This document shows, piece after piece, positions 1 to 64,000 of a stretch of 64,000 bases of DNA. Position numbers and translations under genes: made by a program. Numbering within the stretch: the stretch's first letter is position 1; each line of letters starts with the position of its first letter. Below the pieces are notes generated by a model. It did no database searches. It was given only the letters and a program-made list of their open reading frames with translations, and was not told where the DNA came from. Source of the DNA: a virus; the IMG/VR virus record IMGVR_UViG_3300047089_000244, positions 62,001-126,000 of that record; one strand, 5' to 3'.

Positions 1-1
1 A

Positions 2-166
2 GAAGTCCATGCTCCAATCCTCAAGTTCGTGATCATCTTGTTACTCATCTTGTTCGTGATCGTCTCAATGCCGTTACATCTCGTTTGTTGGTTCTTTGGC
101 CTGCGGGGATTCTACCATAAGGCCGACAAAAGCTACCAATTCCAAAACCCATTCAGGAGGGTCTGA
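2..166 (+). CDS. Small membrane protein, 5' end outside window
   Basis: An open frame runs from the window edge to TGA at 164-166. It reads as a hydrophobic helix (IILLLILFVIVSMPLHLV) followed by an aromatic/basic tail ending FRRV. The stop sits inside the AGGAGG-type ribosome site of the next gene, typical of this genome's tight packing. The start is not visible and no function is recognised. Confidence 0.6.
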   Translation, partial: EVHAPILKFVIILLLILFVIVSMPLHLVCWFFGLRGFYHKADKSYQFQNPFRRV

Positions 167-168
167 GC

Positions 169-375
169 ATGGCGGGTAGAACGATACACGAATTGAACCT
201 AACGCGCAAAGGCCGTACAGGTTCGCTAACGAAGAACAGGCGCAAGAAACGCGGGATCAAGTCTCGCCTAACCGGAAAGAGCATCGTTCCACAGGGGTCG
301 AGACCTCCCCAGACATCCAGGTCTGACCGAGAGCCCATACATCTGCTAGACTGGGGATATGGAAACCATGAATGA
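169..375 (+). CDS. Small basic hypothetical protein
   Basis: 68 residues, very rich in Arg/Lys (NRRKKRGIKSRL), with a strong ribosome site AGGAGGGTCTGAGC before ATG. The basic half could bind nucleic acid. The C-terminal third lies over the promoter of the next gene, so the true end or reality of the gene is less certain. Confidence 0.5.
   Translation: MAGRTIHELNLTRKGRTGSLTKNRRKKRGIKSRLTGKSIVPQGSRPPQTSRSDREPIHLLDWGYGNHE
323..352 (+). promoter_or_regulatory. Phage promoter, leaderless type
   Basis: CTGACC at 323-328, 18-nt spacer, TAGACT at 347-352, then 6 nt to the ATG at 359. The bases before the -10 box (CATCTGC) match those before the promoter at 20045. Transcription would begin at or next to the start codon. 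Confidence 0.7.
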
Positions 376-658
376 TCTACAACCAAAGATAGTCCCTGAC
401 GATGATCCTACTGATGAGCAGCTACAGCTTGCTTTCAAACGGGCGTGTCGAGAGTTCGGGGACTGCGTAGCAGACTACGAAAGCGACGAGTTCAAAAGTG
501 AGTTCCACGAGCAACTTGAGCGTATCCTCAATGAAGAGGCGATATCAGGCTTGATCGATAAGGGGCTCATCACGAGCGTTGTTCGAGAGGACGGAGAGAT
601 TGGCTATAGCGTCACTCCCGTCGGACAACAGATCACCGAAATGAGCAAGGATCGATGA
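359..658 (+). CDS. Hypothetical, winged-helix-like C-terminus
   Basis: 99 residues, acidic. The C-terminal half (LIDKGLITSVVREDGEIGY followed by SVTPVGQQI) resembles the recognition-helix and wing part of small winged-helix regulators. This is an impression from pattern, not a family match. It has a leaderless promoter and its stop overlaps the next ATG (ATGA). Confidence 0.7.
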   Translation: METMNDLQPKIVPDDDPTDEQLQLAFKRACREFGDCVADYESDEFKSEFHEQLERILNEEAISGLIDKGLITSVVREDGEIGYSVTPVGQQITEMSKDR

Positions 659-855
659 ACATACGCATCTGCCCGACGTGTGGGGAGACGCAGCATCTTG
701 AAGATTACGGACGCAGAGGAGCCCTATTTATCCACAGCGCAACTGGCCAGATGACATGTCCATCACAAACACAGGAATACGACGATGGCAAAGGAATTGA
801 CGGACGCACACAAGCAAAAAATGCAGGAGGGCAAACATCGCAAAGCCAAGATTGA
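655..855 (+). CDS. Small zinc-ribbon protein
   Basis: 66 residues starting with a CPTCGE knuckle. A second ligand set is less clear (one Cys in MTCPSQ). The start is coupled to the previous gene by ATGA. The last 24 codons overlap the next gene in another frame and look low-complexity, so the protein may really be short or decaying. Confidence 0.5.
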   Translation: MNIRICPTCGETQHLEDYGRRGALFIHSATGQMTCPSQTQEYDDGKGIDGRTQAKNAGGQTSQSQD

Positions 856-1024
856 GCGCGAACAGAAAATCCAGGAACGCATCGAAGGCAAGCGTTGCCA
901 GTGCGGTATCAAGCCCTCGATGAATGATGTTGAACTGAGGGCGCTCTACCCCGGTTGTTGTGATCCATCACACGTTTGTCCGGTGCTCGATGGTGTAATG
1001 AGAAGTATCTATACTTACGTATAA
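785..1024 (+). CDS. Small cysteine-rich protein
   Basis: 79 residues. A charged helix (about residues 1-37) is followed by CQCG, PGCCDP and HVCPVLD cysteines that look like a zinc site. A similar 'PGCCDPSHVCPVLD' ending is familiar from small actinophage proteins (recollection, not searched). No strong ribosome site was seen. Confidence 0.65.
   Translation: MAKELTDAHKQKMQEGKHRKAKIEREQKIQERIEGKRCQCGIKPSMNDVELRALYPGCCDPSHVCPVLDGVMRSIYTYV
1010..1015 (+). promoter_or_regulatory. -10 box of leaderless promoter
   Basis: TATACT at 1010-1015 lies 8 nt before the ATG at 1024. No good -35 box is visible. It lies inside the end of the preceding gene and gives the homing nuclease its own transcript start. 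Confidence 0.5.
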
Positions 1025-1356
1025 TGAAAGATATGACGGATACAGAAGTAGCGTGGCTTGCGGGATTGTTAGAGGGAGAGGGCACTTTCTTTCTTCATAA
1101 TGTACGGCTTCATTATTGTTATCCAGCTATGCATATCGCTATGATTGATTATGATATAATTGAGCGCGTATCGTTGATCCTTGGACGCAAAATCCAAATC
1201 CCTAAGAAACGACAACCTCACCACAAACAGCAATACAAGATTGCTATTGCTGGCGTGGATGCAGAAAAACTCATGCGCATCATACGACCATACATGGGTA
1301 AACGCCGAGGAACAAAAATCGATAACTTACTAAAAATGTCGAAAGGAATAGTCTAA
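1024..1356 (+). CDS. LAGLIDADG-type homing endonuclease
   Basis: 110 residues from ATG 1024; an in-frame ATG at 976 lies further upstream but the -10 box favours 1024. The LAGLLEGEGTF segment (about residues 13-23) is the LAGLIDADG motif with an acidic catalytic position. Basic strands and a final basic helix (MGKRRGTKIDNLL) follow. One motif at this length implies a homodimer. It is free-standing, with no intron or intein seen around it. It is AT-richer than its neighbours, which suggests recent insertion. Confidence 0.85.
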   Translation: MKDMTDTEVAWLAGLLEGEGTFFLHNVRLHYCYPAMHIAMIDYDIIERVSLILGRKIQIPKKRQPHHKQQYKIAIAGVDAEKLMRIIRPYMGKRRGTKIDNLLKMSKGIV

Positions 1357-1547
1357 TGCAACGGGTGGTAGTGAGTAGTAGCACAGGACGCCTCTACACC
1401 TACGAAACCGACTTTGATGTTTCGGAGGGCGATACGGTGCTTCTGCCACCGGGCATGTCAGGCGAGCCTTGGGAGGGTACCGTCACATCGTGCGTGACCA
1501 AATATACAGGACCCTGCAAGCAGATCCTTGAAGTAATAGAAGACTAG
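1356..1547 (+). CDS. Small hypothetical beta-rich protein
   Basis: 63 residues, all-beta pattern (VSEGDTVLLPPG...GTVTSCV) reminiscent of a small SH3/OB barrel. The start overlaps the upstream stop (TAATG). No function is assigned. Confidence 0.65.
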   Translation: MQRVVVSSSTGRLYTYETDFDVSEGDTVLLPPGMSGEPWEGTVTSCVTKYTGPCKQILEVIED

Positions 1548-1548
1548 C

Positions 1549-1989
1549 ATGCCCACCTATGCCCAAATGCGAGAGGTCCCGCCGCCCGGTGTTCCCGATA
1601 CCGCTAAATACGGAACCGGCAAGACCTCCGCTATTCCCGAGGACATCAAGCGCCTGCTAGACCCAGGTAAGAACACAGATCCGGACCCCGGTCCAATCCA
1701 GTGGCTCTGGGTCTATGACCCTGTGGAGAACGTCGTCCATATCACCCACAACGAGGGTCGTCATCCGGCATATCGCATCACGCATAAGGACCATCACCCT
1801 GAGATCACGCACGAGAGTTCCCTGCGAGGATTCGCCTTCAAGATCAAGGGCGGTTGGCGCATCGTGGATCGCGCAAGCAAAGAGATCGATGATCCGTACA
1901 TCACGCACCTAGTGGTCGAGAAGCTCGAAGGTGAGCCTGATCCTCAGCCAGGGGGGCATCCTCGCTATCATGGATTACCCCATGTCTAA
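1549..1989 (+). CDS. Stand-alone relative of the virion-protein module
   Basis: 146 residues. The stretch WLWVYDPVENVVHITHNEG, later HPAYRITH and GGWRIVDRAS, parallels segments in the giant proteins of this window: FVYDPAANHLLLGE in the 562-residue protein at 57562 and the W-[RD]-[FI] endings of the GKG/HTW modules. The N-terminus is proline-rich. It could be a small structural or scaffolding relative. The relationship is inferred by eye. Confidence 0.6.
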   Translation: MPTYAQMREVPPPGVPDTAKYGTGKTSAIPEDIKRLLDPGKNTDPDPGPIQWLWVYDPVENVVHITHNEGRHPAYRITHKDHHPEITHESSLRGFAFKIKGGWRIVDRASKEIDDPYITHLVVEKLEGEPDPQPGGHPRYHGLPHV

Positions 1990-2242
1990 GATATCGATAC
2001 GACCCGAGGCTGTAGAGGCCGCATTTAATCTCCATCTTCTGCGCAGCGGTGGCCATTTTGAGGAAGTGCGGTCGCAGTCCGAAGAGAAGATGAGGGCGGA
2101 TGTCGAAGAGATTATCGCCACTTTCTGCGAGGTAGAAGGATTGATGATGGCGTTTGACTGTGCGGGGATAGATGACCAGATTGTTCGTCCAGATAGGCAG
2201 CGTTTAGTGGGTAAGTGGCGCGATGTAGGGGAGGGGCGATGA
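1970..2242 (+). CDS. Hypothetical; RQRLVGKW C-terminal motif
   Basis: About 90 residues, helical, acidic. ATG 1970 and ATG 1982 are both possible. It ends in RQRLVGKWRDVGEG, nearly the same as the 25-residue product at 20856. The stop overlaps the next ATG. No family is recognised. Confidence 0.65.
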   Translation: MDYPMSKISIRPEAVEAAFNLHLLRSGGHFEEVRSQSEEKMRADVEEIIATFCEVEGLMMAFDCAGIDDQIVRPDRQRLVGKWRDVGEGR

Positions 2243-2499
2243 CTCGTCAATATCGCGTTGTTCGTGTAGAGGTGTCCCCAAACCCCTATAAACATTCCAA
2301 GGCTGAGCGCACACGCCGGGTCAGCCTCGGCTACGTCGATTCTGTCCTCGATATTGCCCGAGCACGCCTACGATTGGAGATAGAGAAGCAGTACGCTCAT
2401 GAAAATCGAGACGATTTTGATGGGGTGAATTCACCACAAGTTAGTTTTGAGATCGAGGAATGCGATGTTTCCTCTTGGAAGGTGGTCAAGAAACGATGA
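2239..2499 (+). CDS. Hypothetical protein
   Basis: 86 residues from ATG 2239, preceded by GGGGAGGGGCG and overlapping the upstream stop. It begins MTRQYRVVRVEVS with an alternating beta pattern, then a charged helix. The stop overlaps the next micro-ORF (ATGA). Confidence 0.7.
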   Translation: MTRQYRVVRVEVSPNPYKHSKAERTRRVSLGYVDSVLDIARARLRLEIEKQYAHENRDDFDGVNSPQVSFEIEECDVSSWKVVKKR

Positions 2500-2579
2500 A
2501 ACACAACCCTGGGTGGATTCCGCTGTTCCTGATCCTCGCCATCACCGCGACCTATTTATTGATAAGGTGGAATCCATGA
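2496..2579 (+). CDS. 27-residue membrane micro-protein
   Basis: MKHNPGWIPLFLILAITATY followed by LLIRWNP: one clear transmembrane helix with a short N-terminus. ATGA overlaps join it to the genes on both sides, so it is translationally embedded in the operon. Typical of the many micro-membrane genes here. Confidence 0.7.
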   Translation: MKHNPGWIPLFLILAITATYLLIRWNP

Positions 2580-2770
2580 CGCTCATGGAGGACTGCTTTG
2601 CCCCGCATACTAACACGGCTGATTCGGGCATGCCTCATGAAAGCTTGGTCGAATACATCGCTCAACTTGAGCACGAACGCGACGCCTATAGGGCTCAGTT
2701 AACGGCCACATTGAGAGAGCGGCTCATTCTCGGCGAGAAGCTACAGATCCTCAGGTCTGCCGCAACTTAG
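2576..2770 (+). CDS. Hypothetical coiled-coil protein
   Basis: 64 residues from ATG 2576. The second half (LVEYIAQLEHERDAYRAQL) is a strong coiled coil. It overlaps the upstream micro-ORF by ATGA and converges on a minus-strand gene. Confidence 0.65.
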   Translation: MTLMEDCFAPHTNTADSGMPHESLVEYIAQLEHERDAYRAQLTATLRERLILGEKLQILRSAAT

Positions 2771-3035
2771 CCTTAGCCTTGCGATGGCGAGGATGTTCCT
2801 TATCGCTACGGAACCAACCGCGTGACGGATGATCCTTGCTGTGAGGCTTACAGACCGGATGGCCATCCTCGTCTGGATGCCAACTTAGGCGCAGACAGCC
2901 GTGTTCGTGACAGTTGTGCTTGAGCCAGAAGGACGCGAGCCCCGAGAAGATCCCGCCGACCATCAGGAAGGAGAAGTATTCGCTGACGAGAGGAGTCGTG
3001 GACGGCAGGAGGTTGGCGAGTACGAGAAGGATTAT
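2751..3035 (-). CDS. Membrane protein with Cys/His tail, unusual start
   Basis: The frame carries a hydrophobic segment AIILVLANLL, then EYFSFLMVGGIFSGLASFWL, then a Cys/His-rich tail (HNCHEHGC, HPDEDGHPVCKPH), a layout familiar from small phage membrane proteins. The first ATG (2961-2963) would cut the membrane part in half. No ATG, GTG or TTG exists upstream, but GAGGGGG stands 2 nt before an ATA (3033-3035) that overlaps the upstream TAA as ATAA, like the usual ATGA coupling. A rare ATA start is inferred; otherwise the gene runs 2751-2963. Confidence 0.55.
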   Translation of the reverse strand: MILLVLANLLPSTTPLVSEYFSFLMVGGIFSGLASFWLKHNCHEHGCLRLSWHPDEDGHPVCKPHSKDHPSRGWFRSDKEHPRHRKAKAKLRQT

Positions 3036-3622
3036 AGCCCCCTCGTGGCACCCTGTTCTTGGCCAAGAGCAACGAGATGCTCTTCATGAAGCTCTTGCGC
3101 GAAGCGAGCAACCTGGATCGGATGGATGTGGAACGTGCAGGTGTTGTTCTGAGCCTTGGACTGGCCCTTGGTCCCCTCGCCCGATTCGCTCCAGTTAGTG
3201 CTGCCCTCCCACGCCAGAACAGAATCAAGGACGCCTCCCTTAGTGTGGCTGATCTGGTGAGACTTGCTCTCCCCGATAGCAAATGACGCGCGGACCTGCG
3301 GGGTCCAAGCTGCGAGGATCTTCTTCTCGTGGACGCCACCACTCTGGCTCTTGTCGAGCGTGCCGACGACGGACACGTTGTCGTTCGTGATGAGGTTGAC
3401 GATCTGGGCATCCAAGGCGTCATCGTCATAGCCGAACATGTTGAAGACGAGGGACCGTGTACAGCGGCTCAGGACGTACGCCAGGGCTCCATGAACGTCA
3501 TCGCGGCCTACGTATAGGACGCGGTAGTCAAGGCTGTCAGAGGGGCTGAAAGTGCCCTCCTGCGTGAACTGGGCGAGGTCGTCTAACTTGAAGGTGTTTA
3601 GAGGCGCTAAGGTTTCAGTCAT
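3032..3622 (-). CDS. Phospholipase D-like domain protein
   Basis: 196 residues. HTKGGVLDSVLAWEGSTNWS (about residues 126-145) is an HxK-x4-D-x6-GSxN motif of the PLD superfamily. It is a single-motif protein, as in Nuc-type nucleases, which work as homodimers. An earlier VLSRCTRSLVFNMFGYDDDA segment fits the first half of the fold. A nuclease or phosphodiester-transfer role is likely, but the substrate is unknown. AAGGGACG precedes the ATG. Confidence 0.85.
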   Translation of the reverse strand: MTETLAPLNTFKLDDLAQFTQEGTFSPSDSLDYRVLYVGRDDVHGALAYVLSRCTRSLVFNMFGYDDDALDAQIVNLITNDNVSVVGTLDKSQSGGVHEKKILAAWTPQVRASFAIGESKSHQISHTKGGVLDSVLAWEGSTNWSESGEGTKGQSKAQNNTCTFHIHPIQVARFAQELHEEHLVALGQEQGATRGL

Positions 3623-3657
3623 CGTCCCTTATGTCGCAGAAGCGCTCTATGAAGTGT

Positions 3658-3686
3658 TTGACTTTCGCTACGGATTTTGATATACT
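3658..3686 (+). promoter_or_regulatory. Phage promoter, leaderless type
   Basis: TTGACT at 3658-3663, 17-nt spacer, TATACT at 3681-3686, 7 nt to ATG 3694. One of the best matches to the genome's promoter family. Confidence 0.8.
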
Positions 3687-3693
3687 ATCTATC

Positions 3694-3843
3694 ATGACCC
3701 CAGCCGAGAAGCTAGTCGCAAAGCTAGTGACCGCTCATGAGAATGGCTATCTTACGGCCGACCCGACCCGTCTATTAACCCCGAGTATTGGACCGAGTAA
3801 TCATGAACTTGACCGAACGACTACGTTATCGTCGCTGGCGTAG
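3694..3843 (+). CDS. Small hypothetical protein
   Basis: 49 residues, MTPAEKLVAKLVTAHENGYL start, with its own strong leaderless promoter. It overlaps the next gene by about 40 nt in another frame, so one of the two ends may be mis-set. Confidence 0.55.
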   Translation: MTPAEKLVAKLVTAHENGYLTADPTRLLTPSIGPSNHELDRTTTLSSLA

Positions 3844-3970
3844 AAATATCTTTTGGGGAATGCTATTCGACCAGCTTGGGGGCAGACGTGCTTGCGTAGG
3901 TCTACTGCGTTCTAAACACACTGTCTGCTATCTGCTCAAGGATGCTGAGCGCAAAGGGTACTATCAATGA
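3803..3970 (+). CDS. Small basic hypothetical protein
   Basis: 55 residues from ATG 3803, Arg-rich N-terminus (LRYRRWRRNIFWG), then a hydrophobic middle. The stop overlaps the next ATG. No family is recognised. Confidence 0.55.
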   Translation: MNLTERLRYRRWRRNIFWGMLFDQLGGRRACVGLLRSKHTVCYLLKDAERKGYYQ

Positions 3971-4479
3971 TCGACATGACCACACACTACGACCGCCTCT
4001 CTGACCGAGTGGATCACGATGGCGATCCGCGCTATCGATACGACGACGGTGGTAGGTCCGCAGCGGGCTACAAAGGCACCACGGGAGATTGCGTGGTTCG
4101 GTCTATCACCATCGCCACCGAGTTGCCCTATCAATCTATCTACGACGCATTGAACATCGAGGCCAAGGCCAATCCGATCCCTTGGGGGCGCGGGCCAAAG
4201 AAGCGCATCCTACATTCCTCGGCACGAACGGGCGTCCATCGCAAGCACTACGATCGATTCTTGAAGGATCTGGGCTGGCTCTGGACACCAACGATGACCA
4301 TCGGCTCAGGTTGCCACGTCCACCTCTTGCGCGATGAGCTTCCATCTGGTAGACTCATCTGTCGAGTGAGCAAGCATATGGTAGCAGTCATTGACGGAGT
4401 GATCCACGACACCCACGATTGTTCGCGGGGTGGCACTCGATGTGTGTACGGCTACTATAGTAAACCGGAGGTATCATGA
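3967..4479 (+). CDS. C39-like cysteine-protease-fold phage protein
   Basis: 170 residues. YKGTTGDCVVRSITIATELP holds a candidate catalytic Cys after a Gly-Asp turn, followed by a helix. SKHMVAVIDGVIHDTHDCS supplies the His and Asp of a papain/C39-like site. Proteins of this length and pattern recur in actinophages (recollection). A peptidase, deamidase or inactive fold are all possible. It sits in a plus-strand operon with ATGA overlaps. Confidence 0.75.
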   Translation: MIDMTTHYDRLSDRVDHDGDPRYRYDDGGRSAAGYKGTTGDCVVRSITIATELPYQSIYDALNIEAKANPIPWGRGPKKRILHSSARTGVHRKHYDRFLKDLGWLWTPTMTIGSGCHVHLLRDELPSGRLICRVSKHMVAVIDGVIHDTHDCSRGGTRCVYGYYSKPEVS

Positions 4480-4628
4480 ACGATCGCCCTAAGCCGACAG
4501 CTATTAGCGTGGCAGTACCCTCAGGCGTCGGATGTGGGCGCTGTGGCTGTCGGCCGCGTGCTGCTCTTGATATACTATGTTCGTCTTGCCGACGATATGT
4601 AGATGAGAAGGAGAGTCATGCAACGTAG
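4476..4628 (+). CDS. Zinc-ribbon micro-protein
   Basis: 50 residues, with CGRCGC and CSSC knuckles forming a probable four-Cys zinc site. GGAGGTATC precedes the ATG and both ends overlap neighbouring genes. Confidence 0.7.
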   Translation: MNDRPKPTAISVAVPSGVGCGRCGCRPRAALDILCSSCRRYVDEKESHAT

Positions 4629-4995
4629 AGTATTCAAGTACCCGATCCAGGTCGAGTCGCGCCAGATCATTCAGATGCCAAGGGGCGCTAAGATCCTGAG
4701 CGTTGGTCGTCAGGGTCCGTTGCCATTCCTTTGGGCTATGGTGGATGAGGATCAACCTCATGAGGCTCGCGTCTTTCGCAATCTTACGACTGGCGAGGAT
4801 TTCAATGCTGAACGTCTATCCTTTGTTGGTCGCGTCCAGCTTGGCGGCGAAGGTAAACTGGACGGCTGGTATGAGTGCTTCGTTTTCGAGGTCGAAATAG
4901 CGCTCCCTCAGTACAATCCTGACCCTATCAGTGACCGCTTTCAGGCGGACATGGACGAAATCAACCAAGAGATTCGAGAGGCGGTGGCGGTATGA
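4618..4995 (+). CDS. DUF7352-type phage protein
   Basis: 125 residues. VFKYPIQVESRQIIQMPRGA, AKILSVGRQG, LPFLWAMVD and LSFVGRVQLG match my memory of the short phage family annotated DUF7352, function unknown. ATG 4618 is chosen over 4603 because GAAGGAGAGTC directly precedes it. It overlaps the zinc ribbon before it and the membrane gene after it. Confidence 0.75.
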   Translation: MQRRVFKYPIQVESRQIIQMPRGAKILSVGRQGPLPFLWAMVDEDQPHEARVFRNLTTGEDFNAERLSFVGRVQLGGEGKLDGWYECFVFEVEIALPQYNPDPISDRFQADMDEINQEIREAVAV

Positions 4996-5807
4996 ATGTT
5001 GAGTTGAAGCACACTTTGACCGTGGATGCCAAGGCATGGTACATCCGATTCTATGTATGGCTGTATGAAGACAAACTGGACCAGATCACTTTCTGCAAGC
5101 TCTTCTGGGCATATGTATTTGCCCCGGTTGTGCTAATTTTGAAGGGTGTGATCGAGGGTGTCTTTGCCATCAGAGAGTCTGCTCGGGCCTATGCCAAGCG
5201 CCCGCGTAAGACCAAACCTGTACCCACCAAGTCGTTTAAGACTCCAAAGCCCGTACGCCCAAAGCGCGAGCCCGCTCCGTGGCAGATGGCATTCCTACAT
5301 GCGACTGAGACGGCAGGTAGCAAGACCGTAATGGCTCTCCAGGCTGTGGGACACGCTCTCCATCCTCTTTGGGCCTTTACAAAATCAAAACTATTTGGGC
5401 GCATCCTGCTTGTACTCGGAGCGCTCATCGGAGTAGGCATCTGCGCCGGGATAGTCGGGTTTATTATTGCTTTCTGGAGTACGACCCAGTATGTCCTCTA
5501 TGGCCTTATAGCCATGACGGCGGTAGCTGCTCTCATCTATCTACTGCTCCGCAAAGGATTCACATTCATTGGTAACAACTTGAGGAAGACATTACCTTTC
5601 TGGCGATGGCTCGATTATGCCTTGGTGGATGTGAGAGACTTCCTGCGTCTTGATAAGTTCGAGCGTGGTGTCAAAAAATCTGGTATGAGCTTTGCTAAGG
5701 TTATGAAGATCGGATACGTGGCAGTCAAGTCCAACACATGCCCGCGCATTGAGGTATTGGGCGCGCCGACTGATTCGACATCGAGCAAGGAAGCGAATCA
5801 AGCATGA
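4992..5807 (+). CDS. Multi-pass membrane protein
   Basis: 271 residues. A membrane helix near residues 35-58, a basic proline-rich loop (KRPRKTKPVPTKSFKTPKP), then two strong helices (about 132-160 and 166-190). Together with the lipoprotein and YiiX-like gene that follow, it suggests an envelope-directed operon. Function unknown. Confidence 0.75.
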   Translation: MNVELKHTLTVDAKAWYIRFYVWLYEDKLDQITFCKLFWAYVFAPVVLILKGVIEGVFAIRESARAYAKRPRKTKPVPTKSFKTPKPVRPKREPAPWQMAFLHATETAGSKTVMALQAVGHALHPLWAFTKSKLFGRILLVLGALIGVGICAGIVGFIIAFWSTTQYVLYGLIAMTAVAALIYLLLRKGFTFIGNNLRKTLPFWRWLDYALVDVRDFLRLDKFERGVKKSGMSFAKVMKIGYVAVKSNTCPRIEVLGAPTDSTSSKEANQA

Positions 5808-6016
5808 AGCTTGTTGCTCTCATAGCTACAACTGTTCTGGGCCTCATTGTTTTGACCGGATGTGGTAAAGAAGAACCAAGTACTGAAAAGCTCAATGCTG
5901 CCTGCGTAGGACATGGCGGCGTTTATCACGTTGAGCGCCACGAACGCGGCGAAAGCGAAAGCTACATGTATCTGTTCCTGTGCGAGGATAAAACGGTCCA
6001 GAGGATCTACCCATGA
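5804..6016 (+). CDS. Lipoprotein
   Basis: 70 residues. A signal peptide ends in the lipobox LTGC (Cys 20), then a short soluble domain with two cysteines (ACVGHGG, FLCEDK). Phage lipoproteins often block superinfection, a possible role here. The start overlaps the membrane gene before it (ATGA). Confidence 0.8.
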   Translation: MKLVALIATTVLGLIVLTGCGKEEPSTEKLNAACVGHGGVYHVERHERGESESYMYLFLCEDKTVQRIYP

Positions 6017-6354
6017 AGGGCCAAGCTGGGCATCCGCTTGAGCATACTCTTAAAGAGTTTGAGGTCAAGCTATCGCGACGCAATCTACTCTCCCTGCTTC
6101 ATAAGCTGGACTGGGAGGACTCTGAGCGTACGCTTCAGAAGCATCTCTATCCGAGCGGGATCTTATTGACCGTCATAGCCGAGGGTGATGACGAGCACTA
6201 CGGAGACAATGAGGCCGGAACCATGCACGATGAGACAGAGCGTTTCATCGAGGAGTATACGGATACACAACGCCAAACTCAAGAGCAAGATGAGAGCAAT
6301 GAGGCAGTCAGATATGTTGCGGGTCTTCTAGAGCGATGGGAGCCTAAGATATGA
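6013..6354 (+). CDS. Hypothetical protein
   Basis: 113 residues, acidic, mostly helical (SRRNLLSLLHKLDW, ERFIEEYTDTQRQ). ATGA overlaps on both sides. No family is recognised. Confidence 0.7.
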   Translation: MKGQAGHPLEHTLKEFEVKLSRRNLLSLLHKLDWEDSERTLQKHLYPSGILLTVIAEGDDEHYGDNEAGTMHDETERFIEEYTDTQRQTQEQDESNEAVRYVAGLLERWEPKI

Positions 6355-6845
6355 TCCTTAGGTATGGAGATATCATCATGGTTCGTACAAACCATTTCAT
6401 GAGCAAACTCATTAGATTTGGTCAGCGCGATTATGGTCCAGAGGCTAGTCGTTGGAATCATTGTGCCGTATATATAGGTAACTTTGAAATAGTCGAGGCA
6501 TTGACTAGTGGTGTTGTTAGGAGTCCACTCAACAAGTACCCAACGACCGATACTCGTGTACTGAACCCGTTGAAAAGTTCGCTGCGCCCGAATGCTTGTG
6601 ATGAACTTCTACGAGCCAATGCCGTTTCATTTGCGCTCTCATGTATCGGAGAGAAATATGGCTTTCTAACCATCTTTGCCATCGCCTGCAAAGTTCTAAC
6701 TAAGGGCAAGATCGACTTTAATCTTCAGGGTACATCTATTTGTTCCGGACTATCCGCCCGCGCCTGTGAGCGCTATGGATTTAACTTTAATCCATTTGAC
6801 CCTGCTGAGCTTACTCCCGCATATCTTGATACTGTACTAGCTTGA
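6351..6845 (+). CDS. YiiX-like permuted NlpC/P60 protein
   Basis: 164 residues. RYGDIIMVRT, SRWNHCAVYIGN and STICSG-type GTSICSGLSA follow the permuted papain-like (YiiX/YebB) layout: His in the WNH motif and Cys in the CSG motif as candidate catalytic residues. Family members act on amide or acyl bonds in cell wall or lipids. It is the last gene of the plus-strand operon starting near 3.7 kb, downstream of lipoprotein and membrane genes. Confidence 0.8.
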   Translation: MILRYGDIIMVRTNHFMSKLIRFGQRDYGPEASRWNHCAVYIGNFEIVEALTSGVVRSPLNKYPTTDTRVLNPLKSSLRPNACDELLRANAVSFALSCIGEKYGFLTIFAIACKVLTKGKIDFNLQGTSICSGLSARACERYGFNFNPFDPAELTPAYLDTVLA

Positions 6846-6852
6846 TACGTTG

Positions 6853-7074
6853 CTAGCGTTCCCCTCGTATTTCTTCGAGAGCGATTTCCATTGCAGGTAA
6901 GTTCGCCTTGACATCGCAATCAAGACATCGTTCAAGGGCATGTTCAACAGGAATTCCACACCCTGACTTGCACTTGAAAATCTTCTTCTTGCCTAAAGGG
7001 TAACCAGGCCACCACCTAGGAATGCCGAACCCCGCCGGGAACTCCTCATCCTCGCCATCATCGAAGTCGTACAT
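6853..7074 (-). CDS. Small zinc-ribbon protein
   Basis: 73 residues, acidic N-terminus, then FKCKSGCG and CLDCDVK: a four-Cys zinc ribbon. It starts one base after the stop of the 842-residue protein (TAGTATG), so the two are likely co-translated. Confidence 0.75.
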   Translation of the reverse strand: MYDFDDGEDEEFPAGFGIPRWWPGYPLGKKKIFKCKSGCGIPVEHALERCLDCDVKANLPAMEIALEEIRGER

Positions 7075-7075
7075 A

Positions 7076-9604
7076 CTACGTCTTCCCTGCCTCTGCAACC
7101 TGTGCCCAGACTTCCGGTGTGGAGAGATGGGTCTGTTCTGTGGCGTGCTGCATGAGGGTCTGTCCGGGCTGTCCTGTGATGCGCTCTCCGGTTTGCGGAT
7201 GCGTGAACCAAGGCGTACGTAAGATCGCGCTCGTCTTGAAGACGCTCGCCATAGCCTGGAAGGGTACCTTGGTCTTTGGCGAGTTGATCGTTTCGTCCCA
7301 TTCTTCGCCCACCTGCTTACGTGCGGGTTCGGTATTCTTCCACCAATCGGGAGCTTGACCATGCCAGTTCTGCTTGTGAAGAACCGCCTCTGCCGCGTTG
7401 ATTGGCTGTTCCTTGGCCTGCCAGTCAATCGAGTCGTACGGTACAGGGTCCAGGACGCGCAATCCTGAGTGATCCTGGTGTGACCCTTCCCCTGTACGCT
7501 TCATGTCCCACATGCCCCACTGGAAGGTCCCTAGCGGGACGTGGCCATACCCTGCGGCGTCACGACCGGCTTGAAGTTCACGCTCGTACTTGAAGTAGTC
7601 CCGAGTGTTCATCTCCTTGTCGTAGTTGTGCCCGAGCACATCCATGATGTGAGTATCGATGGTGGCTAGCTGAGAAGTCGTAGGCTGGAGCAGGAGCCAC
7701 GCGAATGAGGCCACCTTAGGACCGACGCCAGAGACACCTAGCTGGAGCACAGCAGCGCGGAAGTGATGTCCACTGCCGTCATGTTCATGTACATCTTCGA
7801 GCGCGGCCTTGAGGAGTGTATCAACGTGTGTAGAGATTTGAGCGATAGCCTTAAGATGTGTTCCCATGAATGCGCCATAGCGATCAAGTTTCTGTTGTTT
7901 GAGTTGCGGTTCGAGCGGGAAGAGGGTGTCTTCGCCAGTCGGCGTCTTAGCAGCCGCCGTGAAGAGATTGGGCTGGTCATACGCCTTGTGCTCGGCGAGG
8001 AAGGTTTCGATCTTCTTAGTCAGTGCAGCGTTGGCCTCTTTTTCGACTTCAAAGTGGTTCATGCGACTCTCCTCGGGCAGTTTCTCGTCTGCCTCCATGA
8101 TCCGCTCCTGCTCTTCCTGCTCCCAGTCAAATAGCTCGTGCTGTGCTCGCTCTTTGGCAGCCTCCCAACCGCCCTGTGGATTGCGATCGTAGATCATGCG
8201 CTCGAATTGGGGTACGAGCTTGAAGTAGGGCCTGTGCGAGAAGCGGGCGTTCTCGCCGAAGTTCTTGACGTTCCAAGCCTGTCGCTTGTTCTCCAGGGAG
8301 TTCCAGTAGACCGATGGATCTGTGGCTCCAGGGGGGACGCCAGAGATGTCCTGGTAGTGGATCGTGTTCCAGCGCAGATCCTTGCGCGGGCTCAAGAGGA
8401 CCGCTCGGAATGCGTTGACGATGGCAAGCTTCATACGTTCGTAGTCTGGCTCGTTCTCGCCAGTCTTGAGCTTCGCCCACTCAGTATCAATCAGAGAAGC
8501 GTTAGTAATCGTGTCCTGGGCCTGGAGAGGGTCCCCGTGGTGCAGGTAAGCGTTAGGTTCCATCGGCTGGATACCTGTTTGGTAGTTCGCGTTAGGGTCC
8601 GCGAGCGTCTGATCCACATCCTGGCCAGGAAGAACAGATCCTATTCTGCCGATGTCCATACCAGGTACATAGTTCATGTTGACCGGCATCCCTTGCATTT
8701 CCTGTTCGTGTGGAGCAATATTATCCTTAGGGAGTCCGACAGGTTTCGATGGTTTTATCGCAGGCATAGCTGTTGGAGCTACCGACTGCGAAGGATGGAT
8801 GCCCTGGAAGTTTGGGTGGACTCCTTCTGCTTTCTGCGCAGGCTCATAGAACTGCGGGAATAATGCCACCTTATTAGGTCCAAAGTGACGATAGTGGGCT
8901 GCATAGGCGCTCTGTGCGATGCACTCTGAGAAGAGCGCCTTCTGCGCCTCTGTTGATAAAAGTGGGAAGTGAGCGGCACATGCTTTGTTCTCTCCTTCCC
9001 ATCCGAAATCGCCTCCCGACACTCCGTGTCCAAGAACATCATGGACGATGCGGAAATTCACATTCTGCTCTGGTGTCCATATAGGGTGATCGCAGTTAGC
9101 TGTGGACACAGTATAGTGCTGGCGTTTGTGGATATCATCAGCTTGGTCTTGAGCATTGACATACGGCTCAGGGTCATTCGTTTCCTCAATGTGGAGTTGA
9201 TTGCGCAGGACTTCCGCTCGACGTGTCGAGTCGTCGGCAAGGGCCTTGAACGCCGCTGCGGCCTTCGGATCGTAGACAGGAGCCTTGGCATAGGCTTCAG
9301 CGATAGGCTGTAGCTGGTCAGACCAATCAGCCTTCCACATACCAATGCGTTCCATTGCTGCGGTGCGCATGTGGTTCTTGCGCTCGATGGCGAGCAAGAG
9401 GTTGCGGACTGCCATTCCCTCGTCCGGCCCGGTCTTCTCGATCTCGTCGCCGTAGGGGTTCTTGGCGGAGGCTACATAGCAGTCCTCCTTTTTGTCGAAC
9501 TTGACCCTCTTGACGCTCCAGCCGGAATCGCCAATGCGTGTGTAGAGGTCCCGAAGGTTGTGGCTATAGACCAGGGAAGAAGCGGTGACGTTTAGACGCG
9601 GCAT
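7076..9604 (-). CDS. Polyvalent virion-type protein: HDxxGH + HhH domains
   Basis: 842 residues from ATG 9604 (a GTG lies just before). Residues about 184-245 hold FRIVHDVLGH, GWEGENKACAAHF and SECIAQSAYA, a His/Asp/Glu-rich set suggesting a metal site. I do not know its enzymatic name. Residues 620-660 hold SGVGPKVASFAWLLL and ATIDTHIMDVLG, the helix-hairpin-helix plus conserved Asp layout of EndoIII/OGG-type DNA glycosylases. The FeS cysteines of EndoIII are not seen. The remainder is proline-rich and helical linker. A capsid-internal or ejected polyvalent protein is inferred. Confidence 0.75.
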   Translation of the reverse strand: MPRLNVTASSLVYSHNLRDLYTRIGDSGWSVKRVKFDKKEDCYVASAKNPYGDEIEKTGPDEGMAVRNLLLAIERKNHMRTAAMERIGMWKADWSDQLQPIAEAYAKAPVYDPKAAAAFKALADDSTRRAEVLRNQLHIEETNDPEPYVNAQDQADDIHKRQHYTVSTANCDHPIWTPEQNVNFRIVHDVLGHGVSGGDFGWEGENKACAAHFPLLSTEAQKALFSECIAQSAYAAHYRHFGPNKVALFPQFYEPAQKAEGVHPNFQGIHPSQSVAPTAMPAIKPSKPVGLPKDNIAPHEQEMQGMPVNMNYVPGMDIGRIGSVLPGQDVDQTLADPNANYQTGIQPMEPNAYLHHGDPLQAQDTITNASLIDTEWAKLKTGENEPDYERMKLAIVNAFRAVLLSPRKDLRWNTIHYQDISGVPPGATDPSVYWNSLENKRQAWNVKNFGENARFSHRPYFKLVPQFERMIYDRNPQGGWEAAKERAQHELFDWEQEEQERIMEADEKLPEESRMNHFEVEKEANAALTKKIETFLAEHKAYDQPNLFTAAAKTPTGEDTLFPLEPQLKQQKLDRYGAFMGTHLKAIAQISTHVDTLLKAALEDVHEHDGSGHHFRAAVLQLGVSGVGPKVASFAWLLLQPTTSQLATIDTHIMDVLGHNYDKEMNTRDYFKYERELQAGRDAAGYGHVPLGTFQWGMWDMKRTGEGSHQDHSGLRVLDPVPYDSIDWQAKEQPINAAEAVLHKQNWHGQAPDWWKNTEPARKQVGEEWDETINSPKTKVPFQAMASVFKTSAILRTPWFTHPQTGERITGQPGQTLMQHATEQTHLSTPEVWAQVAEAGKT

Positions 9605-9682
9605 CACTTATTATCCTACCAGAAGCGCCTAGATAGAACCTCACCGTGTACATGGCGATCTGGGCATAAGCCCGAAGATCCA

Positions 9683-9943
9683 TCAGTGAGTGTATCCTGA
9701 TCCAGGGATTAAGAGTTTGCACTCGCTGCATTCTACGCTCACGGCGTAAACATCCATGTCAGCATAGATGACCGGGCATGTGCCATCCGCATAGCTACCA
9801 GTCGGGTATGCCTCGGCAGTCATGTCCAATTGTGTGAGGAACTTGCGTGAGCCACACTGTTTACAAGCGAAGGGAGCATGCTTCACCTTCGCGTTGAGAG
9901 TAAACCCGCACGTTCCCGTCTCAGTGATGATGACGTGACTCAT
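9683..9943 (-). CDS. Zinc-ribbon protein
   Basis: 86 residues; FACKQCGSRKF and VECSECKLL form a zinc ribbon around a beta-rich core. The start overlaps the stop of the holin-like gene upstream (ATGA). Confidence 0.75.
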   Translation of the reverse strand: MSHVIITETGTCGFTLNAKVKHAPFACKQCGSRKFLTQLDMTAEAYPTGSYADGTCPVIYADMDVYAVSVECSECKLLIPGSGYTH

Positions 9944-10110
9944 GGTAGTACGGATGCTACGAAGGCAGCGATGCCAACTGTGAAAGTGCTAAGACAAATG
10001 GCAGTAAGCAACGGAACGCCAATGATAACTGTGCAGATCACAACGGCCAACCAAGCCACGACAACAATTTTGATGAGCGTCTTGTCATCTACAAGAGCGT
10101 CTGGCTTCAT
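9940..10110 (-). CDS. 56-residue two-helix membrane protein
   Basis: Reads MKPDALVDDKTLIKIVVVAW then hydrophobic stretches VVICTVIIGVPLLTAICL and TFTVGIAAFVASVL. Size and two helices fit a small holin, but no lysin adjoins, so this is only a possibility. AGGAT lies 10 nt before the ATG; it sits 4 nt after the upstream tail gene. Confidence 0.7.
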   Translation of the reverse strand: MKPDALVDDKTLIKIVVVAWLAVVICTVIIGVPLLTAICLSTFTVGIAAFVASVLP

Positions 10111-10114
10111 GAGC

Positions 10115-10756
10115 CTACGATCCTGTGACTACATCGGTGATCGTTACGCTATCGGTAGCTTCTTTAATTTCTGCCGTTGCGGTCAGAAGCGATTCAAACA
10201 TCAAGATGCCACCATTATGCGCATTGAAGACACCGATCTTTGCCAAAGTAACTGGCGTAATGTCTTTGGCATTCGCAGTGAAGGTGAGTTTGATTTCGTA
10301 TTCTTTACCCCCGAGATATTTGAATGTGGCGAGGGCTCGGATCAGTCCACCTTCGGCTGTTTTGATCTCACCTTTAAGGGTTTCGTTTGATTCTTTGGGT
10401 TCTGCCGTGTCGGCCGAGACCCCTACCCAAGCTGCCGGGGTGGCGCCTGAAACGATAGAGAAGGCTGCGCTTTCGGCAGGCGGTTCTCCTTCAATACTAC
10501 GATTATCAGTTGGTTTCGCAGCAGTTGGGAGCTTCTCCCAACGAGCAACCGTCAGGACGGTTTCTGTATTTTTTGAGACGGTTCCTACGACCGATCCTGA
10601 ATACACATCTTGACCTACAAATTGTTCTGCTACCCATTTAGGAGCACTCGCTGCTTCAAGGGTTGTCGATGAAGATGCTTTAATGGTGCCTGTGAATCCA
10701 TTGCCCAGGTCGCCAATGGCGTTTGCCCAGAGTACTTTGCCCTTGGTAGTAATCAT
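10115..10756 (-). CDS. Tail/fibre-associated beta protein
   Basis: 213 residues, all-beta, low in Cys. SVVGTVSKNTETVLTVARWE, LATFKYLGG and ITPVTLAKIGVFNA are typical of phage tail-tip or fibre-connector proteins. A related layout appears in the product at 11272 (KLTFIAAGNAKLV, TAITEWGLFSA). GTAACAGACG precedes the start, part of a motif shared by the tail genes. Confidence 0.7.
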   Translation of the reverse strand: MITTKGKVLWANAIGDLGNGFTGTIKASSSTTLEAASAPKWVAEQFVGQDVYSGSVVGTVSKNTETVLTVARWEKLPTAAKPTDNRSIEGEPPAESAAFSIVSGATPAAWVGVSADTAEPKESNETLKGEIKTAEGGLIRALATFKYLGGKEYEIKLTFTANAKDITPVTLAKIGVFNAHNGGILMFESLLTATAEIKEATDSVTITDVVTGS

Positions 10757-10787
10757 ATCGTCTGTTACCTCGCCGAAGTCCCGAATC

Positions 10788-11189
10788 CTACAGTGGCGGT
10801 CCGGCTTCAGTGAAGCGACCGCTTAGAAGCGGGTAGTCGTCTTTGGGTGGATTAGGTTCCGTCGCGTGAAGCGTGTAGTTGGCTTTCTTGAATGTAACAG
10901 CTTCGAACTGAGCTTTGGTAACGTAGATTTCGACCAGGCCATTTTTCGGTTCTTTAAGAAGGTAACCTCCGAAAATCACACCACCATTACTCGTAGTCAG
11001 TTCGAGCGGTTCACCCGATTGGCCCGAAAGGGGTTGTAGTATAGCGAGCCCTGTATATCCGGTCAGGTCATGAGGTTTGATTACAGGTTTGCCTTCGACT
11101 AGTGTTTCGTCTTTCCATTCGAAGGCGTAGCGGAATGTAGAACCTCTCCACCAAGGGAAATTCTTGTGTGCTGGCAGGAAGCTCGACAT
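10788..11189 (-). CDS. Baseplate-type Ig-like tail protein
   Basis: 133 residues from ATG 11189. FPWWRGSTFRYAFEWKDE, DLTGYTGLAILQPLSG, GLVEIYVTKAQFEAV and YPLLSGRFTEAG follow the N-terminal module common to tail and baseplate proteins of the BppU type. Earlier in-frame starts overlap the divergent promoter region and are unlikely. Confidence 0.75.
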   Translation of the reverse strand: MSSFLPAHKNFPWWRGSTFRYAFEWKDETLVEGKPVIKPHDLTGYTGLAILQPLSGQSGEPLELTTSNGGVIFGGYLLKEPKNGLVEIYVTKAQFEAVTFKKANYTLHATEPNPPKDDYPLLSGRFTEAGPPL

Positions 11190-11258
11190 CTCATCTATTA
11201 CATACTGAGATGGCTGCGAACTTCTTGATGGCTCACGACATCTTTTTCCACACTCCGT

Positions 11259-11266
11259 GATATAAT
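11259..11266 (+). promoter_or_regulatory. Extended -10 promoter
   Basis: TGATATAAT ends at 11266, 5 nt before ATG 11272. No -35 box at the usual distance. It lies between divergent tail genes. Confidence 0.5.
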
Positions 11267-11271
11267 ATGCG

Positions 11272-12237
11272 ATGGCAAAGACACAATCAACATCGGTCGG
11301 ATTGGGTGGTTCTCTCAAGCCACGGCTCATCAAGGAGAAAAAGAAGTCAAAGGTTTACTCCTTTACGACCAAGAAATTTGGGCGATTTGCTTACACTCGC
11401 GATCCAGGCGAGGCGTCGCTCTTTATGACGCAAATGCTTTCGACACGATTGGGAGCTATTCTTCGAGGTCCCGATTATAGTATACGCGGCCAGATGCACC
11501 GTGGTCCAATTCTCGATGAATTTGATCTTGGCTCGGGCAAGGTTACCAACATGGGAGTTTCGGCTCTCGCAAATGACTTTGCTTGGGAAACGGAAGCGGC
11601 AGAACCAATCAACACTCTTAACGTTTGCAAGTACATGAGTTGGGGAACGGGCACAGGTGAAGGCGAAGTCTTCAACTGGAAACTGGAAACCGAAGCTGAA
11701 AACGAAGCGAGCAAAAAAGAAGCCGTTGTTGCTTCAACACGTAAATTGACATTCATCGCAGCAGGTAATGCTAAGCTCGTCATCACAGCTACCTTGGAAG
11801 CTAACCTCGCAGGCCCAACAGCAATCACTGAGTGGGGGCTCTTTTCTGCGGCAAAGACCGCAGGTGAAGCTCAGAAAGCTGCTACTGGAACTTCGGCGAT
11901 AACTTTGACCGACACGGCAAAACTCGTAAAACCAGGTGAAACAGCTTCCGCAGCCAAAACACGCGGAGCGCAGAACTATATCGTCTGGGCTAAAGAAAAA
12001 GGTGCAGCAGAAAACGAAGACCTCATTGGCCTTATTACGAAAAACACCTCAGAAGTTGCCACCGTTCCTGCTTGGGAGAAAGGTGCCTCAGCAGGAGGCC
12101 CAACGACACCGTACGAAAAAACCAAATACACCATTTATCCTCTCATGTGGGATCGTCGTAAATTCGCTGCGATCAACGTAGAAAAAGGCAACAAAATCGA
12201 ATTCCCTTATGAATTGGAAATCAAATCGGGCGGCTAA
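11272..12237 (+). CDS. Tail protein (collar/fibre shaft)
   Basis: 321 residues. A basic N-terminus (LIKEKKKSKVYSF) is followed by a beta-rich region (GKVTNMGVSALANDFAWETE, KYMSWGTGTGEG, LVITATLEANLAG) and ends at an intrinsic terminator. It resembles phage tail proteins that wrap a fibre core, and part of its middle matches the minus-strand tail protein at 10115. Own -10 box. Confidence 0.7.
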   Translation: MAKTQSTSVGLGGSLKPRLIKEKKKSKVYSFTTKKFGRFAYTRDPGEASLFMTQMLSTRLGAILRGPDYSIRGQMHRGPILDEFDLGSGKVTNMGVSALANDFAWETEAAEPINTLNVCKYMSWGTGTGEGEVFNWKLETEAENEASKKEAVVASTRKLTFIAAGNAKLVITATLEANLAGPTAITEWGLFSAAKTAGEAQKAATGTSAITLTDTAKLVKPGETASAAKTRGAQNYIVWAKEKGAAENEDLIGLITKNTSEVATVPAWEKGASAGGPTTPYEKTKYTIYPLMWDRRKFAAINVEKGNKIEFPYELEIKSGG

Positions 12238-12266
12238 TTAGGCGCTTGAGATCCATTCTGATTCGG

Positions 12267-12290
12267 AGCCACCTTTCGAGGTGGCTTTTT
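12267..12290 (+). terminator. Intrinsic terminator
   Basis: AGCCACCT, loop TTCG, AGGTGGCT, then a T-run (12286-12290): a perfect 8-bp stem with a tetraloop, 30 nt after the tail gene. Confidence 0.9.
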
Positions 12291-12324
12291 GTTGCTCTAG
12301 ATCAATCCGCAGACGTAATAGACG

Positions 12325-13458
12325 ATGGCCCTTCCTGAGCTTCTAGCCAACTCTCCTACTCCCGGTACACGAGAAGCATATACAACGCTTGAAGCCGAAC
12401 TCAAAACTGGCGAAACCTCTGCGAAATTCACGTTGGCTCCGCCTGCGTCTTGTCGTGGCGCTGGGGCAGCGGGCATTGGTGGACAGTTCAGGGTTGTCAT
12501 CGACAAAGAGATCATCCTCTGTGAAGCAGGAGAATCCAAAACTGTCAAAATTCTCAATCGTAAAGTCGAGGAATCAGCAGAAGCCGCTCATATCAACGGT
12601 TCTCAAGTTTGGATTGTCCCTACTGCTGAAGGTGTTAAGCTGACTTCAGGATCTCTTATTGAAGTTATTACTTCCACCAAAAAATGGGTGAAGGCTAAAG
12701 GCGCTCAACTCTGTAATATTATTGTTATAGGCGGCGGAGGAGGTGGAGGGTCTGGTTCCGAGGCAGCGGAAAAAGTAGAAGCATCTGGTGGTGGTGGTGG
12801 TGGTGGTGGTGCAGTCAATCTCTATACCTTCCCTGCTGCCGTCCTAGCTGCTGAAGTCGAATGCACCATCGGCAAAGGTGGTGTGGGTGGTAAATCCAAA
12901 GAAGCTGAAGGCGAAGGTGAAGCTGGTAAAGCTGGAGAAGCTTCCCACTTCGGGGAATTGCTATTTGCTGCTGGAGGAACCGCTGGTGCTGCTGGTAAAG
13001 CTGGTACGGGAGGTGCCGCCGGAGCAGTCAACAAAGGAATTTATCCGGGTAACGCTGGGGGCAAAGGTGGAGCTAAAACTGTAGGTGAAGGTGCTCCCGC
13101 TGCAACCGGAGGTGGCGGAGGAGGCGGCGGAGGAGGGGGTGGACCTACTACTACTGTATTCGAAAAAGGTGGATCAGGTGGCCACTCTTTACTAGGCTCA
13201 GAAGCCAATGCAGCAGGCGGAGCAGCCGCAGGAGAAGCCGGTAAAGAAGGAGCCGAAGGACTATCTGAATCTGGTTTTCCGGGCCACGGCGGAGGGGGCG
13301 GAGCGGCAGGTTTCGATGCAACCGCTGGAAATGGTGGCAAAGGCGGTAAATATGGAGGCGGGGGTGGAGGCGGAGGCGGAGCCTCTCTTGTGGGTAAAAA
13401 AACTGGAGAAGGCGGAACAGGCGGAGAAGGCGTCGTCGTTGTTATCACGGAGTTCTAA
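12325..13458 (+). CDS. Glycine-rich tail adhesin
   Basis: 377 residues. Residues 1-130 are a mixed beta domain (GQFRVVIDKEIILCEAGESK) ending in an insertion-type WVKAKGAQLCNIIVIGGGG. Residues 135-375 are dominated by Gly runs (GGGGGGGG, GKGGVGGKS, GGGGGAAGF). This matches the polyglycine-II receptor-binding domains of T-even gp38-type and similar adhesins, where Gly-rich helices pack as a lattice. Likely receptor recognition at the fibre tip. It follows a terminator and carries GTAATAGACG directly before the ATG. Confidence 0.85.
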   Translation: MALPELLANSPTPGTREAYTTLEAELKTGETSAKFTLAPPASCRGAGAAGIGGQFRVVIDKEIILCEAGESKTVKILNRKVEESAEAAHINGSQVWIVPTAEGVKLTSGSLIEVITSTKKWVKAKGAQLCNIIVIGGGGGGGSGSEAAEKVEASGGGGGGGGAVNLYTFPAAVLAAEVECTIGKGGVGGKSKEAEGEGEAGKAGEASHFGELLFAAGGTAGAAGKAGTGGAAGAVNKGIYPGNAGGKGGAKTVGEGAPAATGGGGGGGGGGGGPTTTVFEKGGSGGHSLLGSEANAAGGAAAGEAGKEGAEGLSESGFPGHGGGGGAAGFDATAGNGGKGGKYGGGGGGGGGASLVGKKTGEGGTGGEGVVVVITEF

Positions 13459-13468
13459 GGGATAAGCC

Positions 13469-15742
13469 ATGCTGGGCGTAGACGATTTAGCAGAAGCGGA
13501 GCTTACAGGCGACACGGGATCTAATCGCTTATCTCTTAGCGCTATTCTTACATTTCTTGGCCAATTGCCAAGGAGCGTATCTTACGCTATCTCAACGCCT
13601 AGTTTAACTTTCCAAGGAACACTTACAAAAGCCTTTTCGATTGCTAAGTTATTGACAGCAACGTTTAATCTTTTTCTTGGTAGTGGTGAAAAGAACCCAA
13701 TCCTTGATCCAAGTTTTGAGTACGATGAAGTAGGCTCACACGCTCCCCCAGGATGGAATTTTCTTAGCAACTCAATAATCATCGAAGGAGCCGTTGGTAC
13801 TGTTACTAGTGGAGGAGGAGCTTTTGGAAACAAATACTTAAGCGTCACTACCACCGGAACGCACGAAACAGAAGGCGCGTCTACTGGTTTCGTGCAGCCG
13901 TGTACTTTGGGTGTACCAGTTACCACTTGGGTATGGTTGCGCGGCACTGCGGGAGAAAAAGTCACTGTAAAAGTACATGGTGATGGTGGTATGGGCGGAT
14001 CAGGTCTTTTCAAGACACTCACGTCATCATGGGCGCAATATTCGGCGGTATATACCCCGACTGCAAATGGACTAATCGCAATGGCTGTGCATACTATAGG
14101 GAAAACAGCCATGACGTTTGAAATGGATGCTGCGTCTTTCACATCGAACTATTTCGATGGTGACAGCCCACACACCATATGGGAGGGAACTCCAGGAAAT
14201 TCTATTTCGATCAAACAAATACTATCGCGTAATACTCTACACCAATTTGTGCCAAAATTGACATTCTTAGGTACAATCCAAAAAAACATTACACAAAAGC
14301 TCGAAGCCTCATTGACTTTTGTTGGTAACTTACAACGAGTTATCGTCAAAATTGTATCTGCGAGTTTATCCTTTGCGGGGTCATTAATTCACAATATGAT
14401 TCATGCATTAGCGGCTACTTTATCCTTTTTGGGAACGCTTACCAAAGTCTTTTCACTTACAAAGACCCTAACCGCAAACCTTTCTTTTCTTGGTTCTCTA
14501 AGTCACAACGTCACTCATACAATACAGTCTACTTTGAGCTTCTTGGGGTCTCTACGTAAATCATTTGAAATCACTAAGCACCTGCAAGCTGCCTTGACAT
14601 CCTCTGGGATTCTTCAACGAACAATAACGCATGCCTTCATAGCTACGTTAACGTTCCTTGGTTTATTACGATCGATAGCAATTAAGAATTTCTTAGCAAC
14701 TGTTACTTTCGCAGGTACTCTCCAACGTCGAATCACGCATGGACTAACTGCTCTCTTAACATTTTCTACGAGCTTGCTTGATCATACAATCTACGGACTC
14801 AAAGCAACCCTCACATTTGCTGGTGCGTTACCCAAACGATTCGAAATCACTAAGCGTCTTACAGCCACTCTTCCCTTTGTCGGCACTCTCCAACGTTATA
14901 TATCATTTACGCGTTCAGCAACGTTACAATTAGCCGGGGTCCTTGGAAATGCGACCATACATAGATTGTCTGCGACACTTACGTTTGTTGGCTCTCTTCC
15001 TCGCAACATTGCACGTCGCTTTTCTTCATCCATTAGTTCTGAAGGAGTGTTGAGCAAAAACACCTCGCGCGCTCTTACAGGTGTCGTTTCCTTCACAGGA
15101 TCGATAACCTCACGAATTACACATTCGTTTTCTGCTTCGCTTAGTCTTTCTGGAACACTCTCACGTTCGATCAAGCGCATGCTAGTGGCTTCTATAGGGT
15201 TATCTGGATCACTGGGGAGATCCATCGTCTATAAGCTCGAAGCGGCTCTCAGGCCGGTAGGAAGGCTCCAGCGGGCCATTCTACACCAGCTTGCAGGTGC
15301 ACTTGGGGTTTCAGGGAAAATGTCGAGAGAAATCTACTACCCATTGATCGCTAGTGTAACATTTGTCGGAACAGTAGGGCGCTCTGTCTTGCATCAATTT
15401 TATGCGGCCTTGGAAACGGTAGGTAAACTAACACTCAATGCATCAATCGTTAGGCGTTTCGTAGCAACACTAGATTTTAGCGGACAGATCGCGCATCGAA
15501 CCGTTATGCGTATTCTTGAAGGCACACTTAACTTTGTGGGCTCTATCTTTGAGAACCATGCCAAAGTTATTCGTCCTCTGACTGACTCCCTTGTACTTAA
15601 ACAGGAGAATATTCCCACTCTCACTGTGCGCCGAACAGAAATAGGTAATGTGTATGGTCTCGTCAACCACCTTGAGGGATATCCTGAAATGGAAATGCTA
15701 TCTATTGTGAAAAGACGAAAAGTTTTTAAAGAGGAAGATTAG
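13469..15742 (+). CDS. Repeat-solenoid tail fibre with jelly-roll insert
   Basis: 757 residues. About 3 N-terminal and 24 C-terminal copies of a repeat of about 20 residues with core A-x-L-T-F-x-G-x-L-x-R (e.g. ATLTFVGSLPRN, ASLSLSGTLSRS) form a beta solenoid or fibre shaft. Residues about 72-240 interrupt it with a carbohydrate-binding-like jelly-roll region (DPSFEYDEVG...PPGWNF, VTTWVWLRG, YFDGDSPHTIW). The next gene begins with one more repeat, so the fibre may once have been longer. Host-surface binding is likely. Confidence 0.85.
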   Translation: MLGVDDLAEAELTGDTGSNRLSLSAILTFLGQLPRSVSYAISTPSLTFQGTLTKAFSIAKLLTATFNLFLGSGEKNPILDPSFEYDEVGSHAPPGWNFLSNSIIIEGAVGTVTSGGGAFGNKYLSVTTTGTHETEGASTGFVQPCTLGVPVTTWVWLRGTAGEKVTVKVHGDGGMGGSGLFKTLTSSWAQYSAVYTPTANGLIAMAVHTIGKTAMTFEMDAASFTSNYFDGDSPHTIWEGTPGNSISIKQILSRNTLHQFVPKLTFLGTIQKNITQKLEASLTFVGNLQRVIVKIVSASLSFAGSLIHNMIHALAATLSFLGTLTKVFSLTKTLTANLSFLGSLSHNVTHTIQSTLSFLGSLRKSFEITKHLQAALTSSGILQRTITHAFIATLTFLGLLRSIAIKNFLATVTFAGTLQRRITHGLTALLTFSTSLLDHTIYGLKATLTFAGALPKRFEITKRLTATLPFVGTLQRYISFTRSATLQLAGVLGNATIHRLSATLTFVGSLPRNIARRFSSSISSEGVLSKNTSRALTGVVSFTGSITSRITHSFSASLSLSGTLSRSIKRMLVASIGLSGSLGRSIVYKLEAALRPVGRLQRAILHQLAGALGVSGKMSREIYYPLIASVTFVGTVGRSVLHQFYAALETVGKLTLNASIVRRFVATLDFSGQIAHRTVMRILEGTLNFVGSIFENHAKVIRPLTDSLVLKQENIPTLTVRRTEIGNVYGLVNHLEGYPEMEMLSIVKRRKVFKEED

Positions 15743-16075
15743 ATGCCTGAACCAATCCTCAACACACTCAAAGCATCACTAGCACCATCTGGTGTTCTCC
15801 AACGAACTTTACAACATCGTATTCGTGCGCGGCTAGAGTTCATCAATGCCCATATCATTATCGCTGGGACCTTTATCCGGTTTGTGCGCGGTCCCGATCA
15901 ACTCATACGCTTTGCTCCTAAGGCGAATATCATACAGTTGGCCCCGGATACCTTCGAAGAGGAACTTCCGGAAGATAGGTCAAGGCTTATCAAGATGCGC
16001 AACCAAACTACCTTGATCTCATATGATCTCGCACAAAACGTACGAGAAATCAGCAAATCGTACTATGACGATTAG
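15743..16075 (+). CDS. Fibre-repeat cap or split fibre end
   Basis: 110 residues starting directly after the fibre stop (TAGATG). LKASLAPSGVLQRTLQHRIR is one more copy of the fibre repeat. The rest is basic and beta-like (IIIAGTFIRFVRGPDQ). It may be a chaperone or cap, or a piece split from the fibre gene by a stop. Confidence 0.65.
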   Translation: MPEPILNTLKASLAPSGVLQRTLQHRIRARLEFINAHIIIAGTFIRFVRGPDQLIRFAPKANIIQLAPDTFEEELPEDRSRLIKMRNQTTLISYDLAQNVREISKSYYDD

Positions 16076-16755
16076 CTAAGGATCATTCCAAGAATATTAC
16101 TCTTGCCGCCTTCCTCGCGCGGAGTCATTTTTCCAATAAACGGCAATGATGCACTAAACGTTTCTAATTCTTTAGTTACAGAGAAATTTGTCCAGGCTCC
16201 ATTCGTTGATTTGAAACATTCAAGCCCGACAAACCCTTTGGTATACACCGAATTAGCAACTTCATAGAGAAGAGTCCATGTTTCTGCGCCCGATTTGTGC
16301 CACGCTGAAACTTTTCCAGATTTTACCCCTAAGGCAACGCCGTCGCCTTCTTTCATCCCCGAAACAGTTATTCTTTCTAGTTCTGCTAAACCAGATTGAT
16401 TCAATGCAAATTTACATTGTCCGGCGCTGAGCCCTTCGTTGGTAAGAAGAAGGGTGTAACCCTTTTCTTCGCCGGTTGGGTTTGGCATACAACAGTTCAA
16501 ACGCACCGTGCCATTGAGCGCACTTTCAACGCCATAAATACTAGCAGTCACAACATTTTCGGTGAATTCCTGAGGAGTCCAATAGGCTGTGCTGATGGAC
16601 GTTGGCGATATCCCAACAAACTTTTCTTCTGCTATCTTTCCTCTATCTGTAGCTTCAAAAAAGGCACTACTCTCGGCCCATTTACCTCCATTATTGAGTG
16701 GATTTTCAGGGGGGCGTTTGAAACTATCAAGAACCTGAACAGGTGGGAGCGGCAT
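16072..16755 (-). CDS. Concanavalin/laminin-G-like tail protein
   Basis: 227 residues. LDSFKRPPENPLNNGGKWAE, then beta strands and GVALGVKSGKVSAWH, WTLLYEVANS and GFVGLECF follow the phage version of the LamG/ConA-like lectin domain. The C-terminal ETFSASLPFIGKMTP echoes the fibre repeat (xASLxFxGxL). Converges on the plus-strand fibre; overlaps the next tail gene by one base. Confidence 0.8.
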   Translation of the reverse strand: MPLPPVQVLDSFKRPPENPLNNGGKWAESSAFFEATDRGKIAEEKFVGISPTSISTAYWTPQEFTENVVTASIYGVESALNGTVRLNCCMPNPTGEEKGYTLLLTNEGLSAGQCKFALNQSGLAELERITVSGMKEGDGVALGVKSGKVSAWHKSGAETWTLLYEVANSVYTKGFVGLECFKSTNGAWTNFSVTKELETFSASLPFIGKMTPREEGGKSNILGMILS

Positions 16756-17708
16756 TACGCAACCTTAGCTACGTGTTCTATGAAAGCGCTAAGCGCCAAT
16801 CCTTCTGGTTCAGCAGAAATAGACAAAATATTGAGCCGCAGACGATCTTTAGTATGGAGTGCTACTGAAACGGTAACCGCTTTGACTTCTTCTTTTTTTA
16901 TTTTGAGTTTTTCGAGGCTCGGGATCGGTTTCCATTCTTTGGTACCTTCGGCATCGTAACGTTCAATGTTGTATTCGATTTCGTTCGCGCCTTTACCTTT
17001 AGCGAGTTCAACTTCGATACCGATAAGCGTCTGTGTCTCTTCCGTAGCCAACTTACGAAAAGGTCCCGGAATGATCCCTGACACTACTTTTTCAGCAACG
17101 GCCCACGTTGGAGACTCCATAACATGAACGTGGCCAAAGGGACTCCATTGTTCTCCAATTGATCCTGTCGTTTTGATGCAAATGTAGAATTGCTTAAGTT
17201 CTTCTACAAGGCGCACATCACCTTTGACGTTTCCTACGGTTGGTAGATTTGCTTCTTTCGCAACCGGAGGCATCCAATGATGCGGAGCAACTTCAAATAC
17301 TTTCCATTGTTCTTCAACCGTACCACTAGTTTTGATGCAAATGTAAAATTGGTCGGTTTCGGTTACGAGACGAACATCACCAACCGTGTTACCGCTAACT
17401 GGGAGTTCCGATTCTTTCGCAACCGGAGCTTTCCAGAATGGAACAAAGACATTGAGTTTGACGTATTCGGCTCCGTTGTAGAGGACGAGTTCTTTTGTTT
17501 CTTCAACCAGAAAGATATCGCCTTTGGCCACGGCAACTTTGGGCAGTTCAGATTCTTTTTTGACCGGGAAACGCCAATGAACTTCATATTCTTCCGTGAA
17601 TTTAGCTAGTCGTTTTTCGGCTTCTTGCGCATCTTCTTTGTCAAAAGGCGTGTTTTCACTTGGGAGGTCTTCCCAGTTGAACGGGGTGAATATAGCGGGA
17701 TAGGCCAT
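16755..17708 (-). CDS. Tail protein with three internal repeats
   Basis: 317 residues. Three related units of about 50 residues around PVAKESELP...GDVRLVTE...FYICIKTSG (residues about 45-205), then a C-terminal beta domain (LIGIEVELAKG, VSVALHTKDRLRL). It resembles phage tail proteins built of duplicated beta modules. GTAATAGGCG lies before the ATG. Confidence 0.75.
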   Translation of the reverse strand: MAYPAIFTPFNWEDLPSENTPFDKEDAQEAEKRLAKFTEEYEVHWRFPVKKESELPKVAVAKGDIFLVEETKELVLYNGAEYVKLNVFVPFWKAPVAKESELPVSGNTVGDVRLVTETDQFYICIKTSGTVEEQWKVFEVAPHHWMPPVAKEANLPTVGNVKGDVRLVEELKQFYICIKTTGSIGEQWSPFGHVHVMESPTWAVAEKVVSGIIPGPFRKLATEETQTLIGIEVELAKGKGANEIEYNIERYDAEGTKEWKPIPSLEKLKIKKEEVKAVTVSVALHTKDRLRLNILSISAEPEGLALSAFIEHVAKVA

Positions 17709-17717
17709 CGTCGCCTA

Positions 17718-17897
17718 TTACCCGTACGAATCGCAGTCTTTCGCGAATCGCCAGGGGAAATCGCGAATGTCCGTTACGATCAGCACGACACCGATGAGGA
17801 CCAAGATTGCGCCGTCCAGACCATGATGAAGATGTCGGTCGAAAACATAGACACGATGAGGATTGTGCTCCATGCGGAGAATATTACGTTTGCTCAT
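17718..17897 (-). CDS. 59-residue membrane protein
   Basis: His/Arg-rich N-terminus (HNPHRVYVFDRHLHHG), then one helix AILVLIGVVLIVTDI and an acidic tail. The start overlaps the stop of the next upstream gene (TAATG). A small anchor or holin-like role is possible but unproven. Confidence 0.7.
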   Translation of the reverse strand: MSKRNILRMEHNPHRVYVFDRHLHHGLDGAILVLIGVVLIVTDIRDFPWRFAKDCDSYG

Positions 17898-19534
17898 TAG
17901 AGGCTTCCTGCGAAGTCATTCGCGGTTTGTACATCGTGAATCGTACCTCCGTCTTCTCCTCGGCTAACAGAGGATGGTTCTTCCTCCATAGGCTCCGTAG
18001 AACCAAAATCCCAGGTAGTTGGGGCATCTAGGCGCAGACTTGGATTGAGAGCCTTAAGCGCCATTTGAAGGCCCTCTACGTCGCCATCTGCATCTTCGAA
18101 GTCACGGTCAAGGCATCCTTGGTCCCGTACGGTGCCATTGGGGCGAATAACTAGGTGATGAGCATTTCCTGGCTGGGAATAGTTCTCGTCATCGCCCCAG
18201 ACATCAGGATGTGTGCGGTCGTCGGCCCATGTTTGAAGCGCTCCTGTATCTGGGAAATATAGCCCCTTGCCGGACTTTCCAAGTTCCCAAGGTGCCGCTA
18301 CAGCAAATCTTCCACAACTATCGCGCATACCACCTATTAGAGATGCGATTCGCGGCCACTCTATGGGTTGCCAGGCCCCGTTGCGCATTTCGCCCGGCTG
18401 GAGAGCCTCGGGAGGGATCACGCCTCGATATCCAACATGTTTACCTCGTGTAATTTGACGCTCTGTTTCTGAGGGAACATTACCAAATCCCATAGCCTCT
18501 GCCATTTGCCCTAGCGAATCATATCCTTTTTGTGGACTTACAAAACTATCAATTTTCTCATTAGGAAGCATATCATCCTCATCTGGATTAAGATGCTGGG
18601 GAGCAAGGTAAGCCGGATTGACTTTCAAGACAATCGGTTCTTCAGGAGGATTAGATTTCCGATTGACATCATCGAGTGCGCGATCCCAAGCATCTTTGGG
18701 ATTTTGTGCCATATAGACATGTCCTGGTCGAGGCATAAGCCACTGTTGATGTGCCGTATCGTAGGTTGACCCTCCGGCAATAGGGGAATCCCACGGATGC
18801 AATCCATGCTGCATGATTGACTCCAAACGAGCAGGGGTCGTGCCGTGATAAAGGCCATGCTCTCCTTTCTCTTGCCAATCGCGCCAATAGTCCTCACCAA
18901 CTGGCATAGCCACTCTCGCTTGAAAACTCCATATGCCCTGTGATGGATTGGTGCGCAAACGAGGATCTGCTGCTTCTGCCTGCGCCGCTACTTTACCATA
19001 GTTCTCCGGATGAGAAGACCAGCTATTGTCATCGAAGACGTTGAGCATCCCCTCTGGGGTGATCCCAAAAGCGGTATCGAACATGTCGTGGTGCTCATAA
19101 TGACCCGGTTCTCCGTTGATGCCAAAAGCCCTTTCGGCATATTCTGGATGTGTTGGCGAACCGTCTTGGTTTGGACCGACACCCCAGGTATGCACTGCGC
19201 CATCGTGAATGAGACCCTTTCCCCATTGACCAGGCTCCCATCCTAACTGATGTTGAGTAACCGATTGGAATCGCCACTTGTTAGTCGGCACGAGGCGTGG
19301 ATCGAGCTTATCGATGTCAGCAGGACCCTCATAGACTTTGCCCTCTGGGCCGATTTCGAATGCGTTATATTCGGTATAGGGATTGGTGTCATGAGCCCCA
19401 AGCGCCTGCTCTAGGTATTCCGGATGGTTCGGCGTTCCATCTTGACGATCAACATTCCAGGTGTGCGTCTCTCCCTTAGGAGTCACGATCCCCTTGCCGT
19501 GGTTGCCGGGAGTCCAATTGAGTACATGTCCCAT
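17897..19534 (-). CDS. GKG/HTW-repeat protein with ART/Tpt1-like domain
   Basis: 545 residues. Two full modules (residues about 6-90 and 97-208) share LGWEPGQWGKG, VHTWGV, HPEY, ITPEG, DPRL and WxFQ. A third, diverged copy lies at 415-520. Residues 227-380 hold GLYHGTTPARLESIMQHGL, GHVYMAQNPKDAW, IVLKVNPAYL and GYRGVIPPEAL, the H-x-T plus beta layout of ADP-ribosyltransferase/RNA 2'-phosphotransferase folds. The NAD-binding pattern is plausible but the catalytic Glu is not assigned. Likely a virion or ejected effector. Confidence 0.75.
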   Translation of the reverse strand: MGHVLNWTPGNHGKGIVTPKGETHTWNVDRQDGTPNHPEYLEQALGAHDTNPYTEYNAFEIGPEGKVYEGPADIDKLDPRLVPTNKWRFQSVTQHQLGWEPGQWGKGLIHDGAVHTWGVGPNQDGSPTHPEYAERAFGINGEPGHYEHHDMFDTAFGITPEGMLNVFDDNSWSSHPENYGKVAAQAEAADPRLRTNPSQGIWSFQARVAMPVGEDYWRDWQEKGEHGLYHGTTPARLESIMQHGLHPWDSPIAGGSTYDTAHQQWLMPRPGHVYMAQNPKDAWDRALDDVNRKSNPPEEPIVLKVNPAYLAPQHLNPDEDDMLPNEKIDSFVSPQKGYDSLGQMAEAMGFGNVPSETERQITRGKHVGYRGVIPPEALQPGEMRNGAWQPIEWPRIASLIGGMRDSCGRFAVAAPWELGKSGKGLYFPDTGALQTWADDRTHPDVWGDDENYSQPGNAHHLVIRPNGTVRDQGCLDRDFEDADGDVEGLQMALKALNPSLRLDAPTTWDFGSTEPMEEEPSSVSRGEDGGTIHDVQTANDFAGSL

Positions 19535-19560
19535 ACATATTAGGGTCTAGATCGCATCGC

Positions 19561-19590
19561 TTGACATGCCCTAGAGGGTTGTGCTACTCT
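19561..19590 (+). promoter_or_regulatory. Promoter of the RlpA-like gene
   Basis: TTGACA at 19561-19566, 18-nt spacer ending TGC, TACTCT at 19585-19590. Unlike most promoters here it leaves a leader of about 30 nt with a ribosome site. Confidence 0.75.
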
Positions 19591-19628
19591 GACCGATTCA
19601 CAATCCACAACAAAGGAGTAGGAGAACA

Positions 19629-20024
19629 ATTTCGTTTGCTACTACAGCCGCAGTACTCATAGCATTTCTGCCGTTTTCCGTAGTTCACCATCCGCATCAC
19701 GTCCATCATCGCCACCATCACTACCATCACCAGCCTACACTAAGTCTGGCGACCGCATCTTGGTACGAAGATGGAATCGAAAATACCGCCTGTGGCGACC
19801 ATCTGAACGATGGCTATGCACAGGGCATATATGGCGTATTGAGCACCTACTGGCCATGTGGAACCCGTGCAGAATTTTGCTACGCTGGTCGTTGTGTCAT
19901 CGGTACGCGCGAGGACTCTGGTCCATACATTATAGGCCGGACGTTTGATCTCACGCCGAGTCTCAAGGCCGACCTCGGATGCACCGATCTATGCCCTTTG
20001 AAATGGCGTAAGCTATCGGCTTGA
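19629..20024 (+). CDS. RlpA-like secreted barrel protein, AUU start
   Basis: 131 residues. AAAGGAGTAGGAGAACA leads into ATT (19629-19631), and the frame then reads a signal peptide (SFATTAAVLIAFLPFSVV), a His-rich linker (HHPHHVHHRHHHYHH) and a double-psi beta-barrel domain like RlpA/expansin: TASWYEDGIENTACGDH, YWPCGTRAEFC, GPYIIGRTFDLTPSL. No ATG, GTG or TTG lies between the upstream TGA and the signal peptide; the first TTG (19839) would destroy the domain. Family members bind or cleave peptidoglycan. An AUU start is inferred. Confidence 0.75.
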   Translation: MSFATTAAVLIAFLPFSVVHHPHHVHHRHHHYHHQPTLSLATASWYEDGIENTACGDHLNDGYAQGIYGVLSTYWPCGTRAEFCYAGRCVIGTREDSGPYIIGRTFDLTPSLKADLGCTDLCPLKWRKLSA

Positions 20025-20050
20025 CAGACGGGCGCATCATCTGCTAGACT
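20021..20050 (+). promoter_or_regulatory. Promoter of ncRNA candidate
   Basis: TTGACA at 20021-20026 (overlapping the RlpA-like stop), 18-nt spacer ending CATCTGC, TAGACT at 20045-20050. No start codon or ribosome site follows within 150 nt. Confidence 0.75.
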
Positions 20051-20056
20051 CCGTAT

Positions 20057-20170
20057 TGTTGCAGCCCTCTGAGTCGAGCAGAGTAGAGCGCGACACCCCA
20101 CTCGTGATGAGGGTGGGGACTCGTAGGTCATCAGTATAGAGCCCAGACTTCCCCCGGAGTCTGGGCTCTT
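20057..20170 (+). ncRNA. Candidate structured small RNA
   Basis: About 115 nt between a consensus promoter and an 11-bp terminal hairpin, with no convincing ORF. Hairpins visible: CTCTG/CAGAG near 20067-20083, CCCCA-CTC/GAG-GG-TGGGG near 20096-20118, and the terminal stem. It is not a tRNA (no T-arm). It could be a regulatory sRNA, antisense decoy or anti-defence RNA. Confidence 0.6.
20139..20168 (+). terminator. Terminator-like hairpin
   Basis: GAGCCCAGACT / AGTCTGGGCTC, a perfect 11-bp stem with an 8-nt loop, followed by TTGCTGTTGT. The T-run is weak but the stem is strong. Confidence 0.65.
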
Positions 20171-20184
20171 GCTGTTGTAGGGTC

Positions 20185-20214
20185 TTGACGCGCCGCACAG
20201 ATAGCTGATATACT
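20185..20214 (+). promoter_or_regulatory. Phage promoter, leaderless type
   Basis: TTGACG at 20185-20190, 18-nt spacer, TATACT at 20209-20214, 8 nt to ATG 20223. It drives the plus-strand operon to 23.7 kb. Confidence 0.85.
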
Positions 20215-20222
20215 GCCGCTTC

Positions 20223-20441
20223 ATGATCCTGACCCCCGAGTACCAACTGCATGCAATCGCTACAACGGGCGAAACCCTCATGTTGCTTGGGCCATATGAT
20301 TCGCTAGAGGAGGCAGAAGGGAAGAAGCATGGTGGAGAACAAATGCCACATCTATCTGGCGTAAAGTGGATCATCATGGAACGCGCTGTGACCCAATGGG
20401 ACCCGGTTGCCAATCCATCCAACTGGCCGGAGGAGGACTGA
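20223..20441 (+). CDS. Hypothetical protein
   Basis: 72 residues, first gene of a 14-gene operon and leaderless. MILTPEYQLHAIATTGE, then PYDSLEEAEGKKHGG: an alpha/beta layout. The stop overlaps the next ATG (TGATG). Confidence 0.7.
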   Translation: MILTPEYQLHAIATTGETLMLLGPYDSLEEAEGKKHGGEQMPHLSGVKWIIMERAVTQWDPVANPSNWPEED

Positions 20442-20629
20442 TGATCTATCTCGTGATCCGTACCATCGCTCCGCTCTCGACGCCGTGGGGCGCTTCTACA
20501 ATAATCATGACTCCGCACGAATACGTCGAAGCCATCTTCAAAGACAAATCTGACGCTGAAAGCTATATCGATAACTTCCCTGATTCTGACTTGGGAGTCT
20601 TCCGAATCGATGAAAGGATGCTTCAATGA
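20441..20629 (+). CDS. Hypothetical protein
   Basis: 62 residues from ATG 20441. A beta strand MIYLVIRTIA, then a helix FKDKSDAESYIDNF. ATGA overlap to the next gene. Confidence 0.7.
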   Translation: MIYLVIRTIAPLSTPWGASTIIMTPHEYVEAIFKDKSDAESYIDNFPDSDLGVFRIDERMLQ

Positions 20630-20859
20630 AGTTTACGCACTCCAAGACGGTGTGGAATCCCAAAGACGAGTATCGTTGTACAGTCGTATCCGATTGGGAT
20701 GACCATCCGGACCATCCGGACATCATAGGGACTGTCTGTAGCACTCCTGAGGAAGCCCTCACGAACGCACGTAAGCAAGCTGGCAACCTCCACCTCCTCA
20801 GGCAGGGTCATGGCTATCGCATGGAACACCGCACAGTCTCAAGTTGGTGTTTCTGGTGA
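20626..20859 (+). CDS. Hypothetical protein
   Basis: 77 residues, acidic/aromatic (VVSDWDDHPDHPDIIGTVC, TPEEALTNARKQ). Possibly a double-strand/helix domain like the preceding gene. GTGA overlap downstream. Confidence 0.65.
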   Translation: MKFTHSKTVWNPKDEYRCTVVSDWDDHPDHPDIIGTVCSTPEEALTNARKQAGNLHLLRQGHGYRMEHRTVSSWCFW

Positions 20860-20933
20860 GCGAGATCCCGAGCCTGACGGGTCGCGAGCAGCGTCTCGTG
20901 GGTAAGTGGCATGACGTGGAGGAGTCATCGTGA
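20856..20933 (+). CDS. 25-residue micro-protein with RQRLVGKW motif
   Basis: GTG start overlapping the upstream TGA; the product MSEIPSLTGREQRLVGKWHD plus VEESS ends by overlapping the next GTG. The EQRLVGKWHDV segment nearly repeats the C-terminus of the product at 1970-2242, and the DNA is also alike, so it may be a remnant of a duplicated gene. Confidence 0.45.
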   Translation: MSEIPSLTGREQRLVGKWHDVEESS

Positions 20934-21199
20934 ACATCCTGATCTTCAAGCGCACGCACGAGACGGGCAATCCCTACATCGCGGGCCATCGGTACGTCAG
21001 CACGTACGCGCTCAAACTGCACTGGTTCGCCATCAAACTGACCTTCACGGAGTACAACAAGGGCTACGGTTTCTGCACCTGGTATCCGTTCGCATTCTAC
21101 TGGGCTGTGCCGTCCACCAAACTGCGCCTGTGGCGCACGCGCTGGCGCATCCTCGGCCTGCATATCCACAAACGCCCAACCCCAGGAGTGATCGGATGA
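20930..21199 (+). CDS. Hypothetical protein
   Basis: 89 residues, GTG start coupled to the micro-ORF. Aromatic and basic (GYGFCTWYPFAFYWAVPS, RLWRTRWRILGLHIHKR); probably a small beta domain. No family is recognised. Confidence 0.65.
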   Translation: MNILIFKRTHETGNPYIAGHRYVSTYALKLHWFAIKLTFTEYNKGYGFCTWYPFAFYWAVPSTKLRLWRTRWRILGLHIHKRPTPGVIG

Positions 21200-21516
21200 A
21201 ATGGTTTCGCCGTAGCGAGCGCTTACTTATCCCTATCCCTGTCCCTCAGAAGACCCCGTTTGAGCTTCGCATCGACGGCGTGGTCGTCGGTAAGTATGCC
21301 ACGTACGAGGAAGCCCTCGACAATACCCCTGATTATGAGCGGGAAGGGCGGGAGGCGTACGAGAAGCGCTACAGGTGCAACTGGGACATTAGCGAGCGCC
21401 TTTACGGTCGCCTCTTCAACAAGGCATTCGGCTATAGGCCAGGGACGACTTCGACGGCTGACATGGCGTGCATGGGCGTACCCATTGCGCCGCAATGCAT
21501 CAGCAATGATAAGTGA
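21196..21516 (+). CDS. Hypothetical protein
   Basis: 106 residues from ATG 21196, preceded by AGGAGTGATCGG. It has an FELRIDGVVVGKYATYEEAL strand-helix unit (similar in style to DUF-type response modules), then a Tyr/Arg-rich region. No function is assigned. Confidence 0.65.
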   Translation: MKWFRRSERLLIPIPVPQKTPFELRIDGVVVGKYATYEEALDNTPDYEREGREAYEKRYRCNWDISERLYGRLFNKAFGYRPGTTSTADMACMGVPIAPQCISNDK

Positions 21517-21707
21517 TGCGTACTCTTGATACTGCTAATCCCGAGGATGCGATATGGGTGTCCTGCCCTGAGTGCGACGCGCTACCGGGTGATCGCTGCA
21601 AGCTCGATCCGTTGCTCGCCGGGCAGCCCGGCTACGACAAAGCGGTCCATCAAGTTCGCATCTCGTCTATGTGCTACCTTGATGAGCTAGAGCATGAGGC
21701 GACATGA
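21513..21707 (+). CDS. Phage zinc-finger protein (CPxC...PGxxC...H)
   Basis: 64 residues. WVSCPECDALPGDRCK, followed by KAVHQVRIS, is the CxxC-x5-C-x-H pattern of short zinc fingers widespread in actinophages and plasmids. Either GTG 21513 or ATG 21516 may start it. Confidence 0.75.
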   Translation: MMRTLDTANPEDAIWVSCPECDALPGDRCKLDPLLAGQPGYDKAVHQVRISSMCYLDELEHEAT

Positions 21708-22003
21708 AAGAGATCATCTTCCCCACACGCGCAGTCAATATACGGACTGAACACTACGATGAGTTCTGTGGACGTGGTAGTAAGTGGGGCAACCCTTTTA
21801 CACATCTCCCTCTCGACCAGACAACCGCTCAATTTGCCGTGGCGACTCGCGAGGAGTCGATTAAAGCATATGAAGAGTGGTACGAGACTCAGGAGCATCT
21901 CAAGAGAGATATACACAAACTTAAGGGGTTGCACCTGGGTTGTACCTGTAAGCCAAAGCCATGTCATTGCGATTTCCTCGCCAGAAAGGCAGATGAATCA
22001 TGA
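21704..22003 (+). CDS. DUF4326 protein
   Basis: 99 residues. GRGSKWGNPFTHLP, REESIKAYEEWYE and KLKGLHLGCTCKPKPCHCDF match the DUF4326 family, which has conserved Gly-Ser-Lys and C-x-C-x-P-x-x-C-H elements and unknown biochemical role. ATGA overlaps on both ends. Confidence 0.85.
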   Translation: MKEIIFPTRAVNIRTEHYDEFCGRGSKWGNPFTHLPLDQTTAQFAVATREESIKAYEEWYETQEHLKRDIHKLKGLHLGCTCKPKPCHCDFLARKADES

Positions 22004-22101
22004 ACGTGCATTATTACAACCGGAGAGAAAAATTCGCCCTATGGAGCGTACGTAAGGTCCTGGGCTTCCTCGAACGTGTGGATCATCTGTGGCCGCGATG
22101 A
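22000..22101 (+). CDS. 33-residue basic micro-protein
   Basis: MNVHYYNRREKFALWSVRKV then LGFLERVDHLWPR: an amphipathic helix. ATGA overlaps on both sides keep it in the operon. Function unknown. Confidence 0.6.
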   Translation: MNVHYYNRREKFALWSVRKVLGFLERVDHLWPR

Positions 22102-22655
22102 AGCCCCTCTTCATTGCAGAGATCAAGACTCGATCTCCCTTCGGGTTCGAGTCTGAGCATCCGTGGAAGAAGCTACTTGATGTTGCTATCCAGCATGGCG
22201 ATATGGTGGCGGCGCACGTCGATCCAAGATGGGGCGGCGACAACGAGAAGTTGCAGCAAGCTTCCGACCTGGCGCACAAGAACGGCAAGCTGTGCTTCGC
22301 TAAGGGCACCCACCCCCGTGACATCGATATCCTCAACTCGCTCTACCACGGAGCGGATCTTGTACTGGTTGTTGGTCGTCAGCCGCCCCGCGAGCTAGCT
22401 CCAGTATGCATCTGGGAGCCGACCAATCTAGATGAGATCGTCGCAGCCAAAGACCCCGCTCAGAAAATCATGTGGAACGAACGCGACCTCTCTACCGGCC
22501 TACTTCGTAGAGACGCCGATTTTACGATGGCTCGCTGGGCACACAAGGGCTGGATGGCGCAGGCAAGCTTCATCGCCAAGCCTGAGGATATCCGTCCTAG
22601 CGCCGACGCTTTCATTGTCGGCGAGAATCTGATACCCTTCGTAGAGGCGCTATGA
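22098..22655 (+). CDS. TrpC-like (IGPS-fold) TIM-barrel protein
   Basis: 185 residues. LFIAEIKTRSPFG parallels the IAEVKxxSPS strand of indole-3-glycerol-phosphate synthase. FAKGTHPRDIDI parallels its 'KDFI' loop, then GADLVLVVG, WEPTNLDEIV, IMWNERDLSTG (compare INNRDL) and AFIVGENLIPF (compare VGExLM). It is shorter than TrpC (about 255) because the N-terminal helices are missing. True IGPS activity is uncertain; a phosphate-binding barrel enzyme is likely. It sits between micro-genes in an early operon. Confidence 0.75.
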   Translation: MKPLFIAEIKTRSPFGFESEHPWKKLLDVAIQHGDMVAAHVDPRWGGDNEKLQQASDLAHKNGKLCFAKGTHPRDIDILNSLYHGADLVLVVGRQPPRELAPVCIWEPTNLDEIVAAKDPAQKIMWNERDLSTGLLRRDADFTMARWAHKGWMAQASFIAKPEDIRPSADAFIVGENLIPFVEAL

Positions 22656-22777
22656 GACGACTACTAGCCATCCCTGCGGTTCCCTTCTTTGTGCTCGGCG
22701 AAGCGTGTTGCTTCGTCATTATGTTCTTTCGCTGGATAGGTGGCCTCGGTGGCGAGCGTCTCAAGATCAATTGGTAA
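22652..22777 (+). CDS. 41-residue membrane protein
   Basis: MRRLLAIPAVPFFVLGEACC then FVIMFFRWIGG: one long hydrophobic helix with a basic start, ATGA-coupled to the TrpC-like gene. Confidence 0.65.
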   Translation: MRRLLAIPAVPFFVLGEACCFVIMFFRWIGGLGGERLKINW

Positions 22778-22788
22778 GGAGTAATGTT

Positions 22789-22959
22789 ATGAGGTTCCAC
22801 CTACATACCTGGAAGGATCATGGGTTATCCACTTCTGCTCTGCCTGTGCGTTACTGTACGCGATGTGGTAGGGTCGAGTACTACATCAATCTCAGAGCGC
22901 GTTGGGAGCATGATCCCAAGCTAGAAAGTAACGAAATGGACACCAAGCCTCATGAATGA
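22789..22959 (+). CDS. Small Cys/His protein
   Basis: 56 residues, ATG 22789 with AAGGAG upstream. HLHTWKDHG and RYCTRCGRVEYY suggest a zinc site of His and Cys ligands. Confidence 0.7.
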   Translation: MRFHLHTWKDHGLSTSALPVRYCTRCGRVEYYINLRARWEHDPKLESNEMDTKPHE

Positions 22960-23410
22960 TACAGATGTCCTCGTAAATGCTCCTGGGAGCCCGTTTGACG
23001 GGATTACTCTAGCGCAGGCGCATGTACTCAACGATGCCATCGGATGGCGTAGGGTAGAGGTTATCGGTGGCAGGGGTGAGTTAAAGCACAAGCCAGTTGA
23101 GTATGTCTTTCATCGTGTCATATTGCCCGGTGCAATAACGACCGACCCCTTCTCCGGGATTGGAGATCTCGAACTCTGGCGATGGGAGAACGGGATGGGG
23201 TGTCGTCATACTACGCGCGTGCTGTCGATGTGGCTTGTGCGCAGCTTCAAGGTAATAGAAGCTCCTGAGCTATCCCCTTGTATTCAGTGCGGAGCGCTGC
23301 TAACTCAATCGGAGTTGAAAGACGCAGGCGCTCTCTTCTGGGACGGCGATATCGACTATGACTATGAATCACGGCTCGAATGCAAGAAATGCTGGGAGAG
23401 TGAGTGGTGA
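22952..23410 (+). CDS. Hypothetical protein with C-terminal zinc ribbon
   Basis: 152 residues. The N-terminal part is alpha/beta (LAQAHVLNDAIGWRRVEVIG); the C-terminus has SPCIQCGALL and ECKKCWES as a split ribbon. GTG/TGA overlap with the next gene. Confidence 0.7.
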   Translation: MNDTDVLVNAPGSPFDGITLAQAHVLNDAIGWRRVEVIGGRGELKHKPVEYVFHRVILPGAITTDPFSGIGDLELWRWENGMGCRHTTRVLSMWLVRSFKVIEAPELSPCIQCGALLTQSELKDAGALFWDGDIDYDYESRLECKKCWESEW

Positions 23411-23676
23411 GCGATCCAATCACTAATACCTGTGAATACTGTGGGTCTTCAGACGTAATGGACGATGCCTGGTGGTGCGATAGCCCGGAGTGCTGGGAAG
23501 CCTACAGTCACGAAGAAGACAAGCGTATGAAATACGAGCATCGCACACCGCTCACCATACACAAGGCCGTCCTAGACCTGAGCACAACCAGAGCCTCGGT
23601 CTGGGGACCCTCCTTTACCAAGATCGAACGCGCAGCCGAAGGACTTGCTCGACTGGCACGACTACCCGTCCACTAA
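23407..23676 (+). CDS. Zinc-ribbon protein
   Basis: 89 residues from GTG 23407. CEYCGSSDVMDDAWWCDSPE is a Cys cluster, followed by a helical tail. Last gene of the operon, convergent with a coiled-coil gene. Confidence 0.65.
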   Translation: MSDPITNTCEYCGSSDVMDDAWWCDSPECWEAYSHEEDKRMKYEHRTPLTIHKAVLDLSTTRASVWGPSFTKIERAAEGLARLARLPVH

Positions 23677-24035
23677 GAGCGCGCAATCAGCGAACGGTGT
23701 AGCTCATGTGTGAATTCCTCGAACTTATCTTTGAGGTAATCGGGTTCGTCTGCGATGCTTTCGCGTAGATTAGGCTCAAAAAGAACGATAAGATCGACCA
23801 AGCTTTCATACGCAGCCATAGCCCTATCTAGTTCCTCTTTCAGATCAGAGTTCCTAATCCACTCCTCTGTCAATTCGTCGTAGAGGTCGTCAAAACCCTC
23901 CTCTAACGTTACATACCTCTTCTCTACCTTTACATACCGTTCATGAGCGTCATGAGCGTCATCAATCGCATCATCTGCTCGGTCCTCGGCATCATCTGCT
24001 CGGTCCTTCCAGTAGTTCTCATCAATTGTAGCCAT
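23673..24035 (-). CDS. Acidic coiled-coil protein
   Basis: 120 residues from ATG 24035, favoured over 24062 by its -10 box. Alternating Asp/Ala/Arg repeats (DRADDAEDRADDAIDDAHDA) run into a long coiled coil. Dimerisation or DNA mimicry is possible, not shown. Confidence 0.7.
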   Translation of the reverse strand: MATIDENYWKDRADDAEDRADDAIDDAHDAHERYVKVEKRYVTLEEGFDDLYDELTEEWIRNSDLKEELDRAMAAYESLVDLIVLFEPNLRESIADEPDYLKDKFEEFTHELHRSLIARS

Positions 24036-24041
24036 GACTCC

Positions 24042-24063
24042 ACTATAGCAGATGTGATACACT
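24042..24063. promoter_or_regulatory. Divergent pair of leaderless promoters
   Basis: Plus: TACACT at 24058-24063, 7 nt to ATG 24071, with ATGACT at 24034-24039 as a weak -35. Minus: TATAGT (24047 to 24042), 6 nt to ATG 24035. Both -10 boxes are preceded by TGC/TGTGA and face away from each other. Confidence 0.75.
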
Positions 24064-24070
24064 GAACAAC

Positions 24071-24295
24071 ATGGATAAGCTGACCAACGAAGACATGCGC
24101 GTCATCCACGAAGAATTCGTGGACAAGTACTTTCGCGGCAACGACAACATCGTTGGCGTCACGCGCATCAAACGCACGCCGTTCTCGTGGGCGATCCTCG
24201 TGACAGCCAAAAACCCCGCCTATGTCTCATGGCCCTATGAGTTCAAAGGCATGAAGGTGCTCGCGGAGCAGGGTGAGCCGGGTATCCTGTTATGA
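24071..24295 (+). CDS. Hypothetical protein
   Basis: 74 residues: helix-strand (NEDMRVIHEEFVDKYFRGN) then beta (FSWAILVTAKNP). It directly precedes the RF-1-like gene and overlaps it (ATGA), so the two may work together. Confidence 0.7.
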   Translation: MDKLTNEDMRVIHEEFVDKYFRGNDNIVGVTRIKRTPFSWAILVTAKNPAYVSWPYEFKGMKVLAEQGEPGILL

Positions 24296-24633
24296 GCAGA
24301 TCACGAGTCCTCCATATCACGATCCAGAAGGACTGCGACGTGCAGACCTTTCGCTGTGGTGGCAAGGGCGGTCAGAACAAAGACAAGCGCGATACAGGGG
24401 TCCGAGTCATCCATCGTGTCTCAGGCGCTCGTGGCGAATCGAGGGAGGGGCGCTCCCAACTGGTCAACAAGAAGGTTGCCTTTAGGCGTATGGCAGAATC
24501 TCCGGAGTTCAAACTTTGGCTTCGTCAAGCCCATGCAGAAGCGTCTATAGAGATTGATCGTTGGAAGGAACAAACAGAGCAATGGCTAGACGAAGAAATG
24601 CGCCCCGAGAACCTCTTGATCGAGTACAGCTAG
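24292..24633 (+). CDS. RF-1-domain (GGQ) release-factor-like protein
   Basis: 113 residues. FRCGGKGGQNKDKRDTGVRV carries the GGQ motif of class-I release factors and ribosome-rescue hydrolases (ArfB/ICT1), followed by VIHRVSGARGESREGRSQ and a basic tail. It lacks codon-recognition domains, so rescue of stalled ribosomes by peptidyl-tRNA hydrolysis is the likely role. Similar genes are known in actinophages. Confidence 0.9.
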   Translation: MSRSRVLHITIQKDCDVQTFRCGGKGGQNKDKRDTGVRVIHRVSGARGESREGRSQLVNKKVAFRRMAESPEFKLWLRQAHAEASIEIDRWKEQTEQWLDEEMRPENLLIEYS

Positions 24634-24644
24634 TCTGATACACT
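24616..24644 (+). promoter_or_regulatory. Phage promoter, leaderless type
   Basis: TTGATC at 24616-24621, 17-nt spacer, TACACT at 24639-24644, 6 nt to ATG 24651. Confidence 0.7.
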
Positions 24645-24650
24645 GCGCTT

Positions 24651-24833
24651 ATGAGCAGCTTAGAGGAGGAAGATCCCGCAGCGGCTATCCGTGCCCTTGA
24701 GGAGGGTATCGCCGATCGCAAGCGGCACATCCTATCCCATGAGATTGACATGAAACGACATCGAGAGGACCTCTACACGATGCACGAAACGCTCGGTATG
24801 GTACGAGCCCGACACCCGGAGCTAAAGCCATGA
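24651..24833 (+). CDS. Coiled-coil protein
   Basis: 60 residues, acidic, mostly helical (AIRALEEGIADRKRHILSH). Leaderless; ATGA overlap to the first of three related membrane genes. Confidence 0.65.
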   Translation: MSSLEEEDPAAAIRALEEGIADRKRHILSHEIDMKRHREDLYTMHETLGMVRARHPELKP

Positions 24834-25045
24834 GCACAGAAGCCATACTCTGGATCGTCTACGGAGTCATCGCACTCCTGGCGTGGTATCCTCTCACGAC
24901 ATGGTGGTACAAAGATTACGATTCGGCTCAGGAAAACGGAGCCTGGGGACTCTTCATCTCTGTTCTATGGCCAGCGACAATGATCATATGGCTCACCTAT
25001 CGCCTTTGTAAATACGTCGGGGAACGAGCAAAGCGTCCACTATGA
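24830..25045 (+). CDS. Two-helix membrane protein, tandem copy 1
   Basis: 71 residues. ILWIVYGVIALLAWYPL, an acidic loop, then WGLFISVLWPATMIIWL. Shares the layout [LI]-x-x-[IV]-Y-G...W-G-x-[IL]...L-W-P with the next two products. ATGA overlaps. Confidence 0.7.
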   Translation: MSTEAILWIVYGVIALLAWYPLTTWWYKDYDSAQENGAWGLFISVLWPATMIIWLTYRLCKYVGERAKRPL

Positions 25046-25263
25046 ACACTCTTGAACTGATCTCCCTCGTCATCTATGGCAGCATATTCCCAATCGTTTG
25101 GCTAGGTTGGGCAGCCTTTCTACTTGATGACGATATGGAAGTGACTCAAGTTGAGGCTGGGGGTATGGGATTCATCCTTGCGCTTCTCTGGCCGATATCG
25201 CTTTTCGGAGTTGTGTGTATATACATTTTCCGTTTCGTTGGCTGCCTGGCATCCAAAATATGA
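25042..25263 (+). CDS. Two-helix membrane protein, tandem copy 2
   Basis: 73 residues. LISLVIYGSIFPIVWLG, loop FLLDDDMEVTQVEAGG, MGFILALLWPISLFGVV. Paralogue of its neighbours, which suggests repeated tandem duplication. Confidence 0.7.
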   Translation: MNTLELISLVIYGSIFPIVWLGWAAFLLDDDMEVTQVEAGGMGFILALLWPISLFGVVCIYIFRFVGCLASKI

Positions 25264-25481
25264 CGACCCTCGGACTCATCCTATTTATCGTTTATGGCTC
25301 CGGTATCTTACCTTCGTGGATAATCATCACGCGCGAATTTTTGAAAGACGAATCTGAGTCGGAGGGTGAGGCGGCAGGTTATGGCTTCATATTTGCTTTG
25401 GTATGGCCAATATTCACTGCATGTTGGCTAATAGGACGTTTCTTTGGCTTCGCCGGAAAGCAAATGAAGCGTGGCTTATAA
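25260..25481 (+). CDS. Two-helix membrane protein, tandem copy 3
   Basis: 73 residues. LILFIVYGSGILPSWII, loop EFLKDESESEGEAAG, YGFIFALVWPIFTACWL. Third copy. The acidic loop between helices is conserved in charge rather than sequence. Confidence 0.7.
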   Translation: MTTLGLILFIVYGSGILPSWIIITREFLKDESESEGEAAGYGFIFALVWPIFTACWLIGRFFGFAGKQMKRGL

Positions 25482-25716
25482 CAACCCTCCGATAGCAGGC
25501 CCCGGTTCAGAGATGCTGACCTTCCTCCCGGCCGCATACGGTCACTGCGGCATCTGCGGGTACACGGGGCGTGTCAAGGCAGCACGTCAGGCGCGCTGCG
25601 GGGAGAAAAATGGCTGGCGCGTCTGGTTGGAGCGTTGCGCAGATGAAGAGTCTTGGAGCCTCTGGCGCGCTTCACCGGAGCGAGCGGAGACTGTGGGGTG
25701 GCTCCATGCATTATGA
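25471..25716 (+). CDS. Small zinc-ribbon-like protein
   Basis: 81 residues from GTG 25471. CGICGYTGRVKAARQARCG is a Cys cluster; the C-terminus is Trp-rich. It overlaps the genes at both ends in other frames. Confidence 0.55.
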   Translation: MAYNNPPIAGPGSEMLTFLPAAYGHCGICGYTGRVKAARQARCGEKNGWRVWLERCADEESWSLWRASPERAETVGWLHAL

Positions 25717-25885
25717 AACAAAGGCTGCCATGAAATTCGTCGGGCTAGCTGGACTCCTCTACACGATGATTATGGTGCCCGCTCTGCATTTTGGGGTCCA
25801 TCATTGGCATTGGCTAACGGCGCTTGGAGTCTGTGCTCTTCCGTTCTTTATAGCATTAGTCTTGATTTGGTTATGCGGAGAGTAG
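25706..25885 (+). CDS. Two-helix membrane protein
   Basis: 59 residues. AAMKFVGLAGLLYTMIMVPA, then LTALGVCALPFFIALVLIWL. Short charged loop between (HFGVHHWHW). Holin-like in size but no lysin nearby. Confidence 0.6.
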   Translation: MHYETKAAMKFVGLAGLLYTMIMVPALHFGVHHWHWLTALGVCALPFFIALVLIWLCGE

Positions 25886-25890
25886 CTCGA

Positions 25891-26106
25891 ATGAATCAAC
25901 CGATCAATATGCGAACATTTGTAATCGTTGAGTGTATTCACAATATGATGATCGTAGACTCGGAGAGTCGGGTCGGCCTCGATGGAGCTACGCTGTGGGT
26001 TGGCTGCGAACGAACATACGAATGTCCCAAATGCCAGTTCCCGACCGGGAATGATCAGAAGCAAGGTGTCGGGTTGCACCTATTCAACGTTCTGGAGGTC
26101 GCATGA
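25891..26106 (+). CDS. Small zinc-binding protein
   Basis: 71 residues from ATG 25891; GGAGAG upstream. CERTYECPKCQFPTG is a zinc knuckle. Confidence 0.65.
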   Translation: MNQPINMRTFVIVECIHNMMIVDSESRVGLDGATLWVGCERTYECPKCQFPTGNDQKQGVGLHLFNVLEVA

Positions 26107-26504
26107 TGCATCACTCTGGGTCCACCATTCTCTTCCGGCCTGACCATGCTCCGACGTTCTGTCAGCGACTTGGCAGTGGCTATAATCCAATGCATCTGCG
26201 ACTCTTCGAGAAGTTTGGTACGGATGGTCCGGCGAACAAAGTCTGGAATCGTCTCTTCACGGATGTAATCCCAATTTGCTCAGAGCTTAGGGTAGTCACC
26301 TTCATTCATTCGACGTACGCATCGAAAGCTGCTCTCTACATAGAGGAATACTGTAACTGCAAAATCCTCTCTGAGAATCCGCCTGATCCCAAGTATGAAG
26401 GTACGATGGATATCATCTCAGAAGTGACTATTTCATGTGCCGAGATTATACGCCAAAAACTTCCCAATAACACTTCAGGACCCAAGCCCATTATAACAGA
26501 TTAA
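26103..26504 (+). CDS. Hypothetical protein
   Basis: 133 residues, alpha/beta with scattered Cys (YIEEYCNCKILSENPPD). ATGA-coupled to the upstream gene. No family is recognised. Confidence 0.65.
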   Translation: MMHHSGSTILFRPDHAPTFCQRLGSGYNPMHLRLFEKFGTDGPANKVWNRLFTDVIPICSELRVVTFIHSTYASKAALYIEEYCNCKILSENPPDPKYEGTMDIISEVTISCAEIIRQKLPNNTSGPKPIITD

Positions 26505-26517
26505 TATCGCACGTCTC

Positions 26518-26697
26518 ATGACCAAATCACAAGCTATCAAAACTATCGAAGAGTGTCGGGATATTCACCAAGGGTGGGTAGATCACGATGCGCTTAAGAA
26601 TCAAATGGAACATGATATAGGTGGCGACAAAGATTGGCATGAAAAATGGGTCAAGAAATACAACGGCGTTCTGGAGATCCTGCGCGCGGGAGTATGA
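26518..26697 (+). CDS. Small helical protein
   Basis: 59 residues, Trp/His-rich (IHQGWVDHDALKNQMEHDIG, DWHEKWVKKYNGVLEILRAG). No clear ribosome site; TAATAT lies 10 nt before the ATG. Function unknown. Confidence 0.6.
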   Translation: MTKSQAIKTIEECRDIHQGWVDHDALKNQMEHDIGGDKDWHEKWVKKYNGVLEILRAGV

Positions 26698-26709
26698 TCC
26701 GACCATTCA

Positions 26710-26791
26710 TGTAACGTTTGAGGCGAAACTCTTGCGCAGACTGTAACCCGCTACGAGATATCGTCAAAGATTTCGGTCCCAACGTTACATG
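26710..26791 (+). repeat. Long-range inverted repeat / structured RNA candidate
   Basis: CATGTAACGTT at 26710-26720 pairs perfectly with AACGTTACATG at 26781-26791, enclosing 60 nt with a GAG/CTC mini-hairpin. A second hairpin CCTGCG/CGCAGG (26811-26828) follows before the next promoter. It lies in the 149-nt gap between genes; it could be a riboswitch-like or terminator element. Confidence 0.5.
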
Positions 26792-26831
26792 TCCTGCGTA
26801 AAAGGACCCTCCTGCGGGCTCGCGCAGGAAA

Positions 26832-26840
26832 TGCTATAAT
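26832..26840 (+). promoter_or_regulatory. Extended -10 promoter, leaderless type
   Basis: TGC-TATAAT (TATAAT 26835-26840), 6 nt to ATG 26847. No -35 box; a hairpin occupies that space. Confidence 0.6.
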
Positions 26841-26846
26841 GACAGC

Positions 26847-27176
26847 ATGGACCAGATCAAGCGCATCAAGGCTTCGCTGTTGCAACCAGGAGATCGTCTG
26901 CATGTCGAAACCGAGAAGCCACTTGTTAGCGTCATACATCGCGATCAGAAAGATGTATTGGTCTGGCGGAAGCAAGATGAGGAAGCTCCGTGGGACGTAT
27001 TCCCCGAGGACAAGTGGATTACGATCTATCGACCCTCCGCTAAGCAACCCGTCTGCCCCGACGGCGGCACCTGCCATCACGAGTGCCAGGGGCGGGATTG
27101 CTTCCGTGTGGACTGCTGTGAACCGCTCTCAGGCGTATACGTGGATGATGAGTGGCCGAAGGGTCTGCGCACGTAA
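26847..27176 (+). CDS. Phage Cys/His protein (CHHEC...CFRVxCxEPLS)
   Basis: 109 residues. An N-terminal beta domain (LLQPGDRLHVETEKPLVSV), then CPDGGTCHHECQGRDCFRVD and CCEPLSGVY, a Cys/His cluster recurring in actinophage small proteins. Probably zinc-binding. Leaderless. Confidence 0.75.
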   Translation: MDQIKRIKASLLQPGDRLHVETEKPLVSVIHRDQKDVLVWRKQDEEAPWDVFPEDKWITIYRPSAKQPVCPDGGTCHHECQGRDCFRVDCCEPLSGVYVDDEWPKGLRT

Positions 27177-27185
27177 AGACTCGTA

Positions 27186-27208
27186 AAGCGGACCGCAGCA
27201 GTCCGCTT
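27186..27208 (+). terminator. Hairpin after operon, possible terminator
   Basis: AAGCGGAC / GTCCGCTT, 8 bp with a 7-nt loop, 10 nt after the gene stop. The T-run is missing. In the rest of 27209-27298 two near-identical small hairpins, CATCA-N4-TGATG, stand at 27222-27235 and 27263-27276. I see no gene there. Confidence 0.45.
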
Positions 27209-27311
27209 CTCGTATAAGAGACATCAAAACTGATGCTTTAGCCCCCTTTTTGGTCGATAAGGCATCACAACTGATGGCCCTCAACACGATCTAGCAGGAT
27301 GTATCGATCTC

Positions 27312-27320
27312 TGCTACACT
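27312..27320 (+). promoter_or_regulatory. Extended -10 promoter, leaderless type
   Basis: TGC-TACACT (27315-27320), 8 nt to ATG 27329. The 24 bp from 27310 to 27333 recur exactly on the minus strand at the promoter of the 50110 gene. Confidence 0.7.
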
Positions 27321-27328
27321 GTGCAGCT

Positions 27329-27709
27329 ATGGATAATCGCCCATCTATGATGCCGGGCAAACGAGTTCGAATCACGAACTCGGCATTGATGCTCTGGGGC
27401 AATAAAGGCTATCTGGTCATGATCGAGCCAAATCGAGATCACGGTCGTGTCAGACTGGATACAGGGCCAACGATTCGTGTGCCGATAGAATGTCTCGTTG
27501 TAGAGGTCCTGGATGGTCCTCTTTACGATGCGGCCAACGACCGCCAATGGACCCTTAAGGCCGCAAAGGGAGTCTGGCAGGTAGAGACGGGAGCAGGTTA
27601 CCCCTATACACTAGGAGAGAAGGTCGTGGTCGTCCCGAAGGCCGCTCTAGAGGCAGAGCATCAGAAAGTCATCGACCTTGAGCGGCGTCTCCTTCTTTAC
27701 GTAGATTAA
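27329..27709 (+). CDS. Hypothetical beta-barrel protein
   Basis: 126 residues from ATG 27329. PGKRVRITNSALMLWGNKGY, GRVRLDTGPTIRVPIECL is a KOW/SH3-like pattern, as in several phage small proteins. The C-terminus is helical. Leaderless. Confidence 0.7.
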   Translation: MDNRPSMMPGKRVRITNSALMLWGNKGYLVMIEPNRDHGRVRLDTGPTIRVPIECLVVEVLDGPLYDAANDRQWTLKAAKGVWQVETGAGYPYTLGEKVVVVPKAALEAEHQKVIDLERRLLLYVD

Positions 27710-27762
27710 TGGTCTTTCAACCCTATCTAGACATCTTCAAGCCGAGCGGGGAGGGGGTAGCC

Positions 27763-27996
27763 ATGTATAGCAGTAAGGAGACTCCTCCCATTCATTACAG
27801 CATGGCTGAATCTAGCTTTATCCATATGCGTGCAGCAGTCCAGCGCGCGATCGATGAAGGCAAAATAACGGAGGCTAACACGTATATAGTCACGATCACA
27901 GGTAGGTTCCCTGTAAAAGCTCGTCAGTTCATAGTCATTAAGCAGAAGGGTACCCTTCAGATCTTTGCACCTACGCCACCAAGTCACGGAGCCTAA
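27763..27996 (+). CDS. Hypothetical protein
   Basis: 77 residues from ATG 27763, chosen because GGGGAGGGGGTAGCC precedes it; an in-frame ATG at 27709 overlaps the upstream stop. Mixed helix/strand (FIHMRAAVQRAIDEGKITEA, FIVIKQKGTLQIF). Converges on a minus-strand membrane gene. Confidence 0.6.
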   Translation: MYSSKETPPIHYSMAESSFIHMRAAVQRAIDEGKITEANTYIVTITGRFPVKARQFIVIKQKGTLQIFAPTPPSHGA

Positions 27997-28241
27997 GCGC
28001 GTCTTTTCCTTTTGAACACTCGTTTTTCAACTTTGATAAGAGTAACCGATCCTCTTTCGGTACATAGAAGTACTCCTACAAGCATTAGCGCTGCATCTCC
28101 AATCCACACATTATGGAAAACATCGGTAGCGTTGACGAAGACCATTGACAGGACGGCCCAGAATCCCGCCTGCTTGCCGTTAGGGAGTTCGCTCGTAGCA
28201 GTGAGAGATGCGACTTTTGATTTGCGTCGTGATAGTCTCAT
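27993..28241 (-). CDS. Membrane protein with basic ends
   Basis: 82 residues. Basic N-terminus (MRLSRRKSK), two hydrophobic segments (FWAVLSMVFVNATDVF, AALMLVGVLLCT) and a very basic tail KVEKRVFKRKRRA. Own leaderless promoter. Confidence 0.65.
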   Translation of the reverse strand: MRLSRRKSKVASLTATSELPNGKQAGFWAVLSMVFVNATDVFHNVWIGDAALMLVGVLLCTERGSVTLIKVEKRVFKRKRRA

Positions 28242-28248
28242 GATCTAT

Positions 28249-28254
28249 AGTGTA
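28249..28254 (-). promoter_or_regulatory. -10 box of leaderless promoter
   Basis: Minus-strand TACACT (28254 to 28249), preceded by TGT, 7 nt to ATG 28241. Confidence 0.6.
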
Positions 28255-28333
28255 ACACAGATCCCATTGTGTACTCGTCCGCCACACTGAGCGTGGCTTC
28301 TGAGTCCTCTATGGGACCCGAGGGAGGACCCGC

Positions 28334-28339
28334 TATAAT
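28334..28339 (+). promoter_or_regulatory. -10 box of leaderless promoter
   Basis: TATAAT at 28334-28339, 6 nt to ATG 28346. The preceding stretch GGGACCCGAGGGAGGACCC is itself able to fold, and GGACCC recurs before other starts nearby. Confidence 0.6.
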
Positions 28340-28345
28340 GAGCGC

Positions 28346-28552
28346 ATGGAAACTCAGACCCCTGAACGAGCATACGCAGAGGCTCGCAGTATAGGTTGGC
28401 GTCATGAAGTAGCTATGTGGGCTGCCCATGAGATGGTCTGGTATTCGAGGAAGGGATCAGAACGCCCTGCCCGTCCTGTACTGTTTGGACGCATGAACGT
28501 TTTGTCAACTCAGCGCGGCTTGATAAACACGTACTGGCAGGATCATCGATGA
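28346..28552 (+). CDS. Hypothetical protein
   Basis: 68 residues, helical then beta (ERAYAEARSIGWRHEVAMWA, RPVLFGRMNVLST). Leaderless. No family. Confidence 0.65.
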   Translation: METQTPERAYAEARSIGWRHEVAMWAAHEMVWYSRKGSERPARPVLFGRMNVLSTQRGLINTYWQDHR

Positions 28553-28572
28553 GCGCACACACGTCCGGGGGC

Positions 28573-28581
28573 TGCTATAAT
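28573..28581 (+). promoter_or_regulatory. Extended -10 promoter, leaderless type
   Basis: TGC-TATAAT (28576-28581), 7 nt to ATG 28589. Confidence 0.65.
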
Positions 28582-28588
28582 GGCAGGC

Positions 28589-28816
28589 ATGGTTAAACGA
28601 TGTGGCAAGTGCGGGTCCCACATGACGCGGATCACGATTCAGAACGCGATCAAAGGGCCGCGCAAAGAGTGGTGGTGCAACCTGTGCAGCAAGCGGAACA
28701 CAGAGATAGCTAAGCGTTTGACTCAAGCGCTGCTCAAAGCTGGTAAGTCGTGGCCTCCCAGTGCAGAGGACTGGGCCTGGGCTTATCGGAAGACGGGCAT
28801 TCGTCCACCGCGTTAG
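28589..28816 (+). CDS. Zinc-ribbon protein
   Basis: 75 residues from ATG 28589. RCGKCGSHM and WWCNLCSKRN form a four-Cys ribbon, then a helix and a Pro/Trp-rich tail. Leaderless. Confidence 0.75.
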   Translation: MVKRCGKCGSHMTRITIQNAIKGPRKEWWCNLCSKRNTEIAKRLTQALLKAGKSWPPSAEDWAWAYRKTGIRPPR

Positions 28817-29054
28817 AGGCGGACCTTACAGCATCTCTGTAAGGACCCCGTACGCCGAGGGGTGGTCGATATGGAGAGTCCTCACCATGAGGCTCCAGGA
28901 AAGGACCCGCCCCGTTGACTCCCCGAATAGGGGACCCGCTCTTCTGATACACGGTTCTCCCCATTTGACTTTCCGCGATTTCGATCCCCTATAAAAGCCT
29001 CACAATGGCAGGGAGTTCCCTTAATGACGGACGGTATATCAGATCATGCACTGC
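28817..29054 (+). other. Non-coding stretch rich in hairpins
   Basis: No convincing gene. Hairpin CCTTACAG/CTGTAAGG at 28824-28844, CCTCA/TGAGG near 28885-28897 and CCCC/GGGG near 28920. TTGACT at 28965 with TATAAA at 28990 (19-nt spacing) could start a transcript covering a 17-codon ORF (29005-29058). A small RNA or leader region is possible. Confidence 0.4.
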
Positions 29055-29083
29055 TTGACATGTAGCGCCGTGTATGCTAGCTT
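29055..29083 (+). promoter_or_regulatory. Phage promoter, leaderless type
   Basis: TTGACA at 29055-29060, 17-nt spacer ending TATGC, TAGCTT at 29078-29083, 6 nt to ATG 29090. Confidence 0.6.
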
Positions 29084-29089
29084 ATATGT

Positions 29090-29200
29090 ATGCGACCAGG
29101 TGATGATCATGATTGGATACTGCTGTTTCTCGTGTGTGTTGTGATACCTGTTGGTTTCATTGCGCTCATGGCTCTTCCAGGTATCATCTTTGGTGAATAA
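29090..29200 (+). CDS. 36-residue membrane micro-protein
   Basis: MRPGDDHDWILLFLVCVVIP then VGFIALMALPGIIFGE: one membrane helix after an acidic start. Own promoter. Confidence 0.65.
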   Translation: MRPGDDHDWILLFLVCVVIPVGFIALMALPGIIFGE

Positions 29201-29321
29201 CAATCTGTGTTCAGTTTGCATGATTCATGGTGAATGTGTCACCAATACAGTGTCACTCACTCCATGTATGTGTATTACCTCATTCACTACTGGCTCTGTA
29301 CTTAGCTCTGCACTTACGCTA
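29201..29321. other. Gap without clear gene
   Basis: 121 nt, AT-richer. A minus-strand frame could code for about 34 residues from a GTG, but it lacks a promoter box and ribosome site. I see nothing else. Confidence 0.3.
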
Positions 29322-29447
29322 TTACATTTCACTACAACTACGCCTGAGTGGTGAACGATCGGGAGGGGGTTGGAGAGGCGGATGGAAGCAGTGGACAGGC
29401 ATGAGCGATGATGCTGATAGTACATCGTCTGTGTACTTCCAGGTCAT
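29322..29447 (-). CDS. 41-residue micro-protein
   Basis: Starts MTWKYTDDVLSASSLMP with a Pro/Arg-rich end. ATGA overlap with the upstream gene is the main support. Confidence 0.4.
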   Translation of the reverse strand: MTWKYTDDVLSASSLMPVHCFHPPLQPPPDRSPLRRSCSEM

Positions 29448-29662
29448 CGACTCATGCAACGGAGACGCACTCGTCGCAGGCGCTCCACAATCAAAGGACA
29501 ACAATTGTTGTGAGTCCTATCTCCACCTGAGCCACTCGTACCTGCGATGCGCAACGAACAGTAGGGACAATCACCATGCTCATCAAGCAACGCATTGCTG
29601 CTGATCTCATAGTTCGATAAGCCCGTGAGATCAACCCTACGTATAGCTGGAAGAAAGTACAT
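29444..29662 (-). CDS. Small Cys-rich protein
   Basis: 72 residues. EHGDCPYCSLRIAGTSGSGG, then THNNCCPLIVERL: probable zinc site. It has a -10 box at the standard leaderless spacing, which favours it over overlapping plus-strand frames. Confidence 0.6.
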   Translation of the reverse strand: MYFLPAIRRVDLTGLSNYEISSNALLDEHGDCPYCSLRIAGTSGSGGDRTHNNCCPLIVERLRRVRLRCMSR

Positions 29663-29669
29663 GGACTCA

Positions 29670-29675
29670 AGAATA
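29670..29675 (-). promoter_or_regulatory. -10 box of leaderless promoter
   Basis: Minus-strand TGC-TATTCT (29675 to 29670), 7 nt to ATG 29662. Confidence 0.55.
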
Positions 29676-29712
29676 GCATCTACTGAGTTGAAGCGTGTTG
29701 CCGCTGCTTGCG

Positions 29713-29721
29713 TGCTATACT
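29713..29721 (+). promoter_or_regulatory. Extended -10 promoter, leaderless type
   Basis: TGC-TATACT (29716-29721), 6 nt to ATG 29728. Confidence 0.65.
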
Positions 29722-29727
29722 CGTGGC

Positions 29728-29793
29728 ATGGATATGCTCCTCTACTTCGCTTTCTTCGTTATCCTCTTCCTGCTATTCCTTGCTGCGTTCTAA
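29728..29793 (+). CDS. 21-residue membrane micro-protein
   Basis: MDMLLYFAFFVILFLLFLAA then F: almost entirely one hydrophobic helix. Exact promoter spacing and a second micro-ORF 3 nt later support it. Confidence 0.6.
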   Translation: MDMLLYFAFFVILFLLFLAAF

Positions 29794-29796
29794 CCC

Positions 29797-29886
29797 ATGC
29801 TCGTAAACCATATCATCGCGCTTGTCTTTGCCTTTACTCTCACTGCCTTGCTCGCCATCTATCTCATCAAGTCCATGAAACCCTAG
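29797..29886 (+). CDS. 29-residue membrane micro-protein
   Basis: MLVNHIIALVFAFTLTALLA then IYLIKSMKP: one helix with a basic end, 3 nt downstream of the 21-residue membrane gene; probably one transcript. Confidence 0.6.
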   Translation: MLVNHIIALVFAFTLTALLAIYLIKSMKP

Positions 29887-29895
29887 ACTTATCCC

Positions 29896-30057
29896 TCATT
29901 GAGTTGGGGCGTATTGCCGCCCCTCTACTCGCACTGGGATCATGAGCGCTGGAGTACCGAGTCTGCGCCAACGCCAAGCGCCGATCAGGTATAGTAATGA
30001 CTCCCATCTGCGCCAGTCGCCCTTGTGACCATCTGCGTATACGATACGATAGAGCAT
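29896..30057 (-). CDS. 53-residue basic protein
   Basis: MLYRIVYADGHKGDWRRWES then Trp/Arg-rich (LIGAWRWRRLG) and a beta end. It shares a palindromic divergent promoter with the gene at 30091; GGGAGGC separates the -10 box from the ATG. Confidence 0.7.
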   Translation of the reverse strand: MLYRIVYADGHKGDWRRWESLLYLIGAWRWRRLGTPALMIPVRVEGRQYAPTQ

Positions 30058-30064
30058 GCCTCCC

Positions 30065-30084
30065 AGTATAGCATCTGCTATACT
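30065..30084. promoter_or_regulatory. Palindromic divergent leaderless promoter pair
   Basis: AGTATAGCA-TC-TGCTATACT is a perfect 9-bp-arm palindrome. Plus TATACT 30079-30084 lies 6 nt before ATG 30091; minus TATACT (30070 to 30065) lies 7 nt before ATG 30057. Two start sites lie about 34 bp apart, facing away. Confidence 0.85.
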
Positions 30085-30090
30085 AAGCTT

Positions 30091-30378
30091 ATGCCACCGA
30101 TCATCCCAGACGCCAACGGTAAAACCATACGCACGATCATCCAGAACACAGATGGCGAAGGCGCAATCACGATCTCATTCACTGATGGCGAGTACTTGGT
30201 CATTGGTGCCGACCTACGTCTTTTGCGTGAGCCCAAGAGGCCGCTTGGCACTGTCTCTAGCACACCGATGTTTAGCGTGGTACTGGACGCTGTGCTCTCT
30301 TCGCAGCTTCGTTATGATCGACAGGTGAAGTCTACTCTACCTGCGACCACGCTAGTAAGTACTGCTCCTGCAACCTAG
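30091..30378 (+). CDS. Hypothetical beta-rich protein
   Basis: 95 residues. PDANGKTIRTIIQNTDGEGA, ITISFTDGEYLVIGADLR: a small beta domain, then a Thr/Ser-rich tail. Leaderless, divergent from the 53-residue gene. Converges with a 47-bp overlap on the next minus-strand gene. Confidence 0.65.
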   Translation: MPPIIPDANGKTIRTIIQNTDGEGAITISFTDGEYLVIGADLRLLREPKRPLGTVSSTPMFSVVLDAVLSSQLRYDRQVKSTLPATTLVSTAPAT

Positions 30379-30568
30379 CCTGAAGATCCTCGCGCTCGTC
30401 TGGTCTGAGCGTGCTCGCCTCGTGTGCTGCTGGCTTTACCTCATACCATCGCTTGCACTCACACCCGGCCACTAGGCAGCCTTCGGCTGATTTGTACATA
30501 GGCCACTGACCTGAGTGCTGACCAATGGGGTGCTCACAGTCCCAGCACTTGTCATCCTTAACGCTCAT
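30332..30568 (-). CDS. Small zinc-binding protein
   Basis: 78 residues from ATG 30568, chosen by -10 spacing over 30577. CWDCEHPIGQHSGQ and CLVAGCECKRWYE supply Cys/His ligands; helical tail. Confidence 0.65.
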   Translation of the reverse strand: MSVKDDKCWDCEHPIGQHSGQWPMYKSAEGCLVAGCECKRWYEVKPAAHEASTLRPDEREDLQARLQEQYLLAWSQVE

Positions 30569-30575
30569 GCATCTC

Positions 30576-30581
30576 ATGATA
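30576..30581 (-). promoter_or_regulatory. -10 box of leaderless promoter
   Basis: Minus-strand TATCAT (30581 to 30576), 7 nt to ATG 30568. Weaker match than others. Confidence 0.4.
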
Positions 30582-30612
30582 CCAGGTTGGCGCGCGACTT
30601 GCCGCCCTCTGC

Positions 30613-30620
30613 GCTATACT
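30613..30620 (+). promoter_or_regulatory. -10 promoter, leaderless type
   Basis: GC-TATACT (30615-30620), 7 nt to ATG 30628. Confidence 0.65.
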
Positions 30621-30627
30621 GTGCATT

Positions 30628-30768
30628 ATGCCTGGCCACGACATGATCTTTGTTTCTCGCTTCTACGATTGGGACAATCGGCAATGGGGGTTCAAGTATT
30701 GGTGTCCAGCCTGCGGCTACCATCGATACATATGGGATTGCTGGTGGCACTTCTGGCGTCCATTATGA
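30628..30768 (+). CDS. 46-residue aromatic zinc micro-protein
   Basis: FYDWDNRQWGFKYWCPACGY, then WDCWWHFWRPL. CPAC plus later Cys/His may bind zinc; seven Trp residues. ATGA-coupled to a membrane micro-protein. Confidence 0.65.
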   Translation: MPGHDMIFVSRFYDWDNRQWGFKYWCPACGYHRYIWDCWWHFWRPL

Positions 30769-30857
30769 CTACTGGCGTCTGTATCTTCATTGGACTCGTC
30801 TATGGGTGCTTGGTCGCGTTCCTGTTATGGCTGGCCTATGACCTCGGCGAGGTCTAG
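30765..30857 (+). CDS. 30-residue membrane micro-protein
   Basis: MTTGVCIFIGLVYGCLVAFL then LWLAYDLGEV: one hydrophobic helix. Starts within the upstream stop (ATGA). Confidence 0.65.
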   Translation: MTTGVCIFIGLVYGCLVAFLLWLAYDLGEV

Positions 30858-30860
30858 TGC

Positions 30861-30869
30861 TGCTATACT
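30861..30869 (+). promoter_or_regulatory. Extended -10 promoter, leaderless type
   Basis: TGC-TATACT (30864-30869), 7 nt to ATG 30877. Confidence 0.7.
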
Positions 30870-30876
30870 GCAATCT

Positions 30877-31029
30877 ATGAAATCCACCATCTATAATGTT
30901 ATAAGCCTCGCGGCTTTGATCTATGCTGTGATCATCTTTTTGAACATCGCATCGATTAGTCTTCAGACTACGGCTGTTGTTGCGCTTTGTGCCTACAGCA
31001 TAGCGTGCGCAGAGATAGCTCGCCGGTGA
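30877..31029 (+). CDS. 50-residue membrane protein
   Basis: VISLAALIYAVIIFLNIASI and TAVVALCAYSIACAE: two hydrophobic segments. The stop overlaps the GTG of the phosphoesterase gene (GTGA), so they are co-translated. Confidence 0.65.
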   Translation: MKSTIYNVISLAALIYAVIIFLNIASISLQTTAVVALCAYSIACAEIARR

Positions 31030-31571
31030 TCACTGACATCGACAACACCTGGCTGATCTCCGATACTCACTTCGGTCATGCCAACATCGAGCGCTTGTGC
31101 AAGCGTCCGCCAGACACCGATACGCTCATGGTTGAGGAATGGACTCGTCTTGTGCCTGCTGACGCTCTGCTCTTGCATTTAGGCGACGTTGCCTACCGTG
31201 CAGACTTCCCGGCATGGGAGACCATCATTGCTGCGCTCCCTGGTAACAAGCATCTCATCTTGGGCAACCACGATAAGCAGCCCACTGAGTACTACGAGCG
31301 TTGTGGCTTCAAGGTCGTGCCGTCCTTCACGCATATGTACGACAGATCGACGCTCGGTATGGTGGTCCTTACCTTCGATCACTATCCACGAGAGAACGCA
31401 GCTATGTCACACCAACTGTATATCCACGGCCACATTCACAACAGCGGCTACGGTTGGGGACCGGACACTACTGGCTCACCCGCTCGTGTTGGCCATGTCA
31501 ACCTAAGCGTAGAGGTGACGAAGTATCGCCCTGTGAATCTAGGTACATTGCTGCGCGCTTACTTCTCATAG
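31026..31571 (+). CDS. Calcineurin-like metallophosphoesterase
   Basis: 181 residues from GTG 31026. ISDTHFGH, HLGDVAY, GNHDK and HGHIHNS are the metal-binding motifs of the family (D-x-H, GDV, GNHD, H-x-H). Small phage members are thought to act on phosphodiesters or cyclic nucleotides; the substrate here is unknown. It could cleave 2',3'-cyclic phosphates, which would fit the RNA-end theme. Confidence 0.9.
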   Translation: MITDIDNTWLISDTHFGHANIERLCKRPPDTDTLMVEEWTRLVPADALLLHLGDVAYRADFPAWETIIAALPGNKHLILGNHDKQPTEYYERCGFKVVPSFTHMYDRSTLGMVVLTFDHYPRENAAMSHQLYIHGHIHNSGYGWGPDTTGSPARVGHVNLSVEVTKYRPVNLGTLLRAYFS

Positions 31572-31790
31572 CCACTGTTCACGGGGGATCTCGCATACGG
31601 CCACAATATCGGCCTCAAGGATCTCGATCTTGTGCTCACCCACACCATACTTCATGATATAGCCACCGGCTGTGTTGTACCTGTCAAGGAATCGATCCAC
31701 CATCAGAGTGCGCAGTGTTCCGTCATCCATGTAGGTGATCAATTTCATTAGGGGCACGCACTCTTTGGTGCGTTGTTCCTCATTGGTCAT
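31566..31790 (-). CDS. Hypothetical protein
   Basis: 74 residues from ATG 31790. CVPLMKLITYMDDGTLRTLM, then EHKIEILEADIVAVCE: a small beta/alpha domain. It overlaps the upstream gene and is last in a minus-strand operon. Confidence 0.6.
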   Translation of the reverse strand: MTNEEQRTKECVPLMKLITYMDDGTLRTLMVDRFLDRYNTAGGYIMKYGVGEHKIEILEADIVAVCEIPREQWL

Positions 31791-32016
31791 AGACACCACG
31801 GTGCTCTTCCCATGGATCACTCTCTAACAGTTCAGCGTCGATGAGATCCTTCATGCGCTTGATTTTCTCGCGTACATGTTCATCGCTATCTTCGTAACTA
31901 TCCACACAGAAGTAGCCATCGCTATCCCTGATGATGGTGTAGTAGATCATAGGCCAACCTCCCAGGCATTCTTCCCTGCGGCATTCGATCGTGTGGCCCT
32001 TGTGTTTGGCGTTCAT
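31780..32016 (-). CDS. Hypothetical protein
   Basis: 78 residues from ATG 32016. HTIECRREECLGGWPMIYYT, SDGYFCVDSYE: beta strands with Cys, then an acidic helix. ATGA-coupled upstream. Confidence 0.6.
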   Translation of the reverse strand: MNAKHKGHTIECRREECLGGWPMIYYTIIRDSDGYFCVDSYEDSDEHVREKIKRMKDLIDAELLESDPWEEHRGVYDQ

Positions 32017-32201
32017 GCGTCTAGATCCCACGGGTTAGGGATGCACTGAACAAGGATAGGCGTTGTGCCCGCTGTGCATCTCTCACGATCACAGCACCAG
32101 CCCTGCTCGGTCTTGTGGAGCGTACGGAACGTGTTGGCGTTGCGCCCACAGCAATGGCATGTGTGTTGGCGCTCGTGTGTTGCCCATCTGAAGCCGTTCA
32201 T
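32013..32201 (-). CDS. Zinc-ribbon protein
   Basis: 62 residues. CHCCGRNAN and WCCDRERCTAG give two Cys pairs. ATGA overlaps on both sides. Confidence 0.7.
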   Translation of the reverse strand: MNGFRWATHERQHTCHCCGRNANTFRTLHKTEQGWCCDRERCTAGTTPILVQCIPNPWDLDA

Positions 32202-32470
32202 GATCCGACGTTGATCTCCTCACGCGGCGTGCCACCAATGGTGTGCGTCTCGGGATAGGCGGCTGGGGCGTCCCTCCACTCCTTGTCTTCTCTCGCCCAT
32301 AGCTGTTGCAGTGTGTCGCCTGGCCTCATTGCTTCTAGCATCTCATCGCCATCGCTGCTTTCGCCCCATAGCTCACCGTCTGGGTCTATGACTCGCCACC
32401 AGCGCGTTTGATACCATTGGCCGCTGGCCTGCTGTTCGATCATCTCGGCTGTTGTAGTCTTTGATCTCAT
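32198..32470 (-). CDS. WWRVI-family protein, copy A
   Basis: 90 residues. WYQTRWWRVIDPDGELWGES, then MRPGDTLQQLWAREDKEWRD. Almost the same core as the product at 32678, with a different tail. Family unknown; the RWWRV-DG-LW pattern suggests a small beta sheet. Confidence 0.65.
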   Translation of the reverse strand: MRSKTTTAEMIEQQASGQWYQTRWWRVIDPDGELWGESSDGDEMLEAMRPGDTLQQLWAREDKEWRDAPAAYPETHTIGGTPREEINVGS

Positions 32471-32676
32471 TGCGTGCCTCCTACGCCCATTGCATCAGCA
32501 CACTCTAGCCACGCATCCATTTCCTTGAGCGTGTACGGCCCATAGGGCAATGGCGCAAAGACCAAGAAGATGCCGCGCTCGGGCTCGACCCATTTGTCAA
32601 CGAAGCCATGCTCTTGGATCTCATCGAGGCGTTTGCGCATCTGTTTGAGTGTACGCCTCATCGACATCGCCGCCAT
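32467..32676 (-). CDS. Hypothetical protein
   Basis: 69 residues from ATG 32676 (an in-frame ATG at 32709 lies inside the upstream gene). Basic helix (RRTLKQMRKRLDEIQEHG), then a hydrophobic/proline part FLVFAPLPYGPY. It lies between the two WWRVI paralogues. Confidence 0.6.
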   Translation of the reverse strand: MAAMSMRRTLKQMRKRLDEIQEHGFVDKWVEPERGIFLVFAPLPYGPYTLKEMDAWLECADAMGVGGTQ

Positions 32677-32677
32677 A

Positions 32678-32905
32678 TCATGCCTCAGTCTCTCTATACA
32701 TCTTAGCAATTCTCAAAGCTTGATCATCAAGCTCACACTCTGCGTCTCTCCATTCTCTGTCCTGTCTCCCCCAAAGCAATTGTAGCGTGTCGCCAGGGCG
32801 CATAGCTTCTTCCATCTCTTGCCGGTCACTGCTCTCGCCCCACAACGAGCCATCGGACGCTATGACACGCCACCAACGTGTTGGATACCAACCATCACCC
32901 ATCAT
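32678..32905 (-). CDS. WWRVI-family protein, copy B
   Basis: 75 residues. WYPTRWWRVIASDGSLWGES, then MRPGDTLQLLWGRQDREWRD. Paralogue of 32198-32470 from a local duplication. Start codon (32905 or 32902) uncertain; no good ribosome site. Confidence 0.65.
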   Translation of the reverse strand: MMGDGWYPTRWWRVIASDGSLWGESSDRQEMEEAMRPGDTLQLLWGRQDREWRDAECELDDQALRIAKMYRETEA

Positions 32906-32925
32906 AGTTGATTTGCTCAGTTAAG

Positions 32926-33195
32926 TTAGCGATCATTTGATCTCCCATGATGTGAACTGATGCAAAGGATGTGCTCGCCTGCAAGATGCGCATGACCCGT
33001 ACACATAAATGATGTCTCAACGGTCTCGGGCTTATCGCCGCGAGCAGTGCGTGTAAGATTGCGCAGAAAGTTCAAGCGATCAAGATAGGTGAGGTCGAGA
33101 TGCAAAGGCACAGAGCGCTCTTCCTCTATACGCTTGTGCGAAACGAATCCCTCATCATCGCACATGCGCATCTCCAATGTGTACTTATCGTTCAT
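32926..33195 (-). CDS. Hypothetical protein
   Basis: 89 residues from ATG 33195, which overlaps the upstream stop region. YTLEMRMCDDEGFVSHKRIE, later SFMCTGHAHLAGEHILCISS: beta-rich with Cys/His. Possibly an adenylate/ssDNA-type small fold; not recognised. Confidence 0.6.
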   Translation of the reverse strand: MNDKYTLEMRMCDDEGFVSHKRIEEERSVPLHLDLTYLDRLNFLRNLTRTARGDKPETVETSFMCTGHAHLAGEHILCISSHHGRSNDR

Positions 33196-33403
33196 TTTCC
33201 TCACCAGGGAACATACCGTTATGATAGCGCTTGCTTGGCGGTAGCACTGCACTGCGATACTCACGCCAACTGATCTGTGTGTCGTGGCAGGGTAGCGGCA
33301 CGAGCGTCCAATGACCCGGCAGATACTCAGGCTGATAGAAGCTCATGCCATAGTTGAGCGCGCACCATTGTCTCCATGTCATACCTCTGTAAAGTGTAAT
33401 CAT
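33185..33403 (-). CDS. Hypothetical protein
   Basis: 72 residues from ATG 33403, ATGA-coupled. Aromatic (MTWRQWCALNYGMSFYQPEY). No family. Confidence 0.6.
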   Translation of the reverse strand: MITLYRGMTWRQWCALNYGMSFYQPEYLPGHWTLVPLPCHDTQISWREYRSAVLPPSKRYHNGMFPGEENER

Positions 33404-33786
33404 AGCCCTGCCTTGATTCGTATTAATCCCTCCGACTCGCCATGATAGCCCTGCCACCTATAACGCTCTCTGGTCACATACAAATCTTGTCCGCAGGCAT
33501 CGGCTGCTGCTACGATTGCCGCCTGACTGACAGTGAAGTCGATGTCGCCCCACCAAACCTGACGAAAGTATGATCTTCGTCGTAGAAAGAGCGCGCGCTC
33601 TTTTACGAAGATGCAGGCATTGAAGAACACCAGGTGATCAGGATGCTGTTCACTGTAGAACGACTTGCTACCGCTGATCATCCTGCCTTGATGCAAGCCT
33701 TGATCCTCAAGTGCTTGACCTATGGCTCCTGCCTGTGCCTCGATGCGAGCACCGGCATAGAAGTGATGAGTGAAAAAATTGCTCAT
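33400..33786 (-). CDS. Hypothetical alpha/beta protein
   Basis: 128 residues from ATG 33786. YAGARIEAQAGAIGQALEDQ, HLVFFNACIFVKERALFLRR, VSQAAIVAAADACGQ. The pattern resembles a small ferredoxin-like domain. No function. Confidence 0.6.
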   Translation of the reverse strand: MSNFFTHHFYAGARIEAQAGAIGQALEDQGLHQGRMISGSKSFYSEQHPDHLVFFNACIFVKERALFLRRRSYFRQVWWGDIDFTVSQAAIVAAADACGQDLYVTRERYRWQGYHGESEGLIRIKAGL

Positions 33787-33959
33787 CTCTTGAACGCCTT
33801 CCATACACTTTGTCGCTTAGGACGCGTATGTGACGCATTGCACTTTACACAGTATGTCACTTCCCACTCGCCCTTGGGATTACCTGGCGATGGCACTCGC
33901 TTTGATAAGAGCTTCCATGGCCCGTAGACATGCTTATCTGGATGACAGAACTTGAACAT
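33783..33959 (-). CDS. Small zinc-binding protein
   Basis: 58 residues. FKFCHPDKH and YCVKCNASH give C-H...C-x-x-C-x3-H ligands around a short beta hairpin (GPWKLLSKR). Leaderless promoter; first gene of a minus-strand operon reaching 31566. Confidence 0.7.
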   Translation of the reverse strand: MFKFCHPDKHVYGPWKLLSKRVPSPGNPKGEWEVTYCVKCNASHTRPKRQSVWKAFKR

Positions 33960-33965
33960 GGACTC

Positions 33966-33971
33966 AGTATA
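33966..33971 (-). promoter_or_regulatory. Extended -10 promoter, leaderless type
   Basis: Minus-strand TGC-TATACT (33971 to 33966), 6 nt to ATG 33959. Confidence 0.7.
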
Positions 33972-34016
33972 GCAACCAACAGGTTATCGGTATACAAGCA
34001 TCTACCAACCTATGGG

Positions 34017-34127
34017 TTACCACGGAGGCCATAAGATCTTCACGCCCCTGGACGTTTCGAGCTTGATCCCGTTGCGCCCAAACGACATGCTCACATAATG
34101 ATTGCGTGTCCCTACGTTGATCCACAT
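34017..34127 (-). CDS. 36-residue micro-protein
   Basis: MWINVGTRNHYVSMSFGRNG then a Val/Lys/Trp end: a probable small beta sheet. It has an exact leaderless promoter. Confidence 0.6.
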   Translation of the reverse strand: MWINVGTRNHYVSMSFGRNGIKLETSRGVKILWPPW

Positions 34128-34134
34128 CTTATTT

Positions 34135-34140
34135 AGTATA
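34135..34140 (-). promoter_or_regulatory. Extended -10 promoter, leaderless type
   Basis: Minus-strand TGC-TATACT (34140 to 34135), 7 nt to ATG 34127. Confidence 0.7.
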
Positions 34141-34266
34141 GCAGGTGACGGTGTTCATTTCGTCACATTCCGTCAACTTACAGCGCCTCGCGTGTGTAAC
34201 TATGTCATTCGTAGGAGTGTGTAGCATAAACGTCAAGATGAGAGCCCAACTTGACGGTGCTGTAAG
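34141..34266. other. Intergenic stretch with crossing complementary blocks
   Basis: No gene seen. CCGTCAA (34170-34176) and the adjoining CTTACAGC (34177-34184) each have an exact reverse complement downstream: TTGACGG (34251-34257) and GCTGTAAG (34259-34266). The order is not nested, so the pairs would cross as in a pseudoknot. Confidence 0.35.
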
Positions 34267-34404
34267 CTAATGACCCCAAGGTGTATCAAGTAGCTGTGCG
34301 CGCCAGTGTCGCCATATCTTACCATCAGGCCACTGAGCACGACACCAGCCATCATCGTACTCCTCAATGAGAATGACAGGTTTGCCTAGATAGTACTTAG
34401 TCAT
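34267..34404 (-). CDS. 45-residue protein
   Basis: MTKYYLGKPVILIEEYDDGW then CRAQWPDGKIWRHW: SH3-like beta pattern. Leaderless promoter, divergent from the membrane gene at 34452. Confidence 0.65.
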   Translation of the reverse strand: MTKYYLGKPVILIEEYDDGWCRAQWPDGKIWRHWRAQLLDTPWGH

Positions 34405-34412
34405 TGGCGATC

Positions 34413-34445
34413 ATCGTAGCACAGATGTCGTCTACGTGCTACACT
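34413..34445. promoter_or_regulatory. Divergent pair of leaderless promoters
   Basis: Plus: TGC-TACACT (34440-34445), 6 nt to ATG 34452. Minus: TGC-TACGAT (34418 to 34413), 8 nt to ATG 34404. Confidence 0.65.
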
Positions 34446-34451
34446 GGTTGT

Positions 34452-34619
34452 ATGCACGCTCAAGAAATAGTCGGTGGTGTTATCGGATGGTGCGTTGGCT
34501 GTCTTCTGACTGTCGCGTCTATCGAAGCCACATCGACCTTCCGTGGGATCATCTTGCCATTGCTCATTGGTGTGCCCTTCACCCTATGCTTTATGTGGCT
34601 TGGCTCACATGTTGAATGA
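34452..34619 (+). CDS. 55-residue membrane protein
   Basis: VGGVIGWCVGCLLTVASIEA and GIILPLLIGVPFTLCFMWLG: two helices. Leaderless; the stop overlaps the next ATG. Confidence 0.7.
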   Translation: MHAQEIVGGVIGWCVGCLLTVASIEATSTFRGIILPLLIGVPFTLCFMWLGSHVE

Positions 34620-34807
34620 TGCCCTGCGTCAAGAAAGTCTATCCCTCTAAGACACAGGCGCTTAAACGTGCAGCCAATCTTGAACTAACTGAGCACAAGC
34701 TCTTATACGCATACGAATGTAAGCGCTGCGAACATTGGCATCTCACATCCAAACGTCCACCCAAGCGATCGTATAAGCAAAAGCGTGATGGTAAGCGGCT
34801 GCGCTAG
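34616..34807 (+). CDS. Small phage zinc-type protein
   Basis: 63 residues. MMPCVKKVYPSKTQALKRAA, YAYECKRCEHWHLTSK, basic tail. The C...YECxxCxxWHLT pattern recurs in many phages; probably nucleic-acid or zinc binding. Confidence 0.7.
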   Translation: MMPCVKKVYPSKTQALKRAANLELTEHKLLYAYECKRCEHWHLTSKRPPKRSYKQKRDGKRLR

Positions 34808-35094
34808 CTCTCGAAGTGCTCAAGCGCCATCTCTAAGAAGTGTTCGGGGCAAAGCCAACGTGACCCCACCCATCGCATCTTAGTTTGCGGCAACTTTATC
34901 TCACAATCAGAGCGTGCGCATTCCCTCGACCACGCATAAAGCGGATGCACAGCGTTAGCATGCTGGTAAGCGTACTCGCGCTGATGCTGGGAGCGTGCCT
35001 CCGTCTCAAGCTGGGTAGCCGTAAGCGTATCAGAAGCGCGCTTGATATGTCCTTTAAGCGTTCCGTACTTCTCATGCCATGCCCAGCGACTCAT
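34804..35094 (-). CDS. Small zinc-binding protein
   Basis: 96 residues. A helical N-terminus, then ARSDCEIKLPQTKMRW and WLCPEHFLEM. Cys/His ligands suggest a zinc site. Converges on the plus-strand gene; ATGA upstream. Confidence 0.65.
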   Translation of the reverse strand: MSRWAWHEKYGTLKGHIKRASDTLTATQLETEARSQHQREYAYQHANAVHPLYAWSRECARSDCEIKLPQTKMRWVGSRWLCPEHFLEMALEHFES

Positions 35095-35318
35095 GCAGGC
35101 ACCACAAACTCATAAACTTCATTGGCGTATCTCTCTCTTGCTAGCCTCGCCTCCTTGAGGACGTAGATAAAACCTCGTGCTGCCTGCTCGGCTAGTTCTA
35201 CCGTATCCTCTTTGCCATCTCCTACGGTAATCAAATGTTCGCCACGTAGATGACGTACAAACCATGTCCCATCAGGATGGATCTGTACTCGATACTCGTC
35301 AGGAAGTTTAACAGCCAT
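35091..35318 (-). CDS. Hypothetical protein
   Basis: 75 residues. YRVQIHPDGTWFVRHLRGEH (beta), then a helix. TACAAT lies 11 nt before the ATG, a possible promoter. Confidence 0.6.
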   Translation of the reverse strand: MAVKLPDEYRVQIHPDGTWFVRHLRGEHLITVGDGKEDTVELAEQAARGFIYVLKEARLARERYANEVYEFVVPA

Positions 35319-35338
35319 AGTAGGAACTCATTGTAGAA

Positions 35339-35506
35339 TCATTGAAGCATCTCTAGATGTTCACACTCAGGCACCGGACACGGTGCTATCACTAGCTCTT
35401 CATTGGCCTCCTCTTGCCACAGAGCATGACACGACTCACACGACCACGTTGTCCAACAAGCCGGACCCCGTTGTAGCTCTTTTCTACATGCTGGACATAT
35501 CTTCAT
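35339..35506 (-). CDS. Cys-rich micro-protein
   Basis: 55 residues. MKICPACRKELQRGPACW, SCESCHALW, PCPVPECEH: two Cys clusters, probably zinc ribbons. ATGA overlap with the upstream gene. Confidence 0.7.
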   Translation of the reverse strand: MKICPACRKELQRGPACWTTWSCESCHALWQEEANEELVIAPCPVPECEHLEMLQ

Positions 35507-35688
35507 AATGTACTCTCCTTGCTCAAGCGACGATAAGCGTCACACTGAATGCACTCTCCCGGCCCGTGCTCTTCACCCTCAGGAATCAACCCAAGCAAAT
35601 CATATGGTGAATCAAAGACCACACGAAGCTCCTTCATACGCTTCAATACGTCATCCTCGTAGTCCACGTCATCATAGCTGCAACCCAT
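35503..35688 (-). CDS. Acidic small protein
   Basis: 61 residues from ATG 35688 (TAATG with upstream gene). YDDVDYEDDVLKRMKELRVV, then CIQCDAYRR. Zinc knuckle at the end. Confidence 0.65.
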   Translation of the reverse strand: MGCSYDDVDYEDDVLKRMKELRVVFDSPYDLLGLIPEGEEHGPGECIQCDAYRRLSKESTL

Positions 35689-36125
35689 TATACCATCTCC
35701 GGTATGTTCTGCTCCTCGCGCCATTTAGCCCATGAGGGATCTATAGCCTTGTGGCGGAGCCACTCCTCTACATCGGGCTTGGGCTCGAAAGGCTTAAACT
35801 CCCCCTCGGCTGTGTCGCGCTCATTCCAGTCGCGGCAGCGCTCGCACACAAAAGCTCCGCGCTCATCGTTGCTGTCGTAGTACTCGACTTCCTCAGCATG
35901 TGATGGCGGACGTTCGGACCATTCGGGCTCTGACTCGCTGTGGAACAGGTGCTCGCTACAGAAGAACAACCCGCAGCCCTGCTCGCCGCCGTAGGGCTCG
36001 CCACCACAGACATAGCCTAGGCCACGATCGATCTTGACCTTACAGTCTGGGTGATCACACACAGCGGGCACACCGTAGCCGATGTCGCGCGCCCACGTGT
36101 CGTCGTATCCGATTTCCCAACCCAC
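35688..36125 (-). CDS. Multi-Cys phage protein (RDIGYGVPA family)
   Basis: 145 residues from GTG 36125. ARDIGYGVPAVCDHPDCK, RGLGYVCGGEP, GCGLFFCSEHL and FVCERCRDW give three or more Cys pairs, a pattern I recall from many actinophages. Zinc-binding; role unknown. GTG start with leaderless spacing and AGGA upstream. Confidence 0.75.
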   Translation of the reverse strand: MGWEIGYDDTWARDIGYGVPAVCDHPDCKVKIDRGLGYVCGGEPYGGEQGCGLFFCSEHLFHSESEPEWSERPPSHAEEVEYYDSNDERGAFVCERCRDWNERDTAEGEFKPFEPKPDVEEWLRHKAIDPSWAKWREEQNIPEMV

Positions 36126-36131
36126 TCCTGC

Positions 36132-36138
36132 TATAATA
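36132..36138. promoter_or_regulatory. Overlapping divergent leaderless promoters
   Basis: Plus: TGC-TATAAT (36132-36137), 8 nt to ATG 36146. Minus: TGC-TATTAT (36138 to 36133), 7 nt to GTG 36125. The two -10 boxes occupy the same base pairs, so only one direction can fire at a time. Confidence 0.75.
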
Positions 36139-36145
36139 GCAGATC

Positions 36146-36199
36146 ATGGACATCTTTGAGCACCAGAAGCGACCAATGCCATCCAGGACCACACTATGA
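36146..36199 (+). CDS. 17-residue leader peptide
   Basis: MDIFEHQKRPMPSRTTL, leaderless, with its stop overlapping the next ATG (ATGA). It likely serves to load ribosomes onto the downstream membrane-gene operon. Confidence 0.55.
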   Translation: MDIFEHQKRPMPSRTTL

Positions 36200-36381
36200 T
36201 CACCATCAAAGATATCGTCAAGCCTCTCCCTCAGCCTTACAAGGCTTATGCCGCACGGCTCGTGCTTGTATGCTCAGTGCCGATCCTCGTGCCCCTCTCC
36301 GTTATTGTGGAAGGTAGCGCGTGGTGCAAGGAGATGTACCGCGAGTATATCGATGCGTGGCAAAGCGTGAGGGAATGGTGA
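36196..36381 (+). CDS. 61-residue membrane protein
   Basis: AARLVLVCSVPILVPLSVIV is a membrane helix between charged ends. Coupled to the leader peptide; TGATG to the next gene. Confidence 0.65.
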   Translation: MITIKDIVKPLPQPYKAYAARLVLVCSVPILVPLSVIVEGSAWCKEMYREYIDAWQSVREW

Positions 36382-36470
36382 TGTACGAGAATCCCTGGAT
36401 AGTCTATGTGGCTTGCGCCTTCTTTCTGGCGATCATTGTGATCACCCTAATCGAAAAGAGCGTGCTATGA
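36381..36470 (+). CDS. 29-residue membrane micro-protein
   Basis: MYENPWIVYVACAFFLAIIV then ITLIEKSVL: one helix. Overlaps on both sides. Confidence 0.65.
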   Translation: MYENPWIVYVACAFFLAIIVITLIEKSVL

Positions 36471-36574
36471 GGAGCGATCCTGGTCTAGCTTATGCCTTTG
36501 GGGCAAGCATAGCCATTATGGTCTTGCTTGCTGTCATATTTCTCGTTCTTGAATCCTTGGGGATCAATTCATGA
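36467..36574 (+). CDS. 35-residue membrane micro-protein
   Basis: MRSDPGLAYAFGASIAIMVL then LAVIFLVLESLG: one helix. ATGA overlaps on both sides; tandem neighbour of the 29-residue protein. Confidence 0.65.
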   Translation: MRSDPGLAYAFGASIAIMVLLAVIFLVLESLGINS

Positions 36575-36741
36575 AAAGCAAGCGTCTCCTCACCGAAGTT
36601 CTGATGTATGGCACGCTCATCATCCGTGGCGTGCAGCTAGGGGATGAGATCAAACGCCTCTACGTGATCCACAAGCCCAAAGGACACATTGGCTTCGTGC
36701 GCCCCGAGCGCAAGCGCTGGTTCAGTCGTCGTGGTCGCTAG
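36571..36741 (+). CDS. 56-residue basic protein
   Basis: MKSKRLLTEVLMYGTLIIRG then a basic end (RPERKRWFSRRGR). Last of the membrane operon; converges on 36722. Confidence 0.6.
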   Translation: MKSKRLLTEVLMYGTLIIRGVQLGDEIKRLYVIHKPKGHIGFVRPERKRWFSRRGR

Positions 36742-37141
36742 CGTGCTTCTCAGCCGAGCGCTTCTGACATAACGGACACAGAGTCCTAATCCAAAAGGCG
36801 TTGGCTTTACAAGGCTCTCCAGCCATGCCGCAGTTTTCGCATGTCTTGAAGCTCAGTTCCTCGGCAGCCTCAATCAACTTGCGAGCGCGATCATAATCTT
36901 GCTCTGGGAAAGCATCCAGGTAAAAGCGCAGTCCACCGAACTTCTCCTTGACCTGCCCAATCACATAGTCAGGTGCTATGTCGCGTAGATTGGCATCTAG
37001 CTCTCGTACGAGCGGTCGCCAACCCTCACCCACATGCTCAATCCATCGCTCGATAGATTTAGGATCGGGGTGTTCTTCAAACACCCTCTGAATCCTCTTG
37101 CTCGTTTCCTCAGGAGTCTCTGGTATGCCATCTACAATCAT
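36722..37141 (-). CDS. Phage protein with KEKFGGLRFY motif and zinc ribbon
   Basis: 139 residues from ATG 37141. GEGWRPLVRELDANLRDIAP, then YVIGQVKEKFGGLRFYLD, a family seen in many phages. The C-terminus has CENCGMAGEPCK and LCPLCQ as zinc ligands. ATGA-coupled to the receiver gene. Confidence 0.75.
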   Translation of the reverse strand: MIVDGIPETPEETSKRIQRVFEEHPDPKSIERWIEHVGEGWRPLVRELDANLRDIAPDYVIGQVKEKFGGLRFYLDAFPEQDYDRARKLIEAAEELSFKTCENCGMAGEPCKANAFWIRTLCPLCQKRSAEKHASDHDD

Positions 37142-37509
37142 CCGAGATCCTTCTCTGGATCGTACCACTCGGCGTACTGAGTCACTTCGAAGGGAGCAAG
37201 CGTAACGTTGTAGCCCGCAGCGTTGAGCGCCCGAGCCATCTTATGCGCTCCTACGGGGTTCCATGAATGAATGATGACCGCATCAGGTACGAGATCCTGT
37301 TCAATCATCCATTCCACGAGCTTCATGCCCGTCTCCTCAGATGATCCCTTGGCATAAATACCGTCGCTAGGAGCAGCGCCGAGATCATGGTCGAGCGAGA
37401 TAGTCGTGATCTTAGCAGCCGATGACAATAGCAGCTTTGCCTGTGCGTTATCACATGCGCGCTCCCAACCCTTGGGTGCTGGGCGTACATCATCGTGCCA
37501 AATCTTCAT
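37138..37509 (-). CDS. Cyclic-phosphate processing receiver (cpREC)
   Basis: 123 residues. MKIWHDDVRPAPKGWE, TISLDHDLGAAP and VIIHSWNPVGAHKMARAL match the cyclic-phosphate processing receiver family: Asp pair after strand 1, D-H-D after strand 3, HS-NP after strand 4. Family members are predicted to act on cyclic phosphates in RNA-repair or signalling contexts. A second copy is built into the 1390-residue protein. Confidence 0.85.
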   Translation of the reverse strand: MKIWHDDVRPAPKGWERACDNAQAKLLLSSAAKITTISLDHDLGAAPSDGIYAKGSSEETGMKLVEWMIEQDLVPDAVIIHSWNPVGAHKMARALNAAGYNVTLAPFEVTQYAEWYDPEKDLG

Positions 37510-37733
37510 GATTGCCTCATATTAGCACGTAGCCAGAGAAAAAACAAGCGGGGAAGTGCCTTAGCGCGATTCAATGCGTGCTCTAGCTGAGCCGTATAAG
37601 CACAGACCTCACAGCGTGGAGAGCCACCACCATGGGTGATTGCCAACATGTCACCCCAAACAATTACGCCCTTGCGCTTACCGCAGTTGTGGCAGAGCTT
37701 CAAGTCATAAGAATCGATGTAAAGGTTGCTCAT
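37506..37733 (-). CDS. Zinc-ribbon protein
   Basis: 75 residues from ATG 37733. KLCHNCGKRKGVIVWG, RCEVCAYTA; then a basic helix ending LFFLWLRANMR. ATGA overlaps. Confidence 0.7.
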   Translation of the reverse strand: MSNLYIDSYDLKLCHNCGKRKGVIVWGDMLAITHGGGSPRCEVCAYTAQLEHALNRAKALPRLFFLWLRANMRQS

Positions 37734-37936
37734 CTGTCTCGCTCCCACCGCTCCAGCATCTTGATGGCCTCCTTGACTTCATCCACGTCGAGCATCGCAA
37801 TCGTGTCATCGTCGTCATTCAATCGCACATCGATCGTTGTCTCTTGGAGGGTCACAACAAGCTCCTTAACGTATTGGTGCTCGCCTTCGCGGTCGATCAT
37901 ATCGACGCGAATCAGCACTCCTTTAGGCAAGCTCAT
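37730..37936 (-). CDS. Small beta protein
   Basis: 68 residues from ATG 37936. PKGVLIRVDMIDREGEHQYV, ELVVTLQETTIDVRLNDD. Overlaps upstream. No family. Confidence 0.6.
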   Translation of the reverse strand: MSLPKGVLIRVDMIDREGEHQYVKELVVTLQETTIDVRLNDDDDTIAMLDVDEVKEAIKMLERWERDR

Positions 37937-38111
37937 GTCGCATCTCCCAGTCCGTGAAGTATGCGGAGCGCCAGCGACCGTCGATATACTTGTCATCCAT
38001 GGTCCATTGCACAACAGCCTCGTCGCTCATGTTACCGGGCGTTGTATTGCGCGCTCGCCGAACAGCCTCTTCGACCAGTTCGCGTACTTTATCTTCATCC
38101 AAATACATCAT
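37923..38111 (-). CDS. Small helical protein
   Basis: 62 residues. VRELVEEAVRRARNTTPG, then a Trp/Tyr-rich part. Leaderless promoter; first gene of the operon to 36722. Confidence 0.65.
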   Translation of the reverse strand: MMYLDEDKVRELVEEAVRRARNTTPGNMSDEAVVQWTMDDKYIDGRWRSAYFTDWEMRHELA

Positions 38112-38117
38112 AACACT

Positions 38118-38123
38118 AGTATA
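38118..38123 (-). promoter_or_regulatory. Extended -10 promoter, leaderless type
   Basis: Minus-strand TTGC-TATACT (38123 to 38118), 6 nt to ATG 38111. Confidence 0.7.
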
Positions 38124-38128
38124 GCAAG

Positions 38129-38323
38129 CTAGCCTTTGGCTAGTTCCTCGTCTGTCTTGCGGACGAAGCCGATGAGCCGACAGTTGGTCGGTGTAGGTAG
38201 TTCACGAAAGCGATGCCACGCCTTATCAAACGAACGAATCGTCTCTTTCCCCAATGACGATGTGACCTCTAACTCGGCCACAACCGTCATCACATCCTTC
38301 TCGTCCTTCTTCTTAGCTGCCAT
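38129..38323 (-). CDS. Small basic protein
   Basis: 64 residues. MAAKKKDEKDVMTVVAELEV, then a beta/alpha core. Overlaps the upstream stop. Confidence 0.6.
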   Translation of the reverse strand: MAAKKKDEKDVMTVVAELEVTSSLGKETIRSFDKAWHRFRELPTPTNCRLIGFVRKTDEELAKG

Positions 38324-38588
38324 TTTTGAGTACTTTGAGGATTAGGTCATAGCGATCTATTGCGTCATCATGGTGAAGCATCGCCTCTTTGATTGTGTCT
38401 GTATCCAGGCAATTTTCCACAGCCCCTAGCGGTGATTTGAACGCCGCAGGCTGCTCATCACTTTGCAGCCAATCGTAGAAATATGCATGCCATTCCACAT
38501 GACTCTCACGATGCTCTTCAGCATACGCGATTGCCTGAGTACGCTCCCTTTCCTTGACCAGGCTCCTCCAAGGATCTGGATTTTTCAT
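38313..38588 (-). CDS. Hypothetical helical protein
   Basis: 91 residues from ATG 38588. HVEWHAYFYDWLQSDEQPAA, then MLHHDDAIDRYDLILKVL. No family. Confidence 0.6.
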   Translation of the reverse strand: MKNPDPWRSLVKERERTQAIAYAEEHRESHVEWHAYFYDWLQSDEQPAAFKSPLGAVENCLDTDTIKEAMLHHDDAIDRYDLILKVLKNGS

Positions 38589-38590
38589 GA

Positions 38591-38731
38591 TTACTTGCTC
38601 TTGGGAAATGCGCTCAGCCACAGTACGATGTCAGCCGCACGATGCTGATGCTTGATGCGCTCAGGCAATACGCGCAGAGCCGCTCCAGTGAAAAACACGC
38701 TCCAGAATCGAGCATTCTTTATAGCACTCAT
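38591..38731 (-). CDS. 46-residue membrane-like protein
   Basis: ARFWSVFFTGAALRVLPERI, then basic. The start overlaps the AAA+ gene stop (ATGA). Amphipathic; function unknown. Confidence 0.6.
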   Translation of the reverse strand: MSAIKNARFWSVFFTGAALRVLPERIKHQHRAADIVLWLSAFPKSK

Positions 38732-39987
38732 GATATCTCCTCCTTCTGCTGCTCCTGACGGAGCGCCTTGATTAGCTCCGCAGGGCTCTTCCCAGCGAAG
38801 GTTCGACTATATGCAAGATAGTCCTCTCCACGATAGCAGCCTGCGATATAGCTAGCAAGTGCTGCGGCCTGATCTTCATCTAAGGCCGTAAACTCTTCAT
38901 CAACATCCACGCGACCTGCGCGAATGAGCGCATCATCTAAAGCATCACGATTGTTGGTGGTCATGACCGTAATAAGACCATGAGGAGTCCATACACCATC
39001 GAGCGCATTAAGCATAGCTGCGATAGTCGTACCGTCCTCGTCATTGCGCTCAGTCATGGCATGGAATACATCGACATCCTCAAGCAAGAGCATGGACTTC
39101 GGCTCAATAGCCGTCACCAAGCTCATAAGATCAGCATCCTTGTCAAGATCACCAAGGGGAAGATAGTAAATGGGTATGCCAAAGTGATTAGCAAGGGCTC
39201 TAGCCACACTAGTCTTACCCGTGCCGGGTTCGCCATGGAATAGATAACCCCGGTGCCATGGTTGACTAGTGCGACCATAAATATCCTCGCTAGCCAAAAA
39301 GACCTCTAAATCCTTAACCAGATGTTGAATCTGATTCTCCTTGAGCACCACACTGTCAAGCGTCCTAGGAGGTAAATCACTTCGCTTGTTCCATGAGCCA
39401 CCCCAACGGCTTGGTATAAGAAGCGGTGGCGGACCAGATTTCTTATACTTGGCCTTTTGTAGACCCTCGATCATCCTCACAACGGCGTCACGACCTTTAG
39501 TATTTGTGGCCGAGAATGTGATTTTCTCCAAAATCCTACGATATTCCTCAGGTATTTTCTCGCGCCCTCCTGAGAACTCCTCACGAGTCACACTGACCAT
39601 AACTTTACAGCCATCAATCACAACCACTTGCGTACGACTCCCGTCGTAACGTAACTTTACAGGAGGAGTTGAATCCTTGTCATTATCTCCCTCGTAACAC
39701 ATATCGCGATGCCTGTTCTCGCCCGTGCTGGCGATCAGAGCCTTACGATCGTGCTCAGGGATACGAGCTAAGAGCCACTCGTGCAAATGCGGATAGATAT
39801 CATCCGTACCCGCTATTGTGATTGTGTAATCCTCGTGCCTACGAGTCCATGCGATCCCTGATTTGATCATAGGCGCTGCAACCTGTGCTGCTGCAATAGC
39901 GGCGAGAGCCTTGCCCGCATGTTTGCCGCCATATTTCTCGATGATGTCTAGATGTTTCGCTTTGATCGTCGGGAGGCCGTCTACCAT
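38728..39987 (-). CDS. Bcs1-like AAA+ ATPase
   Basis: 419 residues. RGYLFHGEPGTGKTSVARAL (Walker A, residues 247-266), SMLLLEDVDVF (Walker B, 298-308), NALDGVWTPHGLITVMTTNN (sensor 1) and LIRAGRVD (arginine finger region). This is the Bcs1 branch; mitochondrial Bcs1 translocates folded proteins. Residues 1-240 are a phage-specific N-terminal domain. Role in the phage is unknown; remodelling of a protein complex is likely. Confidence 0.85.
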   Translation of the reverse strand: MVDGLPTIKAKHLDIIEKYGGKHAGKALAAIAAAQVAAPMIKSGIAWTRRHEDYTITIAGTDDIYPHLHEWLLARIPEHDRKALIASTGENRHRDMCYEGDNDKDSTPPVKLRYDGSRTQVVVIDGCKVMVSVTREEFSGGREKIPEEYRRILEKITFSATNTKGRDAVVRMIEGLQKAKYKKSGPPPLLIPSRWGGSWNKRSDLPPRTLDSVVLKENQIQHLVKDLEVFLASEDIYGRTSQPWHRGYLFHGEPGTGKTSVARALANHFGIPIYYLPLGDLDKDADLMSLVTAIEPKSMLLLEDVDVFHAMTERNDEDGTTIAAMLNALDGVWTPHGLITVMTTNNRDALDDALIRAGRVDVDEEFTALDEDQAAALASYIAGCYRGEDYLAYSRTFAGKSPAELIKALRQEQQKEEIS

Positions 39988-40262
39988 GCGTTGGAGTGTA
40001 GCAGACCCTCTTTCTCGCGGAGCGTCTGCCCTGCATTGGTTCCCTTCGGGGGCTCCTTACCTAGCGACCGTGTACATCGCCAAGTAACCGGGCAGACGGC
40101 GCAATATAGAATCGGCGTACCAGAAGAACGCTGTTCATTTTCGCTCATGCGGCAGTTCGAGCAACCCAGGAATGCTGCCCCTAAGGGGACTACGAACTCT
40201 CCCTTAGCTTTCTTGTCGGCTTGATACTTACGTATTTCTAATTCACGGAGATTAGCACTCAT
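39981..40262 (-). CDS. Small Cys-rich protein
   Basis: 93 residues. GCSNCRMSENEQRSSG and YCAVCPVTWRCTR are two Cys pairs. Overlaps the AAA+ start by 7 bp and the giant protein stop by ATGA. Probable zinc ribbon. Confidence 0.7.
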   Translation of the reverse strand: MSANLRELEIRKYQADKKAKGEFVVPLGAAFLGCSNCRMSENEQRSSGTPILYCAVCPVTWRCTRSLGKEPPKGTNAGQTLREKEGLLHSNAW

Positions 40263-43200
40263 GACTGAACCAATTCTAGGTCTTCTCGTTCCTTGCGCTT
40301 CTTACGAATCTCTTGTGGTGGCTTAGGCATAGCTATATCGCCACCCTCTAGATCGTCTTCGTGTTCGTCTTCGTCGGTAGCCCCTTCTGCTCGTGGCAAC
40401 CCACCCCAACTCTCGCTACTTGCGCCAGGGCTCTGCATATGCCAAACATGTTCTCGTTGCTGAAGACAACCAGGACAATCGCATGCTACACTGTAAGCAT
40501 GATCAACCCCAATGCCCTTCTGCTGGTCGCCTTCACCACGGTCGTAGGCGCTCTCCTTGGTTCCGTTCTTATCGGCGCTGCGGTAGGCCTCGCTATCGTG
40601 CTGATTGCCACCATCGTTAACTGAGCCCTCAGCTTTCATATAGTTGCGAGGTTGATCCTGCGGATAGCCGACCGGGTGACCTTCAGGGATTGACCATGAG
40701 TGATCACTGTTCTCCTCAGTGGGGTTGAGTCCATGTACAGGGCAGTCAAGCTTGTGCCCCTGATCACATGTACATCCCTCTTTCTCTGGATGAGGATTGC
40801 CTTGTGCTGGCTCTTGCATCGTGGTAGGGGGCATCATACGCGCGTCTGGATACTCGCGTGTATCCGATTGGTCTGCTCCGAAGTGCCAATCGGTATGTTC
40901 ACCTGATCGAAGACTCGGTACGGTCTGAAAGATGTGGTTAATGATGTCAGCCGGGACAGGGTGAGCCTTAGTATCGAGTCCACCGCGTGGTCGGATATTG
41001 AAGAAGTGCGCGCTTCCTTCGCCTAGCTGATATGGAGCATGGCTATCCATGTACTCCGCATGGTGCGGGGAACCTTGTACATTGACTGCCCATGTATGCA
41101 CGTCACCACTAGGCGTCACAAGGCCCTTGCCTGGGATACCCGAGCCTGGTAACCAAGCAAGTTGATGGCTGGCTTCCCTGAACGAGCGATACCCATCGTC
41201 TGCCATTTTCCCGTCAGGGCCGTCGCCCCATGTATGCTCGTCCCATTTGCCATAGCCATTAGGGGTAGCTTCCAAGTTATCCTCGAAGTCCTGCCAAGGC
41301 ATGGCGAACTCAGGAACAGAAGATGTAGGTATCACGCGCGGCTCTCCATCGATTCCCTCACCAACCGGCTTGCCTCGAAAGCCAACCACCCACCGATCTT
41401 GTGGGTCCCAACTCATATGACTCATGTATTCAGAGAGGTGATGGGGATTCCAGAACGATGAATACCCCGGCTTGCGATACTTCTCGCGCATAGTGTCAGA
41501 TATTCCATTGTCCTCGATCGGCACCGTCTCTGCGTGCTCGGTTCCCCACCAAGGCGCATCTGGATGATGCGCACGATAGTAGAGGCCGTTCTCCATCGGC
41601 AACGCCGTTAGCTGTTCGCCAGCTACTCTAGCGTACGCTGTCTGCCAGCTTTTGCTGCTCTCAGTAGGATCGGGTGAGTAACCATGAGCTTTGGCAAATT
41701 CGCGTAACTTGATAGAGCTTGGTTCCGTAATAGAAGCGTTGCCGTGACCAAGCGCGTTATTGATCGCCTGGTCGCCGGGATGTCCACTCAAAAAGAATGA
41801 GGCATGAGGATAGCCCGTAGGATCGCGCAAGCTCATCCATTGGTGATAGGGATACTGGCCTCCAAAGTTATCAATGGAGAAATCATCTAGAGTCTTATAA
41901 GGCTCGTTGGTGTACTCTGTTTCTCCATCGATTTCTCGTCCGGTCCCGCGAAGTCCTTTAGCCCAACAATTATGCATAAGCTGACCCTCCCGCTGACGAT
42001 CCTCTGGGGTCACGAGCTTATGAATTCGCCATTGATCAGGAAATTCATGAACCACTTGCGAAGTATCGGGACCCACTTGCTCAAGAGCCCGAGCCCGTTG
42101 AGGTTGAGTTAGCCCCCCTATGTGCTCGGGGAGATTCACAACTTCCTTCTCGATCTCCGACGGCTCATGCACCTTGAACTCACGAGCCCAGTCTTCCTCT
42201 AGATCGTCAGGCGCTCGATCGGTAGTCACATCCGTGTGCTTCTCAAGAAGCTCCTTCATGATGCCTATGCCTTTGGCATTATGGGAGTGGATGTTCACAC
42301 TCTTGGGCATATGCTTGCGGTGCTCATGCAACCAAATTACAAAGTCGCCGCCGCTCAGCGCATCTGGATTAATGACGACTTTACCCTCGTATTTGACTAT
42401 ACCCAAGTCATGATCAAGCGACATATGAGCGTAGTCATTATCCTTGGCGAGCTTTTTTGCTTCGCTTGCATCTTTGGCCCAATCCCAAGACTCATCAGGG
42501 GGATGTCGCGTATCGTCTAGCCAGAGTTTGTGCCTCGTAAAGGCTAGCCTAGACTGAAAATCCCAGTATTGCTCCTTGCCCTTGAATCCCACGTCCTTGA
42601 TACGAGGATCAGCCTGTTCTACGATATGGCGATAATCACGCGGGTCGTTTTCGCCATACTGATCTGGGCGTGGCTTATAGAATTTGACGCGACCTGCCTG
42701 AGAGATGTTGAAACATGTGTCCCAGAACGTCGTTGGCTGTCCTTCCCACTCGCCACCGTGGGGATCGTAGTCGCCGCCCTCATTAACCATACCTTTGGGA
42801 TGATTGAGCCCAAAGACCTTTTCAGCGTACTGAACATGGCTTGGTCTTCCGTCCTGACCGCTCGTAGGCCACGTATGTACATTGCCCTGAGGATCAAGCA
42901 TACCCTTGCCAGGGGTACCCGGCTCCCAGTTGAGTTGATTACCTTGATTATCAGAGACCTTTGTCTCTGCCCGCATCCAGGTGCGTGGAGCATCTGTGTG
43001 ATAGTCATAGCCCACGGGGCTAGATGGATCTGGGAAATCCAGAGAGTCATCATAAGTTGGTAGCGTCGGATGCAGACCGTGACATGGGCAATCCAACTTA
43101 TGGCCATCTTTGCATGTGCAATCCACATCAACGGGCTCACCATTTCGCTCTCGTAAAGCATTTGGCCATTGATCCTTTGGGTTCCAGCTATCAGCCACCT

Positions 43201-44431
43201 TAGCCGTAGGTTGCCCTATTTTCCACTCAGGGAGAATTTCTTTCTCTTGCCTCTCCCGCCAATATGATCCTGGCTCCTTTAACTCATTCTCAGCATTTTG
43301 AGTATGCTCATATGGTTCATGCAAAGTCAAAGCCTCGGGTAGAATAGAGTGAAGAGCCACTGTCATTCCTGTATCAGGGAAAATAGGATCGTCAATCGCT
43401 TCGTCAATATATGAAGGATCAACCTTCCAAAGATCTCCACGTATATCGACTCCTCCCCCTGCATCCTCAGGATGAGGGGCTAAGTAGACACCTTCAGGTT
43501 GATGTGCCACACTTCCAGCCTCCTCATTGTCGGCCTCTCCCCATGCCGGATTTAAACGGGGATGTGAAACTTGTAATCCGTGCTGCATAATGCGAGCACG
43601 ATCCTCTGTGGGAGCCATATGATAATATGACTCATCTTCGTCATTCCAGTCAGCAATGAAGTGAAGCAACTGAGACTCATATGATGGACGCACTCGTGCT
43701 ATCCTCCATGTATGAGCTCTTTTTTGATGGTCTTTCTTGTCACCCTTTACATGTTCTTGCTCTGTACCATCATCTATATCCTCTCGCGGTGGTGACACTG
43801 AGCTTATCTCTGTCTCGAAGGTAAGCTTAGGTGGCTTGAGCCCTTTTGGTAGCGAGCCATATGCAATCGTCATGTGCGGCTTGAAATCATCATGAGAATA
43901 GGGGCTGATCTCAATACCGTGATCTTCAGCGCGGTCAGCTAATTGATCGTGATGCTCCCGAATCGTATCACTATCACAAGTCAAAACTATAGCATCTTGA
44001 CCCTCTCCCTTCTCTTTAGATGGGAATGCCTTAATATCCTTGATCGTGACCGCATGTTGGTCTTCTGGCCAACCCTGCTCTTTCTCCGAGAAAACATCAC
44101 TTGTCTCAGGAGCATAAAGCATCGTGATGTGATATTCCTCAATTGGCTCAAGCTCTGTGCCCTCCGGCCAATCCTGTTCTTCAGCCCAATTATGGATCTC
44201 AATGCCGATAGGCTTAGGGATACCAAGCCCTATGTGTAACTCATCCCTCTTAGCGGTCTTGATCGAATCATTGTTAGGCGTAAGTTTTTTGATACGCCAT
44301 TCTTCGAGGCGCTCATCTTGAATGGCTTTAACGCGCTGCTCTTGTGGATTGAGAGTGTACGCACGCTCAGATGGTGTCATCTCGATTTCACTCTTATCCC
44401 ATGCACTTGCCTTGGAGGCTTGAGTCAACAT
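40259..44431 (-). CDS. Giant polyvalent protein: 2H + ART + cpREC + PcfJ-like + GKG/HTW
   Basis: 1390 residues; GGAGGCGTCC before ATG. Order: 2H phosphoesterase (H101-I-T, H186-M-T); ART/Tpt1-like (268-372, YYHMAPTEDRARIMQHGL); Cys/His knuckle CTCKDGHKLDCPCHGL (439-453); GKG/HTW module (499-630); cyclic-phosphate receiver (634-735, LWLDDTR, SLDHDLG, NIHSHN); PcfJ-like region (785-915, EGQLMHNCW, SLRDPTGYPHASF); second GKG/HTW module (1090-1190); second knuckle near 1213. Several RNA-end-processing domains in one chain suggest an ejected RNA-repair or anti-defence protein. The individual domain calls rest on motifs only. Confidence 0.8.
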   Translation of the reverse strand: MLTQASKASAWDKSEIEMTPSERAYTLNPQEQRVKAIQDERLEEWRIKKLTPNNDSIKTAKRDELHIGLGIPKPIGIEIHNWAEEQDWPEGTELEPIEEYHITMLYAPETSDVFSEKEQGWPEDQHAVTIKDIKAFPSKEKGEGQDAIVLTCDSDTIREHHDQLADRAEDHGIEISPYSHDDFKPHMTIAYGSLPKGLKPPKLTFETEISSVSPPREDIDDGTEQEHVKGDKKDHQKRAHTWRIARVRPSYESQLLHFIADWNDEDESYYHMAPTEDRARIMQHGLQVSHPRLNPAWGEADNEEAGSVAHQPEGVYLAPHPEDAGGGVDIRGDLWKVDPSYIDEAIDDPIFPDTGMTVALHSILPEALTLHEPYEHTQNAENELKEPGSYWRERQEKEILPEWKIGQPTAKVADSWNPKDQWPNALRERNGEPVDVDCTCKDGHKLDCPCHGLHPTLPTYDDSLDFPDPSSPVGYDYHTDAPRTWMRAETKVSDNQGNQLNWEPGTPGKGMLDPQGNVHTWPTSGQDGRPSHVQYAEKVFGLNHPKGMVNEGGDYDPHGGEWEGQPTTFWDTCFNISQAGRVKFYKPRPDQYGENDPRDYRHIVEQADPRIKDVGFKGKEQYWDFQSRLAFTRHKLWLDDTRHPPDESWDWAKDASEAKKLAKDNDYAHMSLDHDLGIVKYEGKVVINPDALSGGDFVIWLHEHRKHMPKSVNIHSHNAKGIGIMKELLEKHTDVTTDRAPDDLEEDWAREFKVHEPSEIEKEVVNLPEHIGGLTQPQRARALEQVGPDTSQVVHEFPDQWRIHKLVTPEDRQREGQLMHNCWAKGLRGTGREIDGETEYTNEPYKTLDDFSIDNFGGQYPYHQWMSLRDPTGYPHASFFLSGHPGDQAINNALGHGNASITEPSSIKLREFAKAHGYSPDPTESSKSWQTAYARVAGEQLTALPMENGLYYRAHHPDAPWWGTEHAETVPIEDNGISDTMREKYRKPGYSSFWNPHHLSEYMSHMSWDPQDRWVVGFRGKPVGEGIDGEPRVIPTSSVPEFAMPWQDFEDNLEATPNGYGKWDEHTWGDGPDGKMADDGYRSFREASHQLAWLPGSGIPGKGLVTPSGDVHTWAVNVQGSPHHAEYMDSHAPYQLGEGSAHFFNIRPRGGLDTKAHPVPADIINHIFQTVPSLRSGEHTDWHFGADQSDTREYPDARMMPPTTMQEPAQGNPHPEKEGCTCDQGHKLDCPVHGLNPTEENSDHSWSIPEGHPVGYPQDQPRNYMKAEGSVNDGGNQHDSEAYRSADKNGTKESAYDRGEGDQQKGIGVDHAYSVACDCPGCLQQREHVWHMQSPGASSESWGGLPRAEGATDEDEHEDDLEGGDIAMPKPPQEIRKKRKEREDLELVQS
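40485..40492 (+). promoter_or_regulatory. Possible antisense leaderless promoter
   Basis: TGC-TACACT (40487-40492), 6 nt before ATG 40499, on the strand opposite the 1390-residue gene. Confidence 0.4.
40499..40624 (+). CDS. Possible antisense membrane micro-protein
   Basis: 41 residues, MINPNALLLVAFTTVVGALL then GSVLIGAAVGLAIVLIATIV: hydrophobic helices with glycine zippers. It lies inside the giant gene on the other strand. Antisense of hydrophilic coding is often hydrophobic by chance; only the exact promoter spacing makes it worth listing. Confidence 0.3.
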   Translation: MINPNALLLVAFTTVVGALLGSVLIGAAVGLAIVLIATIVN

Positions 44432-44440
44432 GGACGCCTC

Positions 44441-45511
44441 CTATGTCTTTATAATCCCAGTGCCCACCAAAAATGGAGGCATGTTTGGATGGGCTTCGCC
44501 GCCACCTGTAGCATTTGTCGTTCCGCTATTAGTCAAGATCGCGCCAGCCATCACACCACCTAGTGTACCGCTCACACTACAAGCGGGTACTCCATTGACA
44601 CTTCCGGTCGCATTATTGACTCCAGCATTCCCCCAAAGAACCTCCACTTCTCCTGATGGGTCTCTTGTGAGATAGCGTGGGGCAGATTCGGCCGAAAGAG
44701 CGTGCGTCATGTAAGACCAACCACCACGATTTTCTGGTGGTTGATGAGTGTGATCTGCGATGACACCTTTAAGTTCGCCGCTGACGGTACCTGAGACGCT
44801 CGCTGAGCCCCCTACAGGCGTCTGCGTGTGCGTATGAGCTTCGGTCTGTCCTGTAGTAAGTTTGATCGTCTCAGCGCCTTCTTTTGCACCAACAGAGCGC
44901 ACGGTCAAACCAGGACCGGCACCTGCTCCTACAGTCACACGACCGCGTGTGTCAGGCACATTGAAATTCGCCCCTTCACCGCCATATTTGTAGCCAATGA
45001 CTTTGAACAGACGATTATATTCCGCAGTCGGATAGCTTTTGCCATCTCGCAGGAGATATCCAGCCGGAGCTACATCACCTCCGAAATCAAGAAAAGCCCC
45101 GGTGGGCACCAGAGATTCAAGAACTGATTGGGTGTCATTGAAATTTTCGTCTTTGCGCAGGTCCTTTCGATAAATGACCCCTTCCCCGACACGAGGGTTT
45201 TCAATGCCTCTTCCTGATAGTGTATCCCAGTTGTAAACGGTGGCTGCAATGAAGGGTTTGCCGCCCGTGACTGTGATCGTATATGCGCCTTCTTCTACCC
45301 AACCATTGATCTTGCCATTAGAGTCGGTAGTCGGGACAATAGCTCCCGCTTCTTTCTCAGTACCATAGACAGTAACCGCAGATTCACTCGTGCGGCTTTT
45401 GATTGTGACTGTCGCGCCTACAACAGGGCGTGAAGCGAATTTACCCGAACTTTCAGGGTTTTCTTCGAGTGTATCGACAACAAAAGGGATTTGCACTCGG
45501 TTAGCTGGCAT
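44441..45511 (-). CDS. Phage tail collar protein
   Basis: 356 residues from ATG 45511. PTGAFLDFGGDVAPAGYLLR, SYPTAEYNRLFKVIG, FNVPDTRGRVTVGAG (residues 135-205) are the tail-collar (microcystin-dependent-protein-like) domain. The C-terminus (EAHPNMPPFLVGTGIIKT) is its usual end. The N-terminus is Ig-like (VVGATVTIKSRTSESAVTVY). Likely a tail-tip or fibre part. Confidence 0.85.
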   Translation of the reverse strand: MPANRVQIPFVVDTLEENPESSGKFASRPVVGATVTIKSRTSESAVTVYGTEKEAGAIVPTTDSNGKINGWVEEGAYTITVTGGKPFIAATVYNWDTLSGRGIENPRVGEGVIYRKDLRKDENFNDTQSVLESLVPTGAFLDFGGDVAPAGYLLRDGKSYPTAEYNRLFKVIGYKYGGEGANFNVPDTRGRVTVGAGAGPGLTVRSVGAKEGAETIKLTTGQTEAHTHTQTPVGGSASVSGTVSGELKGVIADHTHQPPENRGGWSYMTHALSAESAPRYLTRDPSGEVEVLWGNAGVNNATGSVNGVPACSVSGTLGGVMAGAILTNSGTTNATGGGEAHPNMPPFLVGTGIIKT

Positions 45512-45548
45512 CATCTATTACTTCAACGGACGACACTGATTTTCTTAT

Positions 45549-46037
45549 TTACGGCAGATGCACCACAATCTTTTCAATTAGCTTACCCGCCGGACCTTCT
45601 GGACCGAGCGGTCCTTGAGGTCCGATACCACCACGTAATCCCGGTGGTCCAGGAATCCCCGCTGGACCCCGTGGTCCAGGAATACCTACCCCTACGCCGC
45701 TCGGCCCACGAGGACCTGGTGCTCCTGTAGCTCCAGGAGGCCCAGAAACGCCCCGTGCGCCCCTGATTGATTGTCCTGCGGGTCCTCGCGCACCTTGAAA
45801 TCCTTGAGGTCCCTGAGGCCCTCGTGGACCGCGTATCCCGACAATCGTTACATGATTGGTCTTGTTATGAATGATCGGCTGGACGACCTTTGTGATCTTT
45901 TCAACATGCTCAATGCGAGTCTGAAGATTGTGACGTGCAGATATATCGCCTTCTAGCTTAGCAAAGGTGAGGCCAGCAATCAATGTTAGAATGGCGATGC
46001 TTGCCACGATGAATTGACGAAAACGTTTCTCGGTCAT
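45549..46037 (-). CDS. Membrane-anchored collagen-like protein
   Basis: 162 residues. An N-terminal membrane helix ([20 protein letters not shown]), a short stem, then about 25 GXY repeats ([20 protein letters not shown]). Collagen-like triple helix, displayed on the cell or on tail fibres. ATGA-coupled to the 46034 gene. Confidence 0.8.
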
Positions 46038-46210
46038 AATTCCACAAGGTTCTGATCTCCGTTAGCTAGAGCATATCGAAGAGCATCATGAATCCGGCGA
46101 TCTTGCTCACTAGCTGTAAGTGCTGCTACTTCAAGCAAACGATACCAATCCTCCATATGCAAAGATACAGTCCTAATACTATGCCCGTTGCTGTACTGGA
46201 TAATTGTCAT
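46034..46210 (-). CDS. Small helical protein
   Basis: 58 residues. [20 protein letters not shown], then [20 protein letters not shown]. No family. ATGA into the collagen-like gene. Confidence 0.65.
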
Positions 46211-46213
46211 TGC

Positions 46214-46522
46214 TTACCCACATGAGTCGCGTTGTACTTTTTCGAGTTGCCGAAGATTAAATTTTTCATGCAAAGTGCCCTCATGAATGAGCTTTATTAG
46301 CTCCTTGTGTGACAAACCAGGGAAGCTGATTTTGGCGATTATCTTTTGCGCCTCGGGGCTAGCAGCACGCGCTACGCTTTCTCGATTGATCGCAGCGATC
46401 ACCTTGATGTTGGAACAGGTGTTAGATTGCCCCGATTTGATTTCAGCAAATCCCCATCCTACGATGAGGGAGAAAACTACCACACCGATTACGAAGAAAT
46501 AGCGAAATCCCCTATTGGTCAT
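46214..46522 (-). CDS. Membrane-anchored protein
   Basis: 102 residues from ATG 46522. FVIGVVVFSLIVGWGFAEIK is a membrane anchor, followed by a helical ectodomain with two cysteines (SNTCSN, QRDSCG). Function unknown. Confidence 0.65.
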   Translation of the reverse strand: MTNRGFRYFFVIGVVVFSLIVGWGFAEIKSGQSNTCSNIKVIAAINRESVARAASPEAQKIIAKISFPGLSHKELIKLIHEGTLHEKFNLRQLEKVQRDSCG

Positions 46523-46592
46523 GAGTCTCCCTAATGAATAGCGAGGACGAGATAGGTGAAAACAGTGCCAAATGTACAACCCATTGCAAGCC

Positions 46593-46883
46593 CTATTGTA
46601 TGGGTCCAGTTTTGGACGAATCGGTCGTATTTGTTCTTGAATCGTCGGAGGAATCTTGGTCCGGAAGGGGGACGCCAAGCATTCCCAGGATCAACCTTAC
46701 GAACGGATTCGTGCCATCCTTCTTGTCCCCCCGCATGAACGGGACGCTGAAGATTAGGAAAAGCCCCAGGAAGATCAAAATGGGCTGGGCCGACACTACT
46801 AGAAACGCTTGCCACACCAAGATCCCTACGCCGAGTGCTAGCAAGAGCCCGTCCCTGAAGATCGCTGTTATTCTTTGTTTCAT
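46593..46883 (-). CDS. Two-helix membrane protein
   Basis: 96 residues. DGLLLALGVGILVWQAFLVV, ILIFLGLFLIFSVPFM, polar tail. After its stop, the -1 frame stays open to 46531 and encodes another hydrophobic helix (THTIGLAMGCTFGTVFTYLV) with no usable start codon except a late ATG; a frameshift product or a decayed gene is possible. Confidence 0.65.
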   Translation of the reverse strand: MKQRITAIFRDGLLLALGVGILVWQAFLVVSAQPILIFLGLFLIFSVPFMRGDKKDGTNPFVRLILGMLGVPLPDQDSSDDSRTNTTDSSKTGPIQ

Positions 46884-46956
46884 TCATTGTTCAAAGAAGA
46901 CAGGAGGGACACCATTTCATGTATTATCCCAACGTACCACCTTTTTTTGAAGTTCT

Positions 46957-47580
46957 CTAGTGGATGATCACGGGTGTTCCAGCTTCCAAATGCCACGCGA
47001 GCCATGTAATCGCAGCATTTTCAAAGCGAATACAGCCATGAGAAGAAGCTGTTCCAATAGGTTCCGGTAGTCCTTCGCGACCATGTAAAGCAACCTGACC
47101 AGGACCTCCATCAAATTCAGTCAACACATTCGAGTAAGCCGAGGTAGCGAGCGCATAAGGTCCGGTCACTTCGCCGCGCTCAGACATGATCTCGGTTACG
47201 AAGAAATTTCCAGTGGGAGTAGGCAAACGCGGTCTTCCTACCACCACACGGTATGAGCGCAAAAGCTTGCCGCGCAAAAAAATGTGCGCCTTTCTTTGCG
47301 TTCGATTGATATAGACGGCCCATGGAGTAGTGCTAAGAGTAGTGCTAATGGCGCTAATCCATCCGGTCGCTCCATCGGGCCTGTAAGGCAGTCTAACGCG
47401 ATACCAGCCATCTCGAATCGAGATGATAGGCAGCACGGTCGGCTCGCCTGTAGCTGGCTCTGTAGACCGCACAGCACTCACGAGACGCCCACCGGGACTT
47501 GCATGAACCGGAGTGGTTCGATGCAAGCCCACAGTGGGAGTACTCGCAATAACGCTCGAAATGATGAGCGCTTTGATCAC
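46957..47580 (-). CDS. Secreted L,D-transpeptidase (YkuD)
   Basis: 207 residues from GTG 47580. A signal peptide (ALIISSVIASTPTVGLH), an SH3-like region (VLPIISIRDGWYRVRLPYRP), then the YkuD domain: YVNR-type start WAVYINRTQRKAHIF, TPTGNFFV, VALHGREG and the catalytic GTASSHGCIRF. Host enzymes of this family make 3-3 peptidoglycan crosslinks; in a phage this could remodel the wall during infection or after exit. Unusual in phage genomes. Confidence 0.9.
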   Translation of the reverse strand: MIKALIISSVIASTPTVGLHRTTPVHASPGGRLVSAVRSTEPATGEPTVLPIISIRDGWYRVRLPYRPDGATGWISAISTTLSTTPWAVYINRTQRKAHIFLRGKLLRSYRVVVGRPRLPTPTGNFFVTEIMSERGEVTGPYALATSAYSNVLTEFDGGPGQVALHGREGLPEPIGTASSHGCIRFENAAITWLAWHLEAGTPVIIH

Positions 47581-47584
47581 TTGA

Positions 47585-48655
47585 CTAGCCGGTTACGGCT
47601 GCTTTGTGATGGACTACATGATGGTGCTTCTTGTGCTTCACAGGTGCCTTGCCTTTGTACGGCGCAGCAGTCTGCACGATTGGTCCCTGCGGACCTACCG
47701 CTCCTGCTACTCCAGCCACTCCAGCTACGCCTGCGACTCCGGTTGTTCCGGGGTTACCTACGGGACCTTGAGGTCCTACGGGTCCTACGGAACCTTCAGG
47801 ACCAGCGGGACCAGTGGGACCCGTCGCTCCAGTTGCGCCAGTGGGACCAACGCAAGTCGGGACGACGAACTGCTCATCGAACTGCGGAACTGGCAGCCCG
47901 AGACAGTCATAGCCGACACCGTTTGTGCCGTTGGTTCCATTGGTGCCATCGGTACCATTCGTACCGGAAGCCCCTTCGGCTCCAGTCGCACCTGTGTCGC
48001 CCTTAGCGCCTTCTTTTCCTTCAGCGCCAGGTTCGCCATTCAGGCCATTGACGCCTTCTTTGCCTTCTTTGCCTTCGGCACCAGTCGCGCCGGTCGCTCC
48101 AGTTTCACCTGTGCATTTCGGCTGTTCCTCGAAGAAGAACGAGGGGAGGCCGGTGCAGTTAAACCCAATACCTTCGGGTCCAGATTCACCTTTGGTTCCT
48201 GCGGGACCTTCAGGTCCAGTCGGACCTGCGGGACCTTCGGGACCCGTCGCCCCTGTGTCTCCTGCGGGGCCTTCCTTACCTGCGGGGCCTTCTGATCCTG
48301 TAGCTCCAGTTTCGCCTGAGTCACCCTTGGGTCCCTGCGGACCTTCGGTACCAGGGTCGCCCTTGGGACCTTGAGGTCCTTCTGGTGCAGGAGCACAAGC
48401 GGGCTCAACCCACTTGACAGCACCATGGCTGTTGTCGCCATGGCCCTCTCGGTACAGCACGATCCCGACCGCTGCTTCGCCCTTGCCACAGAGATTTTCG
48501 AACTTCTGATCTCCAGGGTTCAGGTGGTCAGGTTTTTCATTGATTTCTTGTTCCGTGACTTCGGCACCAGGGGTGTCGGTTACGGTGGCCATCGCAGGAC
48601 TAGCGCTGAACGCCAATGCTCCGATAGCCATGAATCCTACGATGTACTTCTTCAT
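47585..48655 (-). CDS. Secreted collagen-like protein with His-rich tail
   Basis: 356 residues. A signal peptide (YIVGFMAIGALAFSASPAMA), then a small domain with Cys (ENLCGKGEAAVGIVLY), three GXY blocks (GPQGPKGDPGTEGPQGPKGD and others) separated by CTGLPSFFFEEQPKC-type linkers with paired Cys, and a His/Lys tail KHKKHHHVVHHK. The pattern resembles actinobacterial collagen-like proteins (recollection). It suggests host-derived surface decoration or adhesion. Confidence 0.8.
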   Translation of the reverse strand: MKKYIVGFMAIGALAFSASPAMATVTDTPGAEVTEQEINEKPDHLNPGDQKFENLCGKGEAAVGIVLYREGHGDNSHGAVKWVEPACAPAPEGPQGPKGDPGTEGPQGPKGDSGETGATGSEGPAGKEGPAGDTGATGPEGPAGPTGPEGPAGTKGESGPEGIGFNCTGLPSFFFEEQPKCTGETGATGATGAEGKEGKEGVNGLNGEPGAEGKEGAKGDTGATGAEGASGTNGTDGTNGTNGTNGVGYDCLGLPVPQFDEQFVVPTCVGPTGATGATGPTGPAGPEGSVGPVGPQGPVGNPGTTGVAGVAGVAGVAGAVGPQGPIVQTAAPYKGKAPVKHKKHHHVVHHKAAVTG

Positions 48656-48680
48656 GCCAACCTTTCGGTTTGGGATTAGA

Positions 48681-48785
48681 ATGTACTACTTTCCAGCCAA
48701 TATAGCTGACATTGGCAAGCTTGTCAAGGATGCTGTAGGCGATGCCACCAGCAAAGCACGAGAGCATCAATCAGAAGCCAAATAG
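48681..48785 (+). CDS. 34-residue micro-protein
   Basis: MYYFPANIADIGKLVKDAVG then DATSKAREHQSEAK, an amphipathic helix. Alone on the plus strand, no clear ribosome site. Confidence 0.35.
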   Translation: MYYFPANIADIGKLVKDAVGDATSKAREHQSEAK

Positions 48786-48800
48786 CTATGCCATCCAGGA

Positions 48801-49046
48801 TCATGATTCCTCCTCCGGCTCGTAGAATTCGAGAAGGATTGCCTCGCCATCGTCTACGATCTCAGTGTGGACCTTGAGGCCATAGCTTTTGGCCGTGCGG
48901 TGCGCACCGACCCTGAAAGACTTAGGTTGGCCATTAAAGTCCTCGCCTTTGAAAAGCTTATGGATCTCGCCGTCCATCCACGTCTCCCATGGATAGATGG
49001 GAGGTCGGCCTTGACGACCTGCAAAGCTGTCTACGACTTCGCTCAT
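48801..49046 (-). CDS. Phage small protein (GRPPIYPW family)
   Basis: 81 residues. GRQGRPPIYPWETWMDGEIH, GEDFNGQPKSFRVGAHRTAK: a pattern seen in small phage proteins of unknown function. ATGA upstream. Confidence 0.7.
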   Translation of the reverse strand: MSEVVDSFAGRQGRPPIYPWETWMDGEIHKLFKGEDFNGQPKSFRVGAHRTAKSYGLKVHTEIVDDGEAILLEFYEPEEES

Positions 49047-49342
49047 CGTTTCCCTTTCCCCACGAGCAAATGAATACGATCAGCTTGACTCAGACCCTCG
49101 GGAGCAGGAACATGGTGCTGGTCAAGGGCAGCCTGAACATCCTGCATTGCATACGCGCTATCGTTTCTTAACGTATGAAGAAGACGGATCAAGTTTGTGC
49201 CACTAATCTGAAACTCTGCGGGCCATCCGATGTTCAGTTCGTTCGATCCATACCAGATCGCTCCCTCATAAAACTTCTCCTTCATGAGATCCATCGATAG
49301 TTCCTCGCCCTCATGTACAATCGTTGTGTTTCTCTCGCTCAT
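49043..49342 (-). CDS. Hypothetical protein
   Basis: 99 residues. IVHEGEELSMDLMKEKFYEG, then a helical ISGTNLIRLLHTLRNDSAYA end. No family. Confidence 0.65.
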   Translation of the reverse strand: MSERNTTIVHEGEELSMDLMKEKFYEGAIWYGSNELNIGWPAEFQISGTNLIRLLHTLRNDSAYAMQDVQAALDQHHVPAPEGLSQADRIHLLVGKGKR

Positions 49343-49755
49343 GAGGTGTATGGCTCCTTTAACTTTTGCTTGATGTCATTCCAAACATGCCCCGCGTAGG
49401 TCTTGATCGCGCTCTCCAGTATCAATGCCCGGTTTTGCCATGAGTCAAGAAGCTGAGCCGCTATCTGAAGGTTCTCTTCGAAAATCCCACGCTCTTTTCC
49501 ATGCTCTTGTTCAGTTTCAAGCAAAACGCCCATCATATCTTCGAAGAGAGACTCCCACTTGTCCGATCTGGCCTCTGCTCGTTCAAGCTTGACTTCGAGC
49601 ATCTCGCGCGTGGCTAGTGCATCGATGGATACATAGTTGAGATTGGCCTCAACCTCCATGCGTGCTTGCTCATCGGGCCGTACGGGACGTGGCGACGCGC
49701 ACCAGCACTGTGGATCGTTACATGGCATCCGGGTGATTGGGTCAGATTCAGGCAC
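49339..49755 (-). CDS. Coiled-coil protein
   Basis: 138 residues. An N-terminal Cys part (MPCNDPQCWCAS), then long coiled coil (EMLEVKLERAEARSDKWESL). Function unknown. Confidence 0.65.
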   Translation of the reverse strand: MPESDPITRMPCNDPQCWCASPRPVRPDEQARMEVEANLNYVSIDALATREMLEVKLERAEARSDKWESLFEDMMGVLLETEQEHGKERGIFEENLQIAAQLLDSWQNRALILESAIKTYAGHVWNDIKQKLKEPYTS

Positions 49756-50110
49756 GGGGACCTACACAGAAGGGGCAGCTAGGGTCGTCACACTCGGGAA
49801 TGCCTTTCCGGTCAAAGTAAGAACGCAGACCAGGCATATCATCCAAGCTCGGTGGTTCGTGCCAAGACTCGCTGATCCAAGCTGCGCCCGTAGTAGCCTC
49901 ATCGAAGTAAGGATCATCATCGATATTGACGCTCGGTTGCTGCACCGGACGAATAGGGAAGAGATCAAGCACGCGCGGATCATCATCGAGCACGAGATCC
50001 ACGATCTCCTCCCACCAAGGATGATTGGAGTCCGCCTCGTAAGGTACACCGTCGAAGAGAACGAGGATGCTCTTGGTGCCGATGTCGGGATGAGTGAGTG
50101 TGAATTCCAT
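49748..50110 (-). CDS. Hypothetical acidic protein
   Basis: 120 residues from ATG 50110, chosen by its promoter. KSILVLFDGVPYEADSNHPW, acidic middle, PECDDPSCPFC zinc-type end. Leaderless. Confidence 0.65.
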   Translation of the reverse strand: MEFTLTHPDIGTKSILVLFDGVPYEADSNHPWWEEIVDLVLDDDPRVLDLFPIRPVQQPSVNIDDDPYFDEATTGAAWISESWHEPPSLDDMPGLRSYFDRKGIPECDDPSCPFCVGPRA

Positions 50111-50118
50111 AGCTGCAC

Positions 50119-50126
50119 AGTGTAGC
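50119..50126 (-). promoter_or_regulatory. Extended -10 promoter, leaderless type
   Basis: Minus-strand TGC-TACACT (50124 to 50119), 8 nt to ATG 50110. Identical over 24 bp to the promoter at 27310-27333. Confidence 0.75.
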
Positions 50127-50129
50127 AGA

Positions 50130-50816
50130 TTATCGCTCGGTATCTCGCACACTCCGGAGAAACTGTGCGCGCACGCTCTCCTGGCGGCCTGTTCCATCCC
50201 ACTTCACGATGTATAGCGCGGGCTGAACCTCAACGATCTCTCCAATGTTGCCGCCGCCGTACCATTCGACACGATCGTTGACACCCATTTTCGGTGGGTC
50301 GTCCGGTCGCTTGCGCTCATAAGGACCCTCTCCCCATACCATCTCCTCCTCTGGTCGCTCGGTGTCCTCACCGATACTCTTCACGGCCTCAACCAGCTTC
50401 TCCATCTGCGGATCGCGCCGCTCCGGCAACGCTTCGTGACCATGTAGCGGGCACTCACGATTGACCATGCTGCGATCCCAGCCGATCATCCCCTCGGGCG
50501 GGTGCTGGCAAGTACATGTCTCGTCTGTCTGTCGCTCGGTGTCCTCACGGGCGACGAGGCGGCGGTTGATCGTGACAGTTCCACAGATTGCACACTTAGC
50601 GCGGCCCAAATCTGAATCCGGTGCAACCGCGAACTCGTGTCCCTGTGCGCAAATAAAGAACGCCCAATCTCCCTGTGGCTTCTCACTGGCAGTGAGAGCG
50701 GCCATATAGCCAGCTTCGAAGGGGGATCTGCTCGTCCCGAGAACAGGTAAATCTTTTCTGGCAATAATGAACGCAGCCTCCATAGCCTCGCGCTCTTGAC
50801 CGTCGAGATCAGTCAT
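50130..50816 (-). CDS. Modular protein with DTER linkers
   Basis: 228 residues. N-terminal LDGQEREAMEAAF helix, HEFAVAPDSDLG plus CAICG zinc ribbon, TCTCQHPP cysteine part, an SH3-like domain (NDRVEWYGGGNIGEIVEVQP). The units are joined by REDTER, GEDTER and VRDTER. Built like its neighbour at 50901. Confidence 0.65.
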   Translation of the reverse strand: MTDLDGQEREAMEAAFIIARKDLPVLGTSRSPFEAGYMAALTASEKPQGDWAFFICAQGHEFAVAPDSDLGRAKCAICGTVTINRRLVAREDTERQTDETCTCQHPPEGMIGWDRSMVNRECPLHGHEALPERRDPQMEKLVEAVKSIGEDTERPEEEMVWGEGPYERKRPDDPPKMGVNDRVEWYGGGNIGEIVEVQPALYIVKWDGTGRQESVRAQFLRSVRDTER

Positions 50817-50904
50817 GGTCGCTGCTTCCTAATACGCAGGCCAGAATGCACATGGCAAATAGAAAGCATGTAAAACCAATTGATATAGCAGCTATATCAC
50901 TCAT
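50809..50904 (-). CDS. 31-residue membrane micro-protein
   Basis: MSDIAAISIGFTCFLFAMCI then LACVLGSSDHD: one helix. It links the two DTER-modular genes by overlaps at both ends. Confidence 0.6.
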   Translation of the reverse strand: MSDIAAISIGFTCFLFAMCILACVLGSSDHD

Positions 50905-51911
50905 CGCTCGGTGTCCTCACAGGCAGCGGCTAACTTGTCAAAAGCGTCTGCTATCGCCGCCTCAAAACGATAAGTGCTGCTAACAGGATTCCAGCCCGTT
51001 AGCTCTCCGATCAGCTTCTCATGCGGTCGCATACGCTCCCAGAACCACTTCATCCGGGCATGGGGTGTCCCGTCGCCAATCGCACCTACCTCCTCGCGAT
51101 CGGCCGTCCCCGGCCAATAGCCCGGCTTCGGTTGCGGCTCTTCACGGGCAGCACGTAGAGCATCCCCCAATTGGGCCATTTTGATCAGAAGGTTATCTGC
51201 GCGCTCCTGTTCGCGTTCAACACGTGCTTCCGATGCCAGGAGTTTGTCCCGCAAATCTACAATGGCGTCGTGCTGGGCTTGCCGCGTCTCGCTCGGCTCG
51301 CCCTTGTCCGGCTCCTGCTCGGTGTCCTGTGCGAACGGCGTTTGACCAACGGCAATAAGCAGAAACTCCTCAGACCACGATGCTTCGGAGATGGGATCGC
51401 CCTCCCATGACAACTTATAACCACCACTCTTACCTGAGCTATAGATAGCTGCGATACGCCGAAACCGGTTCGTATCGAAGTCGAGTGCCTTGTCACCAGG
51501 CTTGGCGTCCTCTTGTCGAACCCACTGGACAATCAAGCCGTCTGGTCGCTCGGTACCCCGCACGACCTTCCTACAGGGCTCCCCGGCCCCCGCACCACAC
51601 GCGTCGCAGTCGCCACCAAGGCCACAGCGTGGGCGCTCCGGGCGCTCGGTGTCCTCACGGGCAGCGAGACGGCCTTCTAGCTTCTCGACCTCCTCCTCCA
51701 ATTGGCCGATTTGTGCGTTGGCTATTCCCTGGCTCTCAATGAGCGACTGCATACGACCGCGTTGCTCCTCACGAGCAGCGAGAGTGGCCTTAGCTATTTG
51801 CTTCGGCTGATCGCCGGGTGTTGGACGTGCTCGATCGTATAACGCAACGATATTTTCTAATGCCTCCCACGGCCCCAGTGCCTCGCGCTCTTGATTGTTG
51901 AAATCAGACAT
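50901..51911 (-). CDS. Modular protein with DTER linkers and coiled coil
   Basis: 336 residues from ATG 51911. Helix DFNNQEREALGPWEALE, coiled coil (QIGQLEEEVEKLEGRLAAR), zinc part CGLGGDCDACGAGAGEPC, beta domain (YKLSWEGDPISEASWSEEFL), second coiled coil, final helix (WFWERMRPHEKLIGELTGW). Units are separated by AREDTER-type linkers. Paralogue of 50130 by layout. Confidence 0.65.
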   Translation of the reverse strand: MSDFNNQEREALGPWEALENIVALYDRARPTPGDQPKQIAKATLAAREEQRGRMQSLIESQGIANAQIGQLEEEVEKLEGRLAAREDTERPERPRCGLGGDCDACGAGAGEPCRKVVRGTERPDGLIVQWVRQEDAKPGDKALDFDTNRFRRIAAIYSSGKSGGYKLSWEGDPISEASWSEEFLLIAVGQTPFAQDTEQEPDKGEPSETRQAQHDAIVDLRDKLLASEARVEREQERADNLLIKMAQLGDALRAAREEPQPKPGYWPGTADREEVGAIGDGTPHARMKWFWERMRPHEKLIGELTGWNPVSSTYRFEAAIADAFDKLAAACEDTER

Positions 51912-52114
51912 CAGCAATCAACCGTAATGTCCAGGTGGATACGATCGCCCTCTTCAGTCAGCGGCGTCACAGTGTAGTGATCCGGGTTGCCGCCTTTTGG
52001 GGTTTGGTACTCGCCCCAACCCATCCAGTTGAAAGCTTTGCGCTTCGCCGCCTCTCGATCGCTCGCATAGGTCAAGACGTGGCTATTATCTTGCTCTACC
52101 ATGAAGAGGATCAT
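51911..52114 (-). CDS. Small alpha/beta protein
   Basis: 67 residues. MILFMVEQDNSHVLTYASDR, EAAKRKAFNWMGW. TGATG to the modular gene. Confidence 0.65.
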   Translation of the reverse strand: MILFMVEQDNSHVLTYASDREAAKRKAFNWMGWGEYQTPKGGNPDHYTVTPLTEEGDRIHLDITVDC

Positions 52115-52299
52115 AGCGGCCTCCCTGTCGGCGAGACATCTCTTACGCGCACAACAGCCACAACCTCAGTCCCAACATAGGCGTTGTATGCCTGAGGAAG
52201 TTCGCGCATGAGTTCGAGGCGTTTCTCCATCGACATACCATGAAAGAGTCTAGCAAGTAACTGCTCCTTGTGAAACTCGGTGGGTTTAAGGCGATCCAT
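52111..52299 (-). CDS. Small helical protein
   Basis: 62 residues from ATG 52299. FHKEQLLARLFHGMSMEKRL, then VVAVVRVRDVS. No family. Confidence 0.6.
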   Translation of the reverse strand: MDRLKPTEFHKEQLLARLFHGMSMEKRLELMRELPQAYNAYVGTEVVAVVRVRDVSPTGRPL

Positions 52300-52312
52300 C
52301 GATCTCGGCCTC

Positions 52313-52588
52313 CTATTCGGTAGGGTCAATCCAGACCCGGTTGTAGTCGCACCAGTCGTACAGGCCATTCTTCACGAGGTCGTAGTACTCATCGTTATCG
52401 ACCTCGGCGAACTCATCAAGGATTTCGACCAGATCCTCATCAAGCTTAGGCTCGCGCAGGTAGGGCGCGAGTTTGCGCCGCAGGATCTTGACCACATGAT
52501 CGCGCATGTGCTCAAAGGTGATCTCCGCGTCGTTGTAGCGATCCTGCAACGTCGCGATGCCCTTGATTACGATCTTCCACTCCGGCAT
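52313..52588 (-). CDS. Hypothetical protein
   Basis: 91 residues. MPEWKIVIKGIATLQDRYND, then acidic helices and LYDWCDYNRVWIDP. Shares a TAATG-type end with the next upstream gene. Confidence 0.65.
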   Translation of the reverse strand: MPEWKIVIKGIATLQDRYNDAEITFEHMRDHVVKILRRKLAPYLREPKLDEDLVEILDEFAEVDNDEYYDLVKNGLYDWCDYNRVWIDPTE

Positions 52589-52848
52589 TAGTGTCGTCCC
52601 TCCCCTAACATTGCGTCATAGGTTAGCATTTGCACAGGCTGAGCGATGATGTCGTTTAGCGTTTCCATCCAGTCAGCTTGATCATCCTTGCCGACGACCA
52701 TGCCGATGAGATTGAATGTCTCCATCTGCTCCACGTAGTCTATGCGCATCTCCTGCTGGAGGCGAGCAACGGGCGCGTTGTCCCAATTGATGGGCTGTCC
52801 GCTGACCTCGCGAGCCAGTTTGTAGAGTGGGTGTGTGCGATAGGTCAT
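52588..52848 (-). CDS. Hypothetical helical protein
   Basis: 86 residues. LYKLAREVSGQPINWDNAPV, RLQQEMRIDYVEQMETFNLI. No family. Confidence 0.65.
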   Translation of the reverse strand: MTYRTHPLYKLAREVSGQPINWDNAPVARLQQEMRIDYVEQMETFNLIGMVVGKDDQADWMETLNDIIAQPVQMLTYDAMLGEGRH

Positions 52849-53021
52849 CGATCCGCCTGCATTTCTGCGATCTCCACATCGAAGGCGGCGATAGCATCGA
52901 TCCTTGGCGTTGCTTCGCTCATCATGAGCGAGGCCAGGGCACGTCGGTTACGGAAGGCGTCAAGCTGCTGATCTGCGTTCGCTATAGCCTCACATAGATC
53001 ATTGTAACTTACAGCACTCAT
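52845..53021 (-). CDS. Small helical protein
   Basis: 58 residues. MSAVSYNDLCEAIANADQQL and a helical remainder. Translationally coupled to the leader peptide at 53059 (ATGA) and to the next gene. Confidence 0.65.
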   Translation of the reverse strand: MSAVSYNDLCEAIANADQQLDAFRNRRALASLMMSEATPRIDAIAAFDVEIAEMQADR

Positions 53022-53059
53022 CGCGGTATTCCAATCTGGTCGAGGTCGCGGCTGGTCAT
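53018..53059 (-). CDS. 13-residue leader peptide
   Basis: MTSRDLDQIGIPR from ATG 53059, which stands 6 nt after the -10 box; the stop overlaps the next ATG (ATGA). Same arrangement as at 36146 and 55587. Confidence 0.6.
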   Translation of the reverse strand: MTSRDLDQIGIPR

Positions 53060-53065
53060 AGATGT

Positions 53066-53095
53066 AGTCTATCAGAAGTCGTTAGCGTATGTCAA
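53066..53095 (-). promoter_or_regulatory. Phage promoter, leaderless type
   Basis: Minus-strand TTGACA (53095 to 53090), 18-nt spacer, TAGACT (53071 to 53066), 6 nt to ATG 53059. Perfect match to the TTGACA-N18-TAGACT form; it overlaps the end of the SEC-C gene. Confidence 0.85.
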
Positions 53096-53415
53096 GCGCC
53101 ACAGCATCTCTTGTGCTTTTTGCCACTACCGCATGCGCACGGATCATTACGCCCTTGCTTGGCTACAGCCTGACGGCGAGGAATGATAAGACTGCGTAGA
53201 TAGATGGGATAGCGAAGCTCGCGCTCACGAAAGTCGATCTCATCACCAAATCCTTCGCACTTCGGGCACCATGTCTGAGCCTCGCCGCCAGAGAAGACCG
53301 GAGAGCCTTCCCAACCGCAGTCTATGGCGCAGCAACGAGCGATGCCATCATTGTGCCGATCCCACTCATCAAGATCAAGCATTCCGCGCTCTTGCTCAAG
53401 CTCCTCAGCGATCAT
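53092..53415 (-). CDS. SEC-C motif protein
   Basis: 107 residues from ATG 53415. CCAIDCGWEG and TWCPKCEGFGDE form one zinc site; the C-terminal GRNDPCACGSGKKHKRCCGA is the SEC-C zinc motif known from SecA. Probably a nucleic-acid or protein-interaction adapter. Confidence 0.85.
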   Translation of the reverse strand: MIAEELEQERGMLDLDEWDRHNDGIARCCAIDCGWEGSPVFSGGEAQTWCPKCEGFGDEIDFRERELRYPIYLRSLIIPRRQAVAKQGRNDPCACGSGKKHKRCCGA

Positions 53416-53789
53416 AAACAAATCCCCCGTCGAGTTTCCCAGCCCTTCTTGGCTCGTCTACTGCGCTCCTCTGCTGAGGCTGAGAAGTTGTCTTGCACGC
53501 GCTTTCGTTGCTCCTCGGGAGTGAGATTGGCCATGCGCGCTCTGACTGCCTTTGTCTTACGTCGGCGACCAAGCTCTTGGTTCGCCTCAAGCTGCTCCTT
53601 GTGCTGAAGGCGAAAATCGCTAGCAGCAACCCCCGCATCATGGACATCATCGAAGTACCCAAGGAAGACATGTTTCCTTTCAATGTTGACTTGGGCGCGC
53701 CATTGACCATAACGCGGATACCAGCTAACGCCGCGATAGCCAGATCGATTTAGACGCGACAAGCGCGTTGAGAGAGCTACGGCTGCCAT
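53412..53789 (-). CDS. AP2-domain DNA-binding protein
   Basis: 125 residues. RSGYRGVSWYPRYGQWRAQV, NIERKHVFLGYFDDVHDAGV (residues 15-62) form an AP2/ERF-type beta sheet plus helix, as in phage HNH homing proteins. The C-terminus is basic (RRRKTKAVRARM, EERSRRAKKGWETRR). No HNH motif, so a DNA-binding remnant or regulator. Confidence 0.8.
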   Translation of the reverse strand: MAAVALSTRLSRLNRSGYRGVSWYPRYGQWRAQVNIERKHVFLGYFDDVHDAGVAASDFRLQHKEQLEANQELGRRRKTKAVRARMANLTPEEQRKRVQDNFSASAEERSRRAKKGWETRRGICL

Positions 53790-53791
53790 GA

Positions 53792-54112
53792 CTAGGCACC
53801 GGCCTTAGTTGCTTTCTGGATCGCAGACTCACCCTGCCGTTTGGTCCAATGCGTCGCCTTCGTTGCATAGGATTGGGCTGACTCCTTGAGGAGATGTTTG
53901 CCTGCGGCCTCACGAGTGGGAAACATCTCCTTTGAAGATTGCCGCCATCCTCCGGCATCACCGTGAGCCTTCCAGAAGCGTTTAGTCACACGCTTGCCCG
54001 TAGCCATATCAATGGAGACATACTCGTGCTTCTCGACTATGCCACAGAAGTTATCATCGCTCTTGTTCTTGAGCACTTGATATCGGTTCCGGCCTATCTC
54101 ACGAAAGTGCAT
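53792..54112 (-). CDS. Hypothetical basic protein
   Basis: 106 residues from ATG 54112. GIVEKHEYVSIDMATGKRVT, FPTREAAGKHLLKESAQSYA. Strand-helix pattern. Confidence 0.6.
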   Translation of the reverse strand: MHFREIGRNRYQVLKNKSDDNFCGIVEKHEYVSIDMATGKRVTKRFWKAHGDAGGWRQSSKEMFPTREAAGKHLLKESAQSYATKATHWTKRQGESAIQKATKAGA

Positions 54113-54114
54113 GT

Positions 54115-54447
54115 TCAACATCTCCCAGGGTCATGTCTATGTACACCTGGCTCAGCCTCGTCAGCTACGCCAAACGTCGATTGCGGCCAATTGCCTCGGG
54201 ATTGCTTACCCCAAGGGACGCGCGCCCATTTGCCGCTCTTTACATCAAGAGCAAGAAGAGGATGCTCCTCATCAATCCGCAATTTTTCAAAGATACGTAA
54301 GCAAACATGAGCCTCCTCTAGGCGGCCCTCTATGTAGCCCGCTTTCCAGCGCTGCTGCCAAGGCATATCGGAGTCGCCGTGAGCCTTGAATTCCTCAGTC
54401 AATAGGTTGATGCGATCTTGAAGCGCCTCTTTGATAGCGATAATCAT
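54115..54447 (-). CDS. Hypothetical protein
   Basis: 110 residues. KEALQDRINLLTEEFKAHGD, RLEEAHVCLRIFEKLRID; C-terminus beta. Overlaps upstream ATGA. Confidence 0.6.
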   Translation of the reverse strand: MIIAIKEALQDRINLLTEEFKAHGDSDMPWQQRWKAGYIEGRLEEAHVCLRIFEKLRIDEEHPLLALDVKSGKWARVPWGKQSRGNWPQSTFGVADEAEPGVHRHDPGRC

Positions 54448-54734
54448 CGTTCTCTCCCTGTGAGGATATCGCTCGCTCGCCGCCTGAGGGATGGACCTTT
54501 TGGTCCCTCGGTCAATTCGGTACGCTCTTCCTCCGTGAGGCGCTCAATGTCCTTGCGAATGGCTTTGAGCGAGATTGCTGTTTTGGTCTGAAGCTCTTCC
54601 AACATATCGCGCCGCTTGTAGCAGAACTCAATGTGTTCATTACGCCCCTGGCGCGGTAGAGGTATACCCCCACCCTCTGTATCCGGTAGGTTCTCGATCT
54701 CGCGCAGAGCTACTGCGAACTCGTGCATATCCAT
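54444..54734 (-). CDS. Hypothetical coiled-coil protein
   Basis: 96 residues. FCYKRRDMLEELQTKTAISL and a helical, charged core ending in LRRRASDIL. No family. Confidence 0.65.
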   Translation of the reverse strand: MDMHEFAVALREIENLPDTEGGGIPLPRQGRNEHIEFCYKRRDMLEELQTKTAISLKAIRKDIERLTEEERTELTEGPKGPSLRRRASDILTGRER

Positions 54735-54937
54735 TATGGACTCACCTGCGTCAGCATCGCCAGTACATGATCAATCTCATCCGCGCGTGCAGCGGGGCAA
54801 GTATTCCCCAACTCGTCCGGGATGGCCTTCTCATAGCGATAATTGAGATAGTATTTTCGCTGACTCAAAAACGAAATCGCTTGTTCAAGCGTAGTCGCCT
54901 CAGCCATCTTATCTGACCATACCCCAATGAAGGTCAT
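54734..54937 (-). CDS. Small helical protein
   Basis: 67 residues from ATG 54937. TTLEQAISFLSQRKYYLNYR, ADEIDHVLAMLTQV. ATGA-coupled upstream. Confidence 0.65.
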   Translation of the reverse strand: MTFIGVWSDKMAEATTLEQAISFLSQRKYYLNYRYEKAIPDELGNTCPAARADEIDHVLAMLTQVSP

Positions 54938-55197
54938 GCAATCGCCTCCATATGTATCCATGAAGGCATCTCTCCGAAATCGCGCTCATACTGCTGGCGA
55001 TGCTCAAGAGTCGCCCGAAGCCAGTCCGCAGCATCGTACAAGCCGAAGCGCGTAGCAAGGACATGCAGGTCTCTCAACTGATTGTCCAAGCTCTCTTGCG
55101 ACTGGTTCGCCGCTACACCGCGACTTACGCGATCGGCATCTATTTGCAAGCAGATTCCGCCACCGCTCTCTTTTGAACGATATCGCATGTCATACAC
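54934..55197 (-). CDS. Hypothetical protein
   Basis: 87 residues (start 55197 or a few codons later). LDNQLRDLHVLATRFGLYDA, ADWLRATLEHRQQY: mostly helical. Overlaps the winged-helix gene end. Confidence 0.65.
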   Translation of the reverse strand: MYDMRYRSKESGGGICLQIDADRVSRGVAANQSQESLDNQLRDLHVLATRFGLYDAADWLRATLEHRQQYERDFGEMPSWIHMEAIA

Positions 55198-55555
55198 CTT
55201 GGGCGCTTGCAGTTAGGGAATAACGCTTATCCTCACTCTTTTCGGCCACGCCACGCGCAACGAGGGTTTTGAGATCAATGTGGACAGCCGATGAAGCGCG
55301 CCCTAAAGCGAAAGCAATGTCAGTCGCTCTCTGTCCTGGATGGGCAGCCACGTACTCCAAAACTGCTTGTCGCATAGTGGGTGCCCTCAATGTCATTGGC
55401 GTATCGCTAGCGCTCGACAAATGGTTCCTGGCACCAATCAACTTAGAACGCTCGGCTCGCAACGGCGAAAGCTTAGCTTCTAAAGGCTCCATTTCCCTGG
55501 ACAACGTATCGAGCTTCGAGTTGATCTGCTTAATGAGATACGCATGCGACTTCAT
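55190..55555 (-). CDS. Winged-helix DNA-binding protein
   Basis: 121 residues. Residues 1-45 form a coiled coil (KLDTLSREMEPLEAKLSPLR). Residues 55-115 read TMRQAVLEYVAAHPGQRATD, IAFALGRASSAVHIDLKTLV, ARGVAEKSEDKRYSLT, a MarR/ArsR-type winged helix with recognition helix. A candidate regulator of the minus-strand operon 52-55 kb. Coupled to a leader peptide. Confidence 0.8.
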   Translation of the reverse strand: MKSHAYLIKQINSKLDTLSREMEPLEAKLSPLRAERSKLIGARNHLSSASDTPMTLRAPTMRQAVLEYVAAHPGQRATDIAFALGRASSAVHIDLKTLVARGVAEKSEDKRYSLTASAQGV

Positions 55556-55587
55556 TCTTGTCCTCCAATGCTCGGTAGGGTACTCAT
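55552..55587 (-). CDS. 11-residue leader peptide
   Basis: MSTLPSIGGQE from ATG 55587, 8 nt after the -10 box. Its last codons contain GGAGGACAAG, the ribosome site of the winged-helix gene, and the stop overlaps that ATG. Confidence 0.6.
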   Translation of the reverse strand: MSTLPSIGGQE

Positions 55588-55595
55588 GGATCGAT

Positions 55596-55624
55596 AGTGT
55601 AGCCTATCGAGCAACAGAAGTCAA
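55596..55624 (-). promoter_or_regulatory. Phage promoter, leaderless type
   Basis: Minus-strand TTGACT (55624 to 55619), 17-nt spacer ending GGC, TACACT (55601 to 55596), 8 nt to ATG 55587. Confidence 0.8.
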
Positions 55625-55629
55625 GAGCG

Positions 55630-55758
55630 TTAGAAGATCACTTCAAAGAGCCCGATGAACGCTAAGCAGACGAGCGTCTCAATGGCGAAGAGACGCACGC
55701 CTTCCTGCCATGTAGGCTGGGGGTTCCAGGAGTTCCAAAGCGCAATCAATCGCTTCAT
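55630..55758 (-). CDS. 42-residue membrane protein
   Basis: MKRLIALWNSWNPQPTWQEG then VRLFAIETLVCLAFIGLFEV: one helix. ATGA overlap with the SWIM protein stop. Confidence 0.65.
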   Translation of the reverse strand: MKRLIALWNSWNPQPTWQEGVRLFAIETLVCLAFIGLFEVIF

Positions 55759-57020
55759 CGTCGTCTCACCGCCGGTCCCGCTGGTGGGACATCAGGGCGT
55801 AGTATAAGATCATTTGGCCAAAACCATCCGGTGACTCCATGTGGTTCCATTCTACCAGCTTCGGCTTGCGGACCGGCGAAGTAGACATTCACGAGCCCCA
55901 TAGGATCGGTGCCAAGAACCTCGCCGAGGCTATTTGCAGGGATTTCCTTGGTGTCGCCTGCGTTGAGACCAACTGTCTGTCCGTGGTCTGCTCGCTTCAA
56001 CTGGACCATATCGCCGTTACGGAACTGTTCCGTAGCAACACGCGAGAATGTACCGCCGGGGTTCTGCATGGGATTGAGAGGCGTCTGTGGCTTCTGTCCC
56101 GGCACCGAAACAGGATTGATGGCTGGCTGGAGAGAAGGGTCGTGTGGATATTGAGGAATCAAGCTCTGTGGTTCGGGCGCTTGACCAGGGACCGTTCCGG
56201 CAGGTTCAGGCGGGGGTGCGGTTTGATTAGGTAGTCCAGGCTTCTGTGGTCCCGGTGTACCGGCTGGTGACACCATTCCTGTACCGCCTCCCGGTACCTG
56301 CTCCATGCCCGGAGTAGGTCCCGCAGGCTGTGGAACTCCTTCTGGTGGCGCTGGAGCGCCTTCTCCGCCACCTGGTTGTGGTTCCTGCGGACCTTCAGCA
56401 CCAGGTCCTATTTCTTCATCAAGCGGCGTACCCAAAGACTGCCAGTACGTAGCAAGGACGTGTGAGCATACGCGACCCTCAAGCCGCTTCCATTGGCGCG
56501 TTCGTTGCCACGCGAACTGATCCCACTTGCATTCGCATGACCACGTTGCAATAGCCTGCGAATTCGGATCGTTACGCTGGACTTCCGTGTTGTAGGTACC
56601 ATGATCTCCTTCGACTACACCTGTGACGATTTCACGCGAGTTACGAGTGATCTTAACCTTCCCCGTTTTGATCAGACGTGTAGCCTTGGCCTGAATGTCC
56701 GGCCAGCCCGCTTCCTTGATCAAAGCCTCATCGGCATAATCCCAGTCAAGTGAATAAGAAGCTGGCTTAATACCGTGACCCTCTAACTGATTAGCAATGA
56801 TCACATAGGCATAACGACGATCAAGTGGAGTGCCACCAGAAGCGAAGATGTGCGCGGTACCTGGGACAGTGGGAAACCAACCAGCCTGCACAGCACCAAG
56901 ACGCATCGTGCGCTCAGGGAGCTTTGGGGGTTCACAGGCTAATGCAACTCGACAGTAATCCTCGAACCATGCCTCAGAGCTTTGTGTTGCAATAACGTTA
57001 GACCAATCCATTCTACCCAT
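55755..57020 (-). CDS. SWIM-like zinc finger virion-type protein
   Basis: About 421 residues from ATG 57020 (57011 also possible, with CATAAT 7 nt before it). ATWSCECKWDQFAWQRTRQW then GRVCSHVLATYWQ is a C-x-C...C-x-H SWIM-like site (residues about 155-195). A long proline-rich linker (residues about 215-345) ends in an SH3-like part (GDMVQLKRADHGQTVGLNAG). In this genome such long linkers are typical of virion-type proteins. Confidence 0.65.
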   Translation of the reverse strand: MGRMDWSNVIATQSSEAWFEDYCRVALACEPPKLPERTMRLGAVQAGWFPTVPGTAHIFASGGTPLDRRYAYVIIANQLEGHGIKPASYSLDWDYADEALIKEAGWPDIQAKATRLIKTGKVKITRNSREIVTGVVEGDHGTYNTEVQRNDPNSQAIATWSCECKWDQFAWQRTRQWKRLEGRVCSHVLATYWQSLGTPLDEEIGPGAEGPQEPQPGGGEGAPAPPEGVPQPAGPTPGMEQVPGGGTGMVSPAGTPGPQKPGLPNQTAPPPEPAGTVPGQAPEPQSLIPQYPHDPSLQPAINPVSVPGQKPQTPLNPMQNPGGTFSRVATEQFRNGDMVQLKRADHGQTVGLNAGDTKEIPANSLGEVLGTDPMGLVNVYFAGPQAEAGRMEPHGVTGWFWPNDLILRPDVPPAGPAVRRR

Positions 57021-57051
57021 TATGACATAGATGGATGTCTGATCTACGTTT

Positions 57052-57366
57052 CTAGGCGTGATGCTTATGGAGGCGATGGTGATGGTGCTTCTTAATCTTA
57101 CGATGATGCTTAGGAGGATTAGAAGGCGTAATGGGAGTTGCAATTAGCACCGTAGGACCTTTTGTTTCGTCCGTTTCGTCAATTACTTCACTTTCTGGCG
57201 GTATCACGGTCACTTCGTTAGTCGTCCATTCTTCCATCACCGCGCACCCTTCGAGGCCACAGACTTCCTTAACGACAATTGGAGACGTTTCTTCTGCGTG
57301 CGCCGATGTAGCACCGAGAAGCAAGATGATAAGAGCAATACAAAAATAGAAGTACAAACGGGTCAT
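57052..57366 (-). CDS. Secreted protein with His-rich tail
   Basis: 104 residues. A signal peptide (LYFYFCIALIILLLGATSAH), a domain with two Cys (VCGLEGCAVMEEW), a Thr/Pro stalk and a His/Lys tail (HHRKIKKHHHHRLHKHH). Similar tails end or interrupt the proteins at 47585 and 19629. A metal- or wall-binding tail is possible. Confidence 0.75.
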   Translation of the reverse strand: MTRLYFYFCIALIILLLGATSAHAEETSPIVVKEVCGLEGCAVMEEWTTNEVTVIPPESEVIDETDETKGPTVLIATPITPSNPPKHHRKIKKHHHHRLHKHHA

Positions 57367-57368
57367 AG

Positions 57369-57551
57369 CTACCTTTCGTCGTCTTCTTCGAGGAGACGTA
57401 GAATCAAATCCTGACGCTCTTGCTCAGTGATCTGCTCCAACTCATCAGCGCGACGCGATGTCGTGCTGCGCCGATTGGGTCCTTCATACGGCAGTTGGAC
57501 TTGACGATGCTCGCCGAGACGCTTGTCGTCACGGGTTGTTGCGTAGGTCAT
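57369..57551 (-). CDS. Small basic/acidic protein
   Basis: 60 residues. YEGPNRRSTTSRRADELEQI, then ERQDLILRLLEEDDE, a helix. Leaderless. Confidence 0.65.
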   Translation of the reverse strand: MTYATTRDDKRLGEHRQVQLPYEGPNRRSTTSRRADELEQITEQERQDLILRLLEEDDER

Positions 57552-57558
57552 ACTCTGT

Positions 57559-57587
57559 ATTCTACACTATGGGCTGTTCGTAGTCAA
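57559..57587 (-). promoter_or_regulatory. Phage promoter, leaderless type
   Basis: Minus-strand TTGACT (57587 to 57582), 17-nt spacer, TAGAAT (57564 to 57559), 7 nt to ATG 57551. Confidence 0.75.
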
Positions 57588-59250
57588 GGCCACGAACAGG
57601 GACTTCATCGTTGATCTGGCTATCCCACATAGCTTGTTGATGACCATCCCAAGCTCGTTGGTGAGCAGTGTCGTAGTCATCATGGCCTTCGGTCACGTCA
57701 AGGATCACCTGGTCGCCTTGAATCCACGAGCCCACGAACTTCTCAGGGTCCCGTAGACGATCAGCGAAGCGCTGGATAAAGGCTTCTACATCGGCTCTTT
57801 TAAAGTTATTCAACGAGAACGCCGTCTGGGTTGCAAGATCAGGAGCGAAGCCATAACGCGCATGCGGAGGTTCGCCATGAAGATTGATCGTACCCCCTGT
57901 TCCCTCGATAGCCGCCTCATAGATCCGCTGGGCCACTTGACCTACATCGATCTTGGCTTGGAAGTTCCAACGTGTATCTGGGGCATCAGCGGGTTGGATC
58001 GTAGGTGGCTCACCTATGTAACTTACCTTTGGGTCCTCGATAGCCCACTCTGGATGCAGCATGTCTCTCGGGTTTGTGAATTTGGTTCCAGGTATCGCGC
58101 GCCGTAATGCCTCCTCCGTTTTATACCCTTCATGATAACTGTGACCACCATAAGCCTCTGCGTAGCCATTCGCTCCTATAGTACCCCAAGTTGTATTTGG
58201 AGGTAGGCCTTCGCCCCATATCGGATGATATCTAAGTTGATCATGCGTAGCCTTCTCACCCTCTTCGCGCCCCATCTCGCCAAGCAAAAGATGATTGGCT
58301 GCCGGATCATATACGAACTTAGCTATCTGTCGATCATAAGGAGCGGCGGTCCTGCTCAGGGTGCCACGCGTCTCCTTCTGGTAACTATCACAGAGTTGGT
58401 CAGCCCTTACTCCATATTCGCCATACCCCCAACACTTGCCGCGACCACCTTTGTTCTTATGATACATCTTACAAGACAAACAGTTCTTGGTGGGTGAACC
58501 TTGACGCAGACGAGGAGGCTTAACCGGCGCGCCCGCTATCTTAGCTATATACTCACCGCTAGCCTGACTGATCTCTGGGAAGAGTCCTCGATTGGCAAGC
58601 ATCTTGTAAATAATATTGGACTCAGAGAAGTCCCCCTTTCCCTTCACCATGTCGCGCTGGCGCTTCTTGTGAATCGAATGCCAGAAGGCGATAGCCTGCT
58701 CAGGCTCGTACTTTAGTAACCTTTCCATCTTGTCAGCCATCTGTAATCCCCACGCATAGAAGCCACCCTGCTCCTTCTGCACATCATGAACGCGACCTCG
58801 CTCAGGTGGCACGATCCATTTGTTGTTGTCGAGATTATACCCGGAGCGTAGTCCTGGCTTGTAGAGATCACTTGGCTTGATCCCCTCACCGACTACAAAA
58901 TCCTGAAGAGGGTGCGGGGTACCAGGGAGTAATACGCCATCGAGCTTCTCTACCATGAGAGCAATCATCTCCGCGCGTGACCACTCCGGGAAGATCCTGG
59001 TATCCACAAAGAGGCTGATATCTACGTCACTGTCGTCGCTGTACTGATAAGTCGTGAGAGAGCCCGTAAGGACGAGCGTCAACCACTTCTCAACGTCCGT
59101 GTAGCCACCGTCTTCGAGAGTCTTGTAGACATGACTCTTGATCCAATGTGCATGAATAGGCTTGAGGATGGGCTTGTCTGCCGCAGGGTTGTCCCACACA
59201 CGCGCATCAAGTTCAGCGTGTATAGGGTCTAAGATATTACCGAGTCGCAT
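57562..59250 (-). CDS. Polyvalent virion-type protein with minimal NTase
   Basis: 562 residues. TLVLTGSLTTYQYSDDSDVD (residues 58-77) is the GS...DxD signature of DNA polymerase-beta-like nucleotidyltransferases, with a further acidic site expected later. Residues about 255-290 hold NCLSCKMYHKNKGGRGKCW and LCDSY, a Cys cluster. Residues about 300-450 hold FVYDPAANHLLLGE, HDQLRYH and WNFQAKI, relatives of the module in other giant proteins. Target unknown; NTases of this size modify RNA ends, antibiotics or proteins. Confidence 0.75.
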   Translation of the reverse strand: MRLGNILDPIHAELDARVWDNPAADKPILKPIHAHWIKSHVYKTLEDGGYTDVEKWLTLVLTGSLTTYQYSDDSDVDISLFVDTRIFPEWSRAEMIALMVEKLDGVLLPGTPHPLQDFVVGEGIKPSDLYKPGLRSGYNLDNNKWIVPPERGRVHDVQKEQGGFYAWGLQMADKMERLLKYEPEQAIAFWHSIHKKRQRDMVKGKGDFSESNIIYKMLANRGLFPEISQASGEYIAKIAGAPVKPPRLRQGSPTKNCLSCKMYHKNKGGRGKCWGYGEYGVRADQLCDSYQKETRGTLSRTAAPYDRQIAKFVYDPAANHLLLGEMGREEGEKATHDQLRYHPIWGEGLPPNTTWGTIGANGYAEAYGGHSYHEGYKTEEALRRAIPGTKFTNPRDMLHPEWAIEDPKVSYIGEPPTIQPADAPDTRWNFQAKIDVGQVAQRIYEAAIEGTGGTINLHGEPPHARYGFAPDLATQTAFSLNNFKRADVEAFIQRFADRLRDPEKFVGSWIQGDQVILDVTEGHDDYDTAHQRAWDGHQQAMWDSQINDEVPVRGLDYEQPIV

Positions 59251-59251
59251 T

Positions 59252-59473
59252 CTATCTCATTTCCTCAGGTGCCATCCATGGACTGATAAAACGATTTCTA
59301 CCATCCGCATTATGCTCAACATAGAACCCCCACGCTTCTAAGGCAGCGGCAAGGGCACTCTCCGTCTCATAAGAATCTAAACAGCAAGGCCCCATCAGAG
59401 CATTATACCGAGCTTTATTTGCAGCATCGACAACATTGGAGGGTACAACGATATGAGAGGCAAAATGTGGCAT
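59252..59473 (-). CDS. Hypothetical protein
   Basis: 73 residues. HIVVPSNVVDAANKARYNAL, then TESALAAALEAWGFYVEH. Overlaps upstream by TAATG. No family. Confidence 0.65.
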   Translation of the reverse strand: MPHFASHIVVPSNVVDAANKARYNALMGPCCLDSYETESALAAALEAWGFYVEHNADGRNRFISPWMAPEEMR

Positions 59474-59652
59474 TAATCCCTATTCACTATATAGAACTCC
59501 TCTATTACCTTCCAGGAGCCAAGAGGTTCTGATTCATGGGCGTGCTGAAAGCAAAGCAATTGCTCACGATCATCGGGATAGCAAACACAACCCTTGTCCA
59601 TCACAACTCGAACAGCAGCCTCACCATCCCCAAATCTACACTGGGGAATCAC
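59473..59652 (-). CDS. Small Cys-rich protein (GCVCYPDDRE family)
   Basis: 59 residues from GTG 59652. PQCRFGDGEAAVRVVMDKGC, VCYPDDREQLLCFQHAHE, a short family familiar from actinophages. GTG overlaps an upstream frame stop; AAGG stands before it. Confidence 0.65.
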   Translation of the reverse strand: MIPQCRFGDGEAAVRVVMDKGCVCYPDDREQLLCFQHAHESEPLGSWKVIEEFYIVNRD

Positions 59653-59685
59653 TTCTTTGCACCTTCTTTATGGAGAACGATTGTT

Positions 59686-59859
59686 TCAGTCGGAGTCTTG
59701 ATCCCAACGCAAAGTACGCGCTTCGGGAGTTTGGTGCTGGGGATCAATAATATGGATTTGGAAGAGGTCTTCAAGGGTTCCATCCTCTCGCTTGATGAAG
59801 ACGCGCTTAGGGCGCTTGACTCGATTGATATACTTGACACTAGAAGGTAAGCCTAGCAT
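59686..59859 (-). CDS. Small basic beta protein
   Basis: 57 residues. MLGLPSSVKYINRVKRPKRV, FIKREDGTLEDLFQIHIIDP. ATG 59859 overlaps the upstream stop. This frame is preferred over a Ser-rich one on the same strand and a plus-strand frame. Confidence 0.6.
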   Translation of the reverse strand: MLGLPSSVKYINRVKRPKRVFIKREDGTLEDLFQIHIIDPQHQTPEARTLRWDQDSD

Positions 59860-60047
59860 TTCTCTATCGTCACCTTGAGTTCTGCACGGCGCTCCTCAGA
59901 GGGGGGAGCCAAAAGACCAAAGTAACCATCCCGAGCCTGTAGTTCGGCATGAGTCGGTGATACAGCGCTTACCTTGAAGACGTGGATCTCGCCCGTCTTG
60001 GGGTCCTTGCAAAGAGCAATATACTCGTCAAACTTGAGGGTCGTCAT
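59853..60047 (-). CDS. Small alpha/beta protein
   Basis: 64 residues. KFDEYIALCKDPKTGEIHVF, VSAVSPTHAELQARDGYFGL: beta hairpin plus helix. ATGA upstream. Confidence 0.65.
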   Translation of the reverse strand: MTTLKFDEYIALCKDPKTGEIHVFKVSAVSPTHAELQARDGYFGLLAPPSEERRAELKVTIEKC

Positions 60048-60235
60048 GTGTTCTCAGGGTTGATTATTGCCTCAACATCACGTATCTTCTGTTCCTGGAG
60101 GCGCGTGACGCGCTCCTCAAAATCTTTCTTGACAGCCCGTAGAAGAAAGGTGGCGTGAGCATCGCTGAGACGCTCCACATCAGCCGCCGGAATCTCATCC
60201 TCGGGGCCGAAATAGATTTGTCCGTTCTGTTCCAT
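60044..60235 (-). CDS. Small helical protein
   Basis: 63 residues from ATG 60235. MEQNGQIYFGPEDEIPAADV, AVKKDFEERVTRLQEQKIRD. TGATG upstream. Confidence 0.65.
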   Translation of the reverse strand: MEQNGQIYFGPEDEIPAADVERLSDAHATFLLRAVKKDFEERVTRLQEQKIRDVEAIINPENT

Positions 60236-60399
60236 CACGTCTCCGAAAGTGTGCAAAGTGTGCAGTCAGGTAGGATGCCATTCTCAACGTAATCATTCCA
60301 GATCGTAAGGATTATCGTCACGTCAATGATGATTCCCTGCGTCGATAGTGTGTCTGCTCGCTGGATGGCTAGTTCCAACATACGTAATCTATGCTTCAT
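60235..60399 (-). CDS. 54-residue protein
   Basis: MKHRLRMLELAIQRADTLST, then IIIDVTIILTIWNDYV and a CTLC end. GGAGGTATG precedes the ATG, which overlaps the giant gene stop. Confidence 0.6.
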   Translation of the reverse strand: MKHRLRMLELAIQRADTLSTQGIIIDVTIILTIWNDYVENGILPDCTLCTLSET

Positions 60400-63300
60400 C
60401 ATACCTCCGGTTGTGCGTTGATATACTCTTGCGCTCGCTGGAGTAACGCGCTCTTCTCATTGAGAGTCGGGTCCGCCACCACATCGTTAGTTAGCTGTCG
60501 TAGGATTGTACCAACTTGTGGTCCCGGTTTCAAGCCGAGAGCCAAGAGGTCGTTCCCGTTGACGCTAATCGCCGACTGGGTGGTAGGCGCTCCGGACTGC
60601 CGAGACTGCTCCACGAGTTCGCGCATCGTATCAACAGGCGTCTTATAGGACGTATCGATTCCTTTGCCCTCGTTATCAGCCGCACGGAGCGTTAAGAGGT
60701 CATCTGCCGCCTCTCCCGTCTTGTTCAGGAACTTACGAGCCCCCTTAGCACTAGAGAATTGCGGGAACATGTGCTGCGAGATCAAGTTGTGAATGTTGCG
60801 AATTTTGGTGACCGGATAGTTAAAGGTCTGGCGTAGGCGAGCCTCAGTCATATCCGCTCCGACTTTGGCGTGGTCGGCTCCCACTGGGACCCCTTCCAGC
60901 ATGCCCGCGTAGTAGTGTGTCACGCCCGTCGCTGGGTCTATCCATGCAGAAGCGGGCTTGCCCGTATCATGCAAGAGAGCAGCTAGGCGCAGGTCTGGAT
61001 CTTTGGAAGCGCGCGAGACATTATCGAACACATTTAGGCTATGCTCACCTAGTGAATAATTATGGTGAGGGTTTTTCTGATCATAGTCGAAGTTATTCGC
61101 TAGCTCAGGGAAGAGATGTTTGAGTACGCCTGTTTCCTGAGCCAAGCGGAATGCGCCCGCTGGATTAGCGCTCGTCAGAAGCTTCTCAAGCTGTTGCTTT
61201 AGCGCATCAGGTGACTCCTGATCCAGACGGTGAGCGTACTCTTCCATCTCCTTACGCGTCTGCTCGTCCGGAACCAGTCCGTGGCGGGAGTGCATCGTGA
61301 GGGCTCGGACCAAACGTGTTGGGTCCTCATCGAATGATCCTGGGTGAGTAGTCCGTAAAGTATGGGACTCAATGTCTCTAGCTCCTCCGTAGGGATCAAG
61401 CAATCGCCCCGACGAGTCAAGATCAACGGCCATAGAATTGGCCGTAAAGTCTCGTCGCTGTAAGTCTTTCTCGATTGGGAGATGATGATCGACTGTGATT
61501 TTTCCTTGTCCACGGGTTCCTCCTGATTCGTATGTGTCGGTGCGAGGAAGTGCGATCTCGACCTCTTGGCCTTTGGTATGATAGCGGTAGACGCCAAAGC
61601 GCTTACCCGTAAGATCCACGCGGCCCGGTAGATGCTCCAAGATGTTATTCACGTCCTCGGGCGGAATACCCGATACCATAAGATCAATGTCCTTAGGCTC
61701 CTTCTGAAGGAGAGCATCTCGCACGGCTCCACCAACGACATAGACCTTACCGCCAGCTTCTTTAAGAGCTTGTGAGGCCGTCCAAGCAGCACCATCAGCA
61801 GCCGTAATCGAACGGATGTATGTGCCTACGTCCGCCGAAGCAACCTTGTGCTTTTCTCCTGTCTGGCTTTCCATTTCGAGGCTCGTGATCTCTAGTCCTG
61901 GGTGACTATAGTACCACAACTGCATCATGTGATATGTGGAGAACGGGATAGTAGTCGTCGTATTGATGACCATCTTACCCTTTGGTTCGTAGTATCCCTC
62001 CACGATGCCACCTGGTGTAAACTGCCCCATGATGTCTGGAGTACGCATACCGGGGTGGCCTACCGTGATATAGTCCTTTTCGATGTCGTAGATGAAGGGG
62101 ATTGGAGCCTGAAGCAAGTCCTTTCCTTCTTTGCCGCCTGCGGCCTCGAAGTGCCACCCCGCTTCGTTCCTCCATCCAGGACCAATCGGTTGTAGGTGTT
62201 CTGGAAGTTGAGAAGTTCCGTCTCTCTGTGCCTGCACGAACTCCTTAACCCGGTTCAAGTGAGATACGTCCTCAGGAAGATCATCCTCTGTGATGTATTG
62301 GCCCCCGTGTGCGCCTATTTCTGTAGCGTGCTTGCCACGAGGGTCATAGGAGAACGAAGCATGTGGCCAATTGTTGGGATCTCTCAAAGAGAGATTCATG
62401 TCCGCCCCCATTACATGCTGACTAGAAGGATCGTAAACCATATCGTTTTGATCCTCTGATGTGCCCATACCTCCCCAGCAATGGTGCATCATGTCCCCCT
62501 CTCTACCAACCTCATTCCAGCTAGGCAAATGTCGAATAGTCCACCCATCAGGAAATTGATGAAGAATCTCCGTCTGCTCTGGTCCATGTACCTCTTCGAG
62601 TTTTGTCTTAAACCGTTGTTGTTGAGGAACGGTCATTCGTCCGAAGTGCCATTTGTCTGATGAAACAAAAGCCCCCATCACAGGAATAGCCGTAGGTGTG
62701 ACGTTGCGCGGTCGCAGTGGCAATGGCTCGTCTTTGTCTTCGATGGTCGGGAAGTGTCCGTCATCGATCGGCGCAGCTTTGGGGTCCTGGTGATCCTGCG
62801 TATGCATAACGTAGGCTTTGAAATCTGGTAGCGTCTCGTTGCAATATGGGCAGGTGAGTTGACCTTGGGGCTCGCCATCAAAAGCTTTGCCCGGTTCTGC
62901 TTCTGGATCGCCCTTGTCGTATGTGGTCGGCCACTCCTTGTTCTTGATACGATCGTTCATGTCCGTGCCACCTGGGTACTCTGCAATGCGATACCCAAAG
63001 TCATCTGCCCATTCGATTAGTCCCGGCAGAGCAAACGGATTTGGAGGACGGTTGAAACTAGCTGTACGACCTACTATCTCGATCTCATCGTGATTACCCC
63101 AGAACGGGCGACTGCTGAGCTTAAGCTTACCCTCGCGCCATCCATACCAGTATGACTTCTTGGCTCCAAAATCATCATGAATTGGTTGACCACTGCTATC
63201 TACCAAGCCACCCCACTTCCATCCAACTTGCTTGCTGTAATCCTTCATCATTTTTACTAGCCCGCGCAAGCCGATGTTGCTCTCGACACTCCAGAGAGCA

Positions 63301-64000
63301 TCACGTCCGCGCACATTGACATACCCAACGGCCATCGGGCCGTTATGATCGGGAGCGATCTGAGCCTCTTCTGCCATCTGTTCGTGGTCGTCTACGGGTG
63401 AGACTTTGAACTCGCCGTTGCCGAAGATGAACTTATACTCATGCTCAACAGGTTCCTCCATCGAGAGATTGAGGTCGTCTATCACCGGGTCGTGGAAATC
63501 GCGTTGATTGAATTCCTCTTCTGCCTGCGGGCCTTCGCCAGGATACGCGTCGGAACCCGATCCACCGGAGTCGGCTTGCTTCAGAATCTTACCCTCTAGA
63601 GCGGCATTAGCACGTTCGGCAAATAACTGTGATCGCTGAGTGATGTTTGGCGACTGTTCTAGGTCTTCCCAGTCACGTTTGTCCTGTCCTGGTTGAGGAT
63701 CACTCTGAATGCGGAAGTCGCGATAGAGAGGATTGGTTGCATGCGTGTAGACAATTGGGCCTGGCCTATGGCGCATCTGTTCAGGCTCATACTCATAGGG
63801 CTCATCCTCCGCGTCTTGTGGGCGCGGCGTACCTTTGACAGGAGTGAAAGCATACTGGTCGCCTGTGAGATCCACGACGTAATTCCTATCTGGGCTCACC
63901 CAGAAGAAGTGACCTTCCTTCTGGCCAATATGTCCGCCGCCGAGCTTGCTCTGAAGCCACTTAGATGTAACGTAACAATGTCCAGCGCTCGGCTGTGGAT
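60399..64000 (-). CDS. Polyvalent virion-type protein with CCA-adding tRNA nucleotidyltransferase, 5' partial
   Basis: The frame is open to the window edge; residue numbers here count from an in-frame GTG at 63899. Upstream codons read HCYVTSKWLQSKLGGGHIGQ, a Cys-type N-terminal domain. Then a C2H2 finger CPYCNETLPDFKAYVMHTQ(DH) (350-370); a PcfJ-like region (440-555, GREGDMMHHCWGG, NLSLRDPNNWPHASF); and a complete class-II tRNA nucleotidyltransferase: KVYVVGGAVRDALLQKEPKD-I-D (718-739), RRDFTANSMAVD (815-826), FDEDPTRLVRAL (856-867), then an HD domain GEHSLNVFD, LLHDTGK (951-981). Expected function: add or repair the CCA end of tRNA. Confidence 0.85.
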   Translation of the reverse strand, partial: PQPSAGHCYVTSKWLQSKLGGGHIGQKEGHFFWVSPDRNYVVDLTGDQYAFTPVKGTPRPQDAEDEPYEYEPEQMRHRPGPIVYTHATNPLYRDFRIQSDPQPGQDKRDWEDLEQSPNITQRSQLFAERANAALEGKILKQADSGGSGSDAYPGEGPQAEEEFNQRDFHDPVIDDLNLSMEEPVEHEYKFIFGNGEFKVSPVDDHEQMAEEAQIAPDHNGPMAVGYVNVRGRDALWSVESNIGLRGLVKMMKDYSKQVGWKWGGLVDSSGQPIHDDFGAKKSYWYGWREGKLKLSSRPFWGNHDEIEIVGRTASFNRPPNPFALPGLIEWADDFGYRIAEYPGGTDMNDRIKNKEWPTTYDKGDPEAEPGKAFDGEPQGQLTCPYCNETLPDFKAYVMHTQDHQDPKAAPIDDGHFPTIEDKDEPLPLRPRNVTPTAIPVMGAFVSSDKWHFGRMTVPQQQRFKTKLEEVHGPEQTEILHQFPDGWTIRHLPSWNEVGREGDMMHHCWGGMGTSEDQNDMVYDPSSQHVMGADMNLSLRDPNNWPHASFSYDPRGKHATEIGAHGGQYITEDDLPEDVSHLNRVKEFVQAQRDGTSQLPEHLQPIGPGWRNEAGWHFEAAGGKEGKDLLQAPIPFIYDIEKDYITVGHPGMRTPDIMGQFTPGGIVEGYYEPKGKMVINTTTTIPFSTYHMMQLWYYSHPGLEITSLEMESQTGEKHKVASADVGTYIRSITAADGAAWTASQALKEAGGKVYVVGGAVRDALLQKEPKDIDLMVSGIPPEDVNNILEHLPGRVDLTGKRFGVYRYHTKGQEVEIALPRTDTYESGGTRGQGKITVDHHLPIEKDLQRRDFTANSMAVDLDSSGRLLDPYGGARDIESHTLRTTHPGSFDEDPTRLVRALTMHSRHGLVPDEQTRKEMEEYAHRLDQESPDALKQQLEKLLTSANPAGAFRLAQETGVLKHLFPELANNFDYDQKNPHHNYSLGEHSLNVFDNVSRASKDPDLRLAALLHDTGKPASAWIDPATGVTHYYAGMLEGVPVGADHAKVGADMTEARLRQTFNYPVTKIRNIHNLISQHMFPQFSSAKGARKFLNKTGEAADDLLTLRAADNEGKGIDTSYKTPVDTMRELVEQSRQSGAPTTQSAISVNGNDLLALGLKPGPQVGTILRQLTNDVVADPTLNEKSALLQRAQEYINAQPEV

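Follow-up and report, generated by a model that had tools for sequence, protein, structure and literature searches.

The window analysed here is a stretch of 64,000 nucleotides, bases 62001-126000 of a 169,966-base (~170 kb) viral record. At 30065-30084 it carries a perfect 9-2-9 palindrome, AGTATAGCA-TC-TGCTATACT, made up of two abutting extended -10 elements that face outward. On the plus strand TGC-TATACT occupies 30076-30084 (hexamer TATACT at 30079-30084), 6 nt from the ATG at 30091; on the minus strand the same element occupies 30065-30073 (hexamer TATACT at 30070-30065), 7 nt from the ATG at 30057. The original prediction had described just this, a palindrome with a -10 box on each strand, 6-7 nt from the starts. 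There is no -35-like hexamer 16-18 bp from the plus-strand box. The plus-strand ORF (30091-30378, 95 aa, coding score 12.6) has no family match, and no relative of it was found in the viral contigs searched or in the related phage G001 (167,869 bases). The minus-strand ORF (29896-30057, 53 aa) has a coding score of 2.4, which is weak support. Both are predicted to be leaderless. The start codons are 34 bp apart and the boxes 2 bp apart, and the window has a single match to AGTATAGCA-NN-TGCTATACT when up to 3 mismatches are allowed (0.01 expected). The arms are reverse complements of one another because each is the extended -10 box TGC-TATACT. The palindrome is the product of two identical boxes placed back to back, and since the same box stands singly at many other starts, no further explanation of it is needed.

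Three similar pairs had been listed, and all are present. In the first, TGC-TATAGT at 24042-24050 on the minus strand is 6 nt from the ATG at 24035, and TGA-TACACT at 24055-24063 on the plus strand is 7 nt from the ATG at 24071 (box gap 4 bp, start codons 36 bp apart). The minus-strand ORF (23673-24035, 120 aa, coding score 27.1) has only sub-threshold Pfam matches, to Tropomyosin and YtxH, and its protein has no relative in G001. The plus-strand ORF (24071-24295, 74 aa) has a coding score of 17.3. In the second pair the minus-strand box, TGC-TACGAT at 34413-34421, is weak; it is 8 nt from the ATG at 34404. Its plus-strand partner, TGC-TACACT at 34437-34445, is 6 nt from the ATG at 34452. Here the box gap is 15 bp and the start codons are 48 bp apart. 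The two ORFs encode 45 aa (34267-34404, minus strand, coding score 9.7) and 55 aa (34452-34619, plus strand, coding score 2.8, weak support).

The third pair is a shared symmetrical extended -10 element, TGCTATAATAGCA, at 36129-36141. It is read as TATAAT on the plus strand (36132-36137) and as TATTAT on the minus strand (36138-36133), so that the two boxes use the same bases, as had been claimed, with five in common. This 13-mer occurs once, and not at all in 100 shuffles (0.00 expected). It is 7 nt from the GTG at 36125 (minus strand) and 8 nt from the ATG at 36146 (plus strand), and the start codons are 21 bp apart. With +1 set 7 nt past the box, the predicted transcription starts are 36144 and 36126, a distance of 18 bp. 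On the minus strand lies a 145-aa ORF with a GTG start (35688-36125), good coding support and a match to phrog_18518, a family of unknown function. On the plus strand a 17-codon ORF (36146-36199), predicted to be leaderless, has a stop codon that overlaps the ATG of a 61-aa ORF (36196-36381; overlap ATGA), which could be entered through that overlap or from a weak AGGA ribosome site. A 69% identical relative of the 145-aa gene lacks the promoter: in G001 the orthologue lies inside an operon and has no -10 box; the promoter at 36129 is therefore no fixed companion of this gene. G001 has a shared box of its own between other small genes (L060:12089/12109, CAT-ggttga-TATACTA-gcagcc-GTG), with start codons 20 bp apart compared to 21 bp at 36129. 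The geometry thus recurs without the genes, consistent with a general construction rule.

The divergent pairs are real and beyond chance. With a site defined as TGnTAYnnT followed, after 6-8 nt, by ATG or GTG, the region from 22 to 40.3 kb has 24 start-linked extended -10 sites compared to 1.85 in dinucleotide shuffles, and 4 divergent pairs whose start codons lie within 60 bp of each other compared to 0.005. When the same 24 sites are placed randomly, 0.47 pairs are expected (P of 4 or more = 0.001). Such an excess over random placement is itself expected if gene heads carry the box and a strand change joins two heads; taken alone, it is no argument for pairing as such. Looser pairs are also found. 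For example, TGC-TATTCT precedes the ATG at 29662 (minus strand) and TGC-TATACT the ATG at 29728 (plus strand), 66 bp apart; TACACT precedes the ATG at 28241 (minus strand) and TATAAT the ATG at 28346 (plus strand), 105 bp apart. At the divergent junctions examined in the window between 22 and 40 kb, both sides have a -10-like box, and the starts are 21, 34, 36, 48, 66 and 105 bp apart. The four close pairs are the tight end of this 21-105 bp series. Between 29728 and 29886 are two tiny ORFs (21 and 29 codons), each of which reads as a single hydrophobic segment, the first with its own TGC-TATACT. Elsewhere, at 19535-20222, about 690 bp with no called ORF separate divergent genes, with an inverted repeat near 20138.

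Within the window, a peak of TATAnT 6-8 nt before ATG is confined to the region of small genes. Over the record as a whole, there are 14 copies of TGCTATAMT-N6-8-ATG and none of the reversed control; two close portal relatives, G005 and G011, contain 5 and 4 starts of this type, compared to 0 for the control. In an alignment of the sites, the hexamer is preceded by TG and, preferentially, C, 29 of the 49 boxes being TG-extended, and -35 matches at these sites are no better than at random positions. Because the hexamer ends 6-8 nt before the start codon, +1 should fall on the start codon, and a leaderless mRNA is predicted. This is the main consequence of the arrangement, and the original prediction overlooked it.

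The box is also conserved. TGCTATAAT is kept before orthologues of a 151-164-aa gene in four phages, and TGCTACACT before orthologues of the MEF[TV]L gene in three; the bases on either side differ, and the spacer is between 6 and 8 nt long. These two orthologous groups, of three to four phages each, are direct evidence of selection on the box class; the four divergent sites are not. Three features of leaderless, -10-adjacent promoters are found: a box that precedes the start codon by about 6-7 nt, the absence of a conserved -35, and retention of the box at orthologous starts. As judged from the spacing, from which the transcription start is predicted, the boxes would be leaderless promoters lacking a -35, of one class across the phage and its relatives. 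In four contig stretches (L015, L206, L211 and L205) a GC-rich inverted repeat of the GGAGCGTC...GACGCTCC type abuts the conserved TGCTATAAT box, a terminator-like hairpin beside the next promoter.

The boxes are typical of operon heads, most of all where the strand switches. They are present at 15 of 28 gene starts at divergent junctions and at 9 of 109 inside operons (P = 5e-7), a statistic not fully independent of the motif, as genes were called with a simple codon-usage caller whose scoring favors starts with a -10 box or ribosome site. Enrichment, locking to the start codon, conservation of the box class at orthologues and concentration at operon heads and strand switches all lend strong support to the earlier reading of the boxes as outward promoters.

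Each site might instead hold a promoter for one direction, with a second box due to -10 symmetry and one spurious ORF. Of the eight ORFs directly next to the boxes, three (30057, 34452 and 36146) are weak or tiny, and the weak coding support at 30057 and 34452 favors this view. So does the behavior of the 13-mer in other viruses, where it is often one-sided: across IMG/VR, TGCTATAATAGCA with an ATG has a mirrored start codon in 22 of 120 cases compared to 11 of 120 at a control offset, a difference that is not significant (P = 0.06). In one two-sided family elsewhere, TGCTATAATAGCA is accompanied on one side by a TTGACA-like box and a GIY-YIG-like protein; in L120, L131 and L135, TGCTATAATAGCA and a TTGACA-like box precede a 104-aa protein, GIY-YIG endonuclease-like by eye, and there the element is probably an ordinary one-way promoter, symmetrical by accident. 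The ORFs at 24035, 24071, 30091 and 36125 have good coding support. Against the one-way reading, both ORFs of the 24042-24063 pair score well. At 24042 and 30065 the boxes are separate, which means that symmetry cannot create the second one, and the association with operon heads is found on both strands. One-way promoters at all of these sites are unlikely.

The phage probably belongs to an actinobacterial-phage lineage. Close portal relatives are found at 63-91% identity, and for the tail sheath, AAA ATPase and phrog_18518 proteins most of the nearest annotated relatives are actinophages. A host that reads leaderless mRNA well is therefore likely, as judged from these distant phage relatives. 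The record gave no match to Sigma70_r2 in a search whose positive controls worked, which fits the use of a host sigma factor and is no proof of it; in a search for a T7-type RNA polymerase no control genome gave a match. The actinophages NiceHouse and Cece were considered as comparators and rejected: the small-gene blocks seen there run almost wholly one way, and the question hardly arises.

It is highly probable that the sites are divergent pairs of leaderless promoters, each an extended -10 (TGC-TATAMT or TGC-TACACT) with no -35, at which a polymerase with the host housekeeping sigma factor starts RNA at or near the start codon. The polymerase would bind and melt either box, RNA would begin on the start codon or within a base or two of it, and translation would be leaderless. 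Many clusters of small genes would be headed by such a box, and where the strand changes two heads would face apart. Without a 5' leader between promoter and gene, the boxes would end up separated by 15, 4 or 2 bp, or superimposed. RNA polymerase covers DNA from about -55 to +20. At 30065-30084 and 36129-36141 the two footprints would overlap almost fully, and occupancy should therefore be exclusive at any instant, with room for a single polymerase. Both directions at 36129 would use one set of melted -10 bases. How much this exclusion matters would depend on promoter strength; the simplest forecast for 30065, where the boxes are identical, is about equal output. The benefit is likely to be compactness and a fixed transcript ratio rather than a decision switch.

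The pairs are compact versions of promoter layouts that bacteria are already known to have. Judged by sequence, the nearest known kinds would be bidirectional promoters (36129 only, on predicted starts) and leaderless -10-adjacent promoters (all sites, weakly at 34404). In the bidirectional promoters of Warman et al. the divergent starts are 7-25 bp apart and -10 bases are held in common (PMC12825309); the commonest published spacing is 18 bp (Warman et al., PMC12825309; Middlemiss et al., PMC10268837). Only 36129-36141, with a symmetrical -10 read on both strands and predicted starts 18 bp apart, falls in this range, and it differs in that both products are predicted to be leaderless, with start codons 21 bp apart. 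The pairs at 30065 (34 bp), 24042 (36 bp) and 34413 (48 bp) are outside the range and are separate abutting promoters.

Leaderless promoters have precedents in bacteria. In Deinococcus-Thermus, leaderless mRNA arises from -10 boxes located 6-7 bp before ORFs (PMC12340547), and in Mycobacterium tuberculosis 22-26% of genes are leaderless, a -35 consensus is absent, and an extended -10 makes for a stronger promoter (PMC3898074). The phage boxes resemble both in having a -10 6-7 nt before the start, no predicted 5' leader and no -35 requirement; in contrast, they are found on a phage and are packed back to back. TG-extended boxes dominate in the phage (29 of 49) but make up 7% in M. tuberculosis (PMC3898074). 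According to a figure legend in the same paper, M. tuberculosis prpD/Rv1129c is a closely juxtaposed divergent pair in which both starts are mapped as leaderless (PMC3898074). So far as that legend describes it, it shares with the phage pairs two divergent genes with leaderless starts (predicted in the phage), and the likeness is drawn without box spacing; there a bacterial gene lies beside its regulator, while the phage pairs have no known regulator.

The sites had also been called compact two-way switches, and this part of the original prediction is not supported. In such a switch, polymerase competition or a phage regulator bound to the palindrome would make the two genes mutually exclusive. 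The coinciding footprints at 30065 and 36129 would allow it, and there is a precedent in the Pc/Pr promoters of pLS20, overlapping divergent promoters that are very unequal in strength and work as a switch with the RcoLS20 regulator and DNA looping (PMC4207663). In both systems polymerase presumably cannot hold the two promoters at once. Unequal promoters, a regulator and looping are features of pLS20, and none is seen in the phage: the boxes at 30065 are identical, leaving no inbuilt asymmetry, and none of the flanking proteins has a recognized regulator domain or regulator family match. The box is found singly at many other starts, which argues that the palindrome is no special operator. In E. 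coli all five bidirectional promoters tested showed no competition at basal activity, and competition appeared once one side was activated (PMC12825309). A true switch is quite improbable.

The palindrome was also considered as a widespread phage element, and this was rejected. Among viral contigs, 37 stretches carry AGTATAGCA-N0-8-TGCTATACT, and besides the phage's own copies only that in L031 has a start codon and ORF on both sides; many copies have a TTGACA-like sequence and resemble one-way promoters or operators. That these copies lack a start codon and that the inverted repeat is perfect might suggest that the 30065 palindrome is itself an operator or a DNA or RNA hairpin signal, with its -10 likeness secondary, but this is very hard to credit. 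The arms match the clade-wide start-linked box exactly, and each is 6-7 nt from a start codon. Of the other pairs, those that do not overlap are imperfect as palindromes. Both arms at 30065 also lie upstream of both predicted starts, which would put the hairpin in neither RNA.

At large structural genes there is a second motif locked to starts, [CG][AG]TAA, which lies about 5-7 nt before ATG, sometimes with GCTTCTGC upstream. The structural genes that have it lack a ribosome site and a TGCTAYAMT box. It is found in the window at 3622 (minus strand), 9604 (minus) and 12325 (plus), in other stretches at L062:16256(-), L064:1420(+), L064:16399(-) and L065:8443(-), and in relatives at L059:14524(-), L061:12357(-) and L215:2013(-). 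The genes at L065:8443(-) and L215:2013(-) are orthologous, encode 334 aa (MATLAPTFVREGNQVLAFFE and MTTLAPTFVREGSKVLAFFE), and have the upstream block CTAGCTTCTGC-n-TCATAACG-n-GTG-ATG in common. The motif occurs at 9 of 28 divergent-junction starts compared to 6 of 109 inside operons (P = 4e-4), and a loose genome-wide count is only mildly above shuffles. It is possibly a late promoter, likewise leaderless. Tentatively, much of the transcription in this clade might use two timing classes of leaderless promoter, TGCTAYAMT of host type for small genes and [CG][AG]TAA for large structural genes; most strand switches would then be two such promoters, with overlapping pairs fixing an output ratio by polymerase competition. 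We regard this scheme as doubtful.

If confirmed, the phage would offer a clean natural series in which divergent promoters of a single genome, all lacking 5' leaders, have their boxes 15, 4 or 2 bp apart or fully superimposed, so that polymerase competition could be measured against geometry alone. It would also follow that, in phages of this sort, gene finders that depend on ribosome-binding sites will overlook many small genes or give them a wrong start. Further along the window, at 40259-44431, a 1390-aa protein matches cREC_REC and the anti-CBASS Acb1 family / 2'-5' RNA ligase fold, possibly an anti-defence part within a multi-domain protein.

Follow-up and report, generated by a model that had tools for sequence, protein, structure and literature searches.

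What is a complete CCA-adding tRNA nucleotidyltransferase doing at the end of a giant phage protein, and is the fusion real? The gene lies at the edge of the 64,000-nucleotide stretch that was analysed (the window; G000:C1:62001-126000 of a 169,966-bp virus record) and runs out of it (Table 1). The open reading frame originally reported, 60399-63899 on the minus strand, is the inner portion of a longer 1235-aa frame, the full gene spanning G000:C1:122399-126106 with an ATG start at 126106. A class II CCA-adding enzyme with an HD domain occupies residues ~785–1235, after ~780 residues of unrelated modules. Full-length relatives found in IMG/VR are 61–86% identical to this protein and more distant ones 38–40% identical in the N-terminus; since nine related loci conserve the fused protein, the gene is not a chance reading frame. 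The record is metagenomic and some relatives carry two genes at this locus, as would be expected if an assembly or frame error had fused neighbours. That explanation has almost no probability: independent contigs rule it out, a single open frame encodes the chain in six distinct viruses (the window phage, L003, L004/L007, L005, L021 and L022), and dN/dS comparison among the relatives indicates that purifying selection acts on the sequence to either side of the junction. The claim of the initial annotation that the enzyme is fused into a longer chain is thereby borne out.

Table 1. Features of the fused gene and of other modular proteins of the window phage, in window coordinates.
Feature	Position	Strand	Details
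Fused gene	60399..64000	(-)	1235 aa in total; runs off the window, start codon 106 bp outside
YunG-like domain	63786..64000, first part outside window	(-)	Residues 13-107; Pfam 2.4e-6, 28.2 bits against a cut-off of 27
C2H2-type zinc-finger pattern CX2CX12HX3H	62790..62852	(-)	Residues 419-439; Pfam not significant
Variable module, PcfJ-like in the window phage	62226..62648	(-)	Residues 487-627; GNAT or zinc ribbon there in relatives
Conserved pre-CCA domain, function unknown	61857..62141	(-)	Residues 656-750; 99% to 46% identical in relatives
CCA nucleotidyltransferase head, PolyA_pol	61353..61745	(-)	Residues 788-918; Pfam 1.7e-25
Motif A (GGAVRD...DID)	61683-61733	(-)	Residues 792-808
Motif B (RRDFTANSM)	61431-61457	(-)	Residues 884-892
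Motif D (EDPTRLVRA), nucleotide-template motif	61302..61328	(-)	Residues 927-935; EDPTR invariant
RNA-binding domain, PolyA_pol_RNAbd	61095..61271	(-)	Residues 946-1004; Pfam 3.3e-10
HD domain	60756..61049	(-)	Residues 1020-1117; Pfam 4.7e-7; HDTGK at 1046-1050
C-terminal tRNA_NucTran2_2	60438..60581	(-)	Residues 1176-1223; Pfam 2.8e-7
Next gene, MNT-like nucleotidyltransferase with variable C-terminal modules	57562..59250	(-)	Weak model match; second modular protein of the block
SWIM-like zinc protein	55755..57143	(-)	Same conserved block
Multi-enzyme 1390-aa protein	40259..44431	(-)	2H/Acb1-like, cREC and PcfJ-like domains

The enzyme part is complete, as had been claimed at the outset. Its PolyA_pol, PolyA_pol_RNAbd, HD and tRNA_NucTran2_2 matches all exceed the curated Pfam cut-offs. 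Motif A (GGxxRD...DxD) is present with both carboxylates and is invariant in nine aligned rows, and motifs B (RRDxTxN) and D (EDxxR) are also present. Every catalytic residue is kept in nine relatives (59–86% identity), in which the class II motifs are invariant; loss of the active-site aspartates or template residues, named initially as grounds against the assignment, occurs in 0 of 9. The dN/dS of the nucleotidyltransferase part is 0.036–0.089 in the pairs where synonymous change could be estimated, synonymous sites being near saturation. An AlphaFold model built on the nine-row alignment has pLDDT values mostly of 85–96 across the enzyme part, and the leading Foldseek matches of this model are CCA enzymes (E ~1e-16 to 1e-14, TM on target 0.63–0.80). 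In a sequence search of the PDB, the first match is the Thermotoga maritima CCA-adding enzyme (3h37, 1.1e-29). The module thus resembles class II CCA enzymes with an HD domain (the E. coli Cca type and the actinobacterial TIGR02692) in motifs A, B and D, RNA-binding, HD and C-terminal domains and predicted fold, but differs from them in being embedded behind the unrelated N-terminal residues.

Poly(A) polymerases belong to the same superfamily, so we considered whether the polymerase part could instead add poly(A), or belong to some other type of 3'-end nucleotidyltransferase (CC-adding, A-adding or toxin-like), and act on other RNAs. The pcnB model does match, at 1e-36, and an LTGKRF stretch in the enzyme partly resembles the poly(A) polymerase signature. 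However, CCA models outscore pcnB, the top NCBIfam model being the actinobacterial CCA enzyme TIGR02692 at 2.7e-57; the HD and tRNA_NucTran2_2 parts suit a CCA enzyme; alignments to CCA enzymes of known structure show no loop deletion; and arrays of CCA-less tRNA genes are found in every long record of the window family. We therefore consider this alternative improbable, and the motifs, fold and models together indicate that the enzyme part is likely specific for CCA addition. The score lies far under the equivalog cut-off for TIGR02692 and other CCA models (194 vs 438.8 bits), as it does under the pcnB subfamily cut-off (126.7 vs 305.65 bits), and because the CCA subfamily cut-off is not reached we claim no named equivalog.

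The rest of the chain is a conserved frame around a changeable centre. The N-terminal 480 residues, with a YunG-like domain and a zinc-finger pattern, are conserved. Within the YunG-like domain Cys44, His66 and Asp79 are invariant across nine rows, which is suggestive of a putative peptidase; in a comparison with papain-like peptidases, YunG was the sole match. The AlphaFold model of this region is poor (pLDDT 58), its Foldseek search returned nothing with E below 0.001 and weak gelsolin-like matches, and the region has zero matches among 50,697 phage records. The C2H2 finger of the initial annotation holds as a pattern whose ligands are kept in the five closest relatives, but not as a significant Pfam match. 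Likewise, the PcfJ-like label falls below the Pfam threshold (0.15), yet the same domain recurs in the 1390-aa protein of this phage (39% identity at 6e-13; 34% by blastp at 1e-13). In relatives the same position holds a GNAT domain (L004/L005/L007; Pfam 1.6e-6 in L004) or a zinc-ribbon-like module (L003). ART-like inserts in L003, L023 and L059 and a ParB-like insert in L023 were read by eye and set aside, having no Pfam support.

The chain had also been described as a structural-type protein. Neither Pfam nor PHROGs finds a virion structural domain in it, which leaves a structural role without support; a match to a 1153-aa Finch protein annotated as a virion protein was weak and short and was taken as chance. 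With modules swapping around a fixed frame and no structural domain, the behaviour is that of a polyvalent-type protein rather than a structural one. As described in the main text of Iyer et al. 2017 (PMC5512222), polyvalent proteins are long chains of disparate enzymes with module swapping and a late-gene position. The window protein joins nucleotidyltransferase, HD and YunG-like domains in one chain (with GNAT in L004), and its relatives shuffle domains among themselves. A catalogued PolyVal domain (ART-PolyVal and others) is absent from the window protein by Pfam and is present in two more distant fusions (L072 and L083, see below). The pol-beta domains in that main text are minimal MNT-like ones, and the text names no full CCA enzyme.

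Some other genes of the phage are modular too. The fused gene sits in one same-strand run after terminase and portal, near late genes, and relatives share a recurrent block order of portal, a phosphoesterase-like 440-aa ORF, a 255-aa ORF, the CCA fusion, a nucleotidyltransferase and a SWIM-like protein. In relatives the MNT-like head of the next gene (57562-59250) carries 2H-like or other tails. At L059:5905-7476 a Fic domain is fused ahead of the MNT-like nucleotidyltransferase (Pfam 8e-6, above cut-off), and the neighbouring modular gene of L003 (L003:12280-15393) has a LAGLIDADG domain that matches inteins weakly. The 255-aa ORF just upstream (L012:4120-4887; G000:C1:126120-126887) has, as read by eye, a zinc-ribbon-like start and a PD-(D/E)XK-like motif. 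The 1390-aa protein (40259-44431), which also has a candidate ART-like stretch, is another polyvalent-type protein, possibly with a counter-CBASS function. The same phage encodes a polynucleotide-kinase-like ORF and, at window 38728-39987, a BCS1-like AAA ATPase (AAA 7.6e-20, BCS1_N 1.1e-6, both above cut-off).

The enzyme need not be covalently attached in every phage. The gene is split in four relatives, with the CCA motifs intact in all, showing that the enzyme is a separable module and that the link is dispensable in some phages. In L006 an Endonuclease VII ORF (L006:10015-10485, Pfam 9.5e-21) lies between the halves, in L027 an HNH-like ORF (by eye; L027:5085-5661), in L023 the parts are adjacent genes, and in L059 a 483-aa CCA ORF stands beside a 560-aa ORF carrying the remainder. 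The two nuclease ORFs interrupt the gene at different places, and Rfam gave no intron family match for the L006 interruption. In the window gene, an internal start releasing the CCA part was looked for and rejected: codons 640–800 hold one start with a ribosome-site-like sequence, a TTG at 664, upstream of the pre-CCA domain. The natural splits, the invariant Cys44, His66 and Asp79 and the peptidases commonly held by polyvalent proteins (PMC5512222) are all compatible with a polyprotein that is cut by the YunG-like part or a phage protease to free an ordinary CCA enzyme, the fusion being mere co-expression or co-packaging. Given that the N-terminus matched no peptidase family and that its model is poor and its structural matches weak, we hold this to be possible but doubtful.

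A candidate role for the enzyme is found in the tRNA genes of the same phages. The window record has 37 tRNA predictions by ARAGORN and 34–35 by Rfam, and CCA is encoded in 0 of the 36 tRNA genes with clear acceptor stems. All seven related records over 50 kb have 28–44 tRNA genes each, with CCA encoded in 1 of 255 clear tRNAs across the seven phages; the same script reads CCA in 3/3 E. coli tRNAs. These records each have one PolyA_pol domain, which is either the fused copy or a split form. CT directly follows the discriminator base in ~60% of the CCA-less genes (L013, G000:C1:145163-157738, and the arrays of six related phages), while CAA is common at this position in jumbo phages of a second fused group; either is perhaps a 3' processing signal. 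ARAGORN also predicts a tmRNA (L013:11699-12045, minus strand, tag GNDDTLAIPASFLDGSFTARETHLALA), which is absent from the Rfam matches at gathering score.

We therefore favour, as the probable explanation, maturation and repair of phage tRNA 3' ends by a class II CCA enzyme housed in a polyvalent-type protein. On this reading a large tailed phage would make one chain of several domains, among them an active CCA-adding enzyme and an HD phosphohydrolase. The enzyme would complete the ~36 tRNAs of the phage with 3' CCA and restore this tail where infection has damaged the ends of phage and host tRNAs, and the HD domain may first clean phosphate-blocked ends. Both the tRNA substrate and the end cleaning are inferred. 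The remaining modules (YunG-like, and PcfJ-like, GNAT or zinc ribbon) could be separate activities or binding parts on the one chain. In the Bxz1-like Mycobacterium phage Pleione, a distant relation (terminase 34% identical to phages of that type), 25 of the 26 tRNAs in the cluster are without CCA and no CCA enzyme gene was found, so a host enzyme can suffice and the phage enzyme is extra capacity rather than a strict necessity.

Stand-alone phage tRNA nucleotidyltransferases (Myrna gp28, Klebsiella phage RaK2 gp031, Xanthomonas phage XacN1 ORF446) likewise occur beside phage tRNA genes. However, Mycobacterium phage Myrna gp28 is a 397-aa protein, 29–34% identical over the head domain, without the HD motif in the alignment, and in the tree it does not join the fused clade. 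A CCA-core scan of IMG/VR gave 80 loci, in which stand-alone enzymes of mostly 345–477 aa contrast with long frames, and CCA domains lie in much larger proteins in at least two further phage groups beside the window family. The window family and L065, L067, L068 and L069/L071 form clade A (support 100/99), which adjoins a group of stand-alone enzymes (96/91); L069-L071 have a C-terminal extension only (636–646 aa). Clade B (25 rows, support 93/98) includes phages of 246–372 kb, the upper limit of its records, with frames up to 2693 aa. In LR756501, a 735-kb phage, the CCA part forms the end of a 1237-aa frame. A single origin for all fusions was set aside with clades A and B separate in the tree, yet a joint clade is not firmly rejected (AU test, p 0.050), and separate origins are accordingly favoured on the sequence tree but not proven. 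The scan of bacterial genomes for carriers of the fusion gave only stand-alone planctomycete enzymes.

Several clade B proteins carry ART-PolyVal (L083 4.4e-21, L072 1.6e-9, Pfam), GNAT, 2H, tRNA-ligase phosphodiesterase (L089 4.6e-9) or RNA-repair HAD_SAK_1 domains (L085, above its cut-off); the scanned ones show no HD domain. Four jumbo clade B records have 38–55 tRNAs, and 8 of the 162 tRNAs that read clearly encode CCA. Elsewhere in clade B tRNAs are few or absent (G014, G018, G019), which counts against the preferred reading. The end-cleaning domain beside the nucleotidyltransferase differs between the two fused groups (HD in one; 2H, CPD or HAD in the other), which, as far as domain families can tell, supports a repair role. 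In setting RNA end-healing domains beside a nucleotidyltransferase, the fused proteins resemble the 'Swiss Army Knife' proteins of RNA repair (Pfam HAD_SAK_1) and the RNA repair sets of jumbo phages (PMC7824862), but those scanned showed no RNA ligase catalytic domain.

Polyvalent proteins, which lie near late genes in phages, are proposed to be injected (PMC5512222). The fused protein could be a virion-borne kit that enters with the DNA and serves chiefly to mend, early in infection, tRNA 3' ends that host anti-phage effectors have cut or blocked, rather than to mature phage tRNAs routinely. The same-strand run with terminase and portal, the end-healing partners in clade B and the polynucleotide-kinase-like and 2H/Acb1-like proteins of the window phage would fit. 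Against this, neither a packaging signal nor a MuF or portal fusion turned up, the N-terminal part is unmatched in the phage records searched, and the CCA-less phage tRNAs offer a simpler reason for the enzyme. We regard such a kit as unlikely, though worth weighing. Virion delivery would follow by analogy from the polyvalent-protein model and gene position, and virion packaging with proteolytic release of the fused protein is possible.

In the open-licence literature searched, the passages on CCA enzymes in the jumbo-phage review (PMC7824862) and in the huge-phage paper do not mention such fusions. A search for the same architecture shows that it is no one-off, with full-length relatives and further phage groups in IMG/VR.

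The usual accounts of phage tRNA clusters invoke codon usage or the replacement of tRNAs cut by host defences. A more speculative proposal, which we think rather improbable as a whole, is that large phages have, on two or more occasions, incorporated a CCA enzyme into giant polyvalent proteins that travel in the virion and also hold RNA end-healing domains (HD; or 2H, tRNA-ligase phosphodiesterase or HAD), giving a tRNA 3'-end repair kit that would enter with the genome and shield a largely CCA-less tRNA set from tRNA-attacking defences. With maturation and repair of phage tRNA ends as the preferred reading, a housekeeping tRNA enzyme has been recruited into the polyvalent-protein class, and its fusion to swappable modules, elsewhere RNA end-healing domains, in phages whose tRNAs need CCA makes the repair and maturation idea directly testable.
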